This document shows positions 1 through 64,000 of a DNA stretch of 64,000 bases, piece by piece. The position numbers and the translations under genes are program-made. Position 1 is the first letter of the stretch. Every line of letters begins with the position of its first letter. The notes beneath the pieces are model-generated. The model did not search any database. It saw only the letters and a program-made list of their open reading frames with translations, and was not told where the DNA came from. Origin of the DNA: Niabella beijingensis (GTDB taxonomy: Bacteria; Bacteroidota; Bacteroidia; Chitinophagales; Chitinophagaceae). The stretch spans positions 2,976,001 to 3,040,000 of the forward strand of contig NZ_JAIQDI010000001.1 of NCBI RefSeq assembly GCF_020034665.1. The letters are read 5' to 3'.

Positions 1-2073
1 ATTGTAAGAAGCCCAAAGAGTTATAACTCCCAGCTGGGGGTACCATTGAGTGTATGGCAGATGAACCCGGATCATAACCTGGCCCTTTTTGAAGCAGGCA
101 TCAGCCGGCCCGGTGAAATGGAGCGGCTGGAGCGGGTTATTGCACCGACCATCGGGGTGCTGACCAATATTGGTCCCGCACACAGCGAGGGCTTTGAAAG
201 CGATACTGCGAAACTTGACGAAAAGCTGAAGTTGTTCAAAAACGCCGGGGTGATCATTGCGAACGGCGATAATGCGCTCATCGCTGCCGGAGTAAGGAAA
301 TACCCTGCTGTTTTTTTCTCCTGGGGAACAAATGAAAGCAATGCCGTTCAGGTGCTGGAAACGGTTGTGGGGGAGGATGCTACGAGGGTCCGGCTGAAAG
401 AACAAAATAAGGATCCCTTTGAGATAGTCATACCATTTACTGACCAGGCCTCCGCGGAGAATGCTGTTACCTGTGCTGCAGTTTTGTTATGGTTACAAAT
501 GGCACCAGCCACGATTATCAATGGAATGAAGACACTGCAGCCGGTGAACATGCGGATGGAGTTCAAACAGGGGATCAATAACTGCATTGTGATCAATGAC
601 AGCTACAGCGCCGACCTGAACTCGCTTACGGTAGCACTGGAGTTTCTTCAGCAACAGGCGAAAGGACGTAAGAAAACCGTGATCCTTTCCGATCTTCCGG
701 AGAACCGGGAAGAGGAACAGGTACTGTACCGGACGATTGCTGCACAATTGCAGCGGTATGGCGTCGACCGGCTGATCGGTATCGGAGAGCGGATGCAATC
801 GTTTCTGGCAGCACTTCCGGAAGCCGCAGCCATCCCGGAACGTAGTTTTTATTTGTCCACCCGTGAGTTTCTGCAGCATTTTCAAAGTACCCGGTATCAT
901 GATGAATACATCCTGGTGAAGGGCGCGCGCAGGTTCGGTTTCGAACGTATTGTTACACTGCTCGAACATAAAGTGCATGAAACGGTGCTGGAGATCAACC
1001 TGGATGCCGTGGCACAGAACCTCAAAATCATACAGCAGCGCTTAAACCCGGGTGTTAAAATAATGGCGATGGTGAAGGCCTTTGGTTATGGAAGCGGAGC
1101 GTCGGAAATAGGCGCCGTGGTCCAGTTTCATAAAGCGGATTACCTGGGTGTGGCCTATGCTGATGAAGGAGTGGAGCTGAGGAAAGCCGGGATCACCATC
1201 CCCATTATGGTGCTGAATACCGAGGCAAGTGCATTTGACGCGTTGACGGATTACCACCTGGAACCCGACCTCTTCAGCTTTGAATTGCTGGAGGCTTTTG
1301 AACAACATGTCAGGAATTCGGGATTGAAACAGTACCCCGTGCACATTGAGATTGAGACAGGGATGAACCGGACGGGGTTTGCTATAAATGACATTGCAGC
1401 GCTGGGCACCTGTTTGAAAAATAATGAGTGGATAAAGGTCCGGTCTGTTTTTTCACACCTGGCAGCCAGCGAAGACAACGTGGAGGATGCCTTCACCAGG
1501 CATCAGTACCACTTGCTGAAAACGGCCGCAGCGCAATTGGAAAAAGAGATCGGGTATCCGTTTATTAAACACATCGCCAACACGGCTGCCATATTGCGCT
1601 TTCCGCAGCTGCAGCTGGATATGGTGCGCCTGGGTATTGGTCTGTATGGTATCTCCGGCAGCGACCAGGTACCGCTTGAAACGGTGGCTACTTTAAAAAC
1701 GACGATCTCACAGATAAAAAAGATCAGGAAAGGCGAAACCGTCAGCTATAACCGCAGAGGGGTGGCCAAAGAGGACTCGGTGATCGCTACCCTGCGTATC
1801 GGCTATGCGGATGGTTATTCACGCCGGCTGGGGAACGGAGTGGGAAGGGTTTGGGTGAACGGGCAGCTGGCTCCTGTGATCGGAACGATCTGTATGGACA
1901 TGACGATGATCGACATCACCCATATCCCCGGTGTTAAGGAAGGGGATGATGTGATCATTTTTGGCAGACCGGTTCCTGTACAGCAGCTTGCAGAATGGAT
2001 CGGAACGATCCCGTATGAGATCATGACCGGTATTTCACAAAGAGTAAAACGGGTATATTACGGTGAAGGATAG
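1..2073 (+). CDS. MurF-alanine racemase fusion (5' partial)
   Basis: This is the bifunctional cell-wall enzyme of Bacteroidota. The N-terminal half is UDP-MurNAc-tripeptide:D-Ala-D-Ala ligase (MurF) and the C-terminal half is PLP-dependent alanine racemase, which supplies the D-Ala that MurF uses through the dipeptide. The reading frame is open from base 1 and the first residues (YNSQLGVPLSVWQMN) are internal MurF sequence, so the start lies left of the window. MurF features include the NDSYSADLNSL stretch near visible residue 200. Alr starts near residue 325. The PLP lysine is in MVKAFGYGSG (about K359), the likely second base Tyr is in VSYNRRG (about Y583), and IGYADGYSRR follows. Visible length is 690 residues. 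The ATP-binding P-loop of the ligase would lie in the missing part. The fusion is certain because one frame spans both domains. Confidence 0.95.
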   Translation: MVRSPKSYNSQLGVPLSVWQMNPDHNLALFEAGISRPGEMERLERVIAPTIGVLTNIGPAHSEGFESDTAKLDEKLKLFKNAGVIIANGDNALIAAGVRKYPAVFFSWGTNESNAVQVLETVVGEDATRVRLKEQNKDPFEIVIPFTDQASAENAVTCAAVLLWLQMAPATIINGMKTLQPVNMRMEFKQGINNCIVINDSYSADLNSLTVALEFLQQQAKGRKKTVILSDLPENREEEQVLYRTIAAQLQRYGVDRLIGIGERMQSFLAALPEAAAIPERSFYLSTREFLQHFQSTRYHDEYILVKGARRFGFERIVTLLEHKVHETVLEINLDAVAQNLKIIQQRLNPGVKIMAMVKAFGYGSGASEIGAVVQFHKADYLGVAYADEGVELRKAGITIPIMVLNTEASAFDALTDYHLEPDLFSFELLEAFEQHVRNSGLKQYPVHIEIETGMNRTGFAINDIAALGTCLKNNEWIKVRSVFSHLAASEDNVEDAFTRHQYHLLKTAAAQLEKEIGYPFIKHIANTAAILRFPQLQLDMVRLGIGLYGISGSDQVPLETVATLKTTISQIKKIRKGETVSYNRRGVAKEDSVIATLRIGYADGYSRRLGNGVGRVWVNGQLAPVIGTICMDMTMIDITHIPGVKEGDDVIIFGRPVPVQQLAEWIGTIPYEIMTGISQRVKRVYYGEG

Positions 2074-2172
2074 CCGTTTTTAACCGGAACCTGCCGTTGC
2101 GGATAAGAAATAACAGCAACAGGACCGGAAATTTGAAAAATACAACGGCATAGCAGACAACCCAAAGTCTCG

Positions 2173-2180
2173 TATATTTG
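2173..2180 (+). promoter_or_regulatory. -7 promoter element of lspA
   Basis: TATATTTG is an exact match to the Bacteroidota -7 consensus TAnnTTTG. It ends only 7 bases before the lspA ATG, so the transcript would be leaderless or nearly so. I see no good TTTG at the expected -33 position. Confidence 0.45.
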
Positions 2181-2187
2181 CTGCCGC

Positions 2188-2901
2188 ATGAAAGCAGGAA
2201 AATTAAGCACAGCAATAGCGATTATACTCCTGGTACTGTTGGTAGACCAGGTAGTGAAGATCTATATAAAAACGCATTATCCCATCGGGGAAGTCACCCG
2301 CATTTTCGGAATGAACTGGGCCCGGCTGCATTTTATCGAGAACTCCGGCATGGCCTGGGGCTGGAAGTTCGGCAACGAGGGAGGAAAGGTCGCCCTGACC
2401 CTGTTCCGGCTGGCAGCTGTTATTTTCGGCTCCTTTTTGCTGGTACGGTTTGCCCGGGAGCGCTATACAAGAGGGTTCATGGTTTGTGTGGCTCTCATCT
2501 ATGCGGGAGCGCTGGGCAATCTTATCGACAGTATGTTCTACGGGATGATCTTTGACAAAGGGCTGCACTTTGACCCCGCATTCGGGGATTATGTGGGATA
2601 TGACGGTATCGCAAAAATGGGCGGCAAGGGCTATGCTTCTTTTTTACACGGGAGCGTGGTGGATATGTTGTACTTCCCGATGGTGAAGACCCATTACCCC
2701 TCCTGGTTTCCCTGGGTGGGCGGACAGCCTTTCGAATTCTTTGCCCCGATCTTTAATATCGCCGATATGGCGATCTCTACCGGGGTGATCGCCCTGCTGG
2801 TTTTTCAAAAGCGGTTTTATAAAAAAGCGGGCAGGACCGAAGTGCCCCAGACCAATGAAACGATTACCAGCAATGCAGGTGAAACTTCTTCTGCTGATTA
2901 A
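2188..2901 (+). CDS. lspA: Lipoprotein signal peptidase (signal peptidase II)
   Basis: LspA is an inner-membrane aspartic protease that removes the signal peptide of prolipoproteins after lipidation of the +1 cysteine. Four hydrophobic segments are visible (about residues 7-25, 72-88, 95-113 and 194-212). Family motifs appear in order: IENSGMAWG, GALGNLIDS, HGSVVDMLYF and FNIADMAIS. The last two carry the probable catalytic aspartates D159 and D193. At 237 residues it is much longer than the roughly 165 of E. coli. The extra length is a loop at about residues 115-185 between the two Asp motifs and their preceding helix, as is usual in Bacteroidota. Its substrates probably include the SusD and SusE-like lipoproteins encoded further on. 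Confidence 0.95.
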   Translation: MKAGKLSTAIAIILLVLLVDQVVKIYIKTHYPIGEVTRIFGMNWARLHFIENSGMAWGWKFGNEGGKVALTLFRLAAVIFGSFLLVRFARERYTRGFMVCVALIYAGALGNLIDSMFYGMIFDKGLHFDPAFGDYVGYDGIAKMGGKGYASFLHGSVVDMLYFPMVKTHYPSWFPWVGGQPFEFFAPIFNIADMAISTGVIALLVFQKRFYKKAGRTEVPQTNETITSNAGETSSAD

Positions 2902-2910
2902 ACACAGGAT

Positions 2911-3261
2911 ATGAAAGCGCTCCTGGTTGCCGTTTTTCTTTTCCTCGTCTCCCTGGTACAGGGGCAGGATTCCATCAAAACCAATGTACCTGACAGATCG
3001 AAAAAAACAAGAATCGTGGAAGTGGCCTGCGGTGAATGCCAGTTTGGGATGGACGGAAAAAGCTGCGACCTGGCGGTAAAAATAAAAGACAAGCCTTATT
3101 TCGTTGACGGAACCTCCATTGATGATCATGGGGATGCCCATGCAAAGGATGGGTTTTGTAACAGCGTCCGGAAAGCAGCAGTACAGGGAGCGATCGTAAA
3201 CGGAAGATTTCAGGCTACTTACTTCAGGTTGCTGGACAATAATAAAAAACAAAAGAAATAA
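2911..3261 (+). CDS. Small secreted cysteine-containing protein (DUF6370-like)
   Basis: The protein has 116 residues with a clear signal peptide (residues 1-18, ending VQGQ). The conserved core carries VACGECQFGMDGKSCDL and later FVDGTSIDDHGDAHAKDGFC. This gives four cysteines (CxxC, then two singles) and paired Asp/His residues that could bind a metal. I recall the pattern as DUF6370, a Bacteroidota family of unknown function. It starts 9 bases after the lspA stop and ends at a strong terminator, so it is probably cotranscribed with lspA. A periplasmic metal-binding role is inference only. Confidence 0.7.
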   Translation: MKALLVAVFLFLVSLVQGQDSIKTNVPDRSKKTRIVEVACGECQFGMDGKSCDLAVKIKDKPYFVDGTSIDDHGDAHAKDGFCNSVRKAAVQGAIVNGRFQATYFRLLDNNKKQKK

Positions 3262-3286
3262 AGCAACCGGTTCATACCCGGTATTC

Positions 3287-3330
3287 AAAAAAAAGCGATC
3301 GCTTCATTTCCGGAAGCGATCGCTTTTTTA
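3287..3330. terminator. Bidirectional terminator between lspA unit and fumC
   Basis: An 18-base inverted repeat (3288-3305 with 3313-3330) has a GC-rich core GCGATCGC, a 7-base loop, and an A-tract on one side with a T-tract on the other. It can terminate the converging transcripts from both strands. Confidence 0.85.
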
Positions 3331-3342
3331 TATGGAACAGGA

Positions 3343-4740
3343 TCAGATCTTTCCAACCATTTTAGAAGGGATCACCCATTCATCAAATTCCTTTTCGGTA
3401 AGATAACCCAGTTTCAGGGCCATTGCCTTTAAGGTCGTATTTTCTTTATGCGCTTTCTGTGCAATTTCCGCTGCTTTGTAATACCCGATCTTCGGATTTA
3501 ATGCAGTAACCAGCATCAACGAGTTATCAAGGTGCTTTTTAATATTTTCTTCGATCGGCTTCAGCCCAACAGCACATTTATCGTTAAAGGAAACACAGCC
3601 ATCTCCGATCAGACGGGCACTGTGAAGGAAATTGTAGATCATAACGGGTTTGAACACGTTCAATTCAAAATGTCCGGTAGCTCCTCCGATATTAATGGCC
3701 ACATCATTTCCCAGTACCTGCGCGGCGATCATGGTCAGTGCCTCGCATTGAGTGGGGTTTACTTTTCCGGGCATAATGGAAGAACCGGGCTCATTGTCCG
3801 GGATGAACAGCTCCCCGATGCCGCTGCGCGGGCCGGAAGAAAGCATACGGATGTCGTTGGCGATCTTCATCAGACTTACAGCCACTGTTTTCAAAGCACC
3901 GTGAGCCTCTACAATAGCATCGTGCGCAGCAAGTGCTTCAAATTTATTCTCAGCTGTTTTAAACGGAAGTTTGGTCAGCCGGGCAATTTCATCGGCAACA
4001 TTTTTTGCATAATCCGGGGGAGTATTAATGCCTGTGCCTACAGCGGTGCCGCCCAATGCCAGCTCCGATAAATGAGGCAGGGTGTTTTTAATGGCTTTCA
4101 ATCCATGATTCAGCTGGGATACATATCCGCTCAGCTCCTGGCCCAGCGTTAGTGGTGTGGCATCCATAAAATGGGTGCGGCCGATCTTCACCACCTTCAT
4201 AAATTGTTTGCTCTTCTTTTGCAGGGTATCCCTCAGCTTTTCAATACCGGGAATGGTTACTTCTATCAGAATTTTGTATGCTGCGATATGCATGGCAGTC
4301 GGGAAGGTATCGTTACTGCTCTGCGATTTATTTACATCATCGTTGGGGTGTAATACCTTGGTTTTATCTGTAAGCTGACCGCCGTTGATCACGTGCCCGC
4401 GGTAAGCGATCACTTCATTCACATTCATATTGCTTTGTGTTCCGCTGCCCGTTTGCCAAACCACCAGCGGGAAACTGTCGTCCAGTTTTCCGTTCAGGAT
4501 CTCATCGCAGACTTTCCCGATCAGTACGGCTTTTTTCTTTTCCAGCACCTTTGCTTTTGCGTTGGTGTTGGCGGCAGCTTTTTTCAGATAGGCAAATGCT
4601 TTGATGATCTCTTTCGGCATCCTGTTAATATCGGCGGCAATCCTGAAATTGTCAATCGAGCGTTGTGTTTGTGCGCCATAGAGCGCGTCCGCAGGCACTT
4701 TTACCTCACCCATTGTGTCTTTTTCAATTCTGTACTCCAT
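3343..4740 (-). CDS. fumC: Fumarate hydratase, class II
   Basis: This is the iron-independent fumarase that interconverts fumarate and L-malate in the TCA cycle. It belongs to the fumarase/aspartase superfamily and is a cytosolic homotetramer. At 465 residues it has the usual class II length. The superfamily signature [15 protein letters not shown] is present at about residues 315-330. Other conserved blocks are [27 protein letters not shown] and [11 protein letters not shown], which form the composite active site. It is monocistronic, with its own promoter upstream and a shared terminator downstream. Confidence 0.97.
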
Positions 4741-4770
4741 ATAATTTTTTTTAAGTAGAATATTGGGTTA

Positions 4771-4778
4771 CAAAGGTA
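4771..4778 (-). promoter_or_regulatory. -7 promoter element of fumC
   Basis: On the minus strand the sequence is TACCTTTG, an exact TAnnTTTG match, about 30 bases before the fumC start codon. A -33 TTTG is not evident. Confidence 0.5.
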
Positions 4779-4893
4779 TCATTAAATAAACTTTATTTAC
4801 CTTCAGGCCCGGTTTTAAATGCGAAAACGATGGAAAACGCGATGTATGCTATTGTTGTACTCTTTCCGGTTTGTTGATGTAAAGTGTAAGAAT

Positions 4894-5919
4894 ATGAAGA
4901 AGGTCCTGCTTTATTCCTGTTTACTGTTCGCCCTATGGATGCCCCTGCTGGCGTGTGCGCAGCAGAAACTGTATTTTTTTATGGATCCGAAGGACTCGCT
5001 GATCGGTGTAAAAGATGACAAAGGCCGGGTGATCATTCCGCCCAAAGGTGCGCCCATTATGTATTTTGAGCCGGACGAGCCGATCACCGATTCGCTGATC
5101 AACCTGTTTGATATGGACACTACAGATACCGGAACCGCCCTTTCCTTTGGCAGTACCTATAACCGAAAAGGAAAATTCCTGTACCGTCCGCTGGCTTATG
5201 ATAACGGACCGGATTATTTTGAAGAAGGCCTGGCCCGCTGTGTGCAGAAAGGAAAGGTGGGATTTGTAAATGAACAGGGTAAAATCGCGATCCGTCCGCA
5301 ATGGGACTGGGTCTCTCCATTCAACTACGGCTATGCCTTTGCCTGTAACGGCTGTTACTGGGACCGGGACAAGGATGCTGAACATCCGCCAATGGCGTTT
5401 AAAGCGAATGCACAAACCTTTTATATCAACAGAGAGGGGAAAACGGTTTCCCTGATGAAGCAGCGAAAAACAGAAAAAGACCTTTCCGTGGATGGCGGCT
5501 ACCTGCCTTACCCGTTCAGATATACGGCCGGCGAACAAAAGATCCTGACAGAAGTATCGGCAATGGAGGTGCTGTCAAAGATCCGGAATGCCAACTATTC
5601 TGAAAAACGGGAAGGCAAAGATGCATTGCTCCAGTTTGAAATAGTAGGCCGCCCCTCAGCGATATCACCATATTATAAGATACAGGGCTACCGTTATGGA
5701 AGCTTTAACAAAGAGGACCCGTTCCTGTTTTACCGCTCCGTTAAAGGCGAATATTTTCATGCAGGATGGGACGGCAATGACCGAACACCGTTTAAACAAT
5801 GGCTGAAGGAGCAACTGGAATCCTGTGCCGCATATTTTGAAAAACATCCCGATGCACCCAACCGTTTTGATGTATCGAAGTACCAGGAGCAAGTAAAAAG
5901 CCCCGGTCCATCCCGATAA
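4894..5919 (+). CDS. Secreted WG-repeat protein
   Basis: The protein has 341 residues from the ATG at 4894. An in-frame ATG at 4819 exists, but only the later start gives an immediate signal peptide (MKKVLLYSCLLFALWMPLLA, then CAQQ). The cysteine after LLA may be a lipidation site. At least two WG/KWG-like repeat units are visible: IGVKDDKGRVIIPP and VGFVNEQGKIAIRPQWDWVSPF. These form beta repeats of unknown ligand. The C-terminal 150 residues (from about the MEVLSKIRNANYSEK block) have no repeat and were not recognised. No partner gene is obvious because fumC is divergent and the next gene is convergent. Function unknown. Confidence 0.8.
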   Translation: MKKVLLYSCLLFALWMPLLACAQQKLYFFMDPKDSLIGVKDDKGRVIIPPKGAPIMYFEPDEPITDSLINLFDMDTTDTGTALSFGSTYNRKGKFLYRPLAYDNGPDYFEEGLARCVQKGKVGFVNEQGKIAIRPQWDWVSPFNYGYAFACNGCYWDRDKDAEHPPMAFKANAQTFYINREGKTVSLMKQRKTEKDLSVDGGYLPYPFRYTAGEQKILTEVSAMEVLSKIRNANYSEKREGKDALLQFEIVGRPSAISPYYKIQGYRYGSFNKEDPFLFYRSVKGEYFHAGWDGNDRTPFKQWLKEQLESCAAYFEKHPDAPNRFDVSKYQEQVKSPGPSR

Positions 5920-5943
5920 ACCTCAAATCTCAATTCCCAAATC

Positions 5944-6720
5944 TCACCTCCCCTTAAATGCAGCTTTTCTTTTTTCCATAAAGGCGGCAATGCCTTCGCG
6001 GGCATCATCAGAAGCGATCAGTTTTCCAAAGCTCTCGGCCTCATTCTTATAACCCGCATCGCCAGCTGCTGCAAGATTGGCGGCTTCGATACATGCGGCA
6101 ACTGCCAGGGGTGCTTTTGTATTGATAACCGCAAGAAGTGCGCTGGCCTTGGTCAGCAGCTCATGTTGCGGCACCACATGGTTTACCAGTCCGTAATTGA
6201 ATGCGGTCACCGCATCGATCATATTTCCGGTAAGCAGCAGTTCCAGTGCCCGGCCCTTTCCCACCAGTTGCGTCAGCCGCTGTGTGCCGCCATAACCCGG
6301 CAGTAAGCCCAGGTTTACTTCAGGCTGACCAAACCGCGCGTTCTCACTGGCCAAACGAAAATGACAGGCCATTGCCAGTTCGCAACCGCCACCCAATGCA
6401 AAACCGTTCACGGCGGCAATAATGGGCTTCGGTGCTGTTTCGATCCTGCGGAAAAGCGCTTGCCCTTTCTGCGCAAGCACCGTGCCGCCCGTGCTATCGA
6501 GCGCGGAAAATTCAGAGATATCAGCACCCGCAATAAATGCCTTTTCGCCACTGCCGGTAATGATGGCCGATCTCCATTCCGGCCGGGCAATAAAATCATT
6601 TACAACCTGCTCCAGTTCCGAGAGCACGGTCTGGTTAAGTGCATTCAGCTTTTCCGGCCGGTTAAGGGTGATGGTTAAAACGGCGTCGCTGACGGATGTC
6701 AAAATGGTCTGGTAACTCAT
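5944..6720 (-). CDS. Enoyl-CoA hydratase/isomerase family protein
   Basis: This is a crotonase-fold enzyme of 258 residues, the standard length, that probably hydrates trans-2-enoyl-CoA in fatty-acid beta-oxidation. The start at 6720 (MSYQTILTSVSD) fits the family, and the in-frame extension to 6888 is not expected in this family. The oxyanion-hole block is FIAGADISEF. The segment GGGCELAMACHFRLASENARFGQPEVNLGLLPG contains both catalytic glutamates, in GCELA and FGQPE. Other crotonase members such as isomerases cannot be excluded by motifs, but retention of both Glu favours hydratase. No other beta-oxidation gene is adjacent. Confidence 0.9.
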   Translation of the reverse strand: MSYQTILTSVSDAVLTITLNRPEKLNALNQTVLSELEQVVNDFIARPEWRSAIITGSGEKAFIAGADISEFSALDSTGGTVLAQKGQALFRRIETAPKPIIAAVNGFALGGGCELAMACHFRLASENARFGQPEVNLGLLPGYGGTQRLTQLVGKGRALELLLTGNMIDAVTAFNYGLVNHVVPQHELLTKASALLAVINTKAPLAVAACIEAANLAAAGDAGYKNEAESFGKLIASDDAREGIAAFMEKRKAAFKGR

Positions 6721-6734
6721 AAAGATCCTTTTTA

Positions 6735-6742
6735 CAAATCTA
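6735..6742 (-). promoter_or_regulatory. -7 promoter element of the enoyl-CoA hydratase gene
   Basis: The minus strand reads TAGATTTG, an exact TAnnTTTG match, 14 bases from the start codon. A TTTA lies about 16 bases further upstream as a weak -33 element. Its position supports the start at 6720. Confidence 0.4.
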
Positions 6743-6905
6743 TAGGAAAGATACCGCATAAACGGAATGGTTATTGAAGTAATTGAAGCGGAAAAAGAAG
6801 ATCTGCGCCTCCGTTCGTTTAAAGAAACAGTTGAAACCGGAAATCTTTTTACAAAACGCATTAAACTTTTTGAAACGCTCCGGGTCAATAATTAAAACTT
6901 GTGTG

Positions 6906-8381
6906 ATGGCCGTTTCCAATCAAACCAAAAATCAGCATCTTTTATGGCGTGCCGGGTTTGGACCGGCCGTGGAGCAATTACAGGATCTTGAAAAATACAC
7001 GCCGCAGGAGTACTACAGGGCATTGGTAAAGGCATCTGCCAAAGAACCGGGATATATCAATATTGCCAGTGATGAGCTGCTGAACCTTTACGAAACGTAT
7101 CTGACACCTGCCAAACGGGCGGCCCTGACGGCTGATGACCGCCGGATACTGAACCGGAAGCAACAGGCGGCCGTAAAAGACCTCAACCTGTACTGGCTGA
7201 AAGAAATGATCGGCAGTTCGGCCCAGCTGCGGGAGAAGATGGCCTACTTCTGGCATGGCCATTTTGCCAGCCGCAATGGCAATCTTTTTTACAATCAGCT
7301 GTTTTTGCATACCCTTCGTAAAAATGCATTGGGTGATTTCCGTACCCTGTTAAAAGAAGTGTCACGGTCGGCCTCCATGCTGTATTTCCTCAACAACCAG
7401 CAGAATAAAAAAGGGCATCCCAACGAAAACTTTGCGCGGGAGGTAATGGAGCTGTTCACACTGGGGCGCGGACATTATACAGAGAACGATATCAAGGAAG
7501 GCGCCCGGGCTTTTACCGGATGGACCGCCAATGCCCGGGGCGAATTTGTTTTTAACAAAAAACAACACGATGAGGGTGTCAAAAATTTCCTGGGGAAAAA
7601 AGGCAATTTTAACGGAGAAGAAGTTCTGGATATTATCCTGGAAAAACGGCAGACCGCCACTTTTATTACGGAGAAGATCTACCGCTTTTTTGTAAACGAT
7701 ACGATTGATAAAGATCTGGTGCAATCACTGTCGGAATCTTTTTATAAGGATTACGATATCGGCCGGCTGATGGAGCGGATCTTTACCGCCGAATGGTTTT
7801 ATACGGAAAAAAATATCGGCGCGCGCATTAAATCGCCCATTGAGTTGCTGGCCGGCATCCAGCGGATGATACCGATGCGGCTGGACAATGACAATGCCTT
7901 AATGAACCTGCAACGCATCCTGGGGCAGCAGTTGCTGTATCCCCCCAATGTGGCCGGCTGGCCGGGCGGAAGATCCTGGATCGACAGCAGCACGCTGATG
8001 ATGCGGCTCCGGATACCACAGTTGTTTAATGATAAGGACCTGCTGAATGTAAAACCCAAACAGGATGATGATGTAATGATGGGCAGAAAGGCAGACGGAA
8101 TGGCAAATGTTCCCGTAAAGCCGGCAGCAAAGAAAGTGCCGAAACCTGTTGCCGGAGCGGGTTTGATCAATGCAAAGATCGACTGGCCGCAATATGTTGC
8201 CAAATTTGAAAAAGTAAAAAGAGAGGCGCTCTTTCCTTCGATCTCTGCATACCTGTTCCAGGTGAATGCCGGTAAGATCGATACGGTAGCTGCCAAATTT
8301 GTAGACAGCAGCGACAGGGCGGCCTATATCCGGTCCGTTACGATACAGTTAATGAGTACACCCGAATATCAGCTATGTTAA
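6906..8381 (+). CDS. DUF1800 domain protein
   Basis: The protein has 491 residues from ATG 6906 (MAVSNQTKNQHLLWRAGFGP), the usual DUF1800 opening. The in-frame upstream extension overlaps the promoter side of the hydratase gene and looks non-coding. Family blocks visible are LREKMAYFWHGHFASR, NENFAREVMELFTLG (near residue 180), FTGWTA and PPNVAGWPGGRSWIDSSTL. Biochemical function is not established. Unlike many family members it shows no N-terminal signal peptide. It sits 10 bases upstream of a DUF1501 gene, the standard partner, so the two are almost certainly cotranscribed and act together. Confidence 0.88.
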   Translation: MAVSNQTKNQHLLWRAGFGPAVEQLQDLEKYTPQEYYRALVKASAKEPGYINIASDELLNLYETYLTPAKRAALTADDRRILNRKQQAAVKDLNLYWLKEMIGSSAQLREKMAYFWHGHFASRNGNLFYNQLFLHTLRKNALGDFRTLLKEVSRSASMLYFLNNQQNKKGHPNENFAREVMELFTLGRGHYTENDIKEGARAFTGWTANARGEFVFNKKQHDEGVKNFLGKKGNFNGEEVLDIILEKRQTATFITEKIYRFFVNDTIDKDLVQSLSESFYKDYDIGRLMERIFTAEWFYTEKNIGARIKSPIELLAGIQRMIPMRLDNDNALMNLQRILGQQLLYPPNVAGWPGGRSWIDSSTLMMRLRIPQLFNDKDLLNVKPKQDDDVMMGRKADGMANVPVKPAAKKVPKPVAGAGLINAKIDWPQYVAKFEKVKREALFPSISAYLFQVNAGKIDTVAAKFVDSSDRAAYIRSVTIQLMSTPEYQLC

Positions 8382-8391
8382 ATCCAACGCC

Positions 8392-9645
8392 ATGAACAAA
8401 AAAAGCGCATCCTTTTTCAATAAAAAACAAACCGGCCCGGGGCTGCTGATCAGGCGGAAAGAATTTATACAGCTGGGCTCTTTGGCCACGGCTTCGCTGA
8501 TGATGCCCAAATTTCTGAAAGCACTGGAAAACCAGGCCGCCGTGCCTGCGGGAAATAAGGTGGTGGTGGTACTGCAGCTGAGCGGCGGTAACGACGGGCT
8601 GAATACCGTGATACCGGTACGGAATGATCTTTACTACAAACTGCGCCCGGGGTTAGGCATCCAGAAAAATAAAACCCTTTCGCTGACGGATGAAGTGGCC
8701 CTGCATCCATCGCTTTCCGCATTAAAGGGGCTTTATGATGAGGGGAATATGGCCATCTTAAATAATGTAGGGTATCCCAATCCGGACCGGTCGCATTTCC
8801 GGAGCATGGATATCTGGCACTCGGCCAGCCAGAGCAGCGAGTACTGGAACAACGGATGGATCGGGCGTTATCTGGATGCGCAGTGCCACGGATGTGATAA
8901 ACCCACCCAGGCACTTGAAGTGGATGATGTGTTAAGCCTGGCACTGAAGGGAGAACAAAACAATGCATTAGCGGTAAAAGATCCCCGCCGCCTGTTCGGG
9001 ACCTCCAATGAAAAATATTTTCGCGAGATCAACAAAACCGGCGGAGGGGATCATCATGATGAAAAACCGGTGGACTATCTTTACAAGACATTGGCCGAAA
9101 CCATGTCCTCGGCAGATTATATCTTTAAGCAAAGCCGCCTGCATCCGTCGTCGGCCACTTATCCCAATACAGAACTGGGCAGCGGATTAAAGACGATCGC
9201 CTCGCTTATTTTTTCTGATATTAACACCAAGGTATATTATATTTCATTGGGGAGCTTTGATACCCATGTGGGACAGGATGCCCAGCAGGGGCGGCTGTTT
9301 ACACAGATGAGTGAAGCCATAAAAGCATTTACGGATGATCTAAAAAAGAATGGCCGTATGGAAGATGTATTGCTGTTTACATTTTCTGAGTTCGGAAGAC
9401 GTGTGGCGCAAAATGCCAGCAACGGAACCGATCACGGTACGGCAAACAATATGTTCCTGATCAGTGGCGGATTAAAACAAAAAGGCATCTTAAACGCGAT
9501 GCCCGACCTGGAAGACCTCAACCAGGGAGACCTGAAATACAATATCGATTTTAAAAGTGTTTATGCCACAGTACTTGAAAAATGGCTGGCAGCGGATTCA
9601 TCAAAGATTCTCAAAGCCCGGTACAATACCATGGACTTTATTTAG
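8392..9645 (+). CDS. DUF1501 family protein with Tat-type signal
   Basis: The protein has 417 residues. Residues 21-42 read LIRRKEFIQLGSLATASLMM, a twin-arginine type signal (RRxxF followed by a mildly hydrophobic stretch), so export of the folded protein is likely. The domain begins KVVVVLQLSGGNDGLNTVIP, and NPDRSHFRSMDIWHSAS, SFDTHVGQ and FSEFGRRVAQNASNGTDHGTA follow. These His/Asp-rich blocks resemble the metal site of the alkaline phosphatase/sulfatase superfamily to which DUF1501 is related. The substrate is unknown. It partners the DUF1800 gene immediately upstream. Confidence 0.88.
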   Translation: MNKKSASFFNKKQTGPGLLIRRKEFIQLGSLATASLMMPKFLKALENQAAVPAGNKVVVVLQLSGGNDGLNTVIPVRNDLYYKLRPGLGIQKNKTLSLTDEVALHPSLSALKGLYDEGNMAILNNVGYPNPDRSHFRSMDIWHSASQSSEYWNNGWIGRYLDAQCHGCDKPTQALEVDDVLSLALKGEQNNALAVKDPRRLFGTSNEKYFREINKTGGGDHHDEKPVDYLYKTLAETMSSADYIFKQSRLHPSSATYPNTELGSGLKTIASLIFSDINTKVYYISLGSFDTHVGQDAQQGRLFTQMSEAIKAFTDDLKKNGRMEDVLLFTFSEFGRRVAQNASNGTDHGTANNMFLISGGLKQKGILNAMPDLEDLNQGDLKYNIDFKSVYATVLEKWLAADSSKILKARYNTMDFI

Positions 9646-9747
9646 CAGATTTTAAAAGGACCTGGAATCACTTCCTCAGCGGACAGGCAGCACCCGCGCC
9701 GCTTTTAGCCCTCAGGACATTCCGGCTATTAATACCCTGCAAAAAAT

Positions 9748-9778
9748 AAACCCTGTTCCCGGGAGAACAGGGTTTTAC
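9748..9778. terminator. Bidirectional terminator between DUF1501 and YtxH genes
   Basis: A perfect 11-base inverted repeat (AAACCCTGTTC, 9748-9758, with 9765-9775) has a 6-base loop. An A-rich tract precedes it and TTTT follows. It separates convergent genes. Confidence 0.8.
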
Positions 9779-9793
9779 AATGTCATTTTTTGA

Positions 9794-10021
9794 TTAGATG
9801 CTTTCGGCCTTCAGGTTTTCAGTTTCTTCATGCACATATTCTTCCAGATCATCGGCCCGGTCTTCAAAACGGCTGGCAACACTGTCTATGAAATCAGCAA
9901 ACTGATCTTTCAGATCGTTTCCTTTGTCTACAATTCGCCTGCGGGTAGTTGTTCCTTTGTCCGGTGCATACAAGATACCTACTATAAGGCCAAGGGCGAA
10001 ACCTGTAACTAGCTTATTCAT
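9794..10021 (-). CDS. YtxH-like small protein
   Basis: The protein has 75 residues. A single N-terminal hydrophobic segment with glycines (VTGFALGLIVGILYAPDKG) is followed by a basic patch (TTRRRI) and an amphipathic helix rich in Asp/Glu. This is the YtxH (PF12732) pattern, with the LxAPxxGxxTR-like block at residues 17-29. Family members are associated with general stress in Bacillus. The molecular role is unknown. It is monocistronic. Confidence 0.8.
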   Translation of the reverse strand: MNKLVTGFALGLIVGILYAPDKGTTTRRRIVDKGNDLKDQFADFIDSVASRFEDRADDLEEYVHEETENLKAESI

Positions 10022-10161
10022 AATATTTTAACTTTTAAGGTTTAAAATTCGGTTCTGATATAAAGGTACATAAATAACTATGCCAAAAAAAGAAATGAAC
10101 CATTAATTGAAAATGAAGTCTGAAGTTTAACGAAAGCTTTGACTGGAAATCAGCTGCAATG

Positions 10162-10911
10162 CTAATCGCGGTAGGCCCTCCCGGTCAATTGCAGGAACAA
10201 TCCTTCCAGACCATCCTGTCCGTGTTTCTCTTTAAGCACCGTCAAACTGCCCTGGCTGATCACCGTTCCTCCATCGATCAGCGCTACTTCTGTACAAAGG
10301 TCTTCCGCTTCCTTTAGCTGATGGGAAGTATAGATTAGCGTGGTTCCGTTGCTGTTGATCTCTTTCAGAAAATGAATAATAGCATTGCGCGACTGCACAT
10401 CAACTCCTACGGTAGGCTCGTCCAGGAAAAGGACCCGGGGGTTGTTCATAACGCCGATGGCCAGGTTGATCCTCCGCTTCATGCCGCCGGAAAATTCTTT
10501 GAGCGGCTTGGCGGCAACATTGCTCAGCCCCATTATTTTCAGGAGATTTGCAGTGGCTTCACGGATCTGCCTGCCATTTAATCCATACCAGGCGCCAAAA
10601 AACTCAAGGTTTTCCGCCGGCGTCAGTTCTTCATAAAAAGAAAAATCCTGTGGTACAAACCCGATCGTATTTTTAACAAAAGCGCTGTTGCCCCGTACTT
10701 CCTTTCCAAAAAGTTGAATGGAACCCTGCTTATAAGGCAGTAATCCCGTCATCAGGTTCATTAAAGTGGTTTTGCCTGCGCCATTCGGTCCGAACAAACC
10801 AAAGCGGCTGCCCTGTTTTACGGTAAGGTCAAGCTGCTGAATGACCGGTTGCGCCATTCCTTTATACCCATAACTGAGGCCGGCAATATGTAAGGCATCT
10901 CCGTTCTGCAT
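10162..10911 (-). CDS. ABC transporter ATP-binding protein
   Basis: This is an ATPase subunit of 249 residues that would energise a membrane permease. Walker A is GPNGAGKTT (about residues 41-49), the signature is EFSGGMKRR, Walker B is VLFLDEPT, and the H-loop is in YTSHQLKEAEDL. The arrangement matches the CcmA/NatA-type subgroup that pairs with ABC-2 permeases. No permease gene is adjacent, so the partner must be encoded elsewhere. It lies 10 bases downstream of the DUF3109 gene and is probably cotranscribed with it. Substrate unknown. Confidence 0.92.
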   Translation of the reverse strand: MQNGDALHIAGLSYGYKGMAQPVIQQLDLTVKQGSRFGLFGPNGAGKTTLMNLMTGLLPYKQGSIQLFGKEVRGNSAFVKNTIGFVPQDFSFYEELTPAENLEFFGAWYGLNGRQIREATANLLKIMGLSNVAAKPLKEFSGGMKRRINLAIGVMNNPRVLFLDEPTVGVDVQSRNAIIHFLKEINSNGTTLIYTSHQLKEAEDLCTEVALIDGGTVISQGSLTVLKEKHGQDGLEGLFLQLTGRAYRD

Positions 10912-10921
10912 CCGTTGCTGT

Positions 10922-11518
10922 TTATTCTACATTATGATCCTTATTCCGGTTGGCGATCTGGTCCAGCACATCATAAAACTCCTGCCCGTACTTCCGGGTA
11001 ATGGGTTCCTTCAGGAACTTGTAAACAGGCACTTCCAGCGACTTGCCCAGTTTACATGCCGGACTGCACATTTTTTTGCGGGGTTCGTAGTTCAGGCGTT
11101 CATAATCGCCATGCCTGCCTTTATAGGCAATAATGGGATAGAGGTGACAGCTGATGGGTTTCTTCCAGGGGATCTTTCCCTCGTTATAGGCCTGTTCAAA
11201 AGCACATTTGATCAATCCGTCCGGTTCACGATAGGCATACACACAGATCTCATTATCCCTGGGCAGGGTAGGGGTTACCCATCCAAATTCTTCATCGTAA
11301 ATATATTTCCCTTTTTTCTCAACCTCGGCGATCGCGGGCTTTGTAAGATAGGGCTTAATTACTTCATAATAGTTGTCCACCAGCTCCAGTTCCTCCTTAT
11401 CAAGCGGAGCTCCGGCGTCCCCGTCTTCACAGCAACCTCCCTTACATTTGGAAAGGTCACATACGAACTGTTTTTCAATCACATCATCGCTGATGAGTTT
11501 ATTGTCAATAACGATCAC
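10922..11518 (-). CDS. DUF3109 family protein (cysteine-rich)
   Basis: The protein has 198 residues and starts at a GTG codon (11518). The cysteine pattern is CDLSKCKGGCC near residues 20-31, then ICVYA, IKCAF, ISCHLYP and MCSPACKLG. This is the DUF3109 arrangement, related to the YkgJ-type CxxxCxxxCC metal or Fe-S binding proteins. Metal binding is likely and the function is unknown. It is abundant in Bacteroidota. It occupies the position downstream of gldE and leads into the ABC ATPase gene 10 bases later. Confidence 0.82.
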   Translation of the reverse strand: MIVIDNKLISDDVIEKQFVCDLSKCKGGCCEDGDAGAPLDKEELELVDNYYEVIKPYLTKPAIAEVEKKGKYIYDEEFGWVTPTLPRDNEICVYAYREPDGLIKCAFEQAYNEGKIPWKKPISCHLYPIIAYKGRHGDYERLNYEPRKKMCSPACKLGKSLEVPVYKFLKEPITRKYGQEFYDVLDQIANRNKDHNVE

Positions 11519-11579
11519 TTGAATTTTTTTGCAAAATTAAGCACCCGGGCCGGGATGCGGATATTATTTCTAAAAAGGG

Positions 11580-12929
11580 TCAGCGGGTGCTGTTATTGAT
11601 GGTGACCTTGGCTGTTTTTACCCGGTTCTTTTCTGTTTCCATAACCGTAAATTCAAAATCGCCTGTTTTTACCACATCGCCCGCGCGCGTCAGTTCTCCG
11701 GAAAGTTCATTGATGAGGCCGCCCAGCGATTCACTGTCACCGCGCACTTCATCAAATGTTTCGATGGGGAGCTTTAAGGCCTTGCACATATCGTGCAGCA
11801 TCGTACGGCCTTCAAAGATGTAATTATTGTCATCGATCCGGTTGATCAGCAGGTCTTCATCATCAAACTCATCTTTCACTTCACCTACCACTTCTTCGAT
11901 GATATCTTCCATGGTCACAATGCCGCTGGTGCCTCCGAATTCATCCACCACCACAGCAAAGTGAATACGTTTTTTCTGGAAATCCAGCAGCAGGTCCTCG
12001 ATCAGCTTGGTTTCCGGCACAAAATAAGGAGCGCGGATTTTTGTATGCCAGTCCTTGATCTCCATGCCGTCATCTAGGTAAGGCACAAGGTCTTTGATAT
12101 TCAGTACCCCGGCAATTTCATCCAGACTGCCTTTATAAACCGGGAGCCGGGAGTAATGAAGTTCACCCACTTCGCGGATCAGGTCCTCAAACGGAGTGTT
12201 ATAGTCCACACCGCTTACATACAGACGGTTGCGCATTACTTTTTTAACGGAGATCTTTCCAAACTTCACAATGCCCTTCATAATATTCTTTTCCTCGGGG
12301 CTTACCTCGTCGGTCTGGATATCGATGGTTTCATCGATCTGCTGGATATTGGTCTCTTCCACCTTATTGGCACCAACAGTACGACCGAAGCTGTCTGCAA
12401 GGGCCACCGTCCAGCGGCTTATTCTGCGCAGCAGCAGGTAAATGGCCTCCACGATCATAATAAGTACCGGCCATTCAAAGGCAAAACGGAGGTTGTTCTG
12501 TGTGGCCCACACCCGCGGAAAGATTTCAACAAGGAAAAGGATCGCAAATGCAATGATGGCAAATTTTATAAAGATCCCCAGCGTCGTATCAAGATATGCT
12601 GCCGGTACATAAAAATTAATAAGATAGTTGGCCAGCACGATCGTGCAGATGTTCACCAGGGTCTTTGCGATGAGCATTGATGTAAAAACCTCCTTGGGCT
12701 CTTCCAGCAGATTCAGGATCCTTTTTGCAGAGGGCTGTTGTTTGGTCTTTAATACATCGATATCCTTCTCATCCAGTGAGAAGATAGCGGCCTGCGAGCC
12801 GGCAATGGAAAATGAGATGATGACCAGTATCACCAGTGCTGCCACCAGGAAGGTGGCATTCTGGATGCCAACGGGCAGCTGGCCCTGTACAACATCTAAT
12901 AGAACGAATGCGTCAGATAGGGTTTTCAA
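11580..12929 (-). CDS. gldE: Gliding-motility-associated protein GldE (CNNM/CBS/CorC domains)
   Basis: The protein has 449 residues. Three or four hydrophobic segments lie in residues 23-200 (CNNM/DUF21 domain). A CBS pair follows around 225-345 (VMRNRLYVSGVDYNTPFEDLI and IHFAVVVDEFGGTSGIVTMEDIIEEVVGEV), then a CorC_HlyC domain to the C terminus (about 365-449). It resembles HlyC/CorC metal transporters. In Bacteroidota the copy next to ssb and mutY is GldE. No ATG is available near the N terminus and the frame begins with TTG at 12929, 44 bases after ssb. It is likely cotranscribed with ssb and mutY. The usual gldD partner is absent downstream. Confidence 0.88.
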   Translation of the reverse strand: MKTLSDAFVLLDVVQGQLPVGIQNATFLVAALVILVIISFSIAGSQAAIFSLDEKDIDVLKTKQQPSAKRILNLLEEPKEVFTSMLIAKTLVNICTIVLANYLINFYVPAAYLDTTLGIFIKFAIIAFAILFLVEIFPRVWATQNNLRFAFEWPVLIMIVEAIYLLLRRISRWTVALADSFGRTVGANKVEETNIQQIDETIDIQTDEVSPEEKNIMKGIVKFGKISVKKVMRNRLYVSGVDYNTPFEDLIREVGELHYSRLPVYKGSLDEIAGVLNIKDLVPYLDDGMEIKDWHTKIRAPYFVPETKLIEDLLLDFQKKRIHFAVVVDEFGGTSGIVTMEDIIEEVVGEVKDEFDDEDLLINRIDDNNYIFEGRTMLHDMCKALKLPIETFDEVRGDSESLGGLINELSGELTRAGDVVKTGDFEFTVMETEKNRVKTAKVTINNSTR

Positions 12930-12973
12930 AATTTCAGTTTTCGTGATGCAGATGTTTACACCGGTCCCGTAGT

Positions 12974-13378
12974 TTAAAAGGGCTGCAGGTCAAAACCTTC
13001 GGGTCCGGCGGCGCCTGAATGTTCATCCGGCGACGGCACACCTTCGGTTTTCTTGTCCAGCATGATCAGGTTTTCTCCCACCACCTCGGTCACATATTTC
13101 TTGGTGCCATCCTTGTCTTCCCAGCTGCGGGTGCGCAGCCGTCCTTCAATATAAACCAGACTGGCCTTGCGAAGGAATTTTTGCGCCAGTTCTGCCAGTC
13201 CGCGCCACAATACTACGGTGTGCCATTCGGTTTGCGAGATCAGTTTACCCGTGCGGTCTTTAAAGGTTTCCGTGGTAGCCAGCGGAAATTTTGCCACGGC
13301 AATGTTGCCTTCCAGTAACTGAACATCCGGGTCTTTTCCTAAATTTCCAATCAACATAACTCTATTAACGCCTCTCAT
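12974..13378 (-). CDS. ssb: Single-stranded DNA-binding protein
   Basis: The protein has 134 residues. The OB fold covers residues 1-105 (GVNRVMLIGNLGKDPDVQ, FPLATTETFKDRTG, TEWHTVVLWRGLAELAQKFL, YIEGRLRTRSWEDKDG). A short flexible tail ends FDLQPF, a variant of the acidic D-D-hydrophobic-P-F tip that recruits repair proteins. It protects ssDNA in replication and recombination. The mutY-ssb-gldE order is conserved in Bacteroidota. Confidence 0.95.
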   Translation of the reverse strand: MRGVNRVMLIGNLGKDPDVQLLEGNIAVAKFPLATTETFKDRTGKLISQTEWHTVVLWRGLAELAQKFLRKASLVYIEGRLRTRSWEDKDGTKKYVTEVVGENLIMLDKKTEGVPSPDEHSGAAGPEGFDLQPF

Positions 13379-13520
13379 AACTATATATTTTTCCTAATTT
13401 TTGTTTACGAAGGTTATTGCAACTTTCACCGGCTTTATTAAACACCAATGATCCGGGTGGTGCTAAAACCCAACTAAAATTAATTTTTTTGAACGGATAA
13501 ACAAAATTAAGAAGCAGAAA

Positions 13521-14570
13521 TCAGAAATTGTCAAGATAACGTGTAATGGTCTTTGGAAAAGGTAATGTTTGGAGCAGGTCCTTTTTCACCCATCGGTAAT
13601 CATTAAAACCGGTTCCTTTTGCCCGAAGCCGGCAGGAAACAAAGACCGATTTTATCAATTGATGACTCAGTTTCTGGGTAAAAACGGGGCTGATCGCGGC
13701 GGCAGCTCCTTTTTCAAGCCATCCGTTTTTGACCGCTGCCCGGAGCAGTGCTTCCGGAGTCATTTCAGCGGCAGCTTCGATCAGCGGAAATTCGTAGAGG
13801 TGCTGCCAGATATCCCTGTTCAGCCGCTCCCTTACCGGAAACGTATTCCTGTGGGCCGGAAGGAAAAAATAAAAATACCGCGTGCGTACTGCCGTTTTTT
13901 TCACCTTGACCGGCAGCAGGTTGACAAGCTCTTTTTTGTAAGCAACACATACCGTATTAAAAGGGCATTGTTCGCATTCCGGAGCTGCAGGCTTGCAAAC
14001 CACTGCACCAAAGTCCATAATTGCCTGGTTGTAAATCCCGGGATTTTTTTTATCGAGCAGTTGGTTCGCCAGGGTGGTGAACTGTTTTTTACCTGCCGTG
14101 GTATCAATGGGCTCGCGGATGCCAAAGATCCGGGCCAGCACCCGGAAGACATTGCCATCGATAACGGCATGGGGAAGCCGGAAGGCAAAGGAGGCGATCG
14201 CAGCCGCCGTGTAAGGGCCGATGCCCTTTAACTTCAGGATCTCTTCGTAGGTGTCCGGGAATCGGCCATTTCGTTCAAAACTGATCTTGCGGGCTGTGAG
14301 GATCAGGTTTTTGCACCGGGAATAATAACCCAGACCTTCCCAGAGTTTGAACACTTCCTGGTCTTCCGCACGGGCAAGATCATCAACGGAAGGGAACCGG
14401 GTAATGAAATTTTCGTAATACTTTAGGCCCTGATCTACACGTGTCTGCTGTAAAATAATCTCGCTCAACCAGATTTTATAAGGGTCCCGGATCCCTTTCC
14501 AGGGCATGATTCTTTTATTTTCGGTCCGGTTCCAGAAAAGCAGGGTCTGTGAAAAGTGACTATGAATCAA
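13521..14570 (-). CDS. mutY: A/G-specific adenine glycosylase
   Basis: MutY removes adenine mispaired with 8-oxoguanine. The protein has 349 residues. The catalytic Glu is in WLSEIILQQTRV, the helix-hairpin-helix is LKGIGPYTAAAIASFAF, and the catalytic Asp is in HAVIDGNVFRVLAR. The [4Fe-4S] ligands are in CKPAAPECEQCPFNTVC. The C-terminal NUDIX-like domain (about 225-345) that reads 8-oxoG is present. There is no in-frame ATG before the conserved N terminus, so a TTG at 14570 or an upstream ATT is used. It is the first gene of the minus-strand mutY-ssb-gldE group and is divergent from the HU-like gene. Confidence 0.94.
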   Translation of the reverse strand: MIHSHFSQTLLFWNRTENKRIMPWKGIRDPYKIWLSEIILQQTRVDQGLKYYENFITRFPSVDDLARAEDQEVFKLWEGLGYYSRCKNLILTARKISFERNGRFPDTYEEILKLKGIGPYTAAAIASFAFRLPHAVIDGNVFRVLARIFGIREPIDTTAGKKQFTTLANQLLDKKNPGIYNQAIMDFGAVVCKPAAPECEQCPFNTVCVAYKKELVNLLPVKVKKTAVRTRYFYFFLPAHRNTFPVRERLNRDIWQHLYEFPLIEAAAEMTPEALLRAAVKNGWLEKGAAAAISPVFTQKLSHQLIKSVFVSCRLRAKGTGFNDYRWVKKDLLQTLPFPKTITRYLDNF

Positions 14571-14748
14571 TTTTTTATGAATTAAAAAGCGGAAATTTTC
14601 AATTAAATGTCGTAAATTACCCTAAAATTCTTCAATTTTATAAAATTTGGATTAATAATTGATTGTAAACTATTTATTAAAGTTTTGCACACTTATTGCT
14701 GTAACTTTATACGGCAATAATCATTAAACTATTTTAATATCAGGAACT

Positions 14749-15072
14749 ATGCGAAAAGCAGACTTAGTAAATAAGATCTCCGACAAAACGGGTATCCCCA
14801 AGGTCGACGTACTTGTTACATTGGAAACGATGTTCAAGGAAGTTAAAGATACCTTAGCCTCTGGTGAAAATATTTATATCAGAGGGTTTGGCAGTTTTAT
14901 CACCAAAAAACGAGCTGCTAAAATCGGCAGGAACATAAAAAAGAATGTAGCTGTTCATATACCTGAGCACTATATCCCCGCTTTTAAGCCCGCGAAAGAG
15001 TTCACTGCCGAAGTTAAAAAACTCGTTGAACCGAAACCTGACGCAGGTCCGGGCGAAGACGCTGATGATTAG
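14749..15072 (+). CDS. HU/IHF-family DNA-binding protein
   Basis: The protein has 107 residues. It opens MRKADLVNKISDKTGIPKVDV, continues through GENIYIRGFGSFITKKRAAKIGRN and a beta-arm segment (about 55-75), and ends in an HU-type C-terminal helix (AFKPAKEFTAEVK). An acidic tail (EPKPDAGPGEDADD) extends past the roughly 90-residue core. It binds and bends DNA as a nucleoid protein. It sits upstream of the TPR, mini-protein and RNase G genes. Confidence 0.93.
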   Translation: MRKADLVNKISDKTGIPKVDVLVTLETMFKEVKDTLASGENIYIRGFGSFITKKRAAKIGRNIKKNVAVHIPEHYIPAFKPAKEFTAEVKKLVEPKPDAGPGEDADD

Positions 15073-15137
15073 AATTGTTGAAAAAAACTTCGTTTTGTAG
15101 CGGATTGCTGTTACCTTTGCCGTCCAATTAAGGACAT

Positions 15138-16013
15138 TTGAAGAAGCCTCAGATAATAACCATTGTTGTGGCGGCGGTAGCGGTAGTGTTGCTGCTGGCT
15201 TTTGGCCGCACCACACCCAGACCCGGAGCCAAGCAGGCTTCCGGCGAAGCTGTGCAGGAGCAGGCTGCGGGTGATCATGATCATGCCAACGAGGCCGGTT
15301 CTTTTTCAATTGACACCATCCTTGCATTATCAAAAAAAGAGCTGCCTGCAGATCAGGTGTTACGGCTGGATCTGCTGGAGCAAAGTATTACCCGGGGAGA
15401 TGTGAAAAAGCAGCAACTTGATGTGTATCATCAACTTGCACATTTCTGGAGGGATACGGCCAAAGCTTTCATACCCTATGCATGGTACACCGCCGAATCT
15501 GCGCGGTTGGAAAATTCCGAAAAAAGCCTCAACTTTGCAGCCCAAATATTCCTGAACCAGTTGCCCCAGGTCGAAAATGAGCAGACACGTCATTGGATGG
15601 CCGAACAGGCAAAGGACCTGTTTGAGAAGACATTGTCCGTAAATCCGGCAAATGATTCTGCTCAGGTTGGTTTGGGAGCTACCTTCCTTTACGGAGGATT
15701 GGGTACTCCTATGGAGGGTATCGGAAAAATAAGAGCTGTTGTAGAAAAAGACAGTACCAACGTTTATGCGCAAATGACCCTGGCCACAGCTTCCCTTATG
15801 AGTGGTCAGAAACAGAAAGCGCAGGAACGGCTGGAGACCGTTTTAAGACTGCAGCCGCAGAACATCCAGGCAACCCTGATGCTTGGGGATCTGTATGAAA
15901 AGGATGGGAATAAGGATCAGGCAGTGCAATGGTATTCCAAAGCATTGAAGCTGGTTCAACGAGCGGATATTAAAGCTGAACTGGAAAAGCGAATAGACGC
16001 ATTAAAGAAATAA
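15138..16013 (+). CDS. Membrane-anchored tetratricopeptide-repeat protein
   Basis: The protein has 291 residues and starts at TTG 15138, preceded by AAGGA. The start gives MKKPQIITIVVAAVAVVLLLAFG, an uncleaved anchor or signal segment. After a low-complexity linker with a DHDH patch (residues 45-50), the domain from about 75 to 285 is helical. At least three TPR units are visible near the C terminus (VYAQMTLATASLMSGQKQKA, IQATLMLGDLYEKDGNKDQA). This makes it a probable scaffold exposed to the periplasm. The HU-TPR-miniprotein-rng order suggests a housekeeping role. Partner unknown. Confidence 0.8.
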   Translation: MKKPQIITIVVAAVAVVLLLAFGRTTPRPGAKQASGEAVQEQAAGDHDHANEAGSFSIDTILALSKKELPADQVLRLDLLEQSITRGDVKKQQLDVYHQLAHFWRDTAKAFIPYAWYTAESARLENSEKSLNFAAQIFLNQLPQVENEQTRHWMAEQAKDLFEKTLSVNPANDSAQVGLGATFLYGGLGTPMEGIGKIRAVVEKDSTNVYAQMTLATASLMSGQKQKAQERLETVLRLQPQNIQATLMLGDLYEKDGNKDQAVQWYSKALKLVQRADIKAELEKRIDALKK

Positions 16014-16049
16014 AAATATTTAAGTTCATTTTTAAAAAATTTATTGAGT

Positions 16050-16142
16050 ATGCCTTGTGGTAAAAAAAGAAAACGTCATAAAATCGCGACGCACAAACGT
16101 AAAAAAAGACTGAGAAAAAATCGTCATAAGAAAAGAAAATAA
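16050..16142 (+). CDS. AURKAIP1/COX24-domain mini protein (30 residues, extremely basic)
   Basis: The ORF encodes 30 residues starting MPCGKKRKRHKIATHKRKKR and ending RHKKRK. More than half of the residues are Lys or Arg. I recognise the sequence as the conserved AURKAIP1/COX24-domain protein of Bacteroidota. Its mitochondrial relative is the small-subunit protein mS38, so a ribosomal role is likely. The start is ATG with no Shine-Dalgarno. It lies 36 bases downstream of the TPR gene and upstream of rng. Confidence 0.85.
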   Translation: MPCGKKRKRHKIATHKRKKRLRKNRHKKRK

Positions 16143-16170
16143 GATAACGTTTTTCTTTTAAGACATTTGA

Positions 16171-16224
16171 AATAACAGGTAACGTTCTGTTGAGAATAGA
16201 AATTACCTGTTATTGCTTTTGTCG
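16171..16224 (+). terminator. Long-loop hairpin between the mini-protein gene and rng
   Basis: A perfect 12-base inverted repeat (AATAACAGGTAA at 16171-16182 with 16203-16214) encloses a 20-base loop and is followed by GCTTTTGTCGTTT. It could be a weak intrinsic terminator, or a processing or regulatory hairpin in the rng leader. The long loop and interrupted T-tract make termination uncertain. Confidence 0.45.
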
Positions 16225-16353
16225 TTTATCGGTTTTAAATAATGAAGTGCGCATCCCTTTTTTGTTTGCTGCCATACTACTATTTTGCCTCTCATTATTC
16301 TGCTAGCCGGTTTTTTATAATACTATCAAGATGAGTACTCATGGTGGTTTCTC

Positions 16354-17907
16354 ATGAATAAAGACCTTATTATTAATGCCACCCCTACAGGGGTGGATAT
16401 CGCCCTACTTGAAAATAACAAACTCGTAGAGCTTCATAGCGAAAAAACGGATTCCCGTTTCGCCGTAGGTGACCTTTACCTGGGCAAAGTAAAAAAACTG
16501 ATGCCGGGACTAAATGCGGCATTTATCGACCTGGGGTATGAAAAGGATGCCTTCCTGCATTACACCGATCTGAGCCCTTATGTGAAGTCGCTGCTGAAAT
16601 TTACCCAGCAGGCGATGAACCAGAATGGCGAACAGGGAATGGATTTCTCCAAATTCGAGATCGAGCCCGAGATCATTAAAACGGGTAAGATCACCGAAGT
16701 ATTGAGCGGAAAGCCGCATATCCTTGTGCAGATACTAAAAGAGCCGATAGCAGCAAAAGGCCCCCGCCTCAGTTGCGAACTTTCCCTGCCCGGGCGGTAT
16801 ATTGTTATTACCCCTTTCAATAATATTGTAGCTGTATCCAAGAAGATCCACTCTTCTGAAGAACGTAAACGGCTGCAGAAAATTGTGGAGGCGGTGAAAC
16901 CAAAAAACTTTGGAGTGATTGTACGTACAGCTGCTGAGGGTAAGAATACTGCTGAACTGTACGAGGACCTTACCAACCTGGTAACTTCCTGGAAGACCAT
17001 CGAACAGAACCTGAAAGGCGCTGTGGCGCCTGCCAAGATCCTGAGCGAGCAGAATAAGACCAACAGCATTTTAAGAGACCTGCTGAATGCGGACTTCAAC
17101 CGTATTATCGTCAATTCAAAAAATATTTTTACCGAAACCAAACAGTACATCCAGAAAATTGCACCGGAAAAATCGGAGATCGTTTCGCTTTATCAGAGTC
17201 CGGGGGGCATTTTTGACTCATTTGGTATTACCAAACAGGTGAAATCCTCGTTCGGAAAAACGGTGAACCTCAACAGCGGGGCCTACCTGATCATTGAGCA
17301 CACGGAGGCACTGCATGTCATTGACGTGAACAGCGGCTATAAAAATGTAAGTAACAATCAGGAACAGAATGCCCTGGCCACCAACCTGGAGGCCGCCGAA
17401 GAAATTTCGAGACAGCTGCGGCTGCGGGATATCGGGGGGATCATCGTTGTGGATTTCATCGATATGAAGCTGGCCGAGAATAAACGGACCCTCTATGAGA
17501 AAATGGAGGAGTTTATGAGGGCCGACCGTGCCCGGCATTCGGTGCTGCCCATATCCAAGTTTGGCCTCATGCAGATCACCCGGCAGCGGATGCGCCCGGA
17601 GGTGAATATCAATACACAGGAGATCTGCCCTACCTGTCATGGTACCGGCAAGATCGCTTCTTCCCTGATCCTTGAAGATGAGATCGAAAAGAACCTTAGT
17701 TATCTAATCACTCATAAACATTCCGGCCTGAAGCTGGTGGTGAACCCCATTATTTACGCCTATCTTACAAAAGGATTCTGGTTCAACAGCAAGCTGGCAA
17801 AATGGAATAAGAAATTCGGACAAAAAATCAAACTGGAGCAGAACAATGCCTATCAGCTGATCGAATACCGCTTTTTCAACAGCGATGAGGAAGAAATTAA
17901 AATGTAA
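16354..17907 (+). CDS. rng: Ribonuclease G/E family endoribonuclease
   Basis: The protein has 517 residues, near RNase G length, without the long RNase E scaffold tail. The N-terminal S1 domain (about 37-125) includes VGDLYLGKVKKLMPGLNAAF. The catalytic DNase I-like region contains ALHVIDVNSG and GGIIVVDFIDMK, whose aspartates coordinate Mg2+. The zinc-link motif is CPTCHGTGK near residue 428. It cleaves single-stranded AU-rich RNA in rRNA maturation and mRNA decay. It follows the HU, TPR and mini-protein genes. Confidence 0.95.
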   Translation: MNKDLIINATPTGVDIALLENNKLVELHSEKTDSRFAVGDLYLGKVKKLMPGLNAAFIDLGYEKDAFLHYTDLSPYVKSLLKFTQQAMNQNGEQGMDFSKFEIEPEIIKTGKITEVLSGKPHILVQILKEPIAAKGPRLSCELSLPGRYIVITPFNNIVAVSKKIHSSEERKRLQKIVEAVKPKNFGVIVRTAAEGKNTAELYEDLTNLVTSWKTIEQNLKGAVAPAKILSEQNKTNSILRDLLNADFNRIIVNSKNIFTETKQYIQKIAPEKSEIVSLYQSPGGIFDSFGITKQVKSSFGKTVNLNSGAYLIIEHTEALHVIDVNSGYKNVSNNQEQNALATNLEAAEEISRQLRLRDIGGIIVVDFIDMKLAENKRTLYEKMEEFMRADRARHSVLPISKFGLMQITRQRMRPEVNINTQEICPTCHGTGKIASSLILEDEIEKNLSYLITHKHSGLKLVVNPIIYAYLTKGFWFNSKLAKWNKKFGQKIKLEQNNAYQLIEYRFFNSDEEEIKM

Positions 17908-17918
17908 GCGGGCGGATC

Positions 17919-18413
17919 TTAATTATGCAGCGCTTTCCAGATATGTTCCGGATCGGAAAAAATGAATGTGTTTCCCGGCACCGGCATTACCAACCAATAG
18001 CCTGCTGATATTTCGGTTTCAAGCTCGTCCTTATCCCATCCGCAATAGCCGATAAATAAACGGACCTCCTGTTCGGCCCGGCCGGCCCGGCTCATATAAG
18101 AGAGGGCTTGTTTAAAGTCTCCGCCGGCAGATAATGTACCGGATACCACCGTTCCGCCGGAGATCTGATCCGGACAGCGGTGAATAAAAAAGAGATGCTC
18201 CTGGTCGACAGGGCCACCTTCATATAACGGAAGGGGCGGATAACTCCGGAACTCCACCAGTTCATTGAATACTCTTGGAAAGCGCCTGTTTAAAACAAAG
18301 CCCATGGCACCGCTGTCATTATATTCCGTGATCAGTACCACCGTCTGTTTAAAATAGGGATCGTCCATTATTGCAGTGCTGACCAACAGCATACCAGGTG
18401 AAAGAAGAGTCAT
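17919..18413 (-). CDS. YqgE/AlgH family protein
   Basis: The protein has 164 residues of the YqgE/AlgH fold. It opens LLSPGMLLVSTAIMDDPYFKQ and continues TEYNDSGAMGFVLNRRF, LPLYEGGPVDQEHLFFIH and RLFIGYCGWDKDELETEI. The biochemical function is not established; in Pseudomonas AlgH has been linked to alginate regulation. It is somewhat shorter than the roughly 185 residues of proteobacterial homologs. It converges on rng with only 11 bases between the stops and no clear terminator. Confidence 0.93.
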   Translation of the reverse strand: MTLLSPGMLLVSTAIMDDPYFKQTVVLITEYNDSGAMGFVLNRRFPRVFNELVEFRSYPPLPLYEGGPVDQEHLFFIHRCPDQISGGTVVSGTLSAGGDFKQALSYMSRAGRAEQEVRLFIGYCGWDKDELETEISAGYWLVMPVPGNTFIFSDPEHIWKALHN

Positions 18414-18503
18414 GTTCTTAAGAATAAAGGAAACAAAACTTCCGTATTGACCGGGGAAGCTAGGCCCTGTAAATAAAAAAGGATAAAAAACCGGAACCGC
18501 CGG

Positions 18504-18746
18504 TCAGTTTTTGGGGATCAGAAAATAAAAGGGCTTTAGGTGAGGGCGGCGGATCGCCTTCAGCAATTTTCTTTTTTTGGTGGTGATACGGTTGCGGATA
18601 ACCAGTTCATGGGCGGCGCAAAAATTGTCATCCGTATCCACGCAGGCTATGACCTTATGCACAAACTGCACCTCCTGATCAATTGCCTCAGGAGTGCATT
18701 CATTTTCTTTTAATAAGAAGATAATATCGCGGCTATAATCGTTCAT
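18504..18746 (-). CDS. Hypothetical small protein
   Basis: The protein has 80 residues and I do not recognise it. It is soluble, with no signal peptide. It contains two cysteines (NECTPE, IACVDT) plus NFCAAHEL and a basic C terminus (TTKKRKLLKAIRRPHLKPF). A start codon, stop and distance from neighbours typical for a gene support it, but small size leaves doubt. Confidence 0.55.
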   Translation of the reverse strand: MNDYSRDIIFLLKENECTPEAIDQEVQFVHKVIACVDTDDNFCAAHELVIRNRITTKKRKLLKAIRRPHLKPFYFLIPKN

Positions 18747-18813
18747 ATTGTTTCCACTCCGGCTTAAAATGAACCTTTATAAAAATAAGCTTTTTTTCAA
18801 TCCGATACAAGAA

Positions 18814-18821
18814 TATTTTTG
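18814..18821 (+). promoter_or_regulatory. -7 promoter element of the glycosyltransferase gene
   Basis: TATTTTTG matches TAnnTTTG exactly, about 34 bases before the ATG at 18856. The T-rich stretch 20 bases upstream may serve as the -33 element. Confidence 0.4.
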
Positions 18822-18855
18822 TACCTGCAGGACGTAAAAAAACAATCATTCCGGA

Positions 18856-19947
18856 ATGTCTGAACCGCGCAGAAAAAATATTTTACTGGCACCTCTTGAT
18901 TGGGGATTAGGTCATACAACCAGATGTATACCAATAATTAATGAATTGCTGAAAAACGGAGCGAACGTACTGGTGGCGGGCAATACAGTACAGCAGCTTC
19001 TTTTGAAAAAAGAGTTTTCACAGCTGATCTACCTGCCGCTGGAGGGTTACAATGTGCGGTACACCACGCAAAAGAATCGCTTTGTAAGCCATCTTATGCG
19101 CCAGCTGCCCGGACTGCTGAAAGCGATACGGCAGGAACACCGCTGGCTCCGCCGTATTGTAAAGGAATATGCCATTGATGGTGTGATCAGCGATAACCGT
19201 TTTGGGCTCCATCATCCGGAACTGCCTGCCGTTTTTATTACGCACCAGTTAAAAATAAAAAACCCGTTAGGCGCGTTTATGGAAACAGTTTCCCGGAAGA
19301 TCAATTACCGGTGGATCAGCCGTTTTTCGGCCTGCTGGATCCCGGATTATCCGCAGGCGCCGGGACTTGCCGGAGACCTGTCGCACCCGGATAAAATGCC
19401 AGGGATCCCCTGCGCCTACCTGGGACCGCTTTCAAGAATGCAGCCGCTGGCCGTGCCAGGGATAAAGAACCGGATATTATTGCTGCTGTCTGGTCCTGAA
19501 CCGCAGCGTTCGCTTTTTGAAAAGATCATCTGTGAACAGCTGCCGTATATTAAGGGGAATATCGTATTGGTGCGGGGGCTGCCGGAGGGCAATGGCCCCG
19601 AGCTGGCTGTACCTTCGTCCGTTGTGGTTTACGATCACCTGCCTGCAGCTACCCTGAACCTGGAATTATGCAAGGCGGATGTGGTGGTATGCCGGAGCGG
19701 CTATAGTTCGGTAATGGACCTGCAGGCTATCGGCGCAACGCCGGTGCTGATACCTACTCCCGGCCAAACGGAGCAGGAATATCTGGCAGCGCTGCTCGGT
19801 GATCAGAAAAAAGCAGTAACCGGAACGCAGGACAGTTTCGACCTGGCTGTTCTGCTTGAAAAAGCAAAGGCATTGCAACCGGTGGGTCCGGTTCTGCAGG
19901 CACAGGCGCTGCTGGAAAAAGCCGTACAGGAGTTTCTTACAGGATAG
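18856..19947 (+). CDS. GT-B fold glycosyltransferase (MurG/GT28-like)
   Basis: The protein has 363 residues. The N-terminal half begins NILLAPLDWGLGHTTRCIPIINEL, with the glycine/His loop typical of MurG-like enzymes. The C-terminal half carries VVYDHLPAATLNLELCKADVVVCRSGYSSVMDL followed by PVLIPTPGQTEQEYLA, the GT28-type nucleotide-sugar binding segment. No membrane segment is visible, so it is likely cytosolic or peripheral. The acceptor is unknown. It is not MurG itself, because it lacks the usual murein cluster and is too divergent. It converges on the sixA-like gene. Confidence 0.82.
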   Translation: MSEPRRKNILLAPLDWGLGHTTRCIPIINELLKNGANVLVAGNTVQQLLLKKEFSQLIYLPLEGYNVRYTTQKNRFVSHLMRQLPGLLKAIRQEHRWLRRIVKEYAIDGVISDNRFGLHHPELPAVFITHQLKIKNPLGAFMETVSRKINYRWISRFSACWIPDYPQAPGLAGDLSHPDKMPGIPCAYLGPLSRMQPLAVPGIKNRILLLLSGPEPQRSLFEKIICEQLPYIKGNIVLVRGLPEGNGPELAVPSSVVVYDHLPAATLNLELCKADVVVCRSGYSSVMDLQAIGATPVLIPTPGQTEQEYLAALLGDQKKAVTGTQDSFDLAVLLEKAKALQPVGPVLQAQALLEKAVQEFLTG

Positions 19948-19963
19948 GCCGGAATGGGTACTG

Positions 19964-20455
19964 CTACTGATCCTTTGGTGAAAACGATTCGATAAACCTT
20001 TTCTTTGCCGTTTCAAAACTGCTCCAGTCGTCCATGGCCACTTCCATTACGGCCACACCACAGGTGGGCAGGCTGTCGATCCCTGCATGTGTGAGGTCGT
20101 TTATAAAATTGGTGACGCCTGGGTTATGGCCCACTATGGCCAGCGTGTTGATGTTCTCATTTTCGCGCAGCCAGCCGATGGTTTCGGTGATCCCCAGCAC
20201 ATCCGCCAGGTAGAGGCTTTCAAAATAGCGGATATTATTGCCTTTTATTCCCAGTACTTCTGCAAAGATGCGGGTGGTTTGCATGGTCCTTTCGGAGTTG
20301 CTGGAAAAGATTTTGTCGACAGTATATCCTTTATCCTTCAGCTTTTTTGCCATTGCCGCCGCGTTCCGGAGTCCCCGTTCTGTCAGTCTGCGTTCAATAT
20401 CTTTTCCAAAGCCCTGTTCTGCTTTGGCATGCCGGATGATAATCAATGTTTTCAT
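19964..20455 (-). CDS. SixA-like histidine phosphatase
   Basis: The protein has 163 residues of the histidine phosphatase superfamily. The RHG motif is IIRHAKAEQG (His at residue 9), the second arginine is in SSNSERTMQTTRIF, and the second His is in LAIVGHNPGVTNFIND. Its compact size and the single-domain layout match SixA, which dephosphorylates phosphohistidine on HPt domains. The actual substrate here is not shown by sequence. Confidence 0.88.
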   Translation of the reverse strand: MKTLIIIRHAKAEQGFGKDIERRLTERGLRNAAAMAKKLKDKGYTVDKIFSSNSERTMQTTRIFAEVLGIKGNNIRYFESLYLADVLGITETIGWLRENENINTLAIVGHNPGVTNFINDLTHAGIDSLPTCGVAVMEVAMDDWSSFETAKKRFIESFSPKDQ

Positions 20456-20677
20456 GAACCTGTTTTCGGATTGAGCTAAAAAATCTTTACAAGTTTAAGC
20501 AATAAAAAGGGTATGGCAATCTTCTTTTTTTGAACGGATTAGCTGTTTTTAAGCCGGATTTTCTGCTTAAGAAATATCGTGTTTTTGGTACATAATAAAA
20601 AAATTTTTTTTGTTAAAGAAATGTTACCTTCAGCATTACAATCCTCAATTTTTAACTTTCTAAACACGAAAAGCCGT

Positions 20678-23600
20678 ATGAAAAGAACGAACGTTTTTTG
20701 CTTGTTATTCATGCTCTTTTGTCTAGGCTTTACTCTTGACAGTTTTAGTCAGACAAAAACAATTACAGGAACGGTTACAGACGACAAGGGAACCCCTGTC
20801 GCAAATGTTTCTGTTGTATTAAAAGGGGGCACTTCCGGCACCTCGACCAACACGGAAGGACAATTTTCGATTACAGCCAAAACAGGAGATGTGCTGGAAT
20901 TTTCCAGTGTCGGATTTAAAAACACCAATGCTACGGTGGGTAACCAAAGCACGATTGCTGTAAGCATGCAGAGCGATGCTACCAGTCTTACGGATGTGGT
21001 AGTGATCGGTTACGGAACTGCGCGAAAAAAGGACCTTACGGGTTCTGTAGCTGTAGTGGACATGAAGGAGCTGAAATCCCAGCCCGCAGCCAGTCCCCTG
21101 GAAGCCTTACAGGGGAAGGCGGCAGGGGTGCAGATCGTGAACGACGGATCACCAGGGGCCACCCCCCAGGTCCGGATCCGTGGCTTCAGTACCATCAGCA
21201 ACAATGATCCTTTATATATTATTGACGGGATGCCTTACCAGGGTAAGCTGAGCTGGCTGAATGCCAATGATATTGAAAGCATGCAGGTATTAAAGGATGC
21301 CTCTGCCGCTTCCATCTATGGTTCCCGGGCGAACAACGGGGTGGTGATCGTTACAACCAAGAAAGGAAAATCAGGTCCGCCGAAGCTGAACCTGGATGTG
21401 TACTACGGCAGCCAGAACCCTAACAGGGGGCGGTTTCCCAAATACCTGAACCCTCAGCAGTTTGCTGAATTTTTGTATGCCGGATATAAAAATGCCAACC
21501 TGCCTATAACAAATGATTATTATGGATCGGATCCTAACAATCCCACGCTACCGGAATACTTGCTGGCGGGCGGCACTTACGGTCAGAAAATCACTTCGGA
21601 TATGGTAAACCCTTCGCTGTATAATTATTCCATGGATGGGAAAACGTTCTACCAGATCACCAGGGCCAACCAGGCGGGTACAGACTGGTACCGGACTATT
21701 ACCCAGAATGCTTCCATTCAGAACTATCAACTTACATTAAGCGGTGGTGGGGAAAAAGCCAATTATGCAGTAAGCGGGGGATATATGAACCAGGACGGTA
21801 TTGTGAAATACACCGGGTTTAAACGCTACACCATCCGTGCCAATACCAATTTTACACTATTGGGCGACCGCCTGCAACTGGGTGAGAATATGCAATATTC
21901 CAGGACAGAGAACCAGGGTTTTTCCACGAATGTAAATACTGCGGGAAGCTATATGGGTGAGGGGTCACCTATCGGCTGGGCGTATCGTGTTCAAACCATC
22001 ATTCCTGTTTATGATATCATGGGCAACTTTGCAGGCAGCCGGGGTAATCTGCTGGGAAACGCGGAGAACCCGCTGGCCGTGCTCTACCGGGCCAAGGACA
22101 ATGTGGGCACTTCTAACCAGTTTTTCGGAAGCGCTTATGCTGATCTTAAGATCCTTGAGTCCCTGCACCTGAGATCCACTTACGGTGTCCGGTACGAGAC
22201 GTATAATGGTGTATCCGTAGGTTATCCGAATCCGGAACGTGCCGAAGGAAGCTATGATAACCATACCTTCAGTGAGAATATGGGCTGGGGTACAGACTGG
22301 ACCTGGTCCAATACCCTTACGTATAAAACGCGGTTTGGTGAAAAACATGACCTGACAGCGATGGTAGGTACCGAGGCAGTAAAGGCCTGGGGGCGTTATC
22401 TGACCGGGTCGGCAAATGGCTACTTCCTGATGGGAGATATGAACTATTATTATATGAACACGGCAACCTCCACTCCTGTTGCCAAGAATAATGATCCTAT
22501 TACGCAACCCAACTCGCTGTTCTCGATTTTCGGAAGAGTGGATTACGGATACCTGGACCGGTACCTGATCTCTGCAACCCTGCGCCGGGATGGTTCTTCA
22601 CGGTTCGGGCCTAATAACAAATATGGTAATTTCCCGGCTGTGAGCCTGGCCTGGAGGGTATCGAACGAAGAATTCATGAAAAGCGTGAGCTGGGTGGATG
22701 ACCTGAAATTACGCGCCGGATGGGGTGTTACCGGTAATCAGTCCATCCCCGATTTTCAGTACCTGAAATTATTGCAGGCGTCTATTAATAACGCCAACTA
22801 TCCCGTTAACGGCACCGGTCTTGGCAGTGGGGTATGGACCTACAGCTATGATAACCCGGATATAAAATGGGAACAGGCCCAGTCCTTAAACCTTGGGATT
22901 GATTTTACCCTGCTGCAACATAAATTAGACGGGTCTTTTGACTGGTACAATAAAAAAACGGTGGACATGCTTTATAAGCTGGACCTGCCTGCACAGGCCA
23001 TCGGCGGAGGTTCGTCTCCCTATATAAACCTGGGCGAGATGAGCAATAAAGGTTTTGAACTGGTGCTGAACTACCACTACAGCAGCCATGTCAGCAGCAG
23101 GCCCTTTACGTTTGATGCCGGTGTGAATTTTTCAAGAAACATCAATAAGCTGGTTTCACTGAGAGAAGGGGTTCAGAAAGTAAACATGCTCACCAACCGT
23201 TCTGTAATACCTTCTGTGATCAAGGCCGGGCTTCCCTTTGGAGCTTTTTATGGATACAAAGTTGAGGGGATATTCAAAACAGACCAGGAAATCGCCAGTG
23301 CTGCACAGCAGACAGGAGCCCATTTGGGTGGATTCCGTTATGCGGATGTATCCGGGCCGGATGGCACACCTGACGGCATCATTGATGATAACGACCTGAC
23401 CTTTATCGGCAGCCCGCATCCGAAATTTATTTATGGTCTGAACCTGAATGCAAGCTATAGCAACTTTGACATTTCCCTTGCGTTTAACGGATCCCAGGGA
23501 AATAAGATCTTTGATTTTACACGCCTGTACACAGATCTCAGCCTGTTTGACGGATCGGTAAGCGACCGGATGCTGAACGCCTGGAGCCCGGAGAATCCCG

Positions 23601-23920
23601 ACAGCGATATACCCGCGCCTAACCGGAACCGGCCCGCTATCGAACTGCTCTCCAACAGCTATTTTATACAGGACGGCAGCTACCTGAAATTAAAACTGGC
23701 GCAGATCGGTTATAATTTTAAACTGAACGGCGCCCTGAAGGATAGAATTCAGAATCTGAGGCTGTATGTAAGCGGCACTAACCTGTTTACCATTACCAAG
23801 TACAGCGGACTGGATCCGGAAGTTACTTCTTCTCCGGGAACCTATGCAGCTCCGGGAGTGGACCTGGGTATGTATCCGATGTCTCGTCAGTACCTGATTG
23901 GTTTAAACGTTACATTCTAA
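20678..23920 (+). CDS. SusC-type TonB-dependent outer-membrane transporter
   Basis: The protein has 1080 residues from ATG 20678, chosen because it opens directly into a signal peptide (MKRTNVFCLLFMLFCLGFTL, then DSFSQ). An upstream in-frame ATG at 20579 lies in promoter-like sequence. After the signal comes a carboxypeptidase-regulatory-like domain (GTVTDDKGTPVANVSVVLKG, to about residue 105) and the SusC signature DVVVIGYGTARKKDLTGS. The plug domain (DPLYIIDGMP, ASAASIYGSRANNGVV) and a C-terminal beta-barrel ending in Phe follow. It imports an oligomeric nutrient with its SusD partner 24 bases downstream. No STN domain, sigma/anti-sigma pair or hydrolase is adjacent, so the substrate cannot be named. 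Confidence 0.95.
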   Translation: MKRTNVFCLLFMLFCLGFTLDSFSQTKTITGTVTDDKGTPVANVSVVLKGGTSGTSTNTEGQFSITAKTGDVLEFSSVGFKNTNATVGNQSTIAVSMQSDATSLTDVVVIGYGTARKKDLTGSVAVVDMKELKSQPAASPLEALQGKAAGVQIVNDGSPGATPQVRIRGFSTISNNDPLYIIDGMPYQGKLSWLNANDIESMQVLKDASAASIYGSRANNGVVIVTTKKGKSGPPKLNLDVYYGSQNPNRGRFPKYLNPQQFAEFLYAGYKNANLPITNDYYGSDPNNPTLPEYLLAGGTYGQKITSDMVNPSLYNYSMDGKTFYQITRANQAGTDWYRTITQNASIQNYQLTLSGGGEKANYAVSGGYMNQDGIVKYTGFKRYTIRANTNFTLLGDRLQLGENMQYSRTENQGFSTNVNTAGSYMGEGSPIGWAYRVQTIIPVYDIMGNFAGSRGNLLGNAENPLAVLYRAKDNVGTSNQFFGSAYADLKILESLHLRSTYGVRYETYNGVSVGYPNPERAEGSYDNHTFSENMGWGTDWTWSNTLTYKTRFGEKHDLTAMVGTEAVKAWGRYLTGSANGYFLMGDMNYYYMNTATSTPVAKNNDPITQPNSLFSIFGRVDYGYLDRYLISATLRRDGSSRFGPNNKYGNFPAVSLAWRVSNEEFMKSVSWVDDLKLRAGWGVTGNQSIPDFQYLKLLQASINNANYPVNGTGLGSGVWTYSYDNPDIKWEQAQSLNLGIDFTLLQHKLDGSFDWYNKKTVDMLYKLDLPAQAIGGGSSPYINLGEMSNKGFELVLNYHYSSHVSSRPFTFDAGVNFSRNINKLVSLREGVQKVNMLTNRSVIPSVIKAGLPFGAFYGYKVEGIFKTDQEIASAAQQTGAHLGGFRYADVSGPDGTPDGIIDDNDLTFIGSPHPKFIYGLNLNASYSNFDISLAFNGSQGNKIFDFTRLYTDLSLFDGSVSDRMLNAWSPENPDSDIPAPNRNRPAIELLSNSYFIQDGSYLKLKLAQIGYNFKLNGALKDRIQNLRLYVSGTNLFTITKYSGLDPEVTSSPGTYAAPGVDLGMYPMSRQYLIGLNVTF

Positions 23921-23944
23921 ATATTGATTTTAAAATATTATTGT

Positions 23945-25669
23945 ATGGCAAAGAAATTATATAGCGCTGTATTTATTCTTTTCATTCTGGTCACGGTATA
24001 TTCCTGTGGAAAATCATTCCTGGATGCCAAACCCCAGGGTGCGCTTGCAGAGCCGCAACTGGCAAATACGAAGGGAGTGGAATCTGCCCTTATCGGTGCT
24101 TATGGTATTATGAACGGAAATATCAGTGGCACCTGGGGTAACTATTCCAGCGGACCCAGTCAATGGCTGTATGGAGAGGTGGCAGCAGACAATGCGCATA
24201 AAGGCAGTAACAGTACGGACCAGTCGCCGATGAATGATATCGAGCTGCACAAAGTAAATCCGTCCAACGATAACCTCCCCACCATGTGGCGGGTGTATTA
24301 TGAAGGGGTCATCCGTTGTAATACCACGCTCAAACTGCTCAGTGTGGTGCAGAGTGGCGGTGGCGAAAAATTCAGCGAGGACCGTGCTAAAGAAATAGCT
24401 GCAGAAGCAAGACTGTTACGGGGCCACTATTATTTTTTCCTGGCACGAGTGTTTAAAAACATTCCCTATATCGACGAGAATATGAGCGTTCAGGAGGCAG
24501 CGCAGGTAAAAAATGATAAGGACGTGTTCCCGATGATCGAAGCTGATTTTAAAGCGGCTGCGGAGGGATTGCCCGGCGATTATAAAAAGCCGTTGAATGA
24601 GGCTGGCCGGGTAGACAAATATGCTGCCGAGGCTTACCTGGGAAAATTATACCTCTACCAGAAAAGATATCCGGAAGCACTGGTTGAATTTAAAAAGGTA
24701 ATTCAGAACAAGCCTGCCCTGACGGACCTGGCATTCGAGGCCAATTTTAATGTCAAAACAAAGAACGGACAGGAAGGGATACTTGTTTCCCAAAGCATCA
24801 TTAATCCCGATGGAAGCGGGGATAACGCCAATGTAGGCGACATGCTGGCCGGCCTCTATGGAAATTCACCTGGTGGATGCTGCGGTTTTTTCCAGCCGTC
24901 CGTAGACCTGGTGAATGCCTTTAAGGTGGGTACCGATGGATTGCCCTACCTGGATGGCAGCTACCGGACCAACCCCTACAAATCAGATCAGGGGCTGAGC
25001 GGCGGTGCGGCGGATGCATATAAGCTGGACACCACCCTTCGCTTTGATCCGCGCCTGGACTATACGGTGGGCCGGAGGCTGGTACGATACCGCGACTGGG
25101 GTGTGGTGGTGCCCGGATGGATACGCGATCAGCCATTCGGAGGACCCTTTGTAGCAGTAAAACAATCGATCAACCAGTCAGATTTTAGCGGCAATGTGGC
25201 CACCGGAACAAATTATCTTAATGCGCAGAATATAAATATCATCCGGTTATCTGATGTGTACCTGATGGCCGCCGAGTGTGCGGTAGAAACAAGCGCCCTG
25301 GGGGATGCAAAGGATTGGGTGAATGCGGTACGGCTGCGCGCTGCCAATTTAGATCCGGTGTTAACAGGCTACGGGAACCCCGCTGCCAAGTATCTGATAA
25401 AAACCTATAACTCATTCCCCAACCAGGATTATGCGCGGAATGCAGTGCGGTTTGAACGAAGGCTGGAACTGGCGCTGGAAGGACATCGCTATTATGACCT
25501 GGTACGCTGGGGCACAGCTGAAGAAGTGCTGAAGTCATATATGACCTTCGAAAAGCAATACGTATCTGCGTCTCAGCCTGCAGGGTTCACCTACCCCGAC
25601 TGGGATAAGGGCCTGCCCATTCCGCAGGAACAGATCGATCGCGCGCAGGGGATATTGACACAGAATTAA
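23945..25669 (+). CDS. SusD/RagB-family nutrient-binding lipoprotein
   Basis: The protein has 574 residues from ATG 23945. The signal ends in a lipobox, VTVYSC, so the protein should be lipidated and surface-displayed. The SusD TPR-like fold is indicated by AEARLLRGHYYFFLARVFKNIPY, VDKYAAEAYLGKLYLYQKRYPEALVEF, and the C-terminal block RFERRLELALEGHRYYDLVRWG. It caps the SusC barrel and captures the ligand. A segment with GGCCGFF (about residue 318) adds an unusual CC pair. It is cotranscribed with the upstream susC and followed by a terminator. Confidence 0.95.
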   Translation: MAKKLYSAVFILFILVTVYSCGKSFLDAKPQGALAEPQLANTKGVESALIGAYGIMNGNISGTWGNYSSGPSQWLYGEVAADNAHKGSNSTDQSPMNDIELHKVNPSNDNLPTMWRVYYEGVIRCNTTLKLLSVVQSGGGEKFSEDRAKEIAAEARLLRGHYYFFLARVFKNIPYIDENMSVQEAAQVKNDKDVFPMIEADFKAAAEGLPGDYKKPLNEAGRVDKYAAEAYLGKLYLYQKRYPEALVEFKKVIQNKPALTDLAFEANFNVKTKNGQEGILVSQSIINPDGSGDNANVGDMLAGLYGNSPGGCCGFFQPSVDLVNAFKVGTDGLPYLDGSYRTNPYKSDQGLSGGAADAYKLDTTLRFDPRLDYTVGRRLVRYRDWGVVVPGWIRDQPFGGPFVAVKQSINQSDFSGNVATGTNYLNAQNINIIRLSDVYLMAAECAVETSALGDAKDWVNAVRLRAANLDPVLTGYGNPAAKYLIKTYNSFPNQDYARNAVRFERRLELALEGHRYYDLVRWGTAEEVLKSYMTFEKQYVSASQPAGFTYPDWDKGLPIPQEQIDRAQGILTQN

Positions 25670-25703
25670 TAGCCACAATGCGGCCATTGGCCGGTTAAAA
25701 AAT

Positions 25704-25738
25704 AAAGAGGGTGTTTCATTCCGGAACATCCTCTTTTT
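25704..25738 (+). terminator. Terminator of the first susCD operon
   Basis: The hairpin AAAGAGGGTGTT with AACATCCTCTTT (12 pairs including one G-U) is followed by TTTTT. A small GGCCATTGGCC palindrome lies just upstream at about 25682-25692. Confidence 0.8.
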
Positions 25739-25914
25739 AGTTGAGGTATGGTGACCGGTTCCGGTCACAAAAAGAAGGTAAAACAGGGATGTGTTCAGCG
25801 TCATGATACCTGCAGTAACTGACTACTGCATGAATGCATGCTGCAGACAGCGTCATAATTTCTGGAATAACAATGCCCGATCCCCGGTGCCGGAGGAAAA
25901 AGGAGAGGTAAAGA

Positions 25915-27762
25915 TCAATATCCCCTTTCGTTCTTTCCCTCCATATAGTTCATAAATGCCTGGTTCACCACGCGGTTACCTCCCCGTGTGGGATAGTTAC
26001 CGGTAAAGTACCAGTCGCCCAGGTTATTGGGACAGGCTTTATGCAGGTCTTCAATGCTCTGGAAGATCACCTGTACCGGGATGTCTAACCCGGCAGGAGT
26101 GATCATCTCGGCAATTTTGTCGGTGATCTCTTCCACGGTGCTGCCCTTATATAATTGCTGCACCACATTTTCTGTATCCAGCAGGTTTTGCTCCTTCAGT
26201 GTCTTGCATTTTTGCCACAGCTCATCCAGCAGCGATTCATTGCCTTTGTCCTTCAGCACATTTACTGCAGCATTAAAGGCGATAAAATCGCCCATCTTGC
26301 TCATATCGATGCCATAGCAATCGGGATAACGGATCTGCGGACAGGAAGAGACCACAATGATCTTTTTGGGTTGCAGCCGGGAAAGCATTTTAATGATGCT
26401 TTCTTTCAGCGTGGTGCCTCTTACAATAGAGTCGTCAATAACCACAATTGTGTCAATGCCCGGGCGCACCGTACCGTAGGTGATATCATAAACGTGCTGC
26501 ACCATCTCGTTCCGGCTGGCATCTTCTGTTATAAAAGTGCGCATCTTTACATCCTTGATGGCGATCTTATCGATCCGGATGCGGCGATTGATCATCTCAC
26601 TCAGCTTCTCCTCATCATAGTCCTTACCCCAGCTCATGATCCGCTCGATCTTGATTTTGTTCAGATAGAGCTGCATGCCTTTGTGAAGCCCGAGGAAGGC
26701 CACTTCTGCCGTATTGGGAATATAAGAGAAGATCGTGTTCTTTAAATCAAAGTCAATGGCTTTCAGTACCTGTTCGCTCAGGTTAAATCCAAGTGCCTTA
26801 CGTTCCTTATAGATCTTTTCGTCGCTGCCGCGTGAGAAATAGATCCGTTCAAAGCTGCAGGCCCTGCGTTCGCCGGGTGTTACCACTTCAGCGATCTCAT
26901 AGGTGCCGTCGGAGTTAACCATGAGTGCATTGCCCGGCATTAATTCTTTTACCTCGTTTTCCCCCACATTAAACGTGGTGCGGATGGCGGCGCGTTCAGA
27001 AGCAGCTACGATCACCTCATCATCAATATAATAATAGCAGGGGCGTATGCCATGCGGATCCCGGAATACAAATCCGATGCCTTCACCCGTGATACCGCCT
27101 ACCGTAAATCCGCCGTCAAACATCGGGATCACTTCCTGCAATACATCTTTGATCGCGACATTACCGGGGCTTTTCTTATCGGCTTCAATGAGGTAATGGT
27201 GCACGATCTCCATCATGGCGGCCAGGTCGCTCTGTTTCTGGAAATTACCCGGAACAATGTTTAACTTCTCGAAGAGTTCGGTCGTGTTCACCAGGTTAAA
27301 ATTCCCCGCCAGTGCCAGGTTCCTTCCGGGGACCGTGTTCCTTTTTATAAACGGATGACAAAAATCGGCATTGTTCTTCCCCTGTGTACCGTAGCGGAGA
27401 TGCCCGAGCAGCAACTCTCCAAGGAATTTGATATGCCCCTTCATCAGGCCGGGATGCTTTAGGGCATCCGGGTTATAGCGGCATAACTCATCTACTTCCT
27501 CTGCAATGGTTTTAAACAGACCAGAGATCGCCTGCGGCTCTGCACTGCGCATCCGGTGCAAAAAAGGATAGCCCGGTTCCACATTCAGCTTTACACTGGC
27601 AATGCCGGCACCGTCCTGTCCGCGGTTGTGCTGCTTTTCCATAAGGAGGTAAAGCTTGTTCAGCCCCCACATTACGGTTCCATGCTGTTTTAGATAGTGA
27701 GAAAAAGGTTTGCGGAGCCGTACAAAAGCCAAACCGCATTCATGCTTTATAGGATCACTCAT
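25915..27762 (-). CDS. Amidophosphoribosyltransferase-like class II amidotransferase
   Basis: The protein has 615 residues. The N-terminal class II glutaminase has its nucleophile in HECGLAFVRL (Cys9, exposed after propeptide removal). Support residues lie in LLGHLRYGTQGK, ALAGNFNLVN, KQSDLAAMM and FRDPHGIRPCYY. The C-terminal phosphoribosyltransferase has the PRPP loop TIVVIDDSIVRGTT. This is PurF chemistry, transferring glutamine ammonia to PRPP as the first step of purine synthesis. It is about 100 residues longer than classical PurF, with insertions in both halves and a C-terminal extension. Bacteroidota often carry this long form besides a canonical PurF, so I leave the symbol open. Confidence 0.88.
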   Translation of the reverse strand: MSDPIKHECGLAFVRLRKPFSHYLKQHGTVMWGLNKLYLLMEKQHNRGQDGAGIASVKLNVEPGYPFLHRMRSAEPQAISGLFKTIAEEVDELCRYNPDALKHPGLMKGHIKFLGELLLGHLRYGTQGKNNADFCHPFIKRNTVPGRNLALAGNFNLVNTTELFEKLNIVPGNFQKQSDLAAMMEIVHHYLIEADKKSPGNVAIKDVLQEVIPMFDGGFTVGGITGEGIGFVFRDPHGIRPCYYYIDDEVIVAASERAAIRTTFNVGENEVKELMPGNALMVNSDGTYEIAEVVTPGERRACSFERIYFSRGSDEKIYKERKALGFNLSEQVLKAIDFDLKNTIFSYIPNTAEVAFLGLHKGMQLYLNKIKIERIMSWGKDYDEEKLSEMINRRIRIDKIAIKDVKMRTFITEDASRNEMVQHVYDITYGTVRPGIDTIVVIDDSIVRGTTLKESIIKMLSRLQPKKIIVVSSCPQIRYPDCYGIDMSKMGDFIAFNAAVNVLKDKGNESLLDELWQKCKTLKEQNLLDTENVVQQLYKGSTVEEITDKIAEMITPAGLDIPVQVIFQSIEDLHKACPNNLGDWYFTGNYPTRGGNRVVNQAFMNYMEGKNERGY

Positions 27763-27782
27763 AACAATACAAAAAAGAAATG

Positions 27783-27790
27783 CAAAGTTA
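27783..27790 (-). promoter_or_regulatory. -7 promoter element of the amidophosphoribosyltransferase gene
   Basis: The minus strand reads TAACTTTG, an exact TAnnTTTG match, 20 bases before the ATG at 27762. Confidence 0.45.
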
Positions 27791-27886
27791 CGATTTTGCA
27801 GCCGAAAGAACGCTTAATGTAGGTTAATGGACTTACTTTTTTAAAGCCGTTGCTTCCCAGGTATTTATGCTCCTAAAAAACGTTTG

Positions 27887-28555
27887 TTACTCGCTGATGC
27901 CGCTGTTCAGAAAACGGACCAGGGGCTGTAATGTCTGAAATGCTTTCACTGCCGTGGTGAGCAACGACGCTGAGGTCAGTTCTGTATCCGGCAGATTGGC
28001 AAGGGCGGTGAAGCTTTTGTATTTCAGGTAAGCTGCTGCGGGGTTGTCGGGTTCATATCCTTTGGGCACTCTCGATAATACCTGGCCCTCTTCAACCGTA
28101 AGACCCCCGTAAATATCTCTGAACTTTTTGGAATGGAGTACTTTTTCAAATTCCGGCAGGTTATAATCGATCTCCTGGCGTATTTTGGCAAGTTCTGCGG
28201 GCATCGGCTGCCAGAGCCCGCCACCAATAAAGCTGCCGCCCGGCTCCAGGTGAAGGTAGTAGCCGGCTTTGAGCGACTTCTTACCCTCGGGATTGATATA
28301 GGCGCCGAAGTTGGATTTGTAAGGACTTTTGTCCTTGGAAAAACGTACATCCCGGTTGATCCGGAACAGGCAGTCCTTTGCGGTCAGGTGCGTTATGGAC
28401 GGCTCGCTTTTTCCAAAGGCTGCGATAAGCGCTTCGATAAAACCGGCATAGTCCGCCCGTGCGGCTTCATAGGCTTTCCGGTTGGCATCAAACCAGGGCT
28501 TGTTGTTATTATTTTTCAGGGTTGCCAGGAACTTGAGCGTAGATTTTTGGATCAT
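27887..28555 (-). CDS. DUF2461 domain protein
   Basis: The protein has 222 residues from the ATG at 28555 (MIQKSTLKFLATLKNNNNKP). An upstream in-frame ATG at 28612 lies inside a repeat and before the promoter. DUF2461 blocks include NNKPWFDANRKAYEAARADY, FRINRDVRFSKDKSPYK, and YYLHLEPGGSFIGGGLWQP. The family is widespread in bacteria and its activity is unknown. It is monocistronic with its own -7 element. Confidence 0.9.
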   Translation of the reverse strand: MIQKSTLKFLATLKNNNNKPWFDANRKAYEAARADYAGFIEALIAAFGKSEPSITHLTAKDCLFRINRDVRFSKDKSPYKSNFGAYINPEGKKSLKAGYYLHLEPGGSFIGGGLWQPMPAELAKIRQEIDYNLPEFEKVLHSKKFRDIYGGLTVEEGQVLSRVPKGYEPDNPAAAYLKYKSFTALANLPDTELTSASLLTTAVKAFQTLQPLVRFLNSGISE

Positions 28556-28560
28556 GGCTG

Positions 28561-28568
28561 CAAAGTTA
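28561..28568 (-). promoter_or_regulatory. -7 promoter element of the DUF2461 gene
   Basis: The minus strand reads TAACTTTG, only 5 bases from the start codon at 28555. Translation would begin near the 5' end of the mRNA. This supports the short form of the protein. Confidence 0.45.
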
Positions 28569-28590
28569 AGCGATTCCTTAAATAAGCTAT

Positions 28591-28684
28591 TGCCACCAAG
28601 GCACAAAGCCACAAAGACTCACGAAGGAGCTGTACAGCGCCCAGAATCTTAGTGCTTCTTAGTGCGATAGTGTCTTAGTGGCGC
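28591..28684. repeat. Imperfect palindromic intergenic repeat
   Basis: The left arm (about 28591-28627) has the rhythm CACCAAGGCACAAAGCCACAAAG. The right arm (about 28647-28684) has CTTAGTG, CTTCTTAGTG and TGTCTTAGTGG. Reverse-complemented, the arms align over 27 bases with about nine mismatches. Each arm is built of short G/T- or A/C-rich units of 7-8 bases. I have the impression that similar elements are common between genes in Bacteroidota. No coding potential. Confidence 0.6.
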
Positions 28685-28698
28685 CCGTTTCCTGTGGC

Positions 28699-30879
<2,181 letters not shown>

Positions 30880-33753
30880 TTATTTCATGATAATGATCCC
30901 TGCCGGCGGAGAAGGACGCCGGTTGCCGCCTCCGAATTTCCGGGGATAATAGGAGAAACTGATCATAAAATACTGCTGCAGGCCGTTGGTGATAGTGGTG
31001 CCCACAGAGTTGCGGTCCAGGAAATTGGTGATGTTCTTGTTCTGACGCAGCAGATCGAACGCCGTCAATTTCAATTCTGCTTTCTGCTGCATAAAGCGGT
31101 AGATGGCATTGGCATTCCAGATGGTAGCAGTAGCCGCATCGCGGTTGGCCGCCTTATTGGTCTGATAATTCACCGAAGTGTTCAGGGTAATGGATTTTGT
31201 AATGAAGTAATTGATATTGCCATTGGTGGTGTAGTTACGGATGGATGAAACCGGGAGCTGGCTGTTCGATTGGGCATTCCGGTTGGTAGAAAGGATCTCG
31301 CTGACGCTGATGTTGAAGCGATCGATCAGGTTGTACTGAACGGTAATGTTATTGGTGAGCGTATTGTTGCGTGAGGTTGACAGCTGCCCGTTGATATATC
31401 CCGGCTGGACGTTATTACTCAGTGAAGAGGAATAGGTGATCCCGATATTGCTTGCCTTGGTAAGATTGTGAGAGAAATTGAGATTGATATTGCCCCCCAG
31501 CGTCCGTTGCTGGTCTATATTGATGAGGTAACGGATGCTTCTCCCCGAGCTGTCCGGCAGATATACCAGGCTGTCGCCTACCGCCCGGTTGGTATTGTTA
31601 AAGTTAAAACCCAGGCGCGCACCATAGTTGCTTTTGCTGTTCAGTTTGGCCCTGCTGATGTCAAAATTATAATTCAGTTTTTTTGAGTTGGAAGCCTTCA
31701 GGAAAGGGTTACCGGAAACCACATAATAACGTTCGGTGCTGTCGATGATCGGATACAACTGATCGATGGTAGGAGGCTGCATGTTTATATTGGCCCAGAT
31801 ATAGGAATAAAGGCGGAATGCATTATCCTTTTGATAGTTGAAATTAGCATTGAGTGAAGGCACAAAAGACCGGAAAGAACGGTCGATATTCCGGTTGAAG
31901 ATGCTGGATTCGTTTTGCTGGTTCAGGAACTGGTAACGCAGGTCCAGCCCGAAGTTCAGCCAGTAATAGTATTTTCCCCAGACGGATTTATTAAAGGAAC
32001 GGTTAAGGTTAAGTGCCGGGTTATAGGAGAAGTTGGAAAGGGTATTGGTATTCGTCAGCAGGCTGTTTGCTTTGTACTGATGCGTCAGCGTATCCAGGTC
32101 CATTACCGTGGCATCCTGTTCTGTTCTTGAAAAATTGACATTGTTGATCAGCGACATATTGATATTGAAAAAATTATAGATCCCAAACAGGAACTGCCGG
32201 AAGCCATCATAATTCAGGCCGATATTGGCATTGTAACTCTTGTTCCTGTTGTTGTATTTCCGGTCGATCGTATTGCTGTATAGACTGTCTGCCAGCGATT
32301 CAAAAGTATTCACGGTACCGCGGTTGCTTTGGGTTTCATTGTATCCGCCGCCGAAGTTGATGGAATAATTTTTCCGGGGATCATCGCGCAGTTCGAAGTC
32401 GTTCGAGCGCAGCCAGCCGAACATATAGAAATTGTTGCTGTTGGAACTGGAATAGCTGCTGCTGGAAGTGCGGCTCACGGGCGTAACGGCATTCCGGAAC
32501 ACATCTGTGTTCGATTCGGAGGTGCCGGTGCTGTACTGGTTCACATAATTGGCGCTGATGTTTACAAAGTTCCCGAACTTTTTGCGGTTCTCATACAGGA
32601 ATTTCACCGTGTTGGAGGTATTGTCGTTTGTGCTCCTGCTGTTATTGATGCTGGTGAGCTTATAGTCATCGATGGTTTGAATGCTGTTGCCGTTCGAGAT
32701 AAAATTTTTTGTTGTATTGAGGTAACCGTAATCGGTGGTAAAGCGGTTGTAAAACTGGGAATTGTCCGATTCGGAAAAATTGTGCTGCCATTTCAGGTTG
32801 CCATAGGTTCTCCGGGTAATGCCGTCATTGGCACTTCCCCGGCCTCCGTAAAAGAACCTGAAATTGGATTTGAAAGTGTTTTCCATAAATGCGTTTTCAC
32901 CCGTTCCTTCTTCTTTGTTGATATTATTGATACCGACGGCAATACCAGCTTGGTTCTTTTTATCATATACCTGGAGCACCGCATCTCCGCTGTATCGGTC
33001 GTCTGTTCCATAACCGGCACCGATCTTTCCGAAAAGCCCCTTCTTCTTATCCTCCTTCAGCTTGATGTTCATGGAATAAAGCGAGTCCGTTTTTTCTTCG
33101 GTATTGGTGAGTTTGGAAACATCTTTTTCCTGGTAAAGCTGGATCTTTTCAATCGCATTCTTGGGCAGGTTCTGTGTGGCAGTTTGTGCCGCTCCGCCGA
33201 AGAAGGGTTTGCCATCCACATATACTTTTTCCAGTTTCCTGCCGTTCATGGTAATGGTGCCATCGCCCCACACGGTGAGCCCGGGCACCCGCAGCAGCAT
33301 GTCTTCCACAACGGCGTTGGAATCAAGTTTGAAGGCATCCGGATTTATCTCGAGCGTATCGCCGTTCATACGCAGTGGCTGTACTGCTTTAACGATCACT
33401 TCTTCCAGTTCATCCTTACCCTGCCGGACAAGGAACAGTTTCCCCAGGTCGGTGATCAGGTGCAGCGTATCCAGCCGGAAATCTTTTAGAAGCGGGCGGT
33501 ACCCGGTATAGGAAACGATAAAATAAAGACCGGTATTGAGGGGCAGGTTTTTTATATCAAATTCTCCCTGGGTATTGGCCAGCTGAAAATCCACAATGCT
33601 GGAATCGGTTTGCCGGTATACGGTAACAGAGGCCGACTGCAGGGCATAGTCGTTGATGGAATCGTACAGGATCCCCTTCAGCGCGCCGGCTTTTTTCTGG
33701 GCAGAGAGCGTGAACGGAACAAGGAGGAAGATCAAAAAGCTAAGGTGTTTCAT
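30880..33753 (-). CDS. Outer-membrane beta-barrel receptor-like protein
   Basis: The protein has 957 residues. A signal peptide (MKHLSFLIFLLVPFTLSAQ) is followed by a carboxypeptidase-regulatory-like domain (GILYDSINDYALQSASVTVY). A TonB-receptor plug-like region comes next (EDMLLRVPGLTVWGDGTITMNG, KVYVDGKPFFGG), then a long barrel rich in Asn, Ser and Tyr. It lacks the SusC hallmark and a SusD partner. The ATG overlaps the stop of the upstream beta-propeller gene by 4 bases (ATGA), so translation is coupled. The ligand is unknown. The end (SYYPRKFGGGNRRPSPPAGIIIMK) adds a short tail after the last strand. Confidence 0.88.
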   Translation of the reverse strand: MKHLSFLIFLLVPFTLSAQKKAGALKGILYDSINDYALQSASVTVYRQTDSSIVDFQLANTQGEFDIKNLPLNTGLYFIVSYTGYRPLLKDFRLDTLHLITDLGKLFLVRQGKDELEEVIVKAVQPLRMNGDTLEINPDAFKLDSNAVVEDMLLRVPGLTVWGDGTITMNGRKLEKVYVDGKPFFGGAAQTATQNLPKNAIEKIQLYQEKDVSKLTNTEEKTDSLYSMNIKLKEDKKKGLFGKIGAGYGTDDRYSGDAVLQVYDKKNQAGIAVGINNINKEEGTGENAFMENTFKSNFRFFYGGRGSANDGITRRTYGNLKWQHNFSESDNSQFYNRFTTDYGYLNTTKNFISNGNSIQTIDDYKLTSINNSRSTNDNTSNTVKFLYENRKKFGNFVNISANYVNQYSTGTSESNTDVFRNAVTPVSRTSSSSYSSSNSNNFYMFGWLRSNDFELRDDPRKNYSINFGGGYNETQSNRGTVNTFESLADSLYSNTIDRKYNNRNKSYNANIGLNYDGFRQFLFGIYNFFNINMSLINNVNFSRTEQDATVMDLDTLTHQYKANSLLTNTNTLSNFSYNPALNLNRSFNKSVWGKYYYWLNFGLDLRYQFLNQQNESSIFNRNIDRSFRSFVPSLNANFNYQKDNAFRLYSYIWANINMQPPTIDQLYPIIDSTERYYVVSGNPFLKASNSKKLNYNFDISRAKLNSKSNYGARLGFNFNNTNRAVGDSLVYLPDSSGRSIRYLINIDQQRTLGGNINLNFSHNLTKASNIGITYSSSLSNNVQPGYINGQLSTSRNNTLTNNITVQYNLIDRFNISVSEILSTNRNAQSNSQLPVSSIRNYTTNGNINYFITKSITLNTSVNYQTNKAANRDAATATIWNANAIYRFMQQKAELKLTAFDLLRQNKNITNFLDRNSVGTTITNGLQQYFMISFSYYPRKFGGGNRRPSPPAGIIIMK

Positions 33754-35000
33754 TTTGCAGCAGGATTGATTTTTAATTGAATGATAACCGGGTTGCTGAA
33801 CCTGGTAATGGTATCCAGGAGCTGCTTTAAAAAAGGCGGGGGACCATCTTTGTACCGGGCAAGGATGGCTGCTTTTTCTTTCAGCAGGTCGCTGCCGGAA
33901 ATAGAAGTGTATACATAACCGGTATCGTAGTTGCTTATCTTCATAAAAATGGAAGTGGGCAGATAACAGGTGCTGCTGTCGGAAGTGGTTTTTGAAAGAT
34001 CATATAAGGAAGCGGAATTTTTGCTGAATACATAACGCTTATAGCCCCAGGAATTGTCGTTGGTGCCAAAAAATAAAACACCCGGCAGGTCGATGATATT
34101 GAAAAAGGATTTGACGGCTTTTCCGTATTTTGATTTATAGCTGGTGAAGTCGATATTATTCCGGAAGGCCGTGGTGTAAAAGTCGGCAGGCATGGTGTTC
34201 GCAGCGGGGAATACAAACCGGTATGCAGGTGTCAGGGAATCATTAACCAGCCTGTAAACTGTGTTGTCATAATTCTTCTGGATGTAGACGGTGGTATCGT
34301 TCAGGGTGCGGTCGATGTTAACATCCACATCATCAAAATCGGTGGGCAGCCGCGGAACGTTCAGGAAAGGAAAATAAGCGATCACTTTTTCATTACCGCT
34401 CATAATATCCAGGTGATACAATACCGTATCTTTTACGTATTTGTTATAGCGGTTGTTCTGCAGCAGGTACCGGCCATTCATATAGTACAGGTCATTGAGG
34501 GCATAATAAGGTACCGGTAGTTTTTCTATCCTGTAATTTTCCTTTTCATCCAGGTACATCAGTTCATGATTTTTATACCTGGAAAAATCCCTGTTGCCCG
34601 GTGTCTGTGTCATCTGCTGAACTTTGGGCAGGGGGATGGTATAATTTTTATTGGTACTGGTGAAGAAGACGGCATTCTTTGCATTATCATACTGAAGCGG
34701 TCCCAGTTTATATTTTTTCTTTTTAAACTTATGCAGGAATTTGCCCTGTTTGTCGAACACCAGTATGGAATTGGATGCGTTATCGGTAAAGATCAGCCGG
34801 TCGGGTGTGATCAGAAAATCCGCCATATTATTAAAGTAGCTGGCAGCAGTGGTCTCCAGCGGGATGAACCGGATTTCTGAAAACAGGTTGGCCGCCTTTA
34901 TGCCCAGGGCATTATCTGGGGAGATGTATAAAGCCTGTTCCTGTGCCCGGGCAGGCAGCATACAAAGATAAAGGCAGGCCAAGATCAGCAATCGTCTCAT
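33750..35000 (-). CDS. Secreted 6-bladed beta-propeller-like protein
   Basis: The protein has 416 residues. A signal peptide (MRRLLILACLYLCMLPARAQ) is followed by a block typical of Bacteroidota 6-bladed propellers (FSEIRFIPLETTAASYF, LIFTDNASNSILVFDKQGKFLHKF). Later blades are less clear. No catalytic motif is visible. It is translationally coupled to the downstream barrel protein (ATGA overlap), which suggests a surface or periplasmic partner that binds a ligand. A -7-like TATCTTTC lies upstream on the minus strand. The family assignment rests on the N-terminal pattern. Confidence 0.75.
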   Translation of the reverse strand: MRRLLILACLYLCMLPARAQEQALYISPDNALGIKAANLFSEIRFIPLETTAASYFNNMADFLITPDRLIFTDNASNSILVFDKQGKFLHKFKKKKYKLGPLQYDNAKNAVFFTSTNKNYTIPLPKVQQMTQTPGNRDFSRYKNHELMYLDEKENYRIEKLPVPYYALNDLYYMNGRYLLQNNRYNKYVKDTVLYHLDIMSGNEKVIAYFPFLNVPRLPTDFDDVDVNIDRTLNDTTVYIQKNYDNTVYRLVNDSLTPAYRFVFPAANTMPADFYTTAFRNNIDFTSYKSKYGKAVKSFFNIIDLPGVLFFGTNDNSWGYKRYVFSKNSASLYDLSKTTSDSSTCYLPTSIFMKISNYDTGYVYTSISGSDLLKEKAAILARYKDGPPPFLKQLLDTITRFSNPVIIQLKINPAAK

Positions 35001-35159
35001 AAAAGTTTTAGGAAAGATAACGAGGATTTAAATTCTACGAAATATTCGTAATGTGTTTAACGTTTTATTAGCAACCTTGTGGTACGAACGTTTGGTTGTG
35101 CGGTGTTGAATAATCCTGCGAAAATCAATAGAAACGGTGCTGGTTTATAAACTCAAATT

Positions 35160-35171
35160 GTACTTTTGTAC
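35160..35171. promoter_or_regulatory. Operator-like palindrome overlapping the Nudix regulator promoter
   Basis: GTACTTTTGTAC pairs GTAC with GTAC around TTTT. It contains TACTTTTG (35161-35168), an exact -7 element for the regulator gene starting at 35186. It shares the GTAC-T-rich-GTAC core with the site at 35912-35928. Overlap of operator and promoter suggests autorepression. Confidence 0.5.
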
Positions 35172-35185
35172 CCATCACGAAAGCA

Positions 35186-35890
35186 ATGGGTAAAAATTCT
35201 AATCTGAAAACGGCAGCAATTGAGAAAAGCAGCCATCTGGAATATTTCAGGATCGCTGTATCTGTGGACTGTGTTATTTTCGGATATGAAGAAAAGGAAT
35301 TGAAGGTATTGCTGATCAAATCAGATCTGAAAGAATTTGCGGGTCTGTATTCCCTGCTGGGCGATCTGGTAAGACCTGATGAGGATCTGGACAAAGCATC
35401 TTACCGGGTGCTGAAAGAGCGTACCGATCTGGATGATGTATTCCTGCAACAGGTGCATACATTTGGCACGGTTAACCGTCACCCTTCGGGAAGGGTCGTA
35501 TCTACCGCCTATTACTCACTGGTGAACATCAACAGTCATAAGCTGAAGATCGATAATAATGATCTGCGATGGCATCCGGTAAAAAATATCCATAAGCTGG
35601 CCTTCGACCATAAAGAGATCCTTAACACCTGTCAGGAACACCTCCGGGGGCAGATCGAAGAACACCCGGTGGCGCATAACCTGCTGAATGAAAAGTTTTC
35701 CCTGCGCGAACTGCAGGAGGTATATGAAGCCATTCTCAATACACCCCTCGACCGCCGGAACTTCCGGAAAAAGATCACGCTGAAAAGCTGGCTGATCGAT
35801 CTTAATGAAATGGAAGATAATGTTTCCCACCGCCCCGGCAAACTCTACAAATTCAAGCCTAAGCTGATAAAAAACAACAAGTTAGGATAA
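35186..35890 (+). CDS. Nudix-domain transcriptional regulator (NrtR/AraR type)
   Basis: The protein has 234 residues. The Nudix-like sensor domain spans about residues 22-155 (VDCVIFGYEEKELKVLLIK). The expected catalytic box is degenerate: the position of REUXEEXGU reads YRVLKERTDL, so hydrolysis is unlikely and ligand sensing is expected. A winged helix-turn-helix occupies about 165-230 (FSLRELQEVYEAILNTPLDRRNFRKKI). In Bacteroidota such regulators control sugar utilisation genes. It lies directly upstream of a susCDE operon whose promoter region carries matching palindromes. Confidence 0.88.
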   Translation: MGKNSNLKTAAIEKSSHLEYFRIAVSVDCVIFGYEEKELKVLLIKSDLKEFAGLYSLLGDLVRPDEDLDKASYRVLKERTDLDDVFLQQVHTFGTVNRHPSGRVVSTAYYSLVNINSHKLKIDNNDLRWHPVKNIHKLAFDHKEILNTCQEHLRGQIEEHPVAHNLLNEKFSLRELQEVYEAILNTPLDRRNFRKKITLKSWLIDLNEMEDNVSHRPGKLYKFKPKLIKNNKLG

Positions 35891-35904
35891 ACAATAATTT
35901 TTTA

Positions 35905-35928
35905 TACACTTTGTGTACTTTGTACACA
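35905..35928. promoter_or_regulatory. Nested palindromic operator, site 1 upstream of susCDE
   Basis: TGTGTACTTTGTACACA (35912-35928) is a 7+3+7 perfect palindrome. It overlaps a second one, TACACTTTGTGTA (35905-35917). The site covers the TTTG (35919-35922) that could be the -33 element of the susC promoter. It is the likely binding site of the adjacent Nudix-type regulator. Confidence 0.65.
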
Positions 35929-35938
35929 TAAATGTACT

Positions 35939-35946
35939 TAATTTTG
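35939..35946 (+). promoter_or_regulatory. -7 promoter element of the susCDE operon
   Basis: TAATTTTG is an exact TAnnTTTG match. It lies 16 bases after a TTTG inside operator site 1, slightly shorter than the usual 19-20 spacing. The leader to the ATG at 36013 would be about 60 bases. Confidence 0.4.
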
Positions 35947-35966
35947 TTTTTGTATTTTTTCACTAA

Positions 35967-35983
35967 CGTGTATTAAGTACACG
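35967..35983. promoter_or_regulatory. Palindromic operator, site 2 upstream of susCDE
   Basis: CGTGTATTAAGTACACG has 6-base arms around TTAAG. It shares the GTGTA/TACAC core with site 1. The centres of the two sites are 55 bases apart, close to five helical turns, which would place two dimers on the same DNA face. Confidence 0.6.
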
Positions 35984-36012
35984 ATTGATATTAAAACAAT
36001 AATTGTTTGTCT

Positions 36013-38985
36013 ATGTACATGAGAAGATTGTTTGCAGCATCTGCTGTCACCTTACTGCTGCTGTTTCCCGGAATGATCCATGCCCAGACGAAAGCCGTCA
36101 GCGGGAGGGTAACGGATTCAGGAACCGGCCAGCCGCTTCCGGGGGTGACCATTTCGGTTGTAGGGCGCTCCCTGGCTGTATTAACGGATAGCGCCGGCAG
36201 TTACCGCATCTTTCCCGGAGCGGCCACCGGCACACTTGAGTTTTCATCTGTTGGTTATGTATCCCAAAAGATCAGAATAACCGGGGATCAGCTGGATGTT
36301 TCCCTGGTTCCGGAGATCTCCAACCTGGAAAATGTGGTGGTGATCGGGTATGGTACGGCGCGGAAGAAAGACCTGACGGGTTCGTTGGCTACAGTAAATG
36401 CTGATGATTTTCAGAAAGGAAATATTACAACGCCAGACCAGTTGATAGCCGGAAAGGTGGCGGGTGTTGCTATCACGCCAAACGGGGGCCGTCCGGGATC
36501 AGGAAGTACCATCCGGATACGGGGCGGCTCTTCGCTGAATGCAAGTAACGATCCTTTGATTGTTATTGATGGAGTGCCGGTAGATAATGGCTCTGTATCC
36601 GGTGCTGCCAGTCCATTGAGTTTTATCAATCCCAATGATATAGAAAGTTTTACTATTTTAAAAGATGCATCTGCTTCTGCAATATACGGAGCCAGAGCAA
36701 ATAACGGCGTATTGCTGATTACAACAAAGAAAGGCAAATCCGGTGCTTTCAAAGCCAGCTATGGCACAACAAATTCCGTTGCAGTGATCAGCAAAACAAT
36801 TGATGTATTGACCGGTGAGCAGATCCGGGCAATCGTTGAGGAATTTGGAACTACAAAACAAAAGGCACAATTGGGAACTGCATCCACAAACTGGCAGAAG
36901 GAAATTTACAGGGCAGCATTTGCATCAGATAATAATCTTACACTTTCAGGTGGGATTAAGAACTTTCCCTATCGCTTAAGTCTTGGCTTTTTAAATCAGG
37001 ATGGTATTTTAAAAACGGATAATCTGAAGCGGACAAGTATAGGACTTGCCTTAAATCCTACTTTTTTTAATAATCATTTAAAGGTAGATCTGAATATAAA
37101 AAGCTCTTTCCAGAAAACGCGGTTTGCAAACAGTGATGCGATAGGGGCTGCCGTGACTTTTGACCCTACTCAGGCAACCTATATGGAAGACCAGACTTAT
37201 GGTGGTTATTATCAGTGGACGGAACCAAATGGAAAACTGGTATTAAACAGGGCGAATAACCCGGTAGGTCTGCTGGAACAGACTTTTGATAACCAAAAGC
37301 CCATGAGAAGCATCGGCAACTTACAAGTCGATTATAAATTTCATTTTTTACCTGAGCTCAGGGCAAATATCAATGTCGGGTATGATATCAGCCGAAATAA
37401 CGGGACAAAATTTATTCCGAATAATGCGGCATCAAATTATGTGATAGATAGCGCTGCAGGAGGCGGTTTGTATCAGGAAAGCAAACAGGAACGGAACAAT
37501 ACATTATTGGATGCATACTTGAATTATACAAAGAAACTTATGAGCATCAAAAGCCGTATTGACGCAACAGTTGGATATTCCTATAATAATTTCAGGGCCA
37601 AAAATTACAATTTTCGCTCCCTCAATGCCAACAGGGATACATTGTCGGGGTCCACGGCTCCTGTTTTCTCCTTTGATATTCCTGAGAATACACTGATCTC
37701 TTATTGGGGCCGGTTACTGTACAATTTTGATGAGAAATATTACCTGACAGCATCATTAAGAAGAGACGGCTCTTCAAGATATTCGCCGGAAAACAGATGG
37801 GGATGGTTCCCTTCAATAGGACTGGCCTGGAGTCTTAAGAATGAATTCTTCAAAAATAGTACGGAATTATCAGATCTCCGGTTGCGTTTTGGTTATGGCT
37901 CTACGGGGCAGCAGGATGGTATCGGTAACTATGATTATTTGGCGCGGTATGGCGTTGGCGGACTGTCTGGCTCTTATGAATTTGGTGATGCGTTTTATAA
38001 TGGTGTAGGGCCTTTTGGATATAACGCGGGTTTAAAGTGGGAAAAGTTGCAATCGTATAACCTTGCATTGGATTATGGTTTTGCGGACAACAGGGTCAGC
38101 GGCAGCATTGAGTTTTATATACGTAAAACGCAGGATTTGTTGAATGCTATTCCCCAGGCTGCGGGGACAAATTTTAGTGCATATATACTGGCGAACGTAG
38201 GAGATTTGACAAATAAGGGCATCGAATTTACATTAAATACGCAACCGATAAGAACCGCTACCACCACATTGGAAGTAAATTTCAATTATGCTTACAATCA
38301 TAACAATATTGAAAAACTAACGGTAAACCCTGATTCAGCATATATGGGAGTGCCGACAGGAGGGGCTGAAGGTGCCAGTGACCAGATTATGCTGCATGCT
38401 ATAGGACATCCCCGAAGCACTTTCTTTTTGTATCAACAAGTTTATGATGCAAATGGGCAGCCACTGGAGGGAGTTTTTGTAGACCGGAATAATGATGGTA
38501 TCATCAATGCGGCGGATAAATACCTGAATCATAGCGCTGTTCCTGATCATACTTTTGGGTTGAGCACAAATCTCACTATAAAAAATTGGAGTGCGGGTTT
38601 TGTAGCCCGCGCATCACTGAATAATTATGTATACAACAATATTTATAGCAAGGCCAGTGCACTCAACGTAATTACCGGCAATTATATTATCGGTAACGCT
38701 TCCAAAAATTACCTGAATACAAAATTTACAGGAGGAACTGACCTTCAACCTTTAAGTGATCTTTGGGTGGAAAATGCCTCTTTTTTGAGGATGGATAATT
38801 TATTTATTGGATACAACTTTGGCAAGATCAGAGGTATATACTCGCTAAGAGCCACAGCAGGGATCCAAAATGTTTTTATCATTACCAAATACAAAGGACT
38901 GGATCCCGAATTGTCTGGCGGTACAGATAATAATTTATATCCGCGTCCAAGAATATTTTCCCTGTCACTCAACCTGGATTTTTAA
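36013..38985 (+). CDS. SusC-type TonB-dependent outer-membrane transporter
   Basis: The protein has 990 residues from ATG 36013. A second ATG at 36019 is equally possible, and the in-frame TTG at 36007 is less likely. A signal peptide (RRLFAASAVTLLLLFPGMIHA) is followed by the regulatory-like domain (SGRVTDSGTGQPLPGVTISV) and the SusC signature VVVIGYGTARKKDLTGS. The plug (DPLIVIDGVP, ASASAIYGARANNGVLL) and barrel, ending NLDF, follow. It is the first gene of susCDE, controlled by the Nudix-type regulator upstream. Base composition of this and the next gene looks more A/T-rich than the flanking genes by eye. The substrate is unknown, probably a sugar given the regulator type. Confidence 0.95.
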   Translation: MYMRRLFAASAVTLLLLFPGMIHAQTKAVSGRVTDSGTGQPLPGVTISVVGRSLAVLTDSAGSYRIFPGAATGTLEFSSVGYVSQKIRITGDQLDVSLVPEISNLENVVVIGYGTARKKDLTGSLATVNADDFQKGNITTPDQLIAGKVAGVAITPNGGRPGSGSTIRIRGGSSLNASNDPLIVIDGVPVDNGSVSGAASPLSFINPNDIESFTILKDASASAIYGARANNGVLLITTKKGKSGAFKASYGTTNSVAVISKTIDVLTGEQIRAIVEEFGTTKQKAQLGTASTNWQKEIYRAAFASDNNLTLSGGIKNFPYRLSLGFLNQDGILKTDNLKRTSIGLALNPTFFNNHLKVDLNIKSSFQKTRFANSDAIGAAVTFDPTQATYMEDQTYGGYYQWTEPNGKLVLNRANNPVGLLEQTFDNQKPMRSIGNLQVDYKFHFLPELRANINVGYDISRNNGTKFIPNNAASNYVIDSAAGGGLYQESKQERNNTLLDAYLNYTKKLMSIKSRIDATVGYSYNNFRAKNYNFRSLNANRDTLSGSTAPVFSFDIPENTLISYWGRLLYNFDEKYYLTASLRRDGSSRYSPENRWGWFPSIGLAWSLKNEFFKNSTELSDLRLRFGYGSTGQQDGIGNYDYLARYGVGGLSGSYEFGDAFYNGVGPFGYNAGLKWEKLQSYNLALDYGFADNRVSGSIEFYIRKTQDLLNAIPQAAGTNFSAYILANVGDLTNKGIEFTLNTQPIRTATTTLEVNFNYAYNHNNIEKLTVNPDSAYMGVPTGGAEGASDQIMLHAIGHPRSTFFLYQQVYDANGQPLEGVFVDRNNDGIINAADKYLNHSAVPDHTFGLSTNLTIKNWSAGFVARASLNNYVYNNIYSKASALNVITGNYIIGNASKNYLNTKFTGGTDLQPLSDLWVENASFLRMDNLFIGYNFGKIRGIYSLRATAGIQNVFIITKYKGLDPELSGGTDNNLYPRPRIFSLSLNLDF

Positions 38986-39005
38986 AACTATTAACACACT
39001 GTAAA

Positions 39006-40589
39006 ATGAAAACTATTGTTATCAGATTCATTTTTATATTCTATGTCGTTACACTTTTGTCATGTGAGAAGAAACTGAATTTATTTCCGACAAACGATCT
39101 GACAGCGGAAAAGGTTTTTGCCACTCCTCTTGGATACAAGCAGGCTCTGGCAAAAATATATGTTTCACTGGCGGTTACCGGTACCAATGGAAGGGATATA
39201 CCGGCAGAAATCGTACTTGATGAAGGAAGTACAGGCTTCTTGCGTCAATTGTGGTATTTACAATGTCTTACCACCGATGAGGCGGGGTGGACTTATTCCG
39301 GAAGCACGGATCCTATAGGAATGCATCAGATGAGCTGGACTGCGAGCAGCCAGACAATCGCAGGATTGTATTTCCGTTGTTTTTATTTGGTAACACTGTG
39401 TAATAATTTCATTAAAGAATCGTCTGAAGATAAAGTGGCTTCAAGGGGAATATCAGGCACTGACGCAGCAGATATAAAAAGATACCGGGCCGAGGCCAGA
39501 TTTGTAAGGGCGTATAGCTACTGGGTGCTTCTTGATAATTTTGGAAATGTGCCGTTCACGGATGAAAATTATGTAATCGGATCCGGTGTTTCGCCAAAGC
39601 AAATGACCCGTGCGACCCTTTTTAATTATATCGAGGCGGAATTGAAAGCTATTGATGAAGAACTGGCGGCACCACGGACCAATGAAAATGGAAGGGCTGA
39701 CCAGGCTGCTGCATGGGCTTTGTTGGCAAGAATGTATCTAAACGCAGTTGTCTACTCCGGTTCGGAAAAATATACAGAAGCAATTGTTTATGCGAAACAG
39801 GTAATTAATGCCGGGTATACGCTGCATAATGATTATACCCAGCTCTTGCTAGCAGATAATGACAGGCTTACAAACGAGTTTATCTGGACCATACGATTTG
39901 ATGGAACACATACACAGTCATACAGCGGAACAACTTTTCTGGTGCATGGTCAGGCAGGTGTTCCGGCAGCCATGACTGGTACCAATGGCTCCTGGGATTG
40001 TATCCGCATGACCGAACAATTTGTGGATAAATTCAACTCACAGGATGTACGAGGTCAATTCTGGACCCAGAATCAACGAAGGGAAATGGATGTTTTACTG
40101 GGAGATGCAAGGGCCGGTTATTCTTCTTCTAAATTCAGAAACCTGACGCAGACCGGAAAGATAGGCCCGGGTACGGATGCAGGAGGTACATTTGTCGATG
40201 TTGATTTTCCTGTATTCCGGCTTGCGGAAATTTATCTGATTTATGCGGAAGCCGTTGTGCGGGGAGGGAGCAGCGGAGAGAATGGCACTGCTCTAAATTA
40301 CCTGCAGGCTCTTGCAAAAAGAGCGCGTCCGAGCAATCCCAATGCCGGCGGTACGGCTGTTTTAAGCGCTGACTATATCCTGGATGAAAGAGGACGTGAA
40401 TTATTTTGGGAATGCCACAGACGAACCGACCTGATTCGTTATGGGAGATTCACAACGAACACGTATTTGTGGTCCTGGAAAGGAGGTATACGCAGTGGTA
40501 CAGCAGTTGATCCCAAATACAACCTGTTCCCTATTCCTGCAATTGATATCACATCAAATCCCGGTATTACTCAAAATTCTGGTTATTAA
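39006..40589 (+). CDS. SusD/RagB-family nutrient-binding lipoprotein
   Basis: The protein has 527 residues with a lipobox in VVTLLSC (Cys20). SusD fold markers are RAEARFVRAYSYWVLLDNFGNVP, AAAWALLARMYLNAVVYSG, FRLAEIYLIYAEAVVRGG and the C-terminal ERGRELFWECHRRTDLIRYGRF. It starts 20 bases after susC and is followed within 10 bases by a SusE-like gene, so the three form one operon. It binds the oligosaccharide delivered to the SusC channel. Confidence 0.95.
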   Translation: MKTIVIRFIFIFYVVTLLSCEKKLNLFPTNDLTAEKVFATPLGYKQALAKIYVSLAVTGTNGRDIPAEIVLDEGSTGFLRQLWYLQCLTTDEAGWTYSGSTDPIGMHQMSWTASSQTIAGLYFRCFYLVTLCNNFIKESSEDKVASRGISGTDAADIKRYRAEARFVRAYSYWVLLDNFGNVPFTDENYVIGSGVSPKQMTRATLFNYIEAELKAIDEELAAPRTNENGRADQAAAWALLARMYLNAVVYSGSEKYTEAIVYAKQVINAGYTLHNDYTQLLLADNDRLTNEFIWTIRFDGTHTQSYSGTTFLVHGQAGVPAAMTGTNGSWDCIRMTEQFVDKFNSQDVRGQFWTQNQRREMDVLLGDARAGYSSSKFRNLTQTGKIGPGTDAGGTFVDVDFPVFRLAEIYLIYAEAVVRGGSSGENGTALNYLQALAKRARPSNPNAGGTAVLSADYILDERGRELFWECHRRTDLIRYGRFTTNTYLWSWKGGIRSGTAVDPKYNLFPIPAIDITSNPGITQNSGY

Positions 40590-40599
40590 AAAAAGAAGT

Positions 40600-41631
40600 A
40601 TGAAAAGTACGCTTATATTGTTTATGATTATGGCTGCTGCATGTTGCTTGGCATCTTGCAAAAAAAAGGATCAACTTGCCCAGATAAATAATGCAAAACC
40701 CACTCTAAGCCTCTCGACTGAAGGACCATTGACTTTGTCCGTTGAAACAGCAAATAATATGGTCTTAACCCTGTCCTATGATAATGTAGATTTTGGTATA
40801 AACGAAACACTGGCATATCTATTGCAAATTGCACCAGCCGGGACCGACTTTAAAGCGGACTCAATGATTCAGTTTAGTTTAGATCGGAAAGCGGGAGAAA
40901 AAAAATTCACCGGTGCAGAGCTGAATAAATTACTCCTCAACGAATTTTCACCGGCAGGCCAAACTATAAATTTTGAAATACGTCTAATAACCAGTCCCGG
41001 CAAAATTATTTCCAATACAGTACCCATTACAATAACCACTTATGAAGACTGGCCGAGAATACTTGAGCAGGACTTTCTTTATACTCCTGGTGCCTATCAG
41101 GGATGGGATCCTGCCTCAGCTAAAATTGCTAAAATGTATGTTACAGCAGGCGACAAGGTAGCTGGCCAACTTACCGGATCCATTTACATGCCAGACCCGG
41201 TTAATGAATTTAAATTTACACCGGGGCCCCAATGGGACAACTCCTATGGAAGCGTCACCAACACAGGAAATGCGGGTACGCTGCAATATAACGGCGGTGG
41301 CAATTTCAGCATAAAAGATAAAGGATATTATCAGGTCGATCTGGATCTTACAGCCAAAACATGGAAAGCCTCGTTAAGCAATTATTCCATTATCGGCGAT
41401 GCCGCCATCAGCTGGGATACCGATGTGGAACTCGAATTTGATCCGGCCACACAAACTTTATTCAAAGAACTGCCCATGAAGGCAGGCGAATGGAAATTCC
41501 GGAAAAATCATGCCTGGAGCGGTGGAGATTTTCCTAAAGACAATCTAACGATAACTGAAGCGGGTACCTACAAGATCCTCCTGGACATGCGCGTGCCTTC
41601 GGATCCTTACTGGAAAGTAATAAAACAATAG
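40600..41631 (+). CDS. SusE/SusF-like outer-membrane lipoprotein
   Basis: The protein has 343 residues from ATG 40600. The in-frame region upstream overlaps susD and is discarded. The lipobox is CLASC (residues 16-20). An N-terminal Ig-like SusE domain (NAKPTLSLSTEGPLTLS, to about 135) is followed by two carbohydrate-binding-like repeats. These begin LYTPGAYQGWDPASA and YSIIGDAAISWDTDVELEFD, the SusF/SusE starch-binding pattern with aromatic clusters. It probably binds glycan at the surface without enzymatic activity. It is the last gene of the operon, followed by a strong terminator. Confidence 0.88.
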   Translation: MKSTLILFMIMAAACCLASCKKKDQLAQINNAKPTLSLSTEGPLTLSVETANNMVLTLSYDNVDFGINETLAYLLQIAPAGTDFKADSMIQFSLDRKAGEKKFTGAELNKLLLNEFSPAGQTINFEIRLITSPGKIISNTVPITITTYEDWPRILEQDFLYTPGAYQGWDPASAKIAKMYVTAGDKVAGQLTGSIYMPDPVNEFKFTPGPQWDNSYGSVTNTGNAGTLQYNGGGNFSIKDKGYYQVDLDLTAKTWKASLSNYSIIGDAAISWDTDVELEFDPATQTLFKELPMKAGEWKFRKNHAWSGGDFPKDNLTITEAGTYKILLDMRVPSDPYWKVIKQ

Positions 41632-41667
41632 GTCGGAATACCGGCCTGATCTTGAAATAATGCTATC

Positions 41668-41712
41668 TAAAAGAGCTGCATTTTCTGTTACAAAGAATGC
41701 AGCTCTTTTATT
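41668..41712. terminator. Bidirectional terminator after susCDE
   Basis: A perfect 15-base inverted repeat (41668-41682 with 41696-41710; core AGAGCTGCATT) is flanked by A and T tracts. It serves the susCDE operon and the convergent dioxygenase gene. Confidence 0.85.
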
Positions 41713-41733
41713 GGTTACCGGAATCCCGGTATA

Positions 41734-42564
41734 TCATCCCTCCGGCTCATATAAAACCGGGTTCAGCGGTGTGTCGATAACCGCACCGATCTCCGCACCG
41801 GGACACCAGGTGTCCCAGTCGTTTTGCTGGTTCTTGTTCTCCGGCGCTTTCAGCCGCATATCGCGGTCCATATAGATAATGGTCATCACGCGGCGTGTGT
41901 TGCCGGTGGTATTGGCTCCGGCCCGGTGAAAGACCCAGCCCGAGTGGAAGCTGACCTCACCCAGGTCAAAGGCTTCGACCACATGTTGAAAGTCTGTTAC
42001 ACGCAGCCGTTGCTGGATCAGCGTTTCGCTTTCATCACCGATCGCCAGTTCCCGGCCCTCAACGATCTGATGGCTGCCGGCACTGAATTCCAGCGGCCCC
42101 ATCTCCAGCGGTGTTTCCTGCAATGGGATCCACGCAGTGATGGTCTTATCCGTTTCCAGCGGCCAGTAGTACTGATCGGCATGCCAGGGTGTAATGCCCC
42201 CGCCGCCTTCTTTGTACAGGGCCTGATCGTGGTACATACGCACGCCTTCTACCTGCATCAGATCTGCTGCGATCTTACCCAGGCGCCTGCTGAATACCAG
42301 CGACCGTACTTCCCCGTTTTCCCGCCACAGGTTAAATAATTGCAGAAAGGCCTTCCCGTAAGTGTCCCGTTCCTCCAGGGAAGTACGGACGGTATTCATC
42401 GCAGCTACCTGCTCGGAAATGATTTTGCTGAAACAGGCAATAGCATCCGCTGAAAGTACCTGTTTTAATTTTATAAAACGGTTGGTGTTGTAGAAGTGAA
42501 GGTCTTCTTTTGACAGCTGGTAAGGCTGGTCCAGTTCCTGGAGAATGTGCGCCGGTATTGCCAT
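41734..42564 (-). CDS. Phytanoyl-CoA dioxygenase (PhyH) family protein
   Basis: The protein has 276 residues of the Fe(II)/2-oxoglutarate-dependent PhyH family. The HxD pair is in TPWHADQYYWPL, the distal His is in FHSGWVFHRAGANTTGNTRR, and the following Arg could bind 2-oxoglutarate. The double-stranded beta-helix core and its length fit the family. The substrate is unknown, since PhyH members hydroxylate many small molecules. It is transcribed divergently from an AraC regulator, which probably controls it. Confidence 0.88.
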   Translation of the reverse strand: MAIPAHILQELDQPYQLSKEDLHFYNTNRFIKLKQVLSADAIACFSKIISEQVAAMNTVRTSLEERDTYGKAFLQLFNLWRENGEVRSLVFSRRLGKIAADLMQVEGVRMYHDQALYKEGGGGITPWHADQYYWPLETDKTITAWIPLQETPLEMGPLEFSAGSHQIVEGRELAIGDESETLIQQRLRVTDFQHVVEAFDLGEVSFHSGWVFHRAGANTTGNTRRVMTIIYMDRDMRLKAPENKNQQNDWDTWCPGAEIGAVIDTPLNPVLYEPEG

Positions 42565-42610
42565 CGTTGATTGTTTAAAAAATAAAATTAAATGGCTTTG
42601 CCGCCCTGAT

Positions 42611-42643
42611 TCATCACTATATTGACAAGATCAGCACTATATT
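42611..42643. promoter_or_regulatory. AraC-type direct-repeat operator
   Basis: TCATCACTATATT (42611-42623) and TCAGCACTATATT (42631-42643) are 13-base direct repeats differing at one base. They are 20 bases apart, two helical turns. This is the classical arrangement for an AraC-family dimer. The site lies between the divergent araC-like and phyH-like genes. Confidence 0.6.
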
Positions 42644-42689
42644 TTCCTTTTACGTAAATTTAGCAGATAAACCGTGCAACATTGTATCA

Positions 42690-43550
42690 GTGAAACCCGC
42701 TTTTGAAAATATCGAACGCATACGGATGGATGAGAGCTTTGTAGTGTATGATTATGAAGCAACACATTTTCCTTTTAAATGGCACTATCATCCGGAGTAT
42801 GAACTGACCCTGATTACTTCGGGTAGCGGAAAGCGGATGGTAGGGGACAACTACTCCGATTTTTTTCCGGGAGACCTGGTGTTGCTGGGTTGTAACCTGC
42901 CGCACACCTGGGTAAGCGAGCCGGGGCGGGAAAAGGCTGCAGCTGTTGTGATCCAGTTTTCTGCTGCCTTTATACAACCCTTTTTGCAATACCCCGAATG
43001 TAAAGGCATAACGGCCCTTTTGGGCAAATCGCAGCGGGGAGTATCTTTTAAAGCGCGCCCGGCACGCGACACCATCGGAAAAATCAAACTGCTGTCCGGG
43101 GCAGACGGTATTGAAAAGTTGCTGGGACTGATAACTGTGCTGGCGGATCTGAGCAAACTAAATACAACATTTATCAGCACCTCAGCAATCAGCACGATAC
43201 CTGCAGGTGCCGCGGAGGAGCGCATCAACAACGTATTTCAACACATCTACCGCTATTATAAAAAGCCCCTGCGGATAGAAACGCTTTCAAAGCTGGTGCA
43301 CCTTACGCCCGGTGCGTTCTGCAAATTCTTTAAAAATACAACGGGCAAAACATTTTCGGATTATGTAAATGATGTGCGCATTGGTAAGGCCTGTACCCTG
43401 TTGCTGGAAACAGACCGGAATATAACGCAGATCGCCTATGAAGTGGGGTTTGAAAGCATTACTTATTTTAACCGGGTCTTTTTCCGGAAGAAAAAAGCAA
43501 CTCCAAGAACGTTCAGGATGCAACTGAAAACACACTGGAAAATGGATTAA
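42690..43550 (+). CDS. AraC-family transcriptional regulator
   Basis: The protein has 286 residues and starts with GTG at 42690. The N-terminal cupin-like sensor domain includes FKWHYHPEYELTLITSGSG and FFPGDLVLLGCNLPHTW. The C-terminal double helix-turn-helix spans about 183-282 (RIETLSKLVHLTPGAFCKFFKNTTGKTFSDYVNDVR and ITQIAYEVGFESITYFNRVF). It probably activates the divergent dioxygenase gene in response to a small molecule bound by the cupin, using the direct repeats in the shared intergenic region. Confidence 0.92.
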   Translation: MKPAFENIERIRMDESFVVYDYEATHFPFKWHYHPEYELTLITSGSGKRMVGDNYSDFFPGDLVLLGCNLPHTWVSEPGREKAAAVVIQFSAAFIQPFLQYPECKGITALLGKSQRGVSFKARPARDTIGKIKLLSGADGIEKLLGLITVLADLSKLNTTFISTSAISTIPAGAAEERINNVFQHIYRYYKKPLRIETLSKLVHLTPGAFCKFFKNTTGKTFSDYVNDVRIGKACTLLLETDRNITQIAYEVGFESITYFNRVFFRKKKATPRTFRMQLKTHWKMD

Positions 43551-43610
43551 CTGCCATCCGTAAAAATACTACCCCAGGTTACGTAATAGTACTTTCGCTC
43601 ATTTCAGGTA

Positions 43611-43641
43611 TTTGCAACGCCTGCGGAGCGGTGTAATATTG
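43611..43641 (+). promoter_or_regulatory. Promoter of the papain-like protease cassette
   Basis: TTTG (43611-43614) is followed after exactly 19 bases by TAATATTG (43634-43641). The latter matches TAnnTTTG at all but one defined position. This is one of the best spaced Bacteroidota promoters in the window. It precedes the protease ATG at 43679 by 37 bases. Confidence 0.6.
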
Positions 43642-43678
43642 TGGTATCAAAAACAGAGCAACACCAAAAATAAATGCC

Positions 43679-44458
43679 ATGGCAAAGCCCGCTTCATCAT
43701 CTCCCAAACGCTCATTAGGCTGGATACCGGATCTGCCGGATGCCCGCGATTTTATGTATGCAGCTCCGCTGAAAATAATGCAGCGCCTGCCGGTAAAAAC
43801 TGATCTCCGCAAAACATGTCCGCCGGTATACGACCAGGGCAGCCTGGGAAGCTGTACCGCAAATGCATTGGGTGCGGCATTCGAGTTCGGAAAGAAAAAG
43901 AAACGGAAGAAAACATTCCGCCCTTCCCGGCTTTTCCTTTATTACAATGAACGGGTGCTGATGAATACTGTATTGTCCGACAGCGGTGCTTACCTGCGCG
44001 ACGGAATTAAATCGCTGAACAAACAGGGTATCTGCCCGGAAAAAGACTGGCCGTATCGCGAAGAAACTTTTGCTCAAAAGCCCCCTGCCCCCTGTTACAA
44101 AACCGCGTTAAAGAACCAGGTATTGTCTTACTGGAGGATCCCTGTAAATCTTACCTCCATTAAAGGCTGTCTGGCAGAAGGCTATCCCTTTTCTTTCGGC
44201 TTCAGCGTTTATGAAAGTTTTTTATCGGCAAAAGTTTCAGCCACCGGCATTATGCCGCTGCCCGATATTTCGAAGGAAACACTGGTAGGCGGTCATGCGG
44301 TGCTGGCCGTCGGATACAGCGACGAAAAACAAATGGTACTGGTGCGTAATTCCTGGGGGAAGGCCTGGGGTATCAGTGGCTGTTTCTGGATGCCCTATAC
44401 CTATATTTCCAATACAACATTCTGCCAGGACTTCTGGACGATACGGGATGTTGAATAG
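43679..44458 (+). CDS. Papain-like (C1A) cysteine protease without prodomain
   Basis: The protein has 259 residues. The opening LGWIPDLPDARDFMY is typical of prokaryotic C1A proteases. The oxyanion Gln is Q53 in YDQGSLGSCTANA and the nucleophile is C59. The catalytic His is H206 (VGGHAVLAVGY), and Asn is N224 (VRNSWGKAWG). All four active-site residues are present, so activity is expected. No signal peptide or lipobox is visible, and a lysine-rich patch (KKKKRKK) lies near residues 72-78. It is the first gene of a cluster with a second C1 protease and a chagasin-like inhibitor. Its substrate and location are unknown. Confidence 0.9.
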   Translation: MAKPASSSPKRSLGWIPDLPDARDFMYAAPLKIMQRLPVKTDLRKTCPPVYDQGSLGSCTANALGAAFEFGKKKKRKKTFRPSRLFLYYNERVLMNTVLSDSGAYLRDGIKSLNKQGICPEKDWPYREETFAQKPPAPCYKTALKNQVLSYWRIPVNLTSIKGCLAEGYPFSFGFSVYESFLSAKVSATGIMPLPDISKETLVGGHAVLAVGYSDEKQMVLVRNSWGKAWGISGCFWMPYTYISNTTFCQDFWTIRDVE

Positions 44459-44599
44459 CTGATCCGTTATAACAAGCCATTGCAGCAACGGTTCAGTCGC
44501 TCCGAACCTGCAACAGGATACCTGTGCCCGCCGGCGCCGGCCGGAAGGTCCTGTACACGATCATTCAAATCCATTTTTTAAATAAACAAAAGCAAACAC

Positions 44600-45715
44600 A
44601 TGTCAAAAATTAATGTTGCAGCCATTCAGTCGTCCATCACTGAATCCGGCTTAACCTGGCAGGCTGCAAACAATGAGTTTACCGCTATGACGGAGGCGGA
44701 ACGCAAGTATTTCCTGGGATTTACACCCGGACCGAAAGAACGGTCCCTGGCCGCTCGGGAGGATGCTTCGGAAAAAGCACTTAAATCATTCCAGCTCTCG
44801 GCTGCCGGAAAGGGCATCAAAAAGAAAAAGGCCTTCGGCTATCCCACACTTTTTGACTGGAGGAACCGCAGCGGACAGAACTTTGTTACACCGATCAAAA
44901 ACCAGAGCTCCTGCGGCTCCTGCGTGGCTTTTGGTACAGTTGCTACTGCTGAAATTGCTTACCGCATTCAAAGAGGCAATGCGGCGTTGGCCATCGACTT
45001 TTCGGAGGCGCAGCTGTTTTACTGTTATGCAAAAAGCGAAGGCCGCAACTGCGCCAACGGCTGGTGGCCCGACAGGGCCCTGATCGCCTTCCGGGACAAA
45101 GGACTGGTAGATGAAGCCTGCTTCCCCTATACCCCCGGCGACCAGGCCTGTAATACCTGTAGCAATGCGGCAGACCGCCTGCTAAAGATCAGCGGCTTTA
45201 CCCGCTTAACCACCACTGCTGCGATGAAGGACTGGATCAGTACCCGGGGCGCCCTGGTGGCCTGTTTCACAGTTTATACGGACTTTTTCAGCTACCGTTC
45301 GGGAGTTTACCGGAGGGCGAACAACCATGTGGAAGGCGGGCATTGCATATGTGTGGTGGGCTATGATGATGTGAACCAGTGCTGGATCTGTAAGAACAGC
45401 TGGGGGGCAGGCTTCGGTGAGTCGGGATTTTTCCGGATCGGTTATGGTCAGTGCGGGATCGATGCGGAAATGTATGGCATCAACAGCATTGTGGAAACCT
45501 TATGGACCGGGGCCCAGAAGGTCATCGGCCTGTGGTCGAATGATTCCCCCAATAACGCCTGGGCCTATATCGCCGGTTTCGGATGGAGGAAGATCTCACC
45601 GGCCAGCGACAATATCCACCTCAACCTGCTCACGCAATGCATCTCTGCAAAGAACCGTGGTGCAGCGGTAAGCATCCATCTCACCAATGGTGTCATCGAC
45701 CAGATCTATAATTAA
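44600..45715 (+). CDS. Papain-like cysteine protease with propeptide and C-terminal module
   Basis: The protein has 371 residues in three parts. Residues 15-45 (LTWQAANNEFTAMTEAERKYFLG) look like a short I29-type inhibitory propeptide. The protease core spans about 82-295, with Q102 and nucleophile C108 (IKNQSSCGSCVAFG), H248 (EGGHCICVVGY) and N266 (CKNSWGAGFGESG). Residues 303-371 form a separate module that recurs in the next gene. Many cysteines in papain-like positions (C105, C142, C151, C174) suggest disulfides, yet no signal peptide is seen. It follows the first protease by 141 bases and is 27 bases upstream of the module gene. Confidence 0.9.
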   Translation: MSKINVAAIQSSITESGLTWQAANNEFTAMTEAERKYFLGFTPGPKERSLAAREDASEKALKSFQLSAAGKGIKKKKAFGYPTLFDWRNRSGQNFVTPIKNQSSCGSCVAFGTVATAEIAYRIQRGNAALAIDFSEAQLFYCYAKSEGRNCANGWWPDRALIAFRDKGLVDEACFPYTPGDQACNTCSNAADRLLKISGFTRLTTTAAMKDWISTRGALVACFTVYTDFFSYRSGVYRRANNHVEGGHCICVVGYDDVNQCWICKNSWGAGFGESGFFRIGYGQCGIDAEMYGINSIVETLWTGAQKVIGLWSNDSPNNAWAYIAGFGWRKISPASDNIHLNLLTQCISAKNRGAAVSIHLTNGVIDQIYN

Positions 45716-45742
45716 TACATAACCTGAATAAATCATTATACA

Positions 45743-46111
45743 ATGAATGCAGTTAAAAAGGCATCTGCCAAAAAATCAATAAGGAAAAGTGCCACCGCAC
45801 CGGTTGCGGCGGCTGCAACTACGGAGACCGTTGTGGCAAAAAAGGCAAACGAGCCCACCCTGCTGCCTCCGGGCGCAGGCGGACTTACCGCCTGGAACAA
45901 CAATGTAAAAGTTGTGGGTACCTGGGGCATTGCCGAAAATAATAATGCCTGGCTGAACATCAGCGGCATGGGATTCCGGAAGATCAAAGAGAACAACACC
46001 CAGGCCCTGCTGGCTATTTTAATGATCGGCGCCCATGCACGGGATAAGAACAGTGTTGTAAATGTGCGTACAGAAGCAGATAATAAGGTATACGAATTAT
46101 ATGCATGGTAG
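45743..46111 (+). CDS. Small protein carrying the protease-associated C-terminal module
   Basis: The protein has 122 residues. Residues 1-40 are basic and alanine-rich low complexity (KKASAKKSIRKS and AAAATTETVVAKK). Residues 56-121 are homologous to residues 307-370 of the preceding protease. By hand alignment there are 19 identities in about 64 positions, with the motif KVxGxW, NNAW and GxG(W/F)RKI shared. I do not recognise the module in any named family. The gene lies 27 bases after the protease and is probably cotranscribed, ending at a terminator. A role as binding or regulatory partner of the protease is inference. Confidence 0.75.
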   Translation: MNAVKKASAKKSIRKSATAPVAAAATTETVVAKKANEPTLLPPGAGGLTAWNNNVKVVGTWGIAENNNAWLNISGMGFRKIKENNTQALLAILMIGAHARDKNSVVNVRTEADNKVYELYAW

Positions 46112-46135
46112 GCCGTAATGGCGGAACGGAATGAG

Positions 46136-46178
46136 TTGCTTTCTGCCGCTGCTCTTGCGGCGGAAGGCAATTTCTTTT
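46136..46178 (+). terminator. Terminator after the protease/module genes
   Basis: A 14-base stem (46136-46149 with 46157-46170) contains two G-U pairs and GCCGC/GCGGC at the loop end. The loop is 7 bases and TTTCTTTT follows. It separates the module gene from the inhibitor gene. Confidence 0.65.
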
Positions 46179-46190
46179 AAAAACCGGTTG

Positions 46191-46198
46191 TAACTTTG
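46191..46198 (+). promoter_or_regulatory. -7 promoter element of the chagasin-like gene
   Basis: TAACTTTG is an exact TAnnTTTG match, ending 5 bases before the inhibitor ATG at 46204. TTTC lies near the -33 position. Together with the terminator just upstream it implies that the inhibitor has its own transcript. Confidence 0.5.
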
Positions 46199-46203
46199 AG
46201 ACT

Positions 46204-46503
46204 ATGGAGAAGAAAATCCGATTACAGGCAGGGGAAACCTTCCTGCTGCAACTGGACAGTCTGGGCGGGGCGGGTTACACCTGGATCGTGGAGCAGAACG
46301 ACGAAAGAACGACCCGGGTTGAGCTATCCGGTGCCGGGCAGGCTCCCCGTAAAAAAGACCCCATTGGGGGAAGTTCAATTACAACAGTCACGATTACAGC
46401 GGTGTCGAAAGGAACCTCCTCCATAAAACTTGTTCAAAAACGACCCTGGGAAGCGGATCAACCGCCTCTAAAAACCGTCCGTATCGGGGTAACGGTGGCC
46501 TGA
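46204..46503 (+). CDS. Chagasin-type cysteine protease inhibitor (I42 family)
   Basis: The protein has 99 residues of an Ig-like inhibitor of papain-family proteases. The three inhibitory loops of the family are visible. The NPTTGY-like loop reads GGAGYTW (residues 21-27, a divergent version with the Gly-Tyr kept). The second loop is PIGGSS (53-58) and the third QKRPWEADQ (78-86), with the invariant RPW. No signal peptide is present, unlike many bacterial homologs, so it should act in the cytosol. It follows two C1 protease genes. A direct protective role against them is a strong inference from context. Confidence 0.85.
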   Translation: MEKKIRLQAGETFLLQLDSLGGAGYTWIVEQNDERTTRVELSGAGQAPRKKDPIGGSSITTVTITAVSKGTSSIKLVQKRPWEADQPPLKTVRIGVTVA

Positions 46504-46579
46504 CTGCCGGAAAAATAACGGGAAAAACTGGTGGTAATTTTAAACCGGTCAAAAATTTTACTGAAAATCAATTTATTGT

Positions 46580-46609
46580 AAAGGAGCTATTAAAAATAGT
46601 TCCTTTTTT
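46580..46609 (+). terminator. Terminator after the inhibitor gene
   Basis: The hairpin GGAGCTATT with AATAGTTCC (9 pairs, one G-U) has a 3-base loop, and TTTTTT follows. It insulates the ribosomal protein operon from upstream transcription. Confidence 0.75.
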
Positions 46610-46610
46610 C

Positions 46611-46642
46611 ATTGTTTTTTATGAAAGAGTGATCTACCTTTG
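46611..46642 (+). promoter_or_regulatory. Promoter of rplM-rpsI
   Basis: ATTG (46611-46614), a near match to TTTG, is followed after 20 bases by TACCTTTG (46635-46642), an exact -7 element. The leader to rplM is about 55 bases and contains a small CCGGG/CCCGG hairpin (46663-46678), which could be a leader element. Confidence 0.65.
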
Positions 46643-46702
46643 CACTCCCTTAATAAAAAGGGCCGGGGGATAGCCCGGTATCACTAAAAAATTAAATTAA
46701 AA

Positions 46703-47146
46703 ATGAGTAAACAACATTTCACCACGAAACATGCGAACGAGGCTACCGTGCAGCGTAACTGGTACGTTGTAGATGGTACTAATCAAACTGTAGGACGTAT
46801 GTGTTCCCGTATCGCCGCTATTTTACGCGGTAAAAACAAAGCTATTTATACGCCACATGTGGATACCGGCGACTACATCATCGTGATCAACTGTGAGAAA
46901 GTGAAACTTTCCGGTAACAAGATGGATCAGAAAGTATATGACACCTACAGTGGTTATCCCGGTGGACGTAAAGAAGAAGCCGCATCAGATCTGCAAAAAC
47001 GCCGTCCGGAAGTAATTATTGAAAGAGCTGTAAAAGGAATGCTTCCCAAAAACCGTCTGGGTCGCAAAATGTTCAAGAAATTGTTTGTATATGCCGGAGA
47101 TACACATCCGCATGTGGCACAACAACCCAAAGAACTTAAATTCTAA
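46703..47146 (+). CDS. rplM: 50S ribosomal protein L13
   Basis: The protein has 147 residues of uL13. Markers are WYVVDGTNQTVGRMCSRIAAILRGK, HVDTGDYIIVINCEKVKLSGNK and the C-terminal ERAVKGMLPKNRLGRKMFKK. It binds 23S rRNA early in 50S assembly. It is the first gene of the conserved rplM-rpsI-rpsB-tsf group. It has its own promoter and no Shine-Dalgarno. Confidence 0.98.
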   Translation: MSKQHFTTKHANEATVQRNWYVVDGTNQTVGRMCSRIAAILRGKNKAIYTPHVDTGDYIIVINCEKVKLSGNKMDQKVYDTYSGYPGGRKEEAASDLQKRRPEVIIERAVKGMLPKNRLGRKMFKKLFVYAGDTHPHVAQQPKELKF

Positions 47147-47185
47147 TAATTAAAAAGTCTTCCTTTAAGGAACAAATAAATAAAT

Positions 47186-47575
47186 ATGGAAAAGCAAAAA
47201 AATGCTGTAGGACGCCGTAAAGAAGCCATTACCCGTGTTTTCTTATCCAAGGGTACTGGTGCCATTACCGTTAACAATAAAGATTACAAAAACTATTTTG
47301 CGCTGGTTTACCTGCAAAACCAGGTGGAGCGCCCGCTGAAAACAGTGGAAGCTGCTGATAAATTTGATGTAAAGATCACAGCAACCGGTGGCGGTGTAAA
47401 AGGCCAGGCGGAAGCTGCGATGCTGGGCATTGCCCGTGCGCTGGTAGAAACGAACGCAGAATTCCGCCCTGCTTTAAAAGCGGCAGGCCTGTTAAGACGG
47501 GATCCCCGTTCTGTTGAACGTAAGAAATTCGGTCACAAAAAAGCAAGAAAGAGCTACCAGTTCTCTAAAAGATAA
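47186..47575 (+). CDS. rpsI: 30S ribosomal protein S9
   Basis: The protein has 129 residues of uS9. It opens AVGRRKEAITRVFLSKGTG, and GGGVKGQAEAAMLGIARAL and the C-terminal tail KKFGHKKARKSYQFSKR follow. The last Lys/Arg residues reach the P-site tRNA. It is 39 bases downstream of rplM in the same operon. Confidence 0.98.
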   Translation: MEKQKNAVGRRKEAITRVFLSKGTGAITVNNKDYKNYFALVYLQNQVERPLKTVEAADKFDVKITATGGGVKGQAEAAMLGIARALVETNAEFRPALKAAGLLRRDPRSVERKKFGHKKARKSYQFSKR

Positions 47576-47581
47576 TGGCAG

Positions 47582-47630
47582 ATGGTTCATAGTTCATTGC
47601 CATGAGCTATTAACCATGAACTATGAACAT
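47582..47630 (+). repeat. Inverted repeat between rpsI and rpsB
   Basis: ATGGTTCATAGTTCAT (47582-47597) pairs with ATGAACTATGAACAT (47616-47630), leaving one bulged base and an 18-base loop containing a CATGAGCTATTAACC segment. The stem has about 15 pairs and no T-tract follows, so it is not a normal terminator. It could shape the intercistronic RNA. It resembles a dispersed intergenic repeat. Confidence 0.6.
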
Positions 47631-47656
47631 TTAAAATTAATTTTCAATTTTATAAG

Positions 47657-48559
47657 ATGGAAAATAACAATACATCATTACAACAACAGCTTCTGGAAGC
47701 GGGTGTGCATTTCGGTCACTTAAAGAAGAAATGGAACCCTAAAATGTTGCCTTACATCTTTGCTGAGAAAAAAGGCATTCATATCATCGACCTGAATAAA
47801 ACAGTCGAATGCTTACAGGAAGCAGCTGCTGCTATGAAGCAAATAGCGCGCAGCGGTAAAAAAATACTTTTTGTTGGTACAAAGAAACAGGCAAAAGATA
47901 TTGTTACAGAATGTGCACAGAGAGTGGGGATGCCTTATGTAACCGAGCGTTGGCTGGGTGGTATGCTTACCAACTTCAACACGGTGCGTAAATCTGTAAA
48001 GAAAATGCAGAGCATTGAAAAAATGCTGGGTGATGGTTCTTTTGACAGCATTACAAAGAAAGAGCGCCTTACTTTAACACGTGATAAAGAAAAAATGGAA
48101 AAAGTGCTGGGTGGTATCGCTCAGCTGGGTCGTGTTCCTGCTGCTTTATTTATTGTAGATATCGGTCATGAGCACATCGCTCTGGCAGAAGCAAAACGTC
48201 TGGGTGTTGGCACTTTTGGTGTGGTGGATACGAATGGTGATCCCAATAAAGTGGATTTTGCAATCCCTGCAAATGATGATGCTACCAAATCCATTGCCAT
48301 TGTTGTAAACTACATCACTGCCGCTATTGCTGAAGGCTTGAGCGAAAGACAGGCCGCAAAAGATGAAGAAGTAGAAGACAACTTTGCTGATGAAAAAGAA
48401 AAACAGGCAGCAAAAATACAGGCAGAAGCAGAAGCTGAAGCAGGCCGTGGTGGTAACCGTGGCCGTGGTACAGGTACCGGAACCGGTGCAGGTGCCGGTC
48501 AGCGCCGCAGAACCACAACCGGTGGTGGCGGAGCAAGAAGCGGAGGCCCGAGAAGATAA
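47657..48559 (+). CDS. rpsB: 30S ribosomal protein S2 with basic Gly/Arg-rich tail
   Basis: The protein has 300 residues. The uS2 core spans 1-230 (LLEAGVHFGHLKKKWNPKMLPYIF, YVTERWLGGMLTNFNTVRKS, LFIVDIGHEHIALAEAKRLG, ATKSIAIVVNYITAAI). The tail from about 233 is first acidic (DEEVEDNFADEKEKQ), then low complexity (GNRGRGTGTGTGAGAGQRRR) and ends RSGGPRR. The RG-rich end could contact rRNA or mRNA. It lies 81 bases after rpsI and precedes tsf. Confidence 0.97.
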   Translation: MENNNTSLQQQLLEAGVHFGHLKKKWNPKMLPYIFAEKKGIHIIDLNKTVECLQEAAAAMKQIARSGKKILFVGTKKQAKDIVTECAQRVGMPYVTERWLGGMLTNFNTVRKSVKKMQSIEKMLGDGSFDSITKKERLTLTRDKEKMEKVLGGIAQLGRVPAALFIVDIGHEHIALAEAKRLGVGTFGVVDTNGDPNKVDFAIPANDDATKSIAIVVNYITAAIAEGLSERQAAKDEEVEDNFADEKEKQAAKIQAEAEAEAGRGGNRGRGTGTGTGAGAGQRRRTTTGGGGARSGGPRR

Positions 48560-48564
48560 TCATC

Positions 48565-48750
48565 GTTTAAGGTTTAAGGTTCAATATTTGAATTTAAGGC
48601 GAAGGTCTTAGAAATCAGGTGCTGAATCTTAAACCTTACTCAATTTGACCCGGCCCCATAAATATAGAGCCGGATTGATAACAATAAGATTTCATAAATA
48701 AGTCCGGTTTAAGATTTAATGTGCTGAACTTTAAACCTTAAACCTTAAAC
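48565..48750. repeat. Nested (TTTAAGG)-type inverted repeats between rpsB and tsf
   Basis: The 5' arm GTTTAAGGTTTAAGGTTCA (48565-48583) is complementary to the 3' arm ending CTTAAACCTTAAAC (48725-48750), apart from a 5-base insertion. Internal partial copies lie at 48621-48639 (TGAATCTTAAACCTTAC) and 48706-48719 (GGTTTAAGATTTAA). The 199-base gap has no coding potential. The arms are built of a 7-base TTTAAGG unit. Confidence 0.65.
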
Positions 48751-48758
48751 AAAAAAGA

Positions 48759-49595
48759 ATGAGTACAGTTACAATAACCGCACAGGATATAAATAAGTTA
48801 CGCCAGGCAACAGGTGCTGGTATGATGGATTGCCGCAAGGCTTTGACAGAAACCAACGGTGATTTTGAAGCAGCTATTGACTGGTTGCGCAAGCAGGGTC
48901 AGAAAGTTGCTGCCAAAAGAAGCGACCGTGAGGCCAAAGAAGGTGTAGTGATTGCACAAACCAATGCCGATAATAAATCAGGTATTGTGGTATGTGTAAG
49001 CTGCGAAACAGACTTTGTTTCTAAAAACGAGGACTTTGTTGCTTTTGTAAAAAGCATTGCAGATGCCGCAATCAGCAATGATATCAAAACCATTGATGAA
49101 CTGAATGCAGCAACGATCGATGGCGCTAAAATCGCCGACCTGGTAAACGATAAACTGGCGTCTATCGGCGAAAAAATCGGTATCACCAAGTTTGAAAGAG
49201 TAGATGCACCTTATGTGGCTTCTTACATTCATGGTGCTTATCGCATTGGTGTACTTGTAGGTCTGGATAAGGACGCTCCTGAAGTTGGAAAGGATATAGC
49301 CATGCAGGTAGCCGCGCTGAGCCCTGTAGCGGTGGATGCATCAAGCGTTCCTGCTGATGTGGTTGCCCGCGAAAAAGCGGTGATCATGGATATCATGAAA
49401 GAAGATCCGAAAATGGCTGGTAAGCCGGAAGAAATGCTGGCCAAGATCGCTGAAGGCAAACTGGGTGCGTTCTTTAAAGAGCAGACCCTTACCGCACAGG
49501 CTTTTGTAAAAGATGCCGGAAAATCTGTTGGCGACTACCTGAAAGAGAACGGTGACGTAAAAGTTACTGAGTTTAAAAGGGTGGCTTTAGGATAA
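48759..49595 (+). CDS. tsf: Elongation factor Ts
   Basis: The protein has 278 residues. The N-terminal UBA-like domain is INKLRQATGAGMMDCRKALTET, followed by the TDFV motif in VSCETDFVSKNEDFVAF that contacts EF-Tu. The dimerisation core and C-terminal GAFFKEQTLTAQAFVKD follow. It regenerates EF-Tu-GTP by nucleotide exchange. It is next to rpsB as in most bacteria, but separated by a repeat-filled gap, so the linkage may be modulated. Confidence 0.97.
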   Translation: MSTVTITAQDINKLRQATGAGMMDCRKALTETNGDFEAAIDWLRKQGQKVAAKRSDREAKEGVVIAQTNADNKSGIVVCVSCETDFVSKNEDFVAFVKSIADAAISNDIKTIDELNAATIDGAKIADLVNDKLASIGEKIGITKFERVDAPYVASYIHGAYRIGVLVGLDKDAPEVGKDIAMQVAALSPVAVDASSVPADVVAREKAVIMDIMKEDPKMAGKPEEMLAKIAEGKLGAFFKEQTLTAQAFVKDAGKSVGDYLKENGDVKVTEFKRVALG

Positions 49596-49620
49596 ACCGC
49601 AGCGTTTTGGTAAAATAGCT

Positions 49621-49650
49621 TTAAGCACTCCGAAAGGGGTGCTTTTTTTA
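49621..49650 (+). terminator. Terminator after tsf
   Basis: AAGCACTCC and GGGGTGCTT form a 9-base stem closed by a GAAA tetraloop, followed by TTTTT. Confidence 0.85.
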
Positions 49651-49839
49651 TGCATTCCTCTGAACAACAACTATCGCAAATATTGTTTGTTGCGGATAAT
49701 CACCTGAAATACCCCCCGAAACCGGGAATGAGCTTTTTAACTGCCCCCGGCCGGAAATTTTGTTTATTCTTCAAAAATGCCGCCTTCCTACTGTAACAAT
49801 TTTCAGTTTTTGTCATTACAAAATAAGAGGTAGACGCAT

Positions 49840-50388
49840 TTGAATTATACTACTGACCAGGACGCATTGGTGGAACGTTGCCGTAAGGGGGATAAACAAG
49901 CCTTTTATGAGGTGTATCACCGTTATGCAAAACTAATGCTGAACAGCAGCATGCGGATACTCAATAACCCGGCAGATGCGGCGGATATGGTGCAGGAATC
50001 TTTTGCGATTGCGTTTGACAGGCTGGAGACCTTTACGTATAAAAGCTCCTTTAAAGGCTGGTTAATACGCATAGTTATCAATAAATCACTTGAGTTGCTG
50101 CGTAAAAGAAAAAAAATGCAATGGGTGGATGTTGATCTGACCGATATAGAGCAGGAGGTGGAAGCAGGGAGCCCACATGACGAATATATGTTTACCAATG
50201 AACAGGTAAAGACGGCTATTGACCGGTTACCAGAAAATTACCGGATTATTTTCAACTTATATGCAGTCGACAATGTTTCCCAGGACGAAATTGCCAAAAT
50301 GCTTAATATCAGTTATAGTAATGTGCGCACGATTTATCACCGGGCGAAAAACAAAATAAAGGAGTGCTTACAAAATGAATACAGATAA
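49840..50388 (+). CDS. ECF-type RNA polymerase sigma factor
   Basis: The protein has 182 residues and starts at TTG 49840. Sigma region 2 covers about 10-78 (LVERCRKGDKQAFYEVYHRYAKLML, DAADMVQESFAIAFDRL). Region 4 covers about 122-178 (AIDRLPENYRIIFNLYAVDNVSQDEIAKMLNISYSNVRTIYHRAKNK). Its stop overlaps the next start by 14 bases, so it is coupled to the membrane protein that probably acts as its anti-sigma factor. It likely drives the DUF4097 and receptor genes downstream. Confidence 0.93.
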   Translation: MNYTTDQDALVERCRKGDKQAFYEVYHRYAKLMLNSSMRILNNPADAADMVQESFAIAFDRLETFTYKSSFKGWLIRIVINKSLELLRKRKKMQWVDVDLTDIEQEVEAGSPHDEYMFTNEQVKTAIDRLPENYRIIFNLYAVDNVSQDEIAKMLNISYSNVRTIYHRAKNKIKECLQNEYR

Positions 50389-51070
50389 AGACCCGCTGGA
50401 GCAGTGGATCACCAGCAACAACGACTTTTTTAATGCGCAGGAACCAACAGAGGAACTCTGGCAACGGGTAAAGAAGGAGATCGATTCCCGGGGTAAGGAA
50501 CGGGCTACGGTCTTTGTTATGAAGCGCTGGTTATACGGAGCGGCGGCATCCATATTGATATTGATCGTTTCTGGAATATTCTATTTCTCCAGGCAGGAAA
50601 ATCCAGATACCGGCAGGGAACAACCGGTTGCAAAGACGGAGCCTTTTGCACACCGTGATAGCAATACGAACAGGCGGGAGACAAAAATGCTGGTGCCTGA
50701 AGATTCGGGAACTCAGGAGAAAAAGATAAACAACGGCCCGGAGGAAAAAGAAGAGGATGAAGCACTGTACCATTACACGAGATTGATCGAAATAAAGCAA
50801 AACCAGCTCCATGTATTACTGCTTACCGAACCTCACTTGTACAAGGCATTTACACGGGATCTGAAAACCCTTGAGAATTCCTACAAAGACTTAAAAGAAC
50901 AGTTTCAGCAAAATGGAGATAAAGAACAGCTGCTGGAGGCAATGATTGAAAATCTGAAAATGCAGACCGAATTATTGAACAGTCAATTGGAAATATATAA
51001 GGAGCGCCGCAGGAAGGACAGCACATTAAAAGAAAATAAATCTTTTTCGTTCAATGCGCGGATTTTATAA
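50375..51070 (+). CDS. Single-pass membrane protein, probable anti-sigma factor
   Basis: The protein has 231 residues. The N-terminal cytosolic part (1-48) is followed by one membrane helix (about 52-70, WLYGAAASILILIVSGIFYF). The periplasmic part has an acidic linker (EEKEEDEAL) and a predicted coiled coil (about 135-215, rich in Lys, Glu, Leu). Position and coupling to the ECF sigma gene (14-base overlap) support an anti-sigma role, although no zinc anti-sigma HxxxCxxC motif is present. Function by sequence alone is not recognised. Confidence 0.7.
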   Translation: MNTDKDPLEQWITSNNDFFNAQEPTEELWQRVKKEIDSRGKERATVFVMKRWLYGAAASILILIVSGIFYFSRQENPDTGREQPVAKTEPFAHRDSNTNRRETKMLVPEDSGTQEKKINNGPEEKEEDEALYHYTRLIEIKQNQLHVLLLTEPHLYKAFTRDLKTLENSYKDLKEQFQQNGDKEQLLEAMIENLKMQTELLNSQLEIYKERRRKDSTLKENKSFSFNARIL

Positions 51071-51096
51071 CATCCAGAAAACAACAGGTAAAGAAT

Positions 51097-51999
51097 ATGA
51101 ACTACGCAATAAAAGGGAACCTGCTTCTGATCATTTTTTTTTATATCCCGGTCTTTTCATTCACAGCAAACGCACAGGAGCATGAAGCACAAAAAAAAAT
51201 AGAACAGCACTATTCATTGAATAAAAATCAAAGGGTATCTGTTACAAACAGGTTTGGTACCATAGCTATTTATAACTGGAGCCAAAACCAGGTAAAGGTG
51301 GAAGTGACGATCACTGCCCGGGCTGCTGACCGTGTTGCCGCACAAAGCATTCTTGATGCAGCTACTATTGAAAGTAAGGAAGGCGATCTCATAACATTTA
51401 AAACGCAAATAGCGGAAGGAACCGTAATCGGGAAAAAAGGCATATCGGTTGATTATGTAGTGTATTTACCAGAGGGGAACAAGCTTGATGTGAACAACAC
51501 GTTAGGTAACACCGTTATTCCCAGCCGCAGCGGTATTACCAACATTACGCAGGTTTTAGGAGACCTGACAACGGGCGACTTAATGAATGGGAACATAGAT
51601 AGTAAGCTCGGCAAAGTAGTTACAGGTATATTGAAAGATGTTCATATTAAAATTGGTCATGCCGAAGTGAACATCAAAGGTGTTTCAGGTACGATCAATG
51701 GAGATTTCCTGCTTTGCAGGCAACTAAAACTGAGACTGACCGATCAACTTAAAACATTGGATCTCAAATTATCTTATTCAAAAAATGCGGTATTTATGCT
51801 ACCCGCATCTTTTAACGGCAATTTTAATATCGAAATAAAATATGGAAAACTGGATAACCAGACTACTGCCAACATCCCCCAAACAACCTCGGAGGAATCA
51901 TTCGGGTTTTCCTTTAAACGGGCTTATGCAGGACGTATGGGGTCGGGCAAAGTGCCGGTAAGAATTTATAGCGATTTCGGAAACGTGATATTGGAATAG
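51097..51999 (+). CDS. DUF4097-like secreted beta-helix protein
   Basis: The protein has 300 residues with a signal peptide (to TANAQ, residue 27). The rest is repetitive beta-strand sequence of the putative auto-transporter adhesin type: VTNRFGTIAIYNWSQNQVKVEV, LDVNNTLGNTVIPS, VNIKGVSGTINGDFLL, RIYSDFGNVILE. The role is unknown, often linked to ECF sigma modules in Bacteroidota. It is the third gene of the sigma-factor operon. Confidence 0.75.
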   Translation: MNYAIKGNLLLIIFFYIPVFSFTANAQEHEAQKKIEQHYSLNKNQRVSVTNRFGTIAIYNWSQNQVKVEVTITARAADRVAAQSILDAATIESKEGDLITFKTQIAEGTVIGKKGISVDYVVYLPEGNKLDVNNTLGNTVIPSRSGITNITQVLGDLTTGDLMNGNIDSKLGKVVTGILKDVHIKIGHAEVNIKGVSGTINGDFLLCRQLKLRLTDQLKTLDLKLSYSKNAVFMLPASFNGNFNIEIKYGKLDNQTTANIPQTTSEESFGFSFKRAYAGRMGSGKVPVRIYSDFGNVILE

Positions 52000-52117
52000 C
52001 GCTCAAACCCTTTTGTAGCGGGCTGTTCCGCCGCTTTGTAAGCAGGCAATAGAAACTGTAAGGGATAAGTATGCCGTAACCTGGCAATTCATTTATTCAA
52101 ATTATAAAACAAACCGT

Positions 52118-54475
52118 ATGAACAAAGGCTGGGGCTGTATGCTGGCGATGCTGTTGTGGGGCATTTCAGGGGTGATTGCCCAGAATATTTCAGGTGCTAT
52201 AAAAAATGAACGGGGCAGCGGATTAAGGGATGTAACGGTAACCTTGTTGAAAGAAAAGGATTCATCCGCTGTTAAATATGCGATAACGGACACCTCCGGT
52301 CATTTTCTATTTGAAAAAACAGTGCCCGGACATTATATCATCCGGGCAAGCCACACTAATTACGGAACGCAGTTCTCAGGACCGGTTTTGGTTCAAAATG
52401 AAACCGTAACAATTCCTTCGATTTTGTTGTATAAAGCGGCAAAAGAACTTCAGGCTGTTAGGGTGAGCAACACAAAACCATTGCTGGAACGGAAAGTCGA
52501 CCGGCTGGTGTTTAATATAGAAAATTCCATTGCCGCCAGGGGCAGCTCATTGGAAGAGGCGCTGCGGATCACGCCCCTGCTGCAGGTACGGGAAGGTGGT
52601 GTTTCTATGATTGGAAAGGGCGGGCTGCGGGTGATGATCAACGACCGGATGATTTATTTAAGTGGCGCCGACCTGATGCATTATTTAAGAAGCCTGCGTT
52701 CCGATGACGTGGCCCAAATAGAAATTATAACATCACCTCCTGCTAAATATTCCGCTGCCGGAAATAGCGGCTTAATTAATATTATACTAAAAAAGAATCC
52801 TTTACTGGGCTGGAGTGGTTCTATTGGCGCTACTTATTCCCAGGGGATACGCGCGGGGTTTAGTGATAATTTTATATTGAACTACCGGTCGGCACGCATC
52901 AGCAGTTCGCTTAAGCTCCGGCAGAATACCCGGCGGGGTATCATCGATGAAACCGCAGACCAGGTAGGAACCATCTTTCAGATACTCAATAATTTCCCCC
53001 GGGCCACATCCGCATCAGGTGTGGGAGCCAACCTGACCCTGGATTATAAGTTGAACAATAAAAACAATATTGGATTTATTTATGATGTCAATAAGTCGAG
53101 TTATAAAATTGATCAGCGGGGCAGCACCACCTATCAAACCAATCATATCACCGATTCAGTGTTATTTACACCATCCTATACACGGCAACCGGCAGCAACG
53201 CACACCTTGAACGTGTATCATGATTTTAAGATTGATACCCTGGGTAAACTGTTAAATACGAGCTTCAGCTTTTTTTCAAATGAACCGGAAAGCAGGCGGT
53301 CCTTTACCACAACATCCAGTCAATCATCAACGATTGATCAGGTAATGAACAATAGTGATACACGGTATAACGTTTGGGCACTGCAGTCGGATGTAACATT
53401 GCCGTATAAATGGGCCAAACTGGAAACGGGGGCTAAGTATACCTATTTTGATAACATCGCAGCAAATGACTATTTAAATCTTACCAGAGCCGGTTATATT
53501 TTGGATACGGCAAAAAGCGACCGTTATCAGTATGAGGAGCAAAACATCGCGGCATACATCAGTGCCGAAAAAAACTTCAGTAAGCAATGGTCTGCAAAGG
53601 CAGGCTTAAGATATGAATATACCGTTGTTGATGGATTTTCACCTACAACCAAAAGCGGCAACAGCTATATGTACGGCAGGCTGTTTCCTACGGCCTATGT
53701 TACCTATAAATTAAATAATGTAAACACATTTTCACTGAATTATTCCAAACGGATCAATCGCCCCTCCTTGGGACAGATCAACCCGCGTAAACTCTATACA
53801 AATCCGTATAGCTACTACATGGGAAATCCCCTGCTGCAGCCTTCCTACAGTCATAATATAGAATTATCATACCTGTACAAAAGTATGTTGTCGCTTACCG
53901 TATTCGGGCAGCGCACATTGAACGGGGCCGGCAGCATTGTAAAAGTAAACGGTAGTTCGGTCATCATTACGTCTGCAAATTATCTGACACAAAACAATTT
54001 CGGGGCTTATGCCTCCTTCAATTGCAAAATTTTTAAATGGTGGGAAAACAACAGCTCGGTTTCTTACAGCGGCTCCAGCTCGCAATCATCCCTGCTGGAT
54101 ATCGTAGTAAAGAATGGATCTGCACTCAATTACGGAACGAATAATACGTTCGTTATAACGAAGTGGTTGCGTTATTTTTTAAGCGCCTCTTACACGCCTG
54201 GCAATACAAGAGGCAATGTATATACGTATAGCCAGTATTATGTCAATTCCGGCTTCAGAGCATCGTTTGTGGATAATAAGTTGCTGATTGGCCTTTCGTT
54301 CCTCGATGGATCCCAAAACCGATACCGGCTTTACTACAAGGATTTTACCCAATACACCAATACCGATTACCACTACCGTACTTTCAGTCTGAATGTCTCT
54401 TACCTGTTTGGAAAATCAAAAGTAAAAGAGAATGGAAAGCGGGTCGACTTCAGAGAAACGCAGCGGGCTAATTAA
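52118..54475 (+). CDS. TonB-dependent receptor-like outer-membrane protein
   Basis: The protein has 785 residues. A signal peptide (MLAMLLWGISGVIAQ) is followed by a regulatory-like domain (GAIKNERGSGLRDVTVTLLKEKDSS, to about 110). A degenerate plug (LEEALRITPLLQVREGGVSMIGKGGLRVMIND, AQIEIITSPPAKYSAAGNSGLINIIL) and an outer-membrane barrel from about 225 come next. No SusD partner is present. It lies downstream of the sigma, anti-sigma and DUF4097 genes, and signalling from such receptors to the sigma factor is plausible but unproven. Confidence 0.88.
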   Translation: MNKGWGCMLAMLLWGISGVIAQNISGAIKNERGSGLRDVTVTLLKEKDSSAVKYAITDTSGHFLFEKTVPGHYIIRASHTNYGTQFSGPVLVQNETVTIPSILLYKAAKELQAVRVSNTKPLLERKVDRLVFNIENSIAARGSSLEEALRITPLLQVREGGVSMIGKGGLRVMINDRMIYLSGADLMHYLRSLRSDDVAQIEIITSPPAKYSAAGNSGLINIILKKNPLLGWSGSIGATYSQGIRAGFSDNFILNYRSARISSSLKLRQNTRRGIIDETADQVGTIFQILNNFPRATSASGVGANLTLDYKLNNKNNIGFIYDVNKSSYKIDQRGSTTYQTNHITDSVLFTPSYTRQPAATHTLNVYHDFKIDTLGKLLNTSFSFFSNEPESRRSFTTTSSQSSTIDQVMNNSDTRYNVWALQSDVTLPYKWAKLETGAKYTYFDNIAANDYLNLTRAGYILDTAKSDRYQYEEQNIAAYISAEKNFSKQWSAKAGLRYEYTVVDGFSPTTKSGNSYMYGRLFPTAYVTYKLNNVNTFSLNYSKRINRPSLGQINPRKLYTNPYSYYMGNPLLQPSYSHNIELSYLYKSMLSLTVFGQRTLNGAGSIVKVNGSSVIITSANYLTQNNFGAYASFNCKIFKWWENNSSVSYSGSSSQSSLLDIVVKNGSALNYGTNNTFVITKWLRYFLSASYTPGNTRGNVYTYSQYYVNSGFRASFVDNKLLIGLSFLDGSQNRYRLYYKDFTQYTNTDYHYRTFSLNVSYLFGKSKVKENGKRVDFRETQRAN

Positions 54476-54573
54476 AACAGATACGGTCAATAGCCTGTTA
54501 CCCAGGCGCTGGTCCATCATCTTTTGTAGGTCCGGCTCCCAGGATATAGGCTGAAGGTGTCGAATTGCAAATA

Positions 54574-57500
54574 TTAAGGGATTGTTTTCTCTTTCGATGC
54601 ATCCGAGCGGTTCAGGAATTTGAGATCCGGATCCAGCACCACCCGCGTCGGCTTTTTTGTAAAAGGTAAGGTCGTATCAATACGGTTACGGGAGGGATAC
54701 AGCATCCGTTTTTCAGTATGGCCTCCGGCCAGATATATCAGTACATCAACGGGGTCATCAAAGGGAACGGTTTGGGCATTTCCCTTTCCATCCTCCAGAA
54801 ATTTGCGGGTAACTGCGCCCAGCTGCAGTGTGTATATATGACCGGCCGGTTGTTGTGCGGTCGCTTTTTCCAGTACCAGGTCATAGGTAACCACCTGGCG
54901 GAACCATTCGTTCAGTTTCGCGGTATCGGAAGGCCCCGCAACGGTATAAAGGGCCTCCAGCAGATCCGTGGAAACGGGCACCTGTTGGGGCCAGGCATGT
55001 TTCCTGTAAAAGCTTTTCAACGCCTGATTGATGCGTGTTTCACCCAGCAACAGATAAAGCTGATACATCACCACCATCCCCTTATCATAAGAAAGATAGG
55101 GTTGGGCCGGGTTCAGCCGGAACAGGGGCGGTTCATCAGCCTGGTTGCGGCTGCTGAGGTAAAGGTCTTTGTGTACTGCTACCCGGTCGGCAAGTACAGC
55201 GGGCCCATACGCCTTTTTATAGCACATCAGCTCTGTGTACATAGCAAGTGTTTCCGTCATCAGTGAACTGCCTTCCCGTTCATCCGGTGCAATGCCGCTA
55301 TTGCCCCACCAGGCATGTGCGGTTTCATGACTTACCATTTCATGAAGGATATCCCTGGCGGGATCCTTGTCGACAATATTGCTGTATCCGAAAGCTTCGT
55401 TGATGAACAAACTGCCCGGGTAGGCCGTTCCGGCAAAACCTTTGGTAAGCGCCGAGATCTCGATAAAGCGGGCTGTCGGGAACGGGTAGGGGCCAAAGCT
55501 GGATTCGCAATAGGCGATGCTCCGGCGCGCGGTCTGCATCAGGTGGTCAATGTTTCGGTGATGTTGCGGATCGTAATACACTTCAATCGAAGTGCTGCCC
55601 TGCCGTTGCTTTTTCACGGCATAACGGGCGGATGCTACTGCAAAACGGAAGGGCACCGGTGATGGCGTTTTGTAATGGTAGTAACTGCGGTCGCCGGTTT
55701 TCCATTGCCGCTGCAGTTCGCCAATGCTGATAGCGGTCTGGTTATTCCCCACCGATACTACGGTCTCGAAGTGAACGAAACCGGCATCCGTTTTCCGGGG
55801 CGACGACAACACCGGCAGTCTGCCGGCAGTATCCAGACCGTATTTTTTACGCTCCTGTTTTTCTTCAATTTCATTGCTGCTGTTGTATCCCGGAACCGGA
55901 AAATACCGGCTGATCCGGATAAAGCTTCCGTTCCGGACGATGGTATTGAACCCGGCTGCTTTTTTGAAGGGAGACCCCCGGTATTCAAAACAGAATAGAA
56001 AGGTAATGCTGTCGTTGGGCATCAGGGGCCGAGCCAGTTTAAATATATAGTAGCCATAGGTTGAATCGGATGTTATCAGTTTCCCGTTGCCGGTCTGCAA
56101 CCTGCTCCAGCTCATTTCCTTATCGCCGTAGATATAGAGGGTATCAATAGGAAGGGCAGTCTGATTCACCATCCGGTAATGTCCTCTGACCTTATAACCC
56201 AATGCTTCCGGGTAAAGATCAATACAGGAGCTCACGGCTGTGATCACGGGCTGCGGCCGGTCTGCAATAAACGCGTACTTTTTTTCATATGATGCTTGCC
56301 AATCGGTGAGGGCGTTCCGGGAAGGCGATGAGGTGTTGATAAAAAGCGTGCTGCCTGTATAAAGAGCTGTAAAGAAAAGAACGCCGGATGCACTCCACCA
56401 AACCAATGATCTTCTGCTGGCGCCAGCAGACCGGAGGGTAAAGGCAATTGTGATCAGGAAAAGCAGCAGGGTAACCGAAGACCAGTACAGCATGTTGTAA
56501 TGAAAGGCAGAAAGACCGCTGTCAAAACCATTCATTTCACTGTAGGCGCCCTGGAAAGAATTGGCAAAACGCAGCAGCGGATGGCGGAGGCCGATCATGG
56601 TTCCGATGCTGGTATGGGTAAGCAGCATCAGCGATCCTGCAAGAACAATACCGGTATATTTATTTTTCGTAAGTGCCTGTATGCAGATGATCAGCCCGGC
56701 ATTCAGGAATAAGGGCAGTCCGATAAGATAAAAAAGGGAGGCATACAGTGCCCAGTCAACGGAGGCATTGTGCTTTATGACTTGTATAATAAGTCCTGTG
56801 CCGATACCTGCCAGCAACAGCACCACCACCACAGGGGCCAGTGCTACCCATTTTGAAAACAGCATTACAGCCGGATGAACGGCCGTAGTGCTTTCCAGGG
56901 CATTAAACCGGGTCTGGCGGCTTCGCCAGAAGACCTCATTCCCGTAGAATACCAATACCATTAATGCCATCAACGGCAGGCCGGACAATATCCCTTCTGT
57001 GAGGATAGCAGTGGTGGCCAGGTGTTCCGGCAGCCGGCTGTTCCCGTTAATATTGCTGAATGTTTCGATGCTCATAAAACCTGCCCAGCCGGCAAGAAGC
57101 AGCCAGATGGGAATGCTTTTGAGGATATTGCTCCATTCGATGGAAACCAGGCTCCGGAGGCATTGCAGATCAAAACGCCAGGTGCCGGTACGGGTAGTGA
57201 TGGGCCGGTAAGAATGTTCCGGAGCAGCAGGTGACCGGCGTTGCTTTTTGATCCCGCCTGATAGTTGGGGTTGCAGGGCAAATCGTTTATAGGCAAAAAA
57301 AAGCAGCAGGCCCGATACGGTCATGTACAGCAGCCGGTTTATAAGCAGGCTGCCGCTTAGTTGCAGCAGTTGGGTATTGCGCTGGAGCGGACTCCAGTAA
57401 CGGGTTTGCTCCAGGAAGGCAGCAATGCCGAAAGGGTCTGTTAATGCAGCAATATGCATCGCCGTGGCCGGCACCGGCGTGCTGTTGGCAATGATGGGGG

Positions 57501-58080
57501 AGTTGGCATAAAATGATACACCCCAGTAAAGAAAATAGATCAGTACGCCCGATACATATACCAGCATCCGGCTGCGGGTAAATAAGCCGATGCTTACAGC
57601 AACCGCGGTACAAAAAAGGATATTGGGAAGCAGCAGGATGAAAAAGGGATGAAGGTACCGGAGGAGATGAATGGCATCGGTTTCACCGGGATACGCTCCG
57701 GGTACCAGGTGACCGGCCACCATACCTGCGATTAACAGCAGATAACAGGCCGCGCTTACAAGAAAAATACTGCTGAATCTGCTCCATACATAGGGGGCTT
57801 TGCGGATGGGTGTGGCATAAAGAATGGCATCAAAGCGGCTGTCCTTTTCGCGGAACAGGGTTTGTGCGGCCAGTATCGTGGTAGTGAAGATGCATAACAG
57901 GGACATGATCCCAACAACATAGTTCAATACATAAGTGCCGTTCCTGAAAGTGTTGGGAAAAGGAAAGCGGGCCACGGTGCCGGTAATAAATCCCAGCAAT
58001 ATAAAGAACAGCAGCAGGAGGTAAAATGACAGCCTTTGGCTGATGAACCGCCATTCGAATTGTAATAATTGCCGGAACAT
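54574..58080 (-). CDS. ABC permease fused to M1-family zinc aminopeptidase
   Basis: The protein has 1168 residues. Residues 1-620 contain two ABC-2-type membrane halves with roughly a dozen hydrophobic helices. Residues 640-1168 form an M1 peptidase-like domain. The zinc site is HETAHAWWGN (about residues 917-921) with the third ligand Glu 18 residues later in MTETLAMYTEL. The substrate motif GAMEN is replaced by KGFAGTAYPG, so specificity may differ. Helices first then peptidase places the enzyme outside the inner membrane. The partner ATPase starts 3 bases upstream in the operon. The substrate is unknown. Confidence 0.88.
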   Translation of the reverse strand: MFRQLLQFEWRFISQRLSFYLLLLFFILLGFITGTVARFPFPNTFRNGTYVLNYVVGIMSLLCIFTTTILAAQTLFREKDSRFDAILYATPIRKAPYVWSRFSSIFLVSAACYLLLIAGMVAGHLVPGAYPGETDAIHLLRYLHPFFILLLPNILFCTAVAVSIGLFTRSRMLVYVSGVLIYFLYWGVSFYANSPIIANSTPVPATAMHIAALTDPFGIAAFLEQTRYWSPLQRNTQLLQLSGSLLINRLLYMTVSGLLLFFAYKRFALQPQLSGGIKKQRRSPAAPEHSYRPITTRTGTWRFDLQCLRSLVSIEWSNILKSIPIWLLLAGWAGFMSIETFSNINGNSRLPEHLATTAILTEGILSGLPLMALMVLVFYGNEVFWRSRQTRFNALESTTAVHPAVMLFSKWVALAPVVVVLLLAGIGTGLIIQVIKHNASVDWALYASLFYLIGLPLFLNAGLIICIQALTKNKYTGIVLAGSLMLLTHTSIGTMIGLRHPLLRFANSFQGAYSEMNGFDSGLSAFHYNMLYWSSVTLLLFLITIAFTLRSAGASRRSLVWWSASGVLFFTALYTGSTLFINTSSPSRNALTDWQASYEKKYAFIADRPQPVITAVSSCIDLYPEALGYKVRGHYRMVNQTALPIDTLYIYGDKEMSWSRLQTGNGKLITSDSTYGYYIFKLARPLMPNDSITFLFCFEYRGSPFKKAAGFNTIVRNGSFIRISRYFPVPGYNSSNEIEEKQERKKYGLDTAGRLPVLSSPRKTDAGFVHFETVVSVGNNQTAISIGELQRQWKTGDRSYYHYKTPSPVPFRFAVASARYAVKKQRQGSTSIEVYYDPQHHRNIDHLMQTARRSIAYCESSFGPYPFPTARFIEISALTKGFAGTAYPGSLFINEAFGYSNIVDKDPARDILHEMVSHETAHAWWGNSGIAPDEREGSSLMTETLAMYTELMCYKKAYGPAVLADRVAVHKDLYLSSRNQADEPPLFRLNPAQPYLSYDKGMVVMYQLYLLLGETRINQALKSFYRKHAWPQQVPVSTDLLEALYTVAGPSDTAKLNEWFRQVVTYDLVLEKATAQQPAGHIYTLQLGAVTRKFLEDGKGNAQTVPFDDPVDVLIYLAGGHTEKRMLYPSRNRIDTTLPFTKKPTRVVLDPDLKFLNRSDASKEKTIP

Positions 58081-58083
58081 AAT

Positions 58084-58956
58084 TTATACAAGAGTTAATT
58101 GGGTGAAATAAACATCTTCCAGATCGGCCTGTTTGGGCGTAAAATCACCTCCGGGATCTTTTTCGGAATAGATCGTGATATGCAGCCTGCCGGCAATAAA
58201 ATGCGATGTGATGACCCGGTGGCTCTGCTGTTCCTGCTGCAGGTCTTTTTTATCGATCCGCTTTGACCATATCTTTCCATCGAGCGCCTTTATAAAATCA
58301 TCCGGTCTTCCGGCTGCGATGAGGGTACCGTTTTGAATGATGGCCATTTTTGTGCAGAGATTGCGTACATCTTCAACCAGATGTGTGGAGAGGAGCACGA
58401 TCACCTGTTCCCCGATCTCACTAAGCAGGTTATTGAAGCGGTTGCGCTCTTCCGGGTCCAGGCCCGCAGTAGGTTCATCAACGATGATCAGCTGGGGGTT
58501 GCCCAGTAATGCCTGTGCGATGCCAAAACGCTGGCGCATACCACCAGAGAAGCTGCTTACCGCCTTGTTTTTATGCGTGTAGAGGTTGGTCTTTTGCAGC
58601 AAGGCCAGTATCTGTTCTTTTCGCTCGTGGCGGTTGGTGATCCCCTTCAGAACAGCTAAATGGTCCAGCAGCCGGAGGGCCGATAGCCGGGGATACACAC
58701 CAAAATCCTGGGGAAGATAGCCCAGTTGCTTTTTGATGAGTACAGAACCCGGCGTAGCGATGTGGTCGTTAAAAATGATGCGCCCCTCGTCCGGCCGCTG
58801 AAGCCCGGCGATGGTGCGCATCAGGGAGGACTTTCCGGCGCCGTTAGGGCCCAGCAGGCCAAACATGCCATCGGATAATTCCAGCGAAATGCTGTTAAGG
58901 GCCTTCACCCCGCCGGGATAGGTTTTACTGAGTTGTTCAATGATGAGTCGGTTCAT
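58084..58956 (-). CDS. ABC transporter ATP-binding protein partnering the permease-peptidase
   Basis: The protein has 290 residues. Walker A is GPNGAGKSS (about 36-44), the signature is SFSGGMRQR, Walker B is LIIVDEPTAGLDPEER, and the H-loop is in LLSTHLVED. A C-terminal extension of about 80 residues follows the core (from NGTLIAAGRPDDF). It ends 3 bases before the permease-M1 gene and must energise it. A 77-base gap separates it from the XRE gene upstream. Confidence 0.93.
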   Translation of the reverse strand: MNRLIIEQLSKTYPGGVKALNSISLELSDGMFGLLGPNGAGKSSLMRTIAGLQRPDEGRIIFNDHIATPGSVLIKKQLGYLPQDFGVYPRLSALRLLDHLAVLKGITNRHERKEQILALLQKTNLYTHKNKAVSSFSGGMRQRFGIAQALLGNPQLIIVDEPTAGLDPEERNRFNNLLSEIGEQVIVLLSTHLVEDVRNLCTKMAIIQNGTLIAAGRPDDFIKALDGKIWSKRIDKKDLQQEQQSHRVITSHFIAGRLHITIYSEKDPGGDFTPKQADLEDVYFTQLTLV

Positions 58957-59033
58957 CGGATGAAATGTTTAAAGACAATAGGATTCCCTGCAGCCTTACG
59001 GCCGCGATTTTAATAGTGTGAACTGTTATGGAT

Positions 59034-59246
59034 TTAGCTTTCCTCTTCTATATATTCCAGGATATCGCCGGGCTGGCATTTCAGTGCTTTACAGATCGCC
59101 TCCAGGGAATCGAAACGGATGCCTTTGGCCTTTCCTGTTTTTAGTATGGATAAATTGGCTGGTGTAACGTTTAAAATTTCGGCCAATTCCTTTGACTGCA
59201 TCTTACGTTTTGCAAGCATTACATCAAGGTTTATGATAATTGGCAT
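59034..59246 (-). CDS. XRE/Cro-type transcriptional regulator
   Basis: The protein has 70 residues, a single helix-turn-helix: LAKRKMQSKELAEILNVTPANLSILKTG, then FDSLEAICKALKCQPGDILEY. It follows the DUF2975 gene by 3 bases, the usual pairing, and probably controls that gene and itself through the A/T-rich direct repeats at 59791-59821. Whether it also controls the ABC genes is not evident. Confidence 0.9.
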   Translation of the reverse strand: MPIIINLDVMLAKRKMQSKELAEILNVTPANLSILKTGKAKGIRFDSLEAICKALKCQPGDILEYIEEES

Positions 59247-59249
59247 GGT

Positions 59250-59768
59250 TTAAAAAATTAAATCTTGTTCGTTTTGTAATTGCACTCCCCGGCTGAAAAT
59301 AACGGCCATAAAATAGGCAAAAATGCCCAGCACCCAATGCAATACTGTAAGAATGACAATCGTAGCCACTTCGTAATGATCTGCCAGGTGTCTTATCAGG
59401 AAGGGAAGCGGCGCCAGGAAATTGAGCAGGTAAAATACTTTCAGCCGTTGTACTCCCTTGGGGGTGAAGAATTTTTGTGCCCGGAATGTTTTGAAAACAT
59501 TGCCCAGCGTCCAGAAAAAGACGCCATATAAACCGATGAATGCGGTCATCTCAAAAATATAGATGAACCGGTACTCATCCCCGATCAGAAAGGGAATTGA
59601 TGTGAACGGATAATGCAGAACAAAGCGCTGCCCTCCATCCATAGGATGCACCAGCTGGTTGCTGAAAAGAAAACAGATCATTATATACAATGCACTGGCC
59701 AGGTAAGGAACTGCCAGCAGCCGGGACAGGTACAACAACACGGTGGCAACGATGCGAACGTTTTGCAT
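59250..59768 (-). CDS. DUF2975 membrane protein
   Basis: The protein has 172 residues with four hydrophobic segments (about 10-33, 65-90, 106-124, 132-158). The conserved FRAQKFFTPKGVQRLKVFYL loop lies near residues 93-112. DUF2975 is a four-helix membrane family of unknown function usually encoded next to an XRE regulator, as here. It may act as a membrane sensor that modulates that regulator. Confidence 0.85.
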   Translation of the reverse strand: MQNVRIVATVLLYLSRLLAVPYLASALYIMICFLFSNQLVHPMDGGQRFVLHYPFTSIPFLIGDEYRFIYIFEMTAFIGLYGVFFWTLGNVFKTFRAQKFFTPKGVQRLKVFYLLNFLAPLPFLIRHLADHYEVATIVILTVLHWVLGIFAYFMAVIFSRGVQLQNEQDLIF

Positions 59769-59790
59769 TTTGTTTACTTTCTGTAAAAGT

Positions 59791-59821
59791 ATAATTAATT
59801 ATCGTAAAACAATAATTAATT
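59791..59821. promoter_or_regulatory. A/T-rich direct-repeat operator candidate
   Basis: ATAATTAATT occurs at 59791-59800 and again at 59812-59821, a 21-base spacing (two helical turns). Each copy contains the palindrome AATTAATT. It is just upstream of the DUF2975/XRE genes and overlaps a -7-like TACTTTTA on the minus strand. Confidence 0.4.
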
Positions 59822-59975
59822 TCTATTTTATTTAATTTTTTTAAGCAAAGCTGCCTGACCGGCCGGGATCGGGAAGCGGGCGCCTCTTTTCATCAATTCG
59901 CCGGTAGCCGTATTCCGTTCACCGCCGGAGTACTGCTTTTTCTGTGTAGTTTTTGTATTTTAGCTTAGATTTTAA

Positions 59976-60695
59976 ATGAATATGGATACAAAGCCTGGTA
60001 AGAGCTCTTTCGGAATTCTCCGCAGTATTAAACGACTGATCTTTGAAGACGGAGATACAGGATACTCATTGCCTGAAAAAAATATACCCGCTCCGCCTGT
60101 GACAAAAGCACCGGACCCCGTAACTGTTATCACTCCAACCCCTGTTGCGCCAAAGGCGGAACCGGCAGGAGACCTGCAGGCTGAGGACCTCAAAGAGATG
60201 AAGTTGAAGGTACTGGACCTGCTTGAAAAGCTGAATGAGGACGGGCTTGATTTTTTTGAGGTCTGGAATGCCGCAGCAGAAATGGGTACTATTGATGCCG
60301 TTTCTATCAAAGCTGCATACACTTCACTTAAATATGTAGACAAATCACTCAGCAAAGATAAACTGCTGAGCAGCGGCCGGAACTATGCGGTGCGGATACA
60401 GGAGGTGATCGACCAGGATGTGGTGCAGAAAGAAAATCAGAAACAGGGGATACAAAGCGGTCTTGTACGGGAAAAACAATCCCTGCAAAAGGAGGTCACA
60501 GATCTGAATGCAAAGATCAGTGAACTGCAAAAACAGCTTGAAGAGAAAGAACAGGCCTATAAAAACCTGGATGGCAAATACGACAAGCAGCTGAAAGATA
60601 TCGAACAAAAAATTCATACCGGCAAAACGGCTGTAAAGGAAGTGGTGGGTGATATTGAAAAAGCAATTTCCATTATTGAACAAAACATAAACTAA
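59976..60695 (+). CDS. Unrecognised soluble coiled-coil protein (operon gene A)
   Basis: The protein has 239 residues and I do not recognise it. It has a basic N terminus (GILRSIKRLIFED), then a Pro-rich linker (about 38-65, PAPPVTKAPDPVTVITPTP). A helical domain (about 70-135, LKEMKLKVLDLLEKLNEDGLDF) and a long coiled coil (about 145-238, EKQSLQKEVTDLNAKISELQ and more) follow. It has no signal peptide or membrane helix. It ends 7 bases before gene B and is the first gene of a three-gene operon. It may tether to the membrane protein encoded next. Function unknown. Confidence 0.75.
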   Translation: MNMDTKPGKSSFGILRSIKRLIFEDGDTGYSLPEKNIPAPPVTKAPDPVTVITPTPVAPKAEPAGDLQAEDLKEMKLKVLDLLEKLNEDGLDFFEVWNAAAEMGTIDAVSIKAAYTSLKYVDKSLSKDKLLSSGRNYAVRIQEVIDQDVVQKENQKQGIQSGLVREKQSLQKEVTDLNAKISELQKQLEEKEQAYKNLDGKYDKQLKDIEQKIHTGKTAVKEVVGDIEKAISIIEQNIN

Positions 60696-60702
60696 AATTG
60701 AC

Positions 60703-61812
60703 ATGGCAGAAAAATCACAGGTCATAAATATTCCCGCAGAGATAAAAAGTCAGCTCCCGATTTTCCAGGTGCTGGGTGATAAGCTTCCCGCCCAGGTAAT
60801 AACACCTGAAGGAAAGAAGACCATCTCCACGATCTTTTTCTGGGCATTGGTGATCGGAGGAGCCTTTGCGTTTTTCAAATACCTGCCGGTACTGCTGGAG
60901 TATGCCCAAAAAAGCGTACTGCTGGTTATTTTCGGAATTGTGCTGGTAACATTGCTGCTGCTGGCTCCAAAGATCGTTTCCCTGCTGCACCGGCTGGGTA
61001 CCGTGCTGCTGTTTAAAGGCGAGAAAGAGATCATCCGGAAGAACCCGATAGAAACGCTGCAGTTGCTGGAACGGGATGCCAAGGATACACTTAAAAGGGT
61101 AAAAAATAAAATCGCCAATGTTGATGGCGTGCGCATCGATATGATCACCAGCGGTGAAAATGCACAAAAAACGGCGGAGGAAAAATATCAGTATGCCAAA
61201 CGGTTTACCGCGGAAGCGGCCAGCCTGGAGGAGAAAGCCAAACAGGCGGCGGGCACAGGAAACAATGAGAAATCCAATGAGCTGAACCGCGATGCCAAGG
61301 AAACCCGGACGAAAGCTTTTTTGCTGGGCAAGGAAGGCGAGGCAGATGAACAAAATGCCCGCAGCTATGCACAATATGCCAACCAGTTCAGCAAAGTGCT
61401 GGAAGTGCTGAAAGACAATGAGAGTGCGGCCCGCATTTATGTAAGCACCCTGAACAGCAGTATTTCCATTATTGCAAAAAAACTGGAGGCAACCCAGAAA
61501 ATGAAAAGTGCTACCGAAGGGCTGGCCGATGTGTTCAATATAAAAGACGGATGGGCATTCCAGGAGGCAATGAATGCCGCCACCGGCGCCATCAGCCAGA
61601 ACATTGCATCCATCCGTTCCAATCTCGACTTCCTGGATCAGAATAACAATATAACGGTTGGCGGTACGCCTTCGCAAAGCGAACTGGAAGCATTTATCAG
61701 GAAGGTGGATGAGCGCAACCTTAAAGTACTGAATGTAACTGAAATGGCTGATTCGAACTATGAATTGAAGCCGGAAGAAAAGGTCGACAAGGGATTTTCC
61801 CTGCTGGATTAA
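60703..61812 (+). CDS. Unrecognised membrane protein with long coiled coil (operon gene B)
   Basis: The protein has 369 residues. A 40-residue cytosolic lead is followed by two membrane helices (about 42-61 and 70-90) with a short loop, so both ends should be cytosolic. Residues 115-300 are almost entirely helical and charged (AKDTLKRVKNKIANVDGVR, then AEEKYQYAKRFTAEAASLEEKAKQ). The layout is reminiscent of PspA/ESCRT-III-like helices, but without a definite family match. Two spacings (7 bases from A, 26 to C) indicate one operon. Function unknown. Confidence 0.75.
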   Translation: MAEKSQVINIPAEIKSQLPIFQVLGDKLPAQVITPEGKKTISTIFFWALVIGGAFAFFKYLPVLLEYAQKSVLLVIFGIVLVTLLLLAPKIVSLLHRLGTVLLFKGEKEIIRKNPIETLQLLERDAKDTLKRVKNKIANVDGVRIDMITSGENAQKTAEEKYQYAKRFTAEAASLEEKAKQAAGTGNNEKSNELNRDAKETRTKAFLLGKEGEADEQNARSYAQYANQFSKVLEVLKDNESAARIYVSTLNSSISIIAKKLEATQKMKSATEGLADVFNIKDGWAFQEAMNAATGAISQNIASIRSNLDFLDQNNNITVGGTPSQSELEAFIRKVDERNLKVLNVTEMADSNYELKPEEKVDKGFSLLD

Positions 61813-61838
61813 TCAATCAACAAAACCACACATAAACT

Positions 61839-62855
61839 ATGGAACAAAGATCAACCTGGTCGCGTTTACGCTGGCCTGTAAAGGCGTTTATTATTGCGGT
61901 CCCTATCTTTCTGCTTGGCTACTGGGGATATAAAAGCGGCGTATTTAACAGTCATGATGATGTAAAAGCAACCACAACCGTTGAACCCGGGGGCGGCACT
62001 GAAGGCGGTAATCCTTCTGAAGGAAAAAAAGGGACTGCGGCATCCGGCAGAACGTTTAACTATGAACCGGAGAAGCCCGTAAACGGAGAATTAAAAGGTG
62101 TTGTTGAGGTAGGTGCCTCGGGATTCAATTCCTTTATCATTAATATGGACCAGGAAAAACGCTGGGAGATCGTTTCAAAAGATTTCGGACAGTCCTTTGC
62201 TTATGAAGGCATGGCCACCACTGAAGACATTCGTGCGGGTCTGAAAAAATACATTGGCGATATGTTTGATAAGGGCGTCCGCTCCAGGAATGTGCATTTT
62301 GTGATCAGCTCGGGCGCACAGAAAGAACCGAAAACAAAGATCATCGCTTCCGAACTGAAGAAAATGGGATATGTGGTGAATCTTGTAACCCCGGACCAGG
62401 AGGGAAAGCTGGCGCTGAAATCGGTACTACCCAATGCTTACCGTGACAACTCGTTTGTAGCGGACATTGGTTCCGGTAATACCAAGATCTCCTGGGCAGA
62501 TGCCGGCGATAATGTACAGGCTGTGGAAACCCCTGGTGCCAAGTATTACGAGAAAGGGCTGAAGGATGATGCAGTTTATGCTGAAGTAAAAACCGCTGCG
62601 GCAAAGATACCTACGGATAAAAGAGAGGTGTGTTTTATACTGGGCGGTGTGCCGTTTGAGCTGGCCAAAGAAATAAGGAACGGGGAAGAACGTTACACCG
62701 TTTTAAAGGCGCCGGAAGATTATAAATCGGATAAGGTAAAAACAAAAAGTGGTGTAAATATTTATAAAGCCATAAAGGATGCGACCAATTGCGACACCTT
62801 TGTTTTCGATTGGGATGCGAATTTCACCATTGGCTTTTTGTTGTCGCTGAAGTAG
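61839..62855 (+). CDS. Membrane-anchored protein with Ppx/GppA-like actin-type ATPase fold (operon gene C)
   Basis: The protein has 338 residues. The basic N terminus (RSTWSRLRWPVKAF) precedes one membrane helix (about 16-33), followed by a Gly/Glu-rich linker (40-80). The rest resembles half of the Ppx/GppA/ASKHA fold. Residues 88-100 (VVEVGASGFNSFI) correspond to the phosphate-1 loop. The block HFVISSGAQ and DQEGKLALKSVLP follow, and 207-217 (VADIGSGNTKI) matches the phosphate-2 loop DIGxGxT. The phosphate-1 Asp is replaced by Glu. Positive-inside rules place the domain outside the cytoplasm. Enzymatic activity is unknown. Confidence 0.7.
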   Translation: MEQRSTWSRLRWPVKAFIIAVPIFLLGYWGYKSGVFNSHDDVKATTTVEPGGGTEGGNPSEGKKGTAASGRTFNYEPEKPVNGELKGVVEVGASGFNSFIINMDQEKRWEIVSKDFGQSFAYEGMATTEDIRAGLKKYIGDMFDKGVRSRNVHFVISSGAQKEPKTKIIASELKKMGYVVNLVTPDQEGKLALKSVLPNAYRDNSFVADIGSGNTKISWADAGDNVQAVETPGAKYYEKGLKDDAVYAEVKTAAAKIPTDKREVCFILGGVPFELAKEIRNGEERYTVLKAPEDYKSDKVKTKSGVNIYKAIKDATNCDTFVFDWDANFTIGFLLSLK

Positions 62856-62889
62856 ATCTGCACAGCGGATCATTTGTTTCGCAATAGAG

Positions 62890-62946
62890 AAGGCTGTATC
62901 AAAAGTTTTGGAAATGTGAGATCCGCTTTTGATACAGCCTTTTTCA
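62890..62946 (+). terminator. Terminator of the three-gene operon
   Basis: A perfect 16-base inverted repeat (AAGGCTGTATCAAAAG, 62890-62905, with 62926-62941) has a 20-base loop and is followed by TTTTC. The reverse strand also has an A/T-tract, so it may act for the minus-strand gene at 62959 too. Confidence 0.8.
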
Positions 62947-62958
62947 TTAGGAGCCAGA

Positions 62959-63438
62959 TCAGAACCGGTAAGCAAGCCGGGCGGACCGGCCGCCCACATC
63001 AAAAGACATACGGTTGGTATACTTTCTCAGGCGGTTGTTGCCGATGGCCCACATAGTAATGCCTCCACCCAATGCGGTGATACCTCCGGCGATACCCAGT
63101 ACGCCCATCACGATCTTGTCATCACCAGGCGTGTCATCATAAGTGGTCCAGTATCCCTTGCCATTCTGGTGATCGCCTACTGCGATAAGGGTGATCCCGC
63201 CGGCAACACTGGCAATACCCACACTGGTTAATACGATCCCGGCCCTTCTTAGCCGTTTCCAGTCCTCAGCTGTTTTAGTGCTCCTGAAAGCGGTGGATTG
63301 TTGCTGCCCCAGCAATGTGGCGGGGGCTTCTTTTAGCAGCAGGGAAGGGTCGATGTTGTTTTTTGCCAGATCCTGTTGGGCATTACCTGTAAAGGCCATT
63401 CCGATGGCCATTGTCATTAGCAGTGGTAGTTTTCTCAT
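62959..63438 (-). CDS. Small secreted protein with two glycine-rich hydrophobic segments
   Basis: The protein has 159 residues. A signal peptide (MRKLPLLMTMAIGMAFTGNAQ) is followed by a soluble stretch. Two Gly-rich hydrophobic segments come next (about 68-88, AGIVLTSVGIASVAGGITLIAVG, and about 108-134, VMGVLGIAGGITALGGGITMWAIG). A basic C terminus ends the protein. The Gly-zipper-like spacing suggests membrane association. I do not recognise a named family, though similar proteins are widespread in Bacteroidota. Confidence 0.7.
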   Translation of the reverse strand: MRKLPLLMTMAIGMAFTGNAQQDLAKNNIDPSLLLKEAPATLLGQQQSTAFRSTKTAEDWKRLRRAGIVLTSVGIASVAGGITLIAVGDHQNGKGYWTTYDDTPGDDKIVMGVLGIAGGITALGGGITMWAIGNNRLRKYTNRMSFDVGGRSARLAYRF

Positions 63439-63515
63439 TTTCGCTTTTTTGATTAAAAGATAATGCGGCGAAAATAATTGTTTTTACAAAGGCCGGTGAA
63501 AAGATTCTGTTAAAT

Positions 63516-63542
63516 GAAAAAACCGGGCTTGCCCGGTTTTGA
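63516..63542 (-). terminator. Terminator downstream of the DUF4290 gene
   Basis: On the minus strand AAAACCGGGC pairs with GCCCGGTTTT around AA, giving about a 9-base stem, and TT follows. It lies 17 bases after the stop codon at 63560. Confidence 0.75.
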
Positions 63543-63559
63543 ATTTTTTTTACACAGTA

Positions 63560-64000
63560 TTAAAGAAAACGTTTCTTTTTAAAATTACCTCCGCCTCCGT
63601 TGTTGTTTCCGTTACGGCGGTTTCCGTTGTTGTTATTGTTTCCCCCGTTCCCGTTACGTTGCTGAAATTTATTCCGCTTGTTGAAATTTCCTTTATCACG
63701 GGGCGTTTCCTGGCGGAAGGCTTTTACACTTGGAGTGTTGGTAAAGGCCAGCTGCCCGTTTGTAATGTCGCTGAGCTCACTTTGAATGGCATCGTCGTGT
63801 ACGATTTCTTTATGCCAGTTGCTGTAAGCAAGTTTCATATAATAGGCAATGCTGTTGGCAAAGCCCTGTTTCTTATCAGGATCGGTTTCTTCCAGCGCTT
63901 TTTCAATCAGGCCCTCCAGGTTGGAGCCCAGGTGCGCCAGTTTGGAGCTTCTTGTGGGATAGGGGATGGGTGCCGGTTTGGCGCTCAATTCCTCCTTGGT
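63560..64000 (-). CDS. DUF4290 family protein (5' partial) with Asn/Gly-rich basic tail
   Basis: The visible part is 146 residues. The frame stays open to the window edge, reading TKEELSAKPAPIPYPTRSSKL, so the start lies to the right. The TTG at 63988 is not needed as a start. The central domain (LAHLGSNLEGLIEKALEETD, QGFANSIAYYMKLAYSNWHKEIVHDD) matches the Bacteroidota DUF4290 pattern. The C-terminal 45 residues are low complexity (NFNKRNKFQQRNGNGG and Asn/Gly runs) and end FKKKRFL. This could bind RNA, but function is unknown. Confidence 0.85.
   Translation of the reverse strand, partial: TKEELSAKPAPIPYPTRSSKLAHLGSNLEGLIEKALEETDPDKKQGFANSIAYYMKLAYSNWHKEIVHDDAIQSELSDITNGQLAFTNTPSVKAFRQETPRDKGNFNKRNKFQQRNGNGGNNNNNGNRRNGNNNGGGGNFKKKRFL

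Follow-up and report, generated by a model that had tools for sequence, protein, structure and literature searches.

A conserved three-gene operon of Niabella and related genera encodes a membrane-anchored, probably PspA-like protein and a putative periplasmic Ppx/GppA-fold protein

Introduction

The main text of Ravi et al. 2024 (PMC11237479) describes PspA and transmembrane-bearing Snf7 homologues in operons with an AAA+ ATPase, an ABC ATPase, a permease and a PBPB-OmpA protein, and it proposes a tie between membrane remodelling and solute transport. Here we analyse a stretch of 64,000 nucleotides from Niabella beijingensis (contig NZ_JAIQDI010000001.1, positions 2,976,001 to 3,040,000; hereafter the window), in which three adjacent genes, called A, B and C, encode a coiled-coil protein, a membrane protein with a long helical domain and a single-pass protein with a predicted Ppx/GppA-type actin fold. 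The locus touches on the question of how bacterial PspA/ESCRT-III-like proteins sense events beyond the inner membrane.

Results

Gene A (59976-60695, + strand, 239 aa), gene B (60703-61812, + strand, 369 aa) and gene C (61839-62855, + strand, 338 aa) were delimited by open reading frame calls, with 7 bases between A and B and 26 bases between B and C, in agreement with the three-gene unit and spacings proposed in a first-pass annotation of the same DNA. The strong terminator that it placed after C was also recovered: RNAfold of 62885-62945 gives a long hairpin of -29.6 kcal/mol, followed by TTTTT, which we read as an intrinsic terminator at about 62887-62944 (+ strand). This hairpin is absent from the output of a consensus terminator scanner that considers loops of 3-8 bases only. 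Searches of the host genome found a single B and a single C, and neither Pfam nor NCBIfam gave a match above the curated cut-off for A, B or C. Elsewhere in the window, on the - strand (54574-58956), lies a gene for a membrane protein of 1168 aa that contains a peptidase-like HETAH stretch and by eye resembles a permease/M1-peptidase fusion; an ABC ATPase gene is found upstream of it.

Species genomes searched with B yielded 40 loci, from Niabella, Chitinophaga, Pedobacter and Sphingobacterium together with one unclassified Bacteroidetes MAG. The A-B-C order, whose conservation had been suggested as a check, is kept at 39 of the 40, the exception being the MAG locus (L082), where neither A nor C lies beside B. 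Gaps range from 3 to 24 bases between A and B and from 25 to 181 bases between B and C, and an order so widely kept with such short gaps argues that the arrangement is not due to chance. The genes flanking the unit differ from genus to genus. Identity to the window copy is 41-68% for A (39 loci), 65-95% for B (40 loci) and 67-90% for C (39 loci), and the window B is 93-95% identical to the B of four Niabella loci.

Protein A is composed of a Pro-rich stretch, a small helical region and a C-terminal coiled coil, and hydropathy places no segment above the threshold used, consistent with the soluble protein with a Pro-rich linker and coiled coil described at first. Its Pfam and NCBIfam matches are weak coiled-coil matches only, and PADLOC gave four weak matches (best 2.3e-5), all within the coiled coil.

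In B, hydropathy predicts two transmembrane segments, at residues 40-58 (60820-60876, + strand) and 71-89 (60913-60969, + strand), and an AlphaFold2 model and alignment place helices at residues 115-184 and 188-278 (61045-61536, + strand), matching the two membrane helices and long helical domain noted earlier. The model is weak overall (pLDDT 68.0, pTM 0.43); within helices 115-278 the 10-residue blocks have pLDDT 74-90, with the last block at 48. In the alignment the helical region opens at an NP motif, which is DP in most members of a distant homologous group, B2. These proteins of about 340 aa, with an N-terminal SFWxRPEG, have both transmembrane segments and the helical domain in common with B at 13-18% identity.

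A joint B+B2 profile detects B in 60/198 genomes of the order (E<=0.001) and in 10/296 genomes of the phylum (E<=1e-5). For the order sample 91 loci were examined, not counting the window and the G120 contig, and B was called in 90 (none in L254). At 71 of these 90 loci, one of the three genes closest to B on its upstream side is an A-profile member. Within the next three same-strand genes after B, C is found at 2/90 loci and a substrate-binding/OmpA protein, S, at 33/90, the S label being assigned by phmmer and covering at least one protein that matched through OmpA only (L142). At 19 of the 33 B-S loci, S is followed by genes for both an ABC permease and an ATPase; at L236 and L242, for example, the genes after S encode BPD_transp_1 and ABC_tran proteins. 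The S of L139 contains OmpA (5.6e-22) and NMT1 (2.6e-11) domains. Across the order S was found in 38/198 genomes, 34 of which have B, and the A-B-S order is also present in two f29 genomes (L359, L360). No match to S was obtained in G000, the host genome, at E<=1e-20, and there C occupies the position of S beside B.

Mutual exclusion of C and S was considered as a rule. Among the 36 f18 genomes with B, 11 carry C and 15 a strong S, with an overlap of 0 (hypergeometric P 6e-4, kinship ignored); including weak S raises the overlap to 2 and P to 0.024. Among f12 genomes B occurs in 13; four of these carry C, and S accompanies it in three. A general exclusion was dropped.

The first-pass annotation had also likened B to PspA/ESCRT-III-type proteins, and this likeness stands in part. 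PspA and IM30 are peripheral proteins with an N-terminal amphipathic helix rather than transmembrane segments; B has two transmembrane segments. Two B homologues scanned with hmmscan match PF04012 at 3.5e-7 and 9.8e-7 (30.5 and 29.0 bits), the better of the two scoring 33.1 bits in the genome search. The window B has no PspA match in Pfam and no homologue scanned attains the cut-off of 33.9 bits, so a classification of B as a plain PspA member was set aside. Among 50 B2-type proteins, 22 match PF04012 at E<=0.1 (best 6e-6); 25 match DUF948 and 20 match Prominin. Of 120 relatives among the matches listed, 4 are named "phage shock protein A" by JGI. Two B relatives (P0137, P0168) came from a eukaryote protein set, with bacterial contamination as the likely cause.

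In profile comparisons, a diverse B profile (74 sequences) compared with all 27 PspA gave 82% (E 1.1e-5), in register from the DP motif, against 0.3-16% for reversed controls; with subsets of PspA it gave 27% (21 canonical) and 72% (the other six). The subfamily of the window B by itself gave at most 0.7%, B2 alone 4-7% (local) with canonical PspA and 67-68% with a second PspA set (L206-L211), and mixed B+B2 profiles 20-67%, where reversed controls reach 36%. The first PspA alignment contained misread ORFs; from it L184, L191 and L192 were removed manually and L185, L188 and L193 by a script filter, and L183 and L205 gave no ORF. In structural searches, Foldseek with the B model ranks VIPP1 first at E 7.7e-3, with nothing at E<=1e-3, VIA ranks generic coiled-coil hairpins first, and a search of solved structures with the B profile found nothing below E 0.059, its top rows being mostly SNAP-25 coiled coils.

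B might alternatively be a helical hairpin of receptor type, not PspA/ESCRT-III-like, that passes conformational signals on to A, coming from C or S. We consider this unlikely, because PspA_IM30 is the top Pfam match of both homologues scanned by hmmscan, and because the in-register similarity of the diverse profile to PspA exceeds that of its reversed controls. Judged from these sequence similarities, B is probably a membrane-anchored, distant PspA/IM30-like protein, its PspA-like nature being moderately supported by matches below the cut-off and by the diverse profile.

At E<1e-20 C occurs in 22/198 genomes of the order (26 at E<=0.001), and B is present in 18 of the 22 compared with 42/176 of the others (Fisher P 1.6e-7, kinship ignored); no B was found in the remaining four strong-C genomes (G016, G028, G116, G195). 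Of the 18 with both genes, C adjoins B in three (G000, G156, G188 (one gene between)) and lies elsewhere in 15. It stands beside A without B in G195 (L029) and G394 (L354), and two f30 genomes (L150, L151) have the A-B-C order with a divergent B. On the strength of the L150/L151 order and of the C-alone and A-C loci, we regard A-B-C as an old arrangement from which C is nevertheless separable. Genes lying apart in most genomes had been named beforehand as evidence against a unit: this is what the order sample shows for C and B, whereas the four genera keep the order.

At L029 (7275-12972, G195) C and A, without B, lie beside genes whose products have VWA, PP2C and protein-kinase domains, a composition that PMC11090510 gives for the TerY-P triad. 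A link of C to such TerY-P-like genes was rejected, being seen at L029 only; 58 other relatives of the G195 genome include two more with C, and no VWA-PP2C-kinase genes were seen by eye near these.

Outside the four genera most C proteins open with a segment resembling KLTPFSKILI. With an HMM of 15 such anchors we searched the N-termini of 2,023 ORFs from the fetched loci (62 labelled C, 44 labelled S); at E<=1e-3 it matched 17 C and 28 S and nothing else, the first ORF of any other kind being at 0.053. Because the training anchors came from the same loci, the C matches are not independent; the S matches are. In the four genera most C, including that of the window, have a diverged anchor (SRLRWP) that this HMM misses. 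A second profile, from eight C and six S anchors, was searched in 99 genomes and gave 16 matches at E<=1e-5, of which 15 fall within C or S genes and one within an unexplained 70-residue frame; it had no match in G000. By sequence comparison, then, the C and S families have an anchor in common. The 70-residue frame (G093:C52:29090-29185) has the C/S anchor (E 2.1e-9) without a known head.

The predicted model of C has a two-domain ASKHA core at residues 84-338 (62088-62852, + strand), near PPX/GppA and NTPDases, and so possesses the fold on which the earlier description of a single-pass, Ppx/GppA-like protein turned. The match to Pfam PF02541 (Ppx-GppA) is weak and below the cut-off (E 0.0042, 17 bits; cut-off 27), the C profile matches a PDB exopolyphosphatase at E 5.2e-5, and a viral fold library gave distant ASKHA and RNase-H-like matches only (best ecto-NTPDase, E 3.1e-6). 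The core contains E188, D209-x-G-S-G-N-T-K216 and G269-G270. E188, D209 and the GG pair are invariant in 26/26 aligned rows, and E188 aligns with the EQEG of Aquifex PPX; the Glu of this EEE/EQEG motif we take to have a catalytic role. Lys is found at position 216 in 26/26 rows, where Aquifex PPX has a Glu (the residue after its GGGST motif), and Glu at position 90 in 24/26, where Aquifex PPX has the Asp of the first motif. With K216 in place of the enzymes' Glu, catalysis by C may be lost.

The invariant residues and the fold, together with the separation of C from B in most order genomes that have both, would suit an exported phosphohydrolase (an ecto-exopolyphosphatase or apyrase) that scavenges phosphate and whose placement or stability would be the only task of A and B. 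The substitutions at K216 and E90, the anchor in common with S and the constant A-B linkage across four genera all argue against this, and we rate it marginally below the receptor-type hairpin in likelihood.

The transmembrane anchor of C spans residues 14-30 (61878-61928, + strand) and is more positive on its N-terminal side, a bias seen in 32/39 C and reversed in 0/39. The anchor in common with S, a protein with OmpA and solute-binding domains, and, independently of it, this bias and the lipoprotein-type starts (by eye) of two C relatives in G299 support a periplasmic C domain, which is the most likely placement on the sequence evidence. A nucleotide signal had been suggested at first; with the domain most likely periplasmic, a cytosolic nucleotide or ppGpp signal becomes unlikely, and this part of the earlier proposal was not upheld. 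Well-studied Ppx/GppA enzymes are cytosolic, which would favour a C domain that senses ppGpp or polyphosphate in the cytosol, but the charge bias, an anchor found on OmpA-domain proteins and the lipoprotein-like or signal-peptide-like C relatives (by eye) make this very improbable, and cytosolic (p)ppGpp or polyphosphate reading was rejected on the predicted topology.

In G299 (L353:12261-14166) two C relatives lie <6 kb apart and begin with lipoprotein-type signals (by eye). The second starts 55 bases after the ORF of a 295-aa membrane protein, which we take to resemble a small mechanosensitive channel. Distant C relatives at L046, L047, L355, L357 and L358 have signal-peptide-like starts (by eye), and those at L046 and L047 adjoin transmembrane coiled-coil proteins; by eye, they may belong to a larger set of exported proteins with the Ppx/GppA fold.

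That A-B-C is a mobile defence system, as the patchiness of B across the phylum and the pairing of C-A with VWA, PP2C and kinase genes at L029 might suggest, is the least credible reading, given that PADLOC is silent on B and C and matches only the coiled coil of A, that B was not found in a plasmid collection, nor C in a phage collection (searches of those two pairings), and that B is highly conserved over its 40 loci.

Discussion

We tentatively propose, with slightly less than even confidence, that A-B-C is an inner-membrane module in which B is the scaffold, A the adaptor and C a periplasmic head that acts via its anchor. B would be held in the membrane by its two-helix hairpin, and its cytoplasmic PspA/IM30 (ESCRT-III-like) hairpin would probably self-assemble on the inner face, with A as its soluble coiled-coil adaptor. 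The Ppx/GppA-fold domain of the single-pass C, for which a periplasmic location is supported, would bind and perhaps hydrolyse a phosphorylated ligand, candidates being polyphosphate, a nucleotide or an envelope phosphate ester. We infer that the anchor of C contacts B, so that the ligand state would pass through it to B-A and alter their assembly, and that the membrane would be stabilised or remodelled as a result. Related modules put a different periplasmic head, the substrate-binding/OmpA protein S, on a like anchor over the same A-B base, often with an ABC transporter.

A bolder and rather doubtful extension is that there is a family of envelope-spanning receptors whose inner half is A-B, an ESCRT-III-like scaffold controlled by exchangeable periplasmic heads, C or S, on a common anchor; C would be the actin-fold sensor that sets remodelling. 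If true, a conserved PspA-like pair with a swappable periplasmic partner would offer a way, open to direct test, for an envelope ligand to act on a membrane scaffold. In several Bacteroidota it would also mean that an actin-fold domain of Ppx/GppA type lies in the periplasm, and our literature searches found no paper on a periplasmic role of such a domain.

Set against known proteins, B resembles PspA/Vipp1 (IM30) of the ESCRT-III superfamily in its long helical hairpin from the DP/NP motif and in weak Pfam and profile similarity, and differs in its two N-terminal transmembrane helices and in staying under the Pfam cut-off. C departs from the Ppx/GppA phosphatases of H. pylori (6pc1) and Aquifex (1t6c) in being membrane-anchored and predicted periplasmic, with Lys for Glu after the GxGxT motif and Glu for Asp in the first motif; its structural similarity to the NTPDase/CD39 ecto-apyrases (Legionella NTPDase1) is lower than to PPX/GppA.

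The first-pass annotation knew no named system of this composition, and for the variant with a Ppx/GppA-fold protein this still holds: literature searches, made without the literal term Ppx/GppA, found no description of A-B-C, and the main text of PMC11237479 contains 0 matches for Ppx or exopolyphosphatase. It no longer holds for the wider type, for operons that combine a transmembrane-bearing PspA/Snf7 gene with solute-binding/OmpA and ABC genes are described in that main text. The A-B-S loci match these published operons, in which a membrane-bearing PspA/Snf7-like gene is accompanied by genes for a solute-binding/OmpA protein and for an ABC transporter; the A-B-S type is thus already in print, and the variant with a predicted periplasmic Ppx/GppA-fold protein is absent from the same main text. 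An AAA+ ATPase, present in the operons described there, was not noticed by eye beside A-B-C. The window differs from those operons in that neither S nor ABC genes lie beside B and the putative periplasmic Ppx/GppA-fold C is there instead, and this C belongs to a family that elsewhere carries the S-type anchor.
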